Origin: an uncultured Hippea sp.
Lineage (GTDB): Bacteria; Campylobacterota_A; Desulfurellia; JAADFJ01
DNA: 17,207 nt
NCBI GenBank assembly: GCA_913009315.1
Contig: CAJVZA010000043.1
Coordinates: 1-17,207, forward strand
Direction of reading: 5' to 3'
Shown here: in pieces, positions 1 through 17,207 of the stretch
How the letters are laid out: each line of letters begins with the position of its first letter
How positions within the stretch are numbered: the stretch's first letter is position 1
Notes under the pieces: model-generated
The model's input: the letters and a program-made list of their open reading frames with translations, nothing else
Told to the model about the DNA's origin: nothing
Databases searched by the model: none
Made by a program: the position numbers and the translations under genes

Positions 1-1
1 T

Positions 2-739
2 ATGAACATACAAATTTTCGGTACCTGTTTTGTCGATATTGCAAAGCCTGAAATAAGGAATGATATGATATCGGTGCTTGCAGACAGAGGCGTTGCCTCC
101 TCTTTTCCCAAAGATCAGATCTGCTGCGGACAGCCTGCCTACAATATAGGCTTTTACAATGAAGCAAGAAAGGCGGCAGAACAGTTGATAACTGTTTTAT
201 ACAATACCGATACTCCGATTGTTTCACCATCGGGAAGCTGTGTTGCCATGCTCAAACACGGTTATGAGGATCTTTTCAAGAATGACTATCCGATATTGAA
301 AAAGGCAAGAGCCGTTGCAGAAAGAACATATGAATTCTCACAATTCCTGGAATATATTAAAGCGGATTTCTCATTCCTCACATTGCATGCCAGAATAGCT
401 TTTCATCACTCCTGTCATCAGAGACGGATTCTGGGCATCTATGATCAGCCGATAAATATATTGAAGCAGATAGAAGGCGTGGAAACGGTTGAGTATGAGC
501 TGGAGGACAGATGCTGCGGATTCGGCGGTATGTACAGTGTGGAGTACCCGAAGATGAGCAGCATTATGGCAGAGATGAAAGCAAAAGCGATAATAAAAAG
601 CTCCGCAGAGTATCTTGTCGGAACAGATGCAGCATGTCTGTTTACTCTTGAGAAGGCACTGAGAAAACTAAAGAGCGGCATCCGTGTAATGCATCTGGCG
701 GAGCTGCTTGCAGGACTTATTAAGGACAGCAGAAAATGA
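2..739 (+). CDS. lutA: Lactate utilization protein A (LutA/YkgE family iron-sulfur subunit)
   Basis: LutA is the cysteine-rich subunit of the cytoplasmic LutABC complex, which oxidises L-lactate to pyruvate. The 245-residue protein is full length for the family and starts with the usual short beta-strand plus Cys (MNIQIFGTC). It has the two repeated cysteine-rich (CCG) domains that bind iron-sulfur clusters or heterodisulfide-type centres. The first has C9, C41-C42-G and C80; the second has C138 (HHSCHQ), C171-C172-G (RCCGFGG) and a Cys near 212 (TDAAC). The ATG lies at the second base of the window, so its ribosome binding site and any upstream permease or regulator cannot be seen. Its last four bases (ATGA) overlap the start of lutB, suggesting translational coupling. 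Identity rests on motifs and on the lutB-lutC context; a glycolate oxidase GlcF-like subunit is less likely because of the short length. Confidence 0.93.
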   Translation: MNIQIFGTCFVDIAKPEIRNDMISVLADRGVASSFPKDQICCGQPAYNIGFYNEARKAAEQLITVLYNTDTPIVSPSGSCVAMLKHGYEDLFKNDYPILKKARAVAERTYEFSQFLEYIKADFSFLTLHARIAFHHSCHQRRILGIYDQPINILKQIEGVETVEYELEDRCCGFGGMYSVEYPKMSSIMAEMKAKAIIKSSAEYLVGTDAACLFTLEKALRKLKSGIRVMHLAELLAGLIKDSRK

Positions 740-2022
740 GCAGATTCAGCGATAATGCGACAGCCGCAGCAAAAGATAAAAACCTGCAGACAGCTTTATA
801 TAATGCTACCGAGCGGTTCAAGAAACTGAGGGCCGATGTGATCGGATCCATAGATTTCGAAAGTTATAGAAAAAAGGCATCTGCAGTCAAATCGGATGTA
901 ATCGATCACCTCTCATACTATCTGGACCAGTTTGAAAAGAATGCCGAAAAACAAGGCACAAAAGTTTACTATGCGGAGGATGCGGAGAAAGCAAAAGAGA
1001 TTGCCCTCAGGATTATACGGGATAACAACGGATCGCTTGTCGTTAAAGGCAAGTCGATGGTAACAGAGGAGATCGGCCTGAATGAATTCCTTCAAAAACA
1101 GGACATAGAAGTAGTTGAAACCGATTTGGGTGAATTTATCATTCAGCTTGCAGGGGAAAAGCCCTCACACATCATTGCACCGGCAATTCACAAAACAAAA
1201 GAGGAAGTCGGAAGGCTGTTTGCTGAAAAACTGCATATAGACTATACCGATGATCCTGTCAAACTTACCGCTATTGCACGAAAGGAGCTGAGAGAAAAGT
1301 TTCTTAAAGCCGATATCGGAATAACCGGTGTGAACTTTGCAGTTGCCGATACCGGCTCTGTTGTCATTGTTACCAATGAGGGAAACGGCAGAATGGTGAC
1401 AACCGTTCCCAAAGTCCATATCGCTTTTGCAACCGTAGAAAAGATTATTCCTTCAATAAAAGATCTGTCTCTGTTTTTAAGACTCCTTCCAAGAGCCGCA
1501 ACAGGCCAGAAAATCTCATCGTATGTTTCGTTTCTCACAGGGATTTCCAAAGAGGAAAAGAAAAATGAAAGAAGCAGGCATATCATATTTATCAATAACG
1601 GCAGAGATGCGATAATAGCCGGAGCATTCAGAAACATCCTCAGCTGCATAAGATGCGGTGCCTGCATAAATGTCTGTCCCGTATACGGATTTGCCGGAGG
1701 CTACAGCTACCGTGCAACCTATCCCGGACCGATCGGCATTGTATTGACATCATTGCTTGAGGGCATCTCAAACAGATCCGACCTTCCGTTTTCCGCATGT
1801 ACATTGTGTTATGCATGCCAGGAGGCCTGCTCGGTCGGCATAAAGCTCACCGATATGATACGGGAGCTAAGAAGAGCGGCTGTAGATAGAAAATCAACCG
1901 GTAAAAAGCTCTCCATCATGATGAGAATGTACGGGACGGTATTCTCGTCCCCCGAGCTTTACAAGCTCTCCAAAGCCCCCATCAATATGATGATTCAAAA
2001 GGGAACCAAAAAACATGAATAG
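736..2022 (+). CDS. lutB: Lactate utilization protein B (LutB, LUD domain plus 2x[4Fe-4S] ferredoxin)
   Basis: LutB is the central iron-sulfur subunit of the LutABC L-lactate oxidation complex. The 428-residue protein has an N-terminal LUD domain (about 60-290, with the typical VVKGKSMVTEEIGLN and GVNFAVADTGSVV segments). A bacterial 2[4Fe-4S] ferredoxin segment follows: C304-x2-C307-x2-C310-x3-C314-P, then C355-x2-C358-x2-C361-x3-C365. The C-terminal tail has the usual helical Lys/Arg-rich character but is somewhat short (LutB proteins are often about 460-480 residues). The start overlaps the lutA stop (ATGA) and the end overlaps lutC by 8 bases, so the three genes form a tight operon. Arg codons are mainly AGA/AGG, as in the neighbouring genes. 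Confidence 0.94.
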   Translation: MSRFSDNATAAAKDKNLQTALYNATERFKKLRADVIGSIDFESYRKKASAVKSDVIDHLSYYLDQFEKNAEKQGTKVYYAEDAEKAKEIALRIIRDNNGSLVVKGKSMVTEEIGLNEFLQKQDIEVVETDLGEFIIQLAGEKPSHIIAPAIHKTKEEVGRLFAEKLHIDYTDDPVKLTAIARKELREKFLKADIGITGVNFAVADTGSVVIVTNEGNGRMVTTVPKVHIAFATVEKIIPSIKDLSLFLRLLPRAATGQKISSYVSFLTGISKEEKKNERSRHIIFINNGRDAIIAGAFRNILSCIRCGACINVCPVYGFAGGYSYRATYPGPIGIVLTSLLEGISNRSDLPFSACTLCYACQEACSVGIKLTDMIRELRRAAVDRKSTGKKLSIMMRMYGTVFSSPELYKLSKAPINMMIQKGTKKHE

Positions 2023-2569
2023 TTTTGACAATATAAAGAGAATTACATCGGAAAAGAATATCAGACTCAGATCTCCGCTGAAAAAGAGAACTTACGACAA
2101 ACTGCAGCTCTTTATAAAAGAAGCGGAAGCTGTTTCAACGGAGACAATGGTCATAAAAAGACAAAACATCGAAACCGAACTCAAAAAGTTAGTAAACGGC
2201 AAAAAGGCATGGGTGGAACAGGATATCTTTCCTTTTGACTGCTGCAGTACAGCTGAAGCGGACATTGCAGTTCAAAAGGCAGACTTCGGAATCGCCGAAA
2301 CAGGAACAGTGGTTGTAACATCAGCACTTTTCTCCGAACAGCTGCCCTCTTTATTGCCTATGCACCATGTAGCGGTAGTCAATGAATCCGACATACTGCG
2401 GGATACCGAAGAACTGTTTGGAAAACTCGGCACTGCCGGCATACCTCACAGAATAAGCTTTATCACAGGACCAAGCAAAACGGCAGACATCGAACTTAAT
2501 CTTGTAAAAGGCGTTCACGGACCAGGCAAGCTTACGATAGTTATAGTAGAAAATGATGAGAAGATGTAA
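2015..2569 (+). CDS. lutC: Lactate utilization protein C (LutC, LUD domain)
   Basis: LutC is the third subunit of the lactate oxidation complex and consists only of a LUD domain. The 184 residues contain the family's signature stretch ADFGIAETGTVVVTS (about 89-103), a MHHVAVV strand and the terminal ITGPSKTADIELNLVKGVHG block (about 149-168) that ends most LutC proteins. Length is slightly under the family norm (about 200-240), the shortening being at the N-terminus. The ATG overlaps the lutB 3' end by 8 bases. A 71-base gap with a possible promoter follows before the mscS gene, so lutC is probably the last gene of the lut operon. Confidence 0.92.
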   Translation: MNSFDNIKRITSEKNIRLRSPLKKRTYDKLQLFIKEAEAVSTETMVIKRQNIETELKKLVNGKKAWVEQDIFPFDCCSTAEADIAVQKADFGIAETGTVVVTSALFSEQLPSLLPMHHVAVVNESDILRDTEELFGKLGTAGIPHRISFITGPSKTADIELNLVKGVHGPGKLTIVIVENDEKM

Positions 2570-2604
2570 TGAGAATACTGTTGTGATTCATTAGGACCGT
2601 AATC

Positions 2605-2632
2605 TTGAGATAACTTTTTTTATCTATACAAT
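2605..2632 (+). promoter_or_regulatory. Possible sigma70-type promoter for mscS-pyc
   Basis: TTGAGA (2605-2610), a 16-base spacer and TACAAT (2627-2632) form a near-consensus -35/-10 pair in the lutC-mscS gap. Transcription would begin around 2639, right at the GTG proposed as the mscS start (2641). No Shine-Dalgarno sequence is visible before that GTG, so a leaderless or nearly leaderless message is possible. The region is AT-rich and such matches arise by chance. Confidence 0.35.
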
Positions 2633-2640
2633 ATATAGCA

Positions 2641-3696
2641 GTGGAAAATATAATTCAGTACCAATTTTTGAATAACTCTGTGATTAATTGGGTAGTTACA
2701 GTAGCCTTGGCTCTAACTGCGTACGCATCTGTCATGATTATCAAAAAGGTCATTTTACAAAAATTAAAATTATTGGCAAGTAAAACGGAAAATAGTATAG
2801 ATGATACGATTATAGAACTTTTTCAGAATAAAACCGGAACGTTTTTTATAATAATTTTATCGCTTTATATCGGATCTCTGGCAATAAAAACAACGTATAA
2901 CGCAATACTGAATTCAATTACGATAGCGGCCTTTCTCATTCAGGTAGCAATCTGGTTCAGCTTTCTCGCTACAAAACTGTTTGAGAAAATATCATCAACA
3001 AAAGCCGATAAAGAAGCAAAAGCCGCATATTACGGACTGACCATTATCGCCAAAATAGCAATATGGTCGATTATGCTGCTTCTTGTAATGAACAATTTCG
3101 GTATAAATATAACTGCTCTTGTCACCGGACTTGGAATAGGCGGCGTTGCGGTTGCGCTTGCCGTGCAGAAAATTCTTGGAGATCTTTTCGCTTCAGTCTC
3201 AATTCTTCTTGATAAACCGTTTGTAGTGGGAGACTTTATCGTTGTAAATGAATATGCAGGCAATGTTGAACATATAGGTATAAAAACTACAAGAATGAGA
3301 AGTCTGACCGGTGAACAAATTATCTTTTCAAACACGGATTTGTTATCAAGCAGAATAAGAAACTACAAACGAATGAGAGAGCGAAGAATTCTGTTTAATA
3401 TCGGGGTAACTTACAACAGCTCATATGAAAAGCTCAAAAAATTGCCTTTAATCGTAAAAAAGATAATAGATGAAGAAAAGAATGCAAGATTTGACAGATG
3501 CCATTTCAAAAGCTTCGGAGATTCATCCCTTGATTTTGAAGCGGTTTATTACGTGAATTCTGCCGATTATAAAGCTTATATGGATATACAGCAAGAAGTA
3601 AATATGAAAATTTTTAAAATTTTCGCGCAGGAAAAAATAGAATTTGCCTATCCCACAAGAACTTTATATATTGAGAACGAAGGGGGAAAACAGTGA
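2641..3696 (+). CDS. Small-conductance mechanosensitive channel, MscS family
   Basis: This is a predicted inner-membrane channel that opens under membrane tension to release solutes during osmotic downshock. The 351-residue protein has about five hydrophobic segments (roughly 14-36, 66-84, 90-115, 128-152 and the pore helix 154-190). The pore-lining TM3 shows the Gly/Ala-rich pattern GLGIGGVAVALAVQKILGD typical of MscS. It is followed by the beta domain start (DKPFVVGDFIVV, TRMRSLTGEQIIFSN), and the C-terminal alpha/beta domain is present. It begins at GTG 2641 without a visible ribosome binding site; no better in-frame start precedes the first membrane segment. Its stop overlaps the pyc start (GTGA, 3693-3696), so the channel and a central carboxylase are probably translated from one message. 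The ion or solute specificity cannot be told from sequence. Confidence 0.9.
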   Translation: MENIIQYQFLNNSVINWVVTVALALTAYASVMIIKKVILQKLKLLASKTENSIDDTIIELFQNKTGTFFIIILSLYIGSLAIKTTYNAILNSITIAAFLIQVAIWFSFLATKLFEKISSTKADKEAKAAYYGLTIIAKIAIWSIMLLLVMNNFGINITALVTGLGIGGVAVALAVQKILGDLFASVSILLDKPFVVGDFIVVNEYAGNVEHIGIKTTRMRSLTGEQIIFSNTDLLSSRIRNYKRMRERRILFNIGVTYNSSYEKLKKLPLIVKKIIDEEKNARFDRCHFKSFGDSSLDFEAVYYVNSADYKAYMDIQQEVNMKIFKIFAQEKIEFAYPTRTLYIENEGGKQ

Positions 3697-6600
3697 AAAT
3701 CAAAAAATTGATGTCGGCAAATCGAGGGGAAATCGCGATAAGAACATTCAGAGCATGTACGGAAATGGGGATAAGAACTGCGGCAATCTATTCGGAAGCA
3801 GACAGATATTCATTGCACAGATATAAAGCCGACGAAGCGTATCTTATCGATAAAGGAGCAGATCCCGTTGACGCATATATGAATGCTCATAAAATTGTTG
3901 AGCTGGCAAAGAGTAAAAACGTTGATGCAATTCACCCCGGATACGGATTTCTTTCAGAAGGAAGTGAACTGGCGGAACTATGCATAAAAAATAATATCAT
4001 ATTTGTGGGGCCTGATCCGGCAACTCTCAGATTGTTTGGAGATAAGCAGTCCGCAAAGAACATAGCCAAAAAATGCGGCATTCCGGTTATTGAAGGATCC
4101 GATGGAATTATAGAAAGCATTGATGAAGCAAAAAGCGTTTCAAAAAAGATTGGATACCCTGTTATGATAAAGGCTGTCGCAGGAGGCGGCGGACGAGGCA
4201 TAAGAGTAGCAAATTCCGAAGAAGAACTTATAGAAAATTATCCTACCGCAAAATCGGAAGCAAAAAAGGCTTTCGGTAATGATGATATCATATTGGAAAA
4301 ATATATTGCCGATCCCAAGCATATAGAAGTTCAACTTCTGGCTGATAAGTTCGGTAATGTTGTTCATCTTTATGAAAGAGACTGCTCGGTTCAAAGAAGG
4401 CATCAAAAACTCATAGAGATAGCACCTTCCATAAATGTTGCCGAAGATACGCTGAAAAAACTTTATGAGTCAGCCGTCACAATCGGAAAATATTCGGATC
4501 TGGTAAGCGCTGCCACAGTTGAATTTCTTGTTGATACCGACGGAAAATTTTATTTTCTTGAAATTAACCCCAGAATTCAGGTGGAGCATACTGTAACGGA
4601 GTTGATTACGGGAATCGATATTGTTCAAGCGCAGATTAGGATTGCAAGCGGTCTCAGGCTCGATTCGGACGCAATGGGCGTTTTGACTCAAGACAGAATA
4701 AAAAAGAGTAACTATGCTATACAGTGCAGAATAACAACAGAAGATCCTAATAACAATTTTATGCCGGATATAGGAGAGATTCGGGCATACAGGAGCCCTG
4801 CCGGTTTTGGCGTGAGACTGGATGCCGGAAACAGTACGGTTAACGCCAAGATAACACCGTTTTACGACTCACTTTTGGTAAAAGTTTCAACATGGGCAAC
4901 AACCTTTGATGCAGCTGCAAAAAAGATGGTCCGGGCGCTCAAAGAGTTCAGAATCAGAGGCGTCAAAACAAACATTCTGTTTTTGGAAAATGTTATAAAT
5001 CATCCGAAATTCCTTCAGGGAACAGTAACAACAACTTTTGTGGATAACTCGCCCGAGCTGTTTCAATTCAGAATTATAAAAGACAGGGCAACGAAAACTA
5101 TGCGATTCTTGGCAAATAATATCATAAACAACCCATCCGGAACAAAAATTCCCGCTTCAATGATACTTCCTGCAATAGATATTCCGTTCAGCAAAACCGA
5201 CAAATCAAATTTCGACGGGACGAAAAATATTTTAGATAAACATGGCGTCAAAGGTATCGTAGATTATATAAACAAAAGTGATGCCGTTCTCTTTACCGAT
5301 ACAACTTTCAGAGATGCTCATCAGTCACTTCTGGCAACAAGAATGCGGACGATTGATCTGGTCAATATTGCCGACAGCTATTCAGAGCATTTGGGAGCCC
5401 TGTTTTCCGTGGAGATGTGGGGAGGAGCAACTTTTGATGTTGCGTACCGGTTTTTAAAAGAATCTCCCTGGGAAAGACTGAGAATACTCAGGAAAAAGAT
5501 TCCCAATATAATGTTTCAGATGCTGCTGCGTGCGTCAAATGCTGTCGGATACAAAAATTATCCCGATAATGTAGTAAAGAAATTTATAAAATTGTCGTCC
5601 GATAACGGTATAGATATTTTTAGAATTTTTGATTGCTTTAACTGGATTGAACAACTGAATCCCATTATAGATATGGTTAAAGAAAATGGAAAGATTTGTG
5701 AAGCTGCAATCTGCTACAGCGGGGATATTTTAGACAACAATAAAAAGAAATATACACTTGACTACTATCTTGATTTAGCGGATAAGCTGAAGGCTGCCGG
5801 TACTGACATAATCGGCATTAAAGACATGACAGGACTTATAAAACCATACGCTGCAAAAATTCTTGTAGAAAACATAAAAAAAGAGACAGGTCTGCCTATT
5901 CATTTTCATACTCATGATACCAGCGGCAATGCGGCAGCATCGGTTATTATGGCGATTGAAGGCGGAGCGGATATAGTAGATGCCGCAATAAGTTCTATGA
6001 GCGGACTCACAAGCCAGCCAAATATGAATTCAATAGTAGCCGCCATAAGTTCTACAAAATATGCATCAGGACTAAACAAAGAATGGATGCAGAAAATATC
6101 CGACTATTTTGAAACGGTTCGAAAATTTTACTTTCCATTTGAAAGCGGACTTAAATCGTCAACTGCAGAAGTATATGAGCATGAGATACCGGGCGGCCAA
6201 TATTCAAATCTTGTTTTTCAGGTTGAGGCATTAGATCTTTATGATCAATGGAAACAGATAAAAGAGATGTACAAAAATGTTAATACGGCGCTGGGCGATC
6301 TCATAAAAGTTACTCCGTCTTCTAAAGTCGTAGGAGATTTGGCACTGTTTTTAGTAAGAAACAATTTTAGTATAGATGATTTGTATAAAACAGGTATAAA
6401 TCTTTCTTTTCCTCAATCTGTTGTTGATTTCTTCAAAGGTATGCTCGGGCAGCCGTATGGAGGGTTTCCTGAAAAGCTTCAGAAAATTGTTCTAAAAGAT
6501 GACAAACCGATCTGTGAAAGACCGGGGAAACTGCTCGGAGATTATGATTTCGATTCTGCAAAAGAAGATTTAAATTTTAGATATAACAGAGAATTCAGTG

Positions 6601-7136
6601 AAGAAGATGTTGTTTCTTATGCGCTTTATCCGAAGGTATTCGAGGATTATGTGAACTTTCAGAATGAATTTGGAAATCCGATAGTTTTCGACACAAAATC
6701 GTTCTTCTATCCTATGAAATTGGAAGAGGAGATCGAGACGGAGATAGAAGAAGGCAAAACACTCATAATAAAATATCTCAGTATAAGCAATCCGGACGAA
6801 AAGGGATACAGAAAGACATATTTTGAATTAAACGGACAGCCCAGAACCGTTAGAATAAGAGATAATAAGATAGCCGAAACCATTAAGACAAGTATCAAGG
6901 GCGATATCATGAATCCCGAAGATATCTGTGCATCAATGCCCGGAAAAATTATAAAATTAAACATTGCAGAAGGCGATACTGTCAAAAAAGGAACGCTGCT
7001 TACAATCACTGAAGCTATGAAAATAGAAACAAAGATCCGATCGAGCATCGACGGAAAGGTATTGAAAGTATATTTTAAGGAAGGCGAAAAAATAGAATCG
7101 GGAGATCTTTTGATAAAACTGAAGCGCGAAGCTTAA
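3693..7136 (+). CDS. pyc: Pyruvate carboxylase (single-chain, biotin-dependent)
   Basis: This cytoplasmic enzyme carboxylates pyruvate to oxaloacetate using ATP and bicarbonate, for anaplerosis and gluconeogenesis. The 1147 residues match the usual length. Domains in order: biotin carboxylase (about 1-450) with the ATP-grasp loop AGGGGRG at 163-169 and EINPRIQVEHTVTE; carboxyltransferase (about 530-800) with DTTFRDAH at 536-543, the carbamylated-lysine motif GIKDMTG (Lys about 710) and metal-binding HFHTHDTSG at 737-745; PYC tetramerisation region; and a C-terminal biotinyl domain with EAMKIE, biotinyl Lys about 1110. The order BC-CT-BCCP and the extended sequence distinguish it from oxaloacetate decarboxylase. 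Start: GTG at 3693 preceded by AGGGGG six bases upstream and overlapping the mscS stop. It fits downstream of lut, turning lactate-derived pyruvate into oxaloacetate. Confidence 0.96.
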   Translation: MKIKKLMSANRGEIAIRTFRACTEMGIRTAAIYSEADRYSLHRYKADEAYLIDKGADPVDAYMNAHKIVELAKSKNVDAIHPGYGFLSEGSELAELCIKNNIIFVGPDPATLRLFGDKQSAKNIAKKCGIPVIEGSDGIIESIDEAKSVSKKIGYPVMIKAVAGGGGRGIRVANSEEELIENYPTAKSEAKKAFGNDDIILEKYIADPKHIEVQLLADKFGNVVHLYERDCSVQRRHQKLIEIAPSINVAEDTLKKLYESAVTIGKYSDLVSAATVEFLVDTDGKFYFLEINPRIQVEHTVTELITGIDIVQAQIRIASGLRLDSDAMGVLTQDRIKKSNYAIQCRITTEDPNNNFMPDIGEIRAYRSPAGFGVRLDAGNSTVNAKITPFYDSLLVKVSTWATTFDAAAKKMVRALKEFRIRGVKTNILFLENVINHPKFLQGTVTTTFVDNSPELFQFRIIKDRATKTMRFLANNIINNPSGTKIPASMILPAIDIPFSKTDKSNFDGTKNILDKHGVKGIVDYINKSDAVLFTDTTFRDAHQSLLATRMRTIDLVNIADSYSEHLGALFSVEMWGGATFDVAYRFLKESPWERLRILRKKIPNIMFQMLLRASNAVGYKNYPDNVVKKFIKLSSDNGIDIFRIFDCFNWIEQLNPIIDMVKENGKICEAAICYSGDILDNNKKKYTLDYYLDLADKLKAAGTDIIGIKDMTGLIKPYAAKILVENIKKETGLPIHFHTHDTSGNAAASVIMAIEGGADIVDAAISSMSGLTSQPNMNSIVAAISSTKYASGLNKEWMQKISDYFETVRKFYFPFESGLKSSTAEVYEHEIPGGQYSNLVFQVEALDLYDQWKQIKEMYKNVNTALGDLIKVTPSSKVVGDLALFLVRNNFSIDDLYKTGINLSFPQSVVDFFKGMLGQPYGGFPEKLQKIVLKDDKPICERPGKLLGDYDFDSAKEDLNFRYNREFSEEDVVSYALYPKVFEDYVNFQNEFGNPIVFDTKSFFYPMKLEEEIETEIEEGKTLIIKYLSISNPDEKGYRKTYFELNGQPRTVRIRDNKIAETIKTSIKGDIMNPEDICASMPGKIIKLNIAEGDTVKKGTLLTITEAMKIETKIRSSIDGKVLKVYFKEGEKIESGDLLIKLKREA

Positions 7137-7186
7137 AATTTTCTGCTTCAACAGGTTGTATATAGGTTCTTCTCAACTTAATTTTC

Positions 7187-7223
7187 TGCCGTTTACAAGA
7201 CAGCAGTAAAATATAAAACGGCA
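7187..7223 (-). terminator. Possible stem-loop at the 3' end of the membrane protein gene
   Basis: TGCCGTTT (7187-7194) and AAACGGCA (7216-7223) are perfect 8-base inverted arms around a 21-base loop that includes the stop codon of the minus-strand gene. No long U-run follows, so it is at best a weak terminator or a 3' stabilising hairpin between the convergent pyc and membrane-protein genes. Confidence 0.3.
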
Positions 7224-7636
7224 ATAGTTGCGATGGTAATTGTCGATATTCCAATAGGGAACCATACCGGAGCAATCCAGGGACGCGGTATAAGAAAAAG
7301 AACATCAATCGTAGTAAGTTTGGGAGGCCATTTAATCAAAATATAAAGCGAAAGATAATAAAACAAGTCCCAAAAAGCAAAGGTCCAAAGAAAGGCAATT
7401 ATCTTTGCAGGCCATGTTTCTCCAGCCAAAAGAGCTACAATTACAAGCATCAATATCGTGGCCGCCTCTCTTGTTTGCTCAATAAACATGTAACGTTTGG
7501 GCAATTTTTCGAGGGACGCTTTATTTGATTCCGAATCGACGATTCCAAGAGCCTTGCGAAGATAAACCACAACCACTCCTTCAAAATGAGCCATGGCAAT
7601 ACCAAAAAGAGCCAATAATAAAAATTTCTCTAACAT
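7193..7636 (-). CDS. Uncharacterised integral membrane protein
   Basis: I do not recognise a named family. The 147-residue product is strongly hydrophobic with about four membrane segments: residues 3-27 (LLLALFGIAMAHFEGVVVVY), about 58-72 (ATILMLVIVALLAG), about 76-103 (AKIIAFLWTFAFWDLFYYLS) and about 122-146 at the C-terminus. Acidic and Arg residues sit inside or beside the segments (HFEG, EQTREAA, WDLFYY), suggesting a conserved functional core and not just an anchor. The start ATG at 7634-7636 is preceded by a strong AGGAGG about seven bases upstream, so the gene is very likely real. It is convergent with pyc and faces away from the fdh operon; a broken small ORF lies directly upstream on the same strand. 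Confidence 0.75.
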   Translation of the reverse strand: MLEKFLLLALFGIAMAHFEGVVVVYLRKALGIVDSESNKASLEKLPKRYMFIEQTREAATILMLVIVALLAGETWPAKIIAFLWTFAFWDLFYYLSLYILIKWPPKLTTIDVLFLIPRPWIAPVWFPIGISTITIATIAVLYFTAVL

Positions 7637-7681
7637 AAATTGTCCTCCTGCTCTATTGAGGGATTTCGTATAACGATTGGG

Positions 7682-7918
7682 TTATGCATCGTGCGGGATT
7701 TTATCGTACTTCACTTTCAGTTTACTACTGATTTTTTTATCTGCATTATGAGACCACTGCACAATAAGCTGTGAATTTGTTTATTATACATCGGTCTCAT
7801 AATCTTTCAATTTACGATGAAACCGGTGTTGCATATAGCTGCGTATTCCGCTCTCTTTGGACACCCAAATCAAGGTAAATTTTCCTGTCTTCTTGTATTG
7901 CATAACTGTCCAAACCAT
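7682..7918 (-). pseudogene. Small basic ORF interrupted by a 49-bp mini-element
   Basis: No family recognised. Read on the minus strand from ATG 7918, 40 codons stay open (start MVWTVMQYKKTG, ...RFHRKLKDY) until the mini-element at 7798-7750, whose sequence brings a stop after three codons (TDV). Removing 7750-7798 and one 5-base flank joins the frame to 20 further codons (GCA GAT AAA ..., ending ...YDKIPHDA) and a TAA at 7682-7684. The result is a 60-residue Lys/Arg-rich product. It ends about 45 bases before the membrane protein gene in the same orientation, so the two could once have been co-transcribed. The exact frame restoration supports a real former gene, but an ORF of this size could be chance; there is no clear ribosome binding site at the ATG, and a TTG a little upstream is an alternative start. 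Confidence 0.35.
7750..7798. mobile_element. 49-bp minimal element made of two abutting family termini
   Basis: The left end reads GAGACCACTGCACAATAAGC, identical to the family terminus. It runs directly into a right end, GCTGTGAATTTGTTTATT..., with a slightly mutated finish CATCGGTCTC instead of CAGTGGTCTC. Everything between the two termini of the longer copy at 9262-9524 is missing. The flanks are ATTAT (7745-7749) and ATAAT (7799-7803), differing at the central base, so a target duplication is only approximate here. It is probably a deletion derivative. Confidence 0.7.
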
Positions 7919-7933
7919 ATCAATACCGTTGAA

Positions 7934-8017
7934 TGTCAAGAGCCGGAGTCATATGACTTTAATTCATAATTTTGCTCAAAACTCTTGACAATGAAATCAG
8001 CAAGGTTAACCTATAGT
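7934..8017 (+). promoter_or_regulatory. Candidate control region of the fdh operon
   Basis: Three symmetric or promoter-like elements lie within 120 bases of the fdhA start. TGTCAAGAG (7934-7942) and CTCTTGACA (7982-7990) form a 9-base perfect inverted repeat with a 39-base spacer. AGTCATATGACT (7947-7958) is a perfect 12-base palindrome. TTGACA (7985-7990) within the right arm could be a -35 box, but the best -10-like TATAGT (8012-8017) is 21 bases away, longer than normal. This would fit an activator-dependent promoter or operator; the regulator is unknown. Confidence 0.35.
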
Positions 8018-8049
8018 ACATAATTAATATATACTGGAAAAATAAATAA

Positions 8050-9279
8050 ATGGATAACAAAATTTATGTAAAGGTAGATGGGAAACTTTATCGAACAGCC
8101 AAGGGTACGAATCTCTTAGAATTTTTAAAATCTGTCAATATTAATATACCGACTTTATGCTATCATGCAAAGCTTTCGAAAACAGCCGCCTGCAGATTGT
8201 GCCTCGTTAAAACAAACAAAAATAATATTATTACAGCCTGCACACAAGAAATTACAGAAAATATGGAAGTAATAACATCAGATGAAGAAATTGAATATTT
8301 GAGAAGAAGCGTTTTTGAGCTTTTGGTTGACGAATTAAACACAGACTGCGACACCTGCCAGTTGGATGGATTATGCGAACTTCAGCAATTAGCAAAACAG
8401 TTTGACGTAAAACTGCATAAGAAAAGCAACAAATACAAACAGGATACGTCGTCACCTGTTCTCACATACAACCCCAATAAGTGCGTAAAATGTTTTAGAT
8501 GTATTAAGGCCTGCGATGAAATAGAAGGAAAAGGAGTTCTAAATTTTGCGTATCGAGGTCAGGACATGTATGTTGTGGCAGGTTTGGAATCATGGGCATC
8601 AAGCGAATGCGACGGATGCGGCGAGTGCGTACAGGTTTGCCCGACAGCGGCACTGATTGAAAAAAATCTTCTTAATTTTGACAAGGTTATTCCATTTGAA
8701 AAACACGTAACGACATGCATTTTCTGCGGAGTCGGGTGTCAAATGGATGTATGGTTAAAAGGTAAAGAAATTTTAAAGGTTGAAGGCGCAGATGAAATAC
8801 CGAATCACGGCTCATTATGCGTCAAAGGAAGATTCGGCATAGACGGGCTTCTAAATGACGATAGATTGAAAACTCCGTTAATCAAAGAAAATGGAGAGTT
8901 CAGAGAAGCAAGCTGGGATGAAGCCTTAAATCTAATTGCAAAGAAGCTCACATATATAAAAGAAAAGTACGGCTCAGATGCTATATGCGGATTGTCTTCC
9001 GCTAAATGTACAAACGAAGAAAACTATATATTCCAAAAGTTTATCAGGGCTGTTATAGGAACCAATAATATAGATCATTGTGCTCGACTATGCCATGCAT
9101 CAACAGTAACAGGGCTTATCATGTCTTTTGGCAGCGGAGCTATGACAAACTCCATATCAGAGCTTGAAAAAGCCGATGCAATATTGATTACAGGATCAAA
9201 CATAACGGAAGCGCACCCTGTTATTGCAACATTCATCAAAAAAGCCATAAAAAACAATAATGAGACCACTGCACAGTAA
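8050..9279 (+). pseudogene. fdhA: Formate dehydrogenase alpha subunit, 5' part (gene split by inserted element)
   Basis: This is the N-terminal 404 native residues (plus ETTAQ and a stop contributed by the element) of an NAD-linked, molybdenum/tungsten formate dehydrogenase catalytic subunit. It has a NuoG-like [2Fe-2S] domain (C37, C48, C51, C64), a second cluster motif (C100-x2-C103-x5-C109) and 2[4Fe-4S] ferredoxin motifs (C145/148/151/155 and C187/190/193/197). The molybdopterin-domain [4Fe-4S] ligands follow (C223-x2-C226-x3-C230 ... C257). The catalytic position is Cys348 in DHCARLCH, so this is a cysteine and not a selenocysteine enzyme. The His normally four residues before C100 in His-Cys3 clusters is replaced by Leu96. 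The native reading ends at ...KNNN (9261), where the 263-bp element begins. The ribosome binding site is weak (GGA about 10 bases upstream). Without the second half, catalysis is not expected. Confidence 0.9.
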
Positions 9280-9290
9280 GCAGATACACA

Positions 9291-9390
9291 GAAGTCAAAG
9301 AAAGGGTAAGATTTAGAAATTAAAATTTGAGGTACTAACCGGTTAGTTTGAGAATTTTAATTTCCTGAAGATTGCCCTTTATTTGACTTC
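9291..9390. repeat. 100-bp imperfect palindrome, left half of the 263-bp element
   Basis: It starts GAAGTCAAA and ends TTTGACTTC, with an exact centre at AACC|GGTT (9340/9341) inside the perfect 14-base palindrome ACTAACCGGTTAGT (9334-9347). GAAATTAAAATT and AATTTTAATTTC form a further perfect 12-base arm pair. Mismatches and one balanced single-base offset are scattered between. It could form a DNA cruciform or, if transcribed, a long RNA hairpin. Confidence 0.8.
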
Positions 9391-9402
9391 CCTGCGGGCT
9401 TT

Positions 9403-9488
9403 ATGAGGTTTCCCATATACTTCGTTAAACTTCTTTGAATTAACCCGTTAGTCCTTCAGAAGTTTGCCTTGTCTATAGAAAACCTCAT
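9403..9488. repeat. 86-bp imperfect palindrome, right half of the 263-bp element
   Basis: The outer arms are ATGAGGTTT (9403-9411) and AAACCTCAT (9480-9488). Inner arms AAACTTCT and AGAAGTTT surround a core TAAC-CC-GTTA centred at 9445/9446. The core TTAACCCGTTAGTCC resembles the core of the left palindrome, so the two hairpins may share ancestry. Confidence 0.72.
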
Positions 9489-9496
9489 GAAAAGCT

Positions 9497-10993
9497 GTGA
9501 ATTTGCTTATTGTGCAGTGGTCTCATAATGCAAAATTAATCCTCGCAGATCCGAGAAAAATAGATATAGCAAAATATGCAGCAATACATATGCAGCAAAA
9601 AAACGGCACAGATGTGGCATGGCTTAATGGAATGATGAATGTAATAATCAATGAAGGTTTGGAAAATAAAAAATTTATAGAAGAAAGAACGGAGGGATTC
9701 GAGGAGTTTAAATCTGTTATAATGCGATATACACCGGAGTATGTGGAAAAAATAACCGGCATAAATAAAGAGGATATAATAAAAGCTGCACGCTTATTCG
9801 CAAATGCTGAAAATGCTTCTATTGTTTACGCAATGGGTATAACGCAGCATACAACAGGTACGGATAATGTTTTATCCATCGCAAATCTTTCTATGCTTAC
9901 AGGAAATATTGGAAAATTGTATTCAGGCGTGAATCCCCTAAGAGGACAAAATAACGTCCAGGGTGCCTGCGATGTCGGAGCTCTGCCGAATGTCTATCCC
10001 GGATATCAACGTGTGAATATAAAGGAAAATAGAAAAAAATTCGAAAAAGCATGGAATACTCAGCTATCCGATAAATTCGGCCTCACGGTTGTAGAAATGA
10101 TGCACGGCGTATTGGAAAACAAAATTAAAGCATTCTTTATTATGGGTGAAAATCCGGTTCTGTCGGATCCAAACATAAAACATGTCAAAAAAGCTCTAAA
10201 TAAGGTTGAATTTTTAGCTGTTCAGGATATCTACCTCTCGGAAACGGCCGAATACGCAGATGTCGTACTGCCTGCCTGCTCATTTTTGGAGAAGAACGGT
10301 ACATTTACAAATACAGAACGCCGAATACTTCCTATAAATAAAATTTTGAATCCAATTGGACAATCAAAAAGCGATTGGGAGATAATATGCGATTTGTCAA
10401 CACGCATGGGCTATAAAATGCATTATGAAAACGAATCGGAAATAATGGATGAGATAGCATCTCTGTCTTCTATATATGCCGGTGTAAATTATGATAGACT
10501 TGATGAGAAACTTCAATGGCCGGTACTATCAAAGAATCATCCCGGTACTCCATTTTTGCATAAAGATAAATTTGCAAAAGGATTAGGCAGCTTCAAACCT
10601 GTAGATTATGTAGAGCCGGCAGAATTGCCTGATAATGAATATCCATTTATCTTATCGACAGGGAGAATGTTATATCATTATCATACGGGAACAATAACAA
10701 GACGCTCACAATACTTAACAAAATACATTAATGAACCGTACGCAGAAGTAAACCCTGATGACGCAAAAAAATGCGGTGTAGAAGACGGCGGCATGATTAA
10801 AGTTTCAACAAGAAGAGGGGAAATCGTATTAAAGGCATTGTACAGTGAGAGAGTTTTTGAAAAAAGTATATTTATCCCGTTTCATTTTAAAGAAGCTGCG
10901 GCAAATGTTCTCACAAACGACGCATTGGATCCCATAGCAAAGATCCCGGAATATAAAGTTGCAAGTGCAAAATGCAGAATTGAGAAGGTGTAA
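9497..10993 (+). pseudogene. fdhA: Formate dehydrogenase alpha subunit, 3' part (element-derived N-terminus)
   Basis: This holds the remaining molybdopterin oxidoreductase domain of fdhA. Native sequence begins at GCA 9530 (AKLILADPRKIDIAK, the continuation of the ...KNNN end of the 5' part) and runs to the end at EYKVASAKCRIEKV. Recognisable blocks are TGNIGKLYSGVNPLRGQNNVQGACDVG (cofactor binding), IMGENPVLSDPN, LSETAEYADVVLPACSFLEKNGTFTNTERR and the C-terminal dinucleotide-binding domain with GRMLYHYHTGTITRRS. An in-frame GTG at 9497 inside the element terminus gives the leader MNLLIVQWSH, so this half could be translated separately, but no clear ribosome binding site precedes it. The two halves together would make a normal-length subunit of about 890 residues. 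It is followed within 3 bases by the NuoE-like gene. Confidence 0.88.
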
Positions 10994-10996
10994 AAT

Positions 10997-11464
10997 ATGG
11001 ATATAGAAAATATTCTGAAAAAGTATAGCAAAGACAAATCATATCTTTTAGAAATTATGCACGATGTGGAAAAATCTAAGGAGAATAAAAATTTAGATCT
11101 CAACGATCTGAAGGTTATATCCAAATACTTGGATATTAATCTATCTGCTGCATACGGGACAGCAACCTTTTATTCAATGTTTTCACTAAAACCACAAGCA
11201 AAATATGTAATAATGGTATGCTCATCTACCGTGTGTCACATAAAAAAATCTTATGACATTTTATTATTCTTAAAATCTCTATTGAACTGCGATGATGATA
11301 ATTTGAGCAAAGACGGCTTATTTGCAGTATCGGAGGTGGGATGTTTGGGTTTATGCGATATTTCACCATCTATGATGATAAATAATCAAGTATATGGAGA
11401 TCTTGATGAAAATAAAATTAAACAGATAGTTGGGGAATTAAGAAATGGAAGCAATGGCGCATAA
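10997..11464 (+). CDS. NuoE-like [2Fe-2S] subunit of formate dehydrogenase
   Basis: The 155-residue thioredoxin-fold ferredoxin subunit would pass electrons between the formate dehydrogenase catalytic subunit and the FMN/NAD subunit (FdsG/HndA/NuoE family). The four cluster ligands are C75-x4-C80 (CSSTVC) and C116-x3-C120 (CLGLC). The N-terminal helical part with AAYGTATFYSMFSLKP (about 51-66) is typical of the family. It begins 3 bases after the fdhA stop and overlaps the next gene by 20 bases. The gene itself is intact although its partner fdhA is broken. A hydrogenase subunit is the alternative, but no hydrogenase large subunit is present here. Confidence 0.9.
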   Translation: MDIENILKKYSKDKSYLLEIMHDVEKSKENKNLDLNDLKVISKYLDINLSAAYGTATFYSMFSLKPQAKYVIMVCSSTVCHIKKSYDILLFLKSLLNCDDDNLSKDGLFAVSEVGCLGLCDISPSMMINNQVYGDLDENKIKQIVGELRNGSNGA

Positions 11465-12677
11465 AAATCTAAAAGAACCCATTATAATTACAACTTATCA
11501 AACACAATGCTTAGAGGATTATATAAATGACGGAGGATATGAAACACTTAAAAATGTCTTAACGAAATATAAACCCAACGAGATCATAGAACAAATTAAA
11601 GCATCGGAATTGCTGGGAAGAGGCGGAGCGGCTTTTCCAACAGGAATAAAATGGGATTTTACCGCTCAAATAAAAGCCGATCACAAGTTTGTCGTATGCA
11701 ACGCTGATGAAGGAGAACCGGGTACATTTAAGGATAGATGGATATTGGAACATAAATCCTATTCACTGATAGAAGCAATGTCCTTATGCGCATATTCCGT
11801 TGGCGGAGATAAAGGATACATATATATAAGAGGTGAATATACGGAATCAATAAACAGCATCAGAAAGGCACTAAAAGAAGCTTATGATAATGGTTTTCTG
11901 GGTGAAAACATATTGAAAAGCGGTTTTTCTTTCAATATAGAGTTAAGGCGGGGTGATGGATCATATGTGTGCGGAGAAGAAACAGCTCTAATAGAATCCA
12001 TAGAAGGCAAAAGAGCGTTCCCGAGATTCAAACCCCCATTCCCGGGCATCAAAGGATTGTGGGGCTATCCTACGGTAATAAACAATGTCGAAACATTCGC
12101 TAATATTGTGCCCATTATCAAAAATGGCGCAGATTGGTTCAAAAATTATGGAACAGAACACTCATCAGGGACAAAGCTATATTCCATTTCCGGTTCTGTT
12201 AATAAAAGCGGTATAATCGAGGCGAATCTCGGCGTAACGCTGAAAGAATTATTAGATGCAGCGCAGGGAATGAAAAACAGCAAAACATTCAAATGTGCTC
12301 TTATTGGAGGCGCAAGCGGCGGTTTTGTATATAAGGATGAGCTTGACCTGCCTTTATCATACGAAACATTAAAAAAAGCAGGCAAAACGCTGGGATCAGG
12401 TGCCGTTTTGTTTCTTTCTGAAGACGATAACGAAGAAAGCTTACTTAAAAACATTCTGACATTTTTTAAACACGAATCATGCGGTAAATGTACGCCCTGC
12501 AGAGAAGGTTATCCAAAATTGATTGCTATGTATGAAGCATTTTTAGAAAATAAAATCAAAGCGGAAGACATCATGAAGCTCGCAGATGTGATGTTCAAAA
12601 CTTCTCTATGCGCATTAGGACAGTCCGTTAGAATGCCCTTGGAAACATATTTAAGCCGTAAGTATAAAAAGCTGTGA
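11445..12677 (+). CDS. NuoF-like FMN/NAD(H)-binding subunit of formate dehydrogenase
   Basis: This subunit would bind FMN and NAD and complete electron transfer from formate to NAD+ (FdsB/HndC/NuoF family). The 410 residues show the NADH/FMN site (GRGGAAFPTG about 58-67, CNADEGEPGTFKDR about 85-98, GDGSYVCGEETALIESIEG), the soluble-ligand-binding domain, and the [4Fe-4S] ligands C346-x2-C349-x2-C352 ... C389 (ESCGKCTPC, LCALGQS). There is neither an N-terminal thioredoxin-like domain nor a C-terminal ferredoxin domain, so it is the short form. The start ATG follows GGGGA by about 8 bases; ATG 11454 is an alternative. The 3' end is odd: after METYLSRKY the last codons AAA AAG CTG TGA lie inside a solo terminus of the repeat family, so the native tail was probably replaced by a few residues and a stop from the element. 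Confidence 0.9.
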   Translation: MEAMAHKNLKEPIIITTYQTQCLEDYINDGGYETLKNVLTKYKPNEIIEQIKASELLGRGGAAFPTGIKWDFTAQIKADHKFVVCNADEGEPGTFKDRWILEHKSYSLIEAMSLCAYSVGGDKGYIYIRGEYTESINSIRKALKEAYDNGFLGENILKSGFSFNIELRRGDGSYVCGEETALIESIEGKRAFPRFKPPFPGIKGLWGYPTVINNVETFANIVPIIKNGADWFKNYGTEHSSGTKLYSISGSVNKSGIIEANLGVTLKELLDAAQGMKNSKTFKCALIGGASGGFVYKDELDLPLSYETLKKAGKTLGSGAVLFLSEDDNEESLLKNILTFFKHESCGKCTPCREGYPKLIAMYEAFLENKIKAEDIMKLADVMFKTSLCALGQSVRMPLETYLSRKYKKL

Positions 12678-12701
12678 ATTTGCTTATTGTGCAGTGGTCT
12701 C
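12663..12701 (+). mobile_element. Solo right terminus of the repeat family overlapping the NuoF-like stop
   Basis: From ATAAAAAGCTGTGAAT through GCAGTGGTCTC this stretch matches the right end of the 263-bp element (from AAAAGCTG) and, on the other strand, the terminus at 13911. The outer flank is ATTAT (12702-12706). No matching left end lies just upstream, where the NuoF-like coding sequence is intact, so it is either a remnant left by deletion or one border of a larger unit. Confidence 0.72.
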
Positions 12702-12863
12702 ATTATATGCCAACGCCCTGACATCAATTAAAGGCTGACAAGGAAATACAGGTTATTTATCAGACAATAGAGTAAAATACCTCGCATATTTTATCGGAGC
12801 AAAACGCGGCCAAGCGCTCTTTCGCGCATATCCTGCAAATTTGCCGGCATTTTAAACAATATT
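12702..12863. other. Intergenic region with possible gene debris
   Basis: Between the solo terminus and the convergent radical SAM gene there is no complete gene. On the plus strand 12739-12855 is open (start QGNTGYLSDN..., ending ...PANLPAF) but begins right after a stop and lacks an initiation codon and ribosome binding site. It may be the tail of a lost gene. No convincing terminator is seen. Confidence 0.3.
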
Positions 12864-13682
12864 TTACCTTTCTATTGTGTGCCCGCTTGTTTCTTGCTTA
12901 ATATGACAACTAATTTTATTTTTCTTACAAAATTTAACAACCGATGCCGCAAGACTATTATAAAATTCCTTGCGATATTTAAATTTTGAGGATTTTAGAT
13001 TATAATTTAAGCGGCCGAAGCTGATTTCATCCACAAAAGATACCGCTTCTAATATCCTGATCAAATCCTGCCTTATTATATTCGGGGTAGGATATGGCTC
13101 TATGTTAACCCATGTTTTTAGTCCTTTTTTATGCAAATAGTAAAGCGAGTCAATTCTATCCTTAAAATTAGCTGAATACGGTTCAAATTTTTCCCTGAAT
13201 TTTTCATCCAGGGAAACTAAGGTAATGCCATATTCATTGTTTTCACTAAAGTCATTTATCTTATAAAGTTCTTTTGGGAATACTCCCTTCGTCAATAAAG
13301 TACAGCGAATATTGTTTGCGTTCAGTTTATCAATAATTTCTAAGCTTAAATCCCCTATTTGCTTTTGCTTATACATAAAAGGATCCGTGGAAAAGCAGAG
13401 ATGAACGTACTTTATTTTGTTCCTATATTTAGGGATTTCTTTATCTAACAATTCCAGGGCATTAGAAACAATTTTAGGCTGACACCATTCTTCATAAGTT
13501 TTAATAATACCGCACCTTCTCTTCATCATATAAGCATAACACGGATATTTGCATCCATGAGAACATCCTTCAACATGATTTAAACAGAAGTCGGCATACT
13601 TAACCTTGCTTTTATAAAGTAGAGATTTCCTCTCGATAGATTTCATCTTAAAATCAACCATCCCTTTTACTGTTGCTACCAT
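12864..13682 (-). CDS. Radical SAM protein, SPL-like family with CX3CX3C cluster motif
   Basis: This is a probable radical S-adenosylmethionine enzyme of unknown substrate. In the 272 residues the cluster motif lies near the N-terminus, at about residues 38-46: GCSHGCKYPCYAY, i.e. Cys-x3-Cys-x3-Cys followed by an aromatic. The canonical spacing is CX3CX2C. Downstream blocks resemble spore-photoproduct-lyase-like and Rv2578c-like proteins: HLCFSTDPF, CTLLTKGVFP, GITLVSLDEKFREKFEP, TWVNIEPYPTPN. No auxiliary SPASM cluster is visible. The start is uncertain: ATG 13682 has no ribosome binding site, whereas the ATG twelve codons later is preceded by AAAGGGATGG. It stands alone on the minus strand among repeat remnants. 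Function beyond radical SAM chemistry cannot be given. Confidence 0.8.
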   Translation of the reverse strand: MVATVKGMVDFKMKSIERKSLLYKSKVKYADFCLNHVEGCSHGCKYPCYAYMMKRRCGIIKTYEEWCQPKIVSNALELLDKEIPKYRNKIKYVHLCFSTDPFMYKQKQIGDLSLEIIDKLNANNIRCTLLTKGVFPKELYKINDFSENNEYGITLVSLDEKFREKFEPYSANFKDRIDSLYYLHKKGLKTWVNIEPYPTPNIIRQDLIRILEAVSFVDEISFGRLNYNLKSSKFKYRKEFYNSLAASVVKFCKKNKISCHIKQETSGHTIER

Positions 13683-13740
13683 AGGGGAACAAAATTAACC
13701 GTTTTACGTCAACTAATCTTATTTTACCGGCTCTTTTTAC

Positions 13741-13938
13741 TTATTCCATATCTCTTTGTATAGTTTTTTTATTAATCCCGAGCTCCTTTAATAAGATGAC
13801 CAAAGTAAAAAGCCCATTCGTTATTACTTTCTCATCTGTTAAAACTGAATCGGCCCCTTTCAGTCTTTTTATTCTAAGTATTTCCAAAAGATTGATTAAT
13901 TCTGCATTATAAGACCACTGCACAATAAACATATTCAC
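13741..13938 (-). pseudogene. Orphan ORF fragment fused to an element terminus
   Basis: This is a 65-codon open frame. The first nine residues (MNMFIVQWS, from a GTG) come from the repeat terminus at 13911-13938. Native-looking sequence starts at GCAGAATTAATC (AELINLLEILRIKRLKG). It ends ...LLKELGINKKTIQRDME, a segment that resembles the helix-turn-helix of HTH_11/WYL-type regulators (LGxSxRTIQRD). The product looks like a piece of a broken gene whose 5' part was lost or separated by the element. I cannot name the family with confidence, and no ribosome binding site is obvious at the GTG. Confidence 0.35.
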
Positions 13939-13985
13939 AGCTTTTTATGAGGTTTTCTACAGGGCACTTCTGTTAATCCGTAAAC
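13911..13985 (+). mobile_element. Degenerate left terminus of the repeat family
   Basis: AAGACCACTGCACAATAA (13911 onward, first base changed from G to A) is followed by ATTCACAGC, then TATGAGGTTTTCTA (from about 13938) and ACTTCTG. This parallels the reverse complement of the right part of the 263-bp element, with deletions. Similarity fades after about 13985. Outer flank is ATTAT (13906-13910). No matching right end was found up to 17207. Confidence 0.65.
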
Positions 13986-14183
13986 AATCATCTTATTCTT
14001 TTTCATCCTGATTTCAAATCTTTCAGAAGCTTGAGCAATAACAACAAGCAAACATGTCAAAATTTTTGTCTATCATTATTCACGCATTGTCTATTGCCGG
14101 TAAAAAATTTGATGAAGCAAAATATTTAAAGACAATTAGTGCAAAAAATATTTCAAATTGAAGTTTTTAATATGTTGAGAGAT
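13986..14183. other. AT-rich intergenic stretch, no supported gene
   Basis: The sequence is very AT-rich. One short open frame, ATG 14054 to TGA 14161 (35 residues, start MSKFLSIIIHALSIAG), has no ribosome binding site and no recognisable family; I do not count it as a gene. Nothing else is visible here apart from the promoter-like elements that follow. Confidence 0.4.
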
Positions 14184-14211
14184 TTGAAAATAAAATAAAA
14201 AAAGATAAAAT
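14184..14211 (+). promoter_or_regulatory. Candidate ppdK promoter
   Basis: TTGAAA (14184-14189), a 16-base spacer and TAAAAT (14206-14211) each match sigma70 boxes at five of six positions. Transcription would start near 14218, giving a leader of about 200 bases before ppdK. The AT-rich context makes chance matches likely. Confidence 0.4.
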
Positions 14212-14249
14212 GTTTCTGAGGCAGGCAGCAAAATAACAAAAGTATTAAA

Positions 14250-14305
14250 AGAGGAGGGAAATGTCGAATGTTGAGAGCCTGCTCCCCGGTGGATTTCCCT
14301 TTTCT
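14250..14305 (+). promoter_or_regulatory. Stem-loop in the ppdK leader (attenuator-like or terminator-like)
   Basis: AGAGGAGGGAAAT (14250-14262) can pair with ATTTCCCTTTTCT (14293-14305) over 13 positions, two of them G-U in RNA. The 30-base loop contains a small GAGC-CT-GCTC hairpin. TTTTTT follows at 14312-14317. The 5' arm contains a strong Shine-Dalgarno-like AGGAGG and reaches the first bases of a small ORF, so folding would hide that ribosome binding site. It could be a transcription terminator, an attenuator or a translation switch. Confidence 0.4.
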
Positions 14306-14335
14306 GTTCTATTTTTTAAGGGCAATTCTCATTAA
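14261..14335 (+). CDS. Possible 24-residue leader peptide upstream of ppdK
   Basis: ATG 14261 follows AGGAGG with a short 3-base gap and opens 24 codons (MSNVESLLPGGFPFSVLFFK..., TAA at 14333-14335). It overlaps the stem-loop described for the leader and ends 83 bases before ppdK. The composition shows no obvious run of one regulatory amino acid, and the spacing to AGGAGG is tight, so this is a weak candidate. Confidence 0.22.
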   Translation: MSNVESLLPGGFPFSVLFFKGNSH

Positions 14336-14418
14336 GTTGATTCTATTTTAAGAAACTGAATTGGACAAGAAATCGAGAAAGAAGCTGTATACCAAAATTT
14401 TTAGCAGGGAGTTGTAAA

Positions 14419-17127
14419 ATGAAAAAATATGTCTATTACTTTGGCCCGCAGGGAACAGAAGGGAGTGCCGAAATGCGAAATCTTCTCGGCGGAAAAGGAG
14501 CCAATCTGGCGGAGATGAGCCGCATAGGGATTCCGGTTCCTCCGGGATTTACCATTTCTACGGCGGCGTGTGTTGAATATTTCAAATTAAGTAAACTGCC
14601 CGATGGTTTAATGAATCAAGTTCGGGAAGGCATTATGCGCATAGAAAAGGATATGGTTCGCAAATTAGGAGATTCCAAAAACCCATTACTTGTCTCCGTG
14701 CGTTCGGGTGCTCGCGTTTCTATGCCTGGAATGATGGATACGGTTTTAAATCTCGGGTTAAATGATAAATCAGTTATCGGATTGGCGGAAGAAACCGATA
14801 ATCCAAGATTTGCCTACGATTCCTATCGTCGTTTTATTCAAATGTTTGGAAACGTTGTTTATGGAATCAACGGAATACATTTTGAAAAAGAATTAGAGAA
14901 AAAGAAGGAAGAAGCGAATGCAGTCTATGATAACGATCTGAGAGCTGAAGATTTAACGGATCTGATCAAAAAATTTAAGCAAATTTTTAAAAAACAAACC
15001 GGTAAGGCATTTTCGCAGGATCCCTGGGAACAATTGACCGATTCCATTATGGCTGTCTTTCGTTCATGGAATACGAAACGAGCTGCAGATTACCGCCGCG
15101 TCAACAAAATTTCGGATGATTGGGGAACAGCTGTCAATATTGTGACTATGGTTTTTGGAAATATGGGGGACGATTCTGCTACAGGCGTAGCTTTTACGCG
15201 TGATCCAGGCACCGGTGAAAAACGATTTTTCGGTGAATTTTTAAAGAATGCACAGGGTGAGGATGTGGTTGCCGGCATCAGGACACCTCAACCTATTAGC
15301 AAAGCCGGCCGTACCAGCGAAGACCAAATCACACTTGAAGAAGAACTGCCGGAAGCTTACAAAGATCTGGAAGCCATTTACAAGAAATTGGAAAAGCATT
15401 ATCGTGATATGCAGGACATGGAATTTACGATTCAAAAAGGCAAGCTCTGGATGCTGCAAACGCGCACCGGAAAACGTACGGCTATGGCCGCCATTCGCAT
15501 TGCTGTGGATATGGTCGAAGAGGGTTTGATCTCACGGGAAGAAGCTATCATGCGTATCGAGCCGGATCAATTGGATCAATTGCTTCATAAACGTTTTGAT
15601 CCAAAGGCAAAAAAGAGACTGTTTGGTGTGGGTATCAATGCATCTCCGGGCGCCGCCAGCGGCGTGATTGTCTTCGACCCGGATAAGGCGGTGGCATGGG
15701 CTAAGGAAGGAAAATCCGTTATTCTGGTTCGGACAGAAACTTCCCCTGACGATTTTCACGGGATGGTAGCTGCAAAGGGTATTTTGACCTCTCGGGGCGG
15801 AGCAACTTCTCATGCGGCGGTAGTGGCACGCGGAATTGGCAAGCCATGCATTGCCGGTGCCGAAAAGATCGAAATCGATTATCACAATCATCTGATGGTA
15901 TCCAATGGGATTACATTAAAAGAAGGGGATGAAATTTCCATCGATGGCAGTGTAGGCGAAATTTATGTAGGTTCTGTATCAAACAGTCCCTCCGAAATTA
16001 CGGCTGTTGTTTTGGGTCAGATAAAACCGGAAGAGACTTCAATATACTTTTACTATGATAAACTCATGGCTTGGGCAGATGAGATTCGCCGACTTGGAAT
16101 CCGCACCAATTCCGACACGCCCCATGATTCGCGGACGGCTCGTAAATTCGGTGCAGAAGGAATCGGATTGTGTCGCACTGAACACATGTTTTTTGAGGGT
16201 GATCGAATTCTGGCCGTTCGGGAAATGATTTTTGCCTCTGATTCGGAAGGTCGCAAAAAGGCTTTGGACAAAATTCGTCCTATGCAGCAGAAGGACTTTG
16301 AAGACATCTTCAAAGAAATGGAAGGACTGCCGGTCACCATACGTCTGCTCGACCCGCCACTGCATGAATTTTTACCGCATACGAATGAAGAATACGAAGA
16401 GTTGTCCGGACGCATTGGTATTCCGATGGAAGAATTAATGCTAAAAGGACGGCAGCTAAAGGAAGTCAATCCAATGTTGGGACATCGGGGCTGCCGACTG
16501 GGAATAGTTCATCCTGAAATTACCGAAATGCAGTCATGGGCTATTTTTACCGCAGTTGCGAATCTTATCAGGAAGGGTGTGAATGTTATTCCCGAGGTCA
16601 TGGTACCGCTGGTCGGCTTCAAGGCGGAATTGGACGATCAGGAACAAATTATTCGTCGCGTTGCCGAAGAGGTTCAAAAGAAAACTCATATTCAGTTCGA
16701 ATACAAAGTGGGTACGATGATCGAAGTTCCACGCGCGGCTTTGACGGCGGATGAAATTGCGGAAACGGCGGAATTCTTTTCATTTGGAACAAACGACCTG
16801 ACCCAGATGACACTTGGCATGAGCCGTGATGATGCCGGAAAATTTCTGCCGCTTTACGTAGAACGAGGTTTTTGCAGGGTGGATCCATTTCAAAGTATCG
16901 ACAGAGATGGTGTAGGACAATTAATGGGTATTGGTGTGGAAAAAGGCCGAAAGACTCGCCCCAAATTGAAAATTGGGATCTGCGGCGAGCATGGCGGCAA
17001 TCCGCAATCCATCGAGCTTTGTGATGAATTGGGTATGAACTATGTCAGTTGCTCGCCGTACCGGGTACCAATTGCCCGCTTGGCAGCGGCACAGGCAAAA
17101 CTAAAGCATCAGAAACAACAAAAATAA
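14419..17127 (+). CDS. ppdK: Pyruvate, phosphate dikinase
   Basis: This cytoplasmic enzyme interconverts pyruvate + ATP + Pi and PEP + AMP + PPi. The 902 residues are full length. It has an N-terminal ATP-grasp domain (LLGGKGANLAEMSRIGIPVPPGFTIST about 22-48, VSVRSGARVSMPGMMDT), the swivelling phosphohistidine domain with GGATSHAAVVARGIGKPC (His465 catalytic), and the C-terminal PEP/pyruvate TIM barrel. The barrel carries LGHRGCRLG, SFGTNDLTQMTLG and catalytic Cys855 in GICGEHGGNPQS. The start has AGGGAG seven bases upstream. Arg codons are overwhelmingly CGN here, against AGA/AGG in lut, mscS, pyc and fdh, pointing to a different origin. It sits alone behind a possible structured leader. With lactate oxidation upstream it would convert lactate-derived pyruvate to PEP for gluconeogenesis, or run in glycolysis with PPi. 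Confidence 0.97.
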   Translation: MKKYVYYFGPQGTEGSAEMRNLLGGKGANLAEMSRIGIPVPPGFTISTAACVEYFKLSKLPDGLMNQVREGIMRIEKDMVRKLGDSKNPLLVSVRSGARVSMPGMMDTVLNLGLNDKSVIGLAEETDNPRFAYDSYRRFIQMFGNVVYGINGIHFEKELEKKKEEANAVYDNDLRAEDLTDLIKKFKQIFKKQTGKAFSQDPWEQLTDSIMAVFRSWNTKRAADYRRVNKISDDWGTAVNIVTMVFGNMGDDSATGVAFTRDPGTGEKRFFGEFLKNAQGEDVVAGIRTPQPISKAGRTSEDQITLEEELPEAYKDLEAIYKKLEKHYRDMQDMEFTIQKGKLWMLQTRTGKRTAMAAIRIAVDMVEEGLISREEAIMRIEPDQLDQLLHKRFDPKAKKRLFGVGINASPGAASGVIVFDPDKAVAWAKEGKSVILVRTETSPDDFHGMVAAKGILTSRGGATSHAAVVARGIGKPCIAGAEKIEIDYHNHLMVSNGITLKEGDEISIDGSVGEIYVGSVSNSPSEITAVVLGQIKPEETSIYFYYDKLMAWADEIRRLGIRTNSDTPHDSRTARKFGAEGIGLCRTEHMFFEGDRILAVREMIFASDSEGRKKALDKIRPMQQKDFEDIFKEMEGLPVTIRLLDPPLHEFLPHTNEEYEELSGRIGIPMEELMLKGRQLKEVNPMLGHRGCRLGIVHPEITEMQSWAIFTAVANLIRKGVNVIPEVMVPLVGFKAELDDQEQIIRRVAEEVQKKTHIQFEYKVGTMIEVPRAALTADEIAETAEFFSFGTNDLTQMTLGMSRDDAGKFLPLYVERGFCRVDPFQSIDRDGVGQLMGIGVEKGRKTRPKLKIGICGEHGGNPQSIELCDELGMNYVSCSPYRVPIARLAAAQAKLKHQKQQK

Positions 17128-17207
17128 ATGGAAACCTAACGAAACCTCTGGGAGGGAAAAAGGTAGAAAAGGGATCACACCTATTTTTTCTCTCATTGAG
17201 TTACCTT
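17128..17207. other. Downstream of ppdK, no gene seen
   Basis: The 80 bases hold no ORF. AAAAAGGT and ACCTATTTTTT (within about 17158-17197) could form a weak hairpin ending in a T-run, a possible ppdK terminator, but the stem needs a bulge. Confidence 0.3.

Follow-up and report, generated by a model that had tools for sequence, protein, structure and literature searches.

A 263-bp MITE insertion splits the formate dehydrogenase gene fdhA in an uncultured Hippea species

The contig of an uncultured Hippea species analyzed here (17 207 nt, hereafter the window) carries a formate dehydrogenase gene, fdhA, that falls into two parts, which raises the question of what has split it and whether a working enzyme can still be made. 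The interruption is a 263-bp element at positions 9262–9524. The original prediction of a transposase-free mobile element had these coordinates correct to the base, and its description of inverted termini and an exact ATAAT duplication also holds. The terminal inverted repeats are 30 bp long (9262–9291, forward strand; 9495–9524, reverse strand), with the left end GAGACCACTGCACAGTAAGCAGATACACAG and the reverse complement of the right end GAGACCACTGCACAATAAGCAAATTCACAG agreeing at 27 of 30 positions, and the 5-bp target duplication is present as identical copies of ATAAT at 9257–9261 and 9525–9529 (both forward). When the duplication is included, the resulting 35-nt arms are 89% complementary. 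Within the ends, the element consists of a palindrome B (9291–9390; two 50-nt arms, 72% complementary, equivalent to paired columns 30–129 of the family alignment) and a hairpin C (9400–9491; 21-nt arms enclosing another stem), so that the end-to-end fold comprises an outer stem and two hairpin arms. The element (forward orientation) is non-coding, as its longest open reading frame (ORF) only continues into the flanking gene. Being shorter than 500 bp, bounded by inverted repeats and free of a transposase gene, it has the make-up of a bacterial MITE; members of the IS5 family (DUF772/DDE) carry their own DDE transposase, which is missing here, and the element is therefore an IS derivative and not an IS.

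The consequences for the reading frame are as had been predicted. The 5′ ORF (8050–9279, forward) encodes NuoG-like Fe-S domains and the start of the molybdopterin domain, and terminates at a TAA once five sense codons of the element have been read. The 3′ part (9530–10993, forward), with the rest of the molybdopterin domain and a dinucleotide-binding domain, is open in another frame from 9497 to 10993, an ORF of 498 amino acids that starts at a GTG (9497) within the element. Aligned to FdhA, both halves match one family, TIGR01591 (formate dehydrogenase alpha), at adjacent profile positions 1–183 and 183–670, and the break interrupts the molybdopterin domain (at PF00384 positions 136/130). 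Removal of 268 bp restores the frame as ...NNNAKLILADPRK, and the sister species of the same genus (G001) reads through without a break as ...NNNARLILADPRK, in agreement with the proposal that the codons join across the junction once the element is taken out.

Comparison with related genomes provides the empty site. In G001, fdhA is uninterrupted, with the sequence AAACAATAATGCAAG at the site and one ATAAT exactly where the window has two; the contig starts within the gene, leaving 127 codons upstream of the site for comparison. Three more genomes from the phylum (G008, G020 and G022) likewise have uninterrupted fdhA genes of about 900 codons, and the split form occurs in none of the related genomes compared. 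Between the genome studied here (G000) and G001, dN/dS is 0.099 upstream of the site (126 codons) and 0.055 downstream (487 codons), with dS of 0.47 and 0.36, respectively, next to 0.19 and 0.12 for the neighboring genes, and neither part of fdhA has a further in-frame stop. Judged by these substitution rates, fdhA has been under constraint for nearly all of the time since the two species split. The empty site in G001, the low dN/dS of both halves and the lack of other stops indicate that the insertion is recent, as originally suggested, and this copy of the element is itself young because it is 98% identical to three others in the genome (on contigs C24, C58 and C5); identity to further copies is 73–96%.

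The genes that follow fdhA on the forward strand are a NuoE-like [2Fe-2S] partner subunit (10997–11464), which is intact with a dN/dS of 0.19 against G001, and a NuoF-like FMN/NADH partner subunit (11445–12677), whose ORF is open. Directly after the latter gene (12660–12706), a right-end fragment of the same element family (12671–12701, reverse strand, then ATTAT) provides its stop codon; G001 has no such fragment there, and about 2 kb with other ORFs occupy that interval. In insertion-bearing cells, the cytoplasmic, NAD-linked and NuoE/NuoF-coupled formate dehydrogenase is expected to be inactive. The original claim that the host would lose formate dehydrogenase is overstated: contig C21 has a second gene, intact and full-length, for an exported, Tat-type formate dehydrogenase-N alpha subunit (FdnG type; 1230 bits against TIGR01553, with a cut-off of 814), and formate oxidation as such therefore need not be lost.

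Treating the insertion as a single element was incomplete, since it belongs to a large family with further members and pieces in the same window. We estimate about 70 copies in the 1.74-Mb genome. A search for the 20-base terminus with up to three mismatches found 148 occurrences in G000, 117 in G001 and three in a third member of the genus (G002), compared with none for the reversed control pattern in G000 and G001. BLAST recovered about 40 copies or partial copies in G000, many of them at contig ends, and the repeat thus limits the assembly. No family match was found in any other genome searched, including 22 further genomes of the phylum; a plasmid collection had no copy of the element, and viral contigs had no exact terminus. 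Resolved copies fall into size classes of 49–55, ∼155, ∼262 and ∼420 bp, with other repeat families inserted within the larger members, and most lie between matching or near-matching 5-mers, mostly ATWAT (ATAAT or ATTAT). Upstream of the fdh operon in the window, for example, a 49-bp mini member made of two joined ends (7750–7798, forward) sits between ATTAT and ATAAT. The family is multicopy, dispersed and mostly intergenic, as expected of a bacterial MITE: of 72 resolved copies, 70 lie between genes or at their ends, the usual location for such repeats (PMC10969869), and only two, both in G000 (2 of 31, against 0 of 41 in G001), are in the middle of a gene.

The two genes struck are fdhA and a PAP2-type phosphatase gene on contig C58, a type assigned from sequence motifs. 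There, a 263-bp copy (∼2514–2776) splits the gene into halves that share one frame across the empty site; another genome (G023) has a 53%-identical stretch to this gene. We also considered the 49-, 52- and 55-bp minis as in-frame protein insertions (54, 57 and 60 bases with the duplication), an idea that was rejected as nearly all are outside long ORFs; the only one read through in frame is a 49-bp copy on contig C55, close to the end of its gene.

Several mini-repeat families of this genus insert into each other. At 13911–14000 of the window, a left end of the MITE family runs into part of a second repeat (CAGGGCACTTCTGTTAATCCGTAAAC...); at other loci this second repeat has entered the MITE itself, apparently with TA as its target. 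A third repeat (GAGGCTGTTGATAAA... / ...TTTATCAACAGGCTG) sits within the MITE on contig C33 of G000 (1300–2650, with ATAC on both sides) and on L266 of G001 (5634–6061). Also on L266 (6025–6846), a radical SAM gene has its C-terminus replaced by MITE-encoded residues (IMRPLHNKHTHRS), and the version of that gene in the window ends differently.

A candidate for the source of mobility is found on contig C15 of G000, where a terminus, GAGACCACTGCACAGTAAAC, matches that of the MITE over 20 identical bases, with a truncated transposase gene some 115 bp inward of it. The product matches Pfam DUF772 (E-value 2e-22) and, with a score under the Pfam cut-off, part of a DDE domain; its best NCBIfam scores are with models for IS1182 and IS5 and reach neither cut-off, as expected of a truncated protein. 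Because the sequence around the relic matches DNA beside larger transposase genes of G001, one IS has probably inserted into another here. Its best plasmid relative, at 56% identity, is an intact IS5-family transposase of 421 amino acids on plasmid pACIB of Aliarcobacter cibarius. The IS that encodes it is 1529 bp long, starts with GAGACCACTGCA, ends with TGTGCAGTGGGCTC and has ATATA on both sides. The MITE shares the GAGACCACTGCA end with this IS and the 20 terminal bases with the C15 relic, and thus has ends in common with an autonomous-type IS; as only the ends are common to both, it is a type II MITE. The pACIB element supports placing the boundary at GAGACC, a duplication of 5 bp and an origin of the transposase in such an IS, and the mover is likely to be an IS5/IS1182-type transposase. 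The assemblies of G000, G001 and G002 yielded no intact transposase bounded by these ends, which is weak evidence given their incompleteness: the G000 assembly is 87.6% complete with many contigs ending in the repeat, and a multicopy IS could therefore be missing from it. The family may now be immobile.

Taken as a MITE, the element also has a marked secondary structure. It folds end to end as RNA at −111.7 kcal/mol (z −12.9), and in 16 full-length copies from two species, 95.8% of the cells at 102 base pairs are paired. Two-sided changes that keep the pairing occur at 25 of the 102 pairs, compared with 13 in shuffles and three to seven in slid structures; the slid control is the better guide, as related sequences easily exceed shuffles. 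Both strands fold about equally well, and counts of G-U against A-C pairs give no clear strand bias overall (33 versus 29 in the outer stem and 57 versus 54 in arm C, with 85 versus 12 in arm B on the strand for which its structure was predicted). Because both strands fold alike, a cause at the DNA level, either templated correction of the palindrome or a need for folded ends, and a function as RNA are equally likely. No Rfam family matched the window or three other copies at gathering thresholds, and the element does not resemble a self-splicing intron or another Rfam RNA by this search. We give a low probability to the proposal that selection or a copying mechanism keeps the whole 263-bp fold, and that the fold could be functional and make precise loss, and hence reversible disruption of fdhA, frequent; if so, the folded form could act in its own mobilization or as a structured RNA. 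The paired two-sided changes are the only part of this locus somewhat beyond routine.

Combining these results, we consider it very probable that an IS5/IS1182-type DDE transposase acting in trans inserted this non-autonomous type II MITE at an ATAAT in fdhA, halting the production of full-length FdhA, with the type of transposase and the inactivity of the enzyme deduced from sequence. The transposase would have made a staggered cut, which when filled in would give the 5-bp duplication, and as translation meets a stop five codons inside the element and the sequence past it is out of frame, no full-length catalytic subunit would be made. The insertion is read from a consensus assembly, which does not give the fraction of cells carrying it. 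A switch based on precise exit and re-entry of the element, with fdhA alternating between on and off states in the population, would fit the exact duplication, which allows scarless restoration, the long palindrome, which would bring both ATAAT copies together, and the otherwise undamaged gene. This phase-variable reading, raised in the original prediction, is nevertheless very unlikely: no excised form was observed, just two of 72 resolved copies in two species are mid-gene with no pattern of element-controlled genes, the other fdhA-bearing genomes are more readily accounted for if the element never entered the gene, and the cut-and-paste exit of elements ordinarily leaves the DNA broken instead of cleanly repaired. 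The claim of scarless reversibility stands to the extent that precise deletion is possible on paper, as with any target duplication, but nothing beyond that is supported. The presence of many contigs ending in the repeat, together with copies that are 98% identical, could suggest that the assembler misplaced a copy between the halves of an intact fdhA. The duplication, however, is exact and of the family type, and a misjoined repeat would not produce a second ATAAT at a position where G001 has just one, making an artefact less probable again.

Two further readings would keep fdhA functional with the element in place. The halves might assemble as two proteins, with the element supplying the new GTG start at 9497; both are open with low dN/dS, and the 498-residue 3′ ORF begins in the element. 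Yet the period preceding the insertion accounts for the low dN/dS, the break is within the molybdopterin domain and no related genome has the split form, so we regard a split gene as still more improbable than a misassembly. Least probable of all is that the element is spliced out or hopped over by the ribosome and fdhA still works, even though the end-to-end fold, kept by two-sided changes, sets two AAT codons side by side. Such a bypass would have to span 268 nt in an element without likeness to a known intron or a match in Rfam, and would allow insertions in genes to be tolerated, at odds with their rarity in both species. A broader version, in which many element-carrying genes are rescued at the RNA level, was set aside since only fdhA and the phosphatase gene are struck mid-gene.

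MITE insertion into fdhA has several documented parallels. Chunjie-1 of Geobacter uraniireducens is a 235-bp MITE that disrupts one of two phosphate uptake operons and has dozens of size-variable copies elsewhere (PMC10969869). The element described here likewise disrupts a metabolic operon and has dozens of copies of variable size, but differs in sequence, host and target, and includes 49–55-bp minis and nested larger forms. QMITE1 and QMITE2 of Coxiella burnetii, which range from tens of bases to ∼400 bp, have folded transcripts and are mostly intergenic (PMC10969869, PMC5896051), are similar in size range and location by description, with different ends and hosts. The pACIB IS has the same GAGACCACTGCA terminus and a 5-bp AT-rich duplication, whereas the MITE shares only its ends with that 1529-bp element and its 421-residue transposase. 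Rickettsia palindromic elements are palindromic repeats that can also lie in coding genes, where they are kept in frame as protein insertions (PMC10969869); in contrast, the 263-bp copy in fdhA stops the frame, and the C55 mini alone is read through. With Chunjie in a phosphate uptake operon and a MITE in pyrE of Sulfolobus as comparable insertions (PMC10969869), this is an ordinary MITE insertion in which the family is new, the kind of event is well documented and no new mechanism is involved. The locus provides a clean natural example of a MITE that has very recently broken a central energy gene, for which a sister species retains the empty site and the probable type of transposase has been identified. 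It also calls for caution, as metabolic pathways reconstructed from the genes of this genome would include a formate dehydrogenase that is broken.
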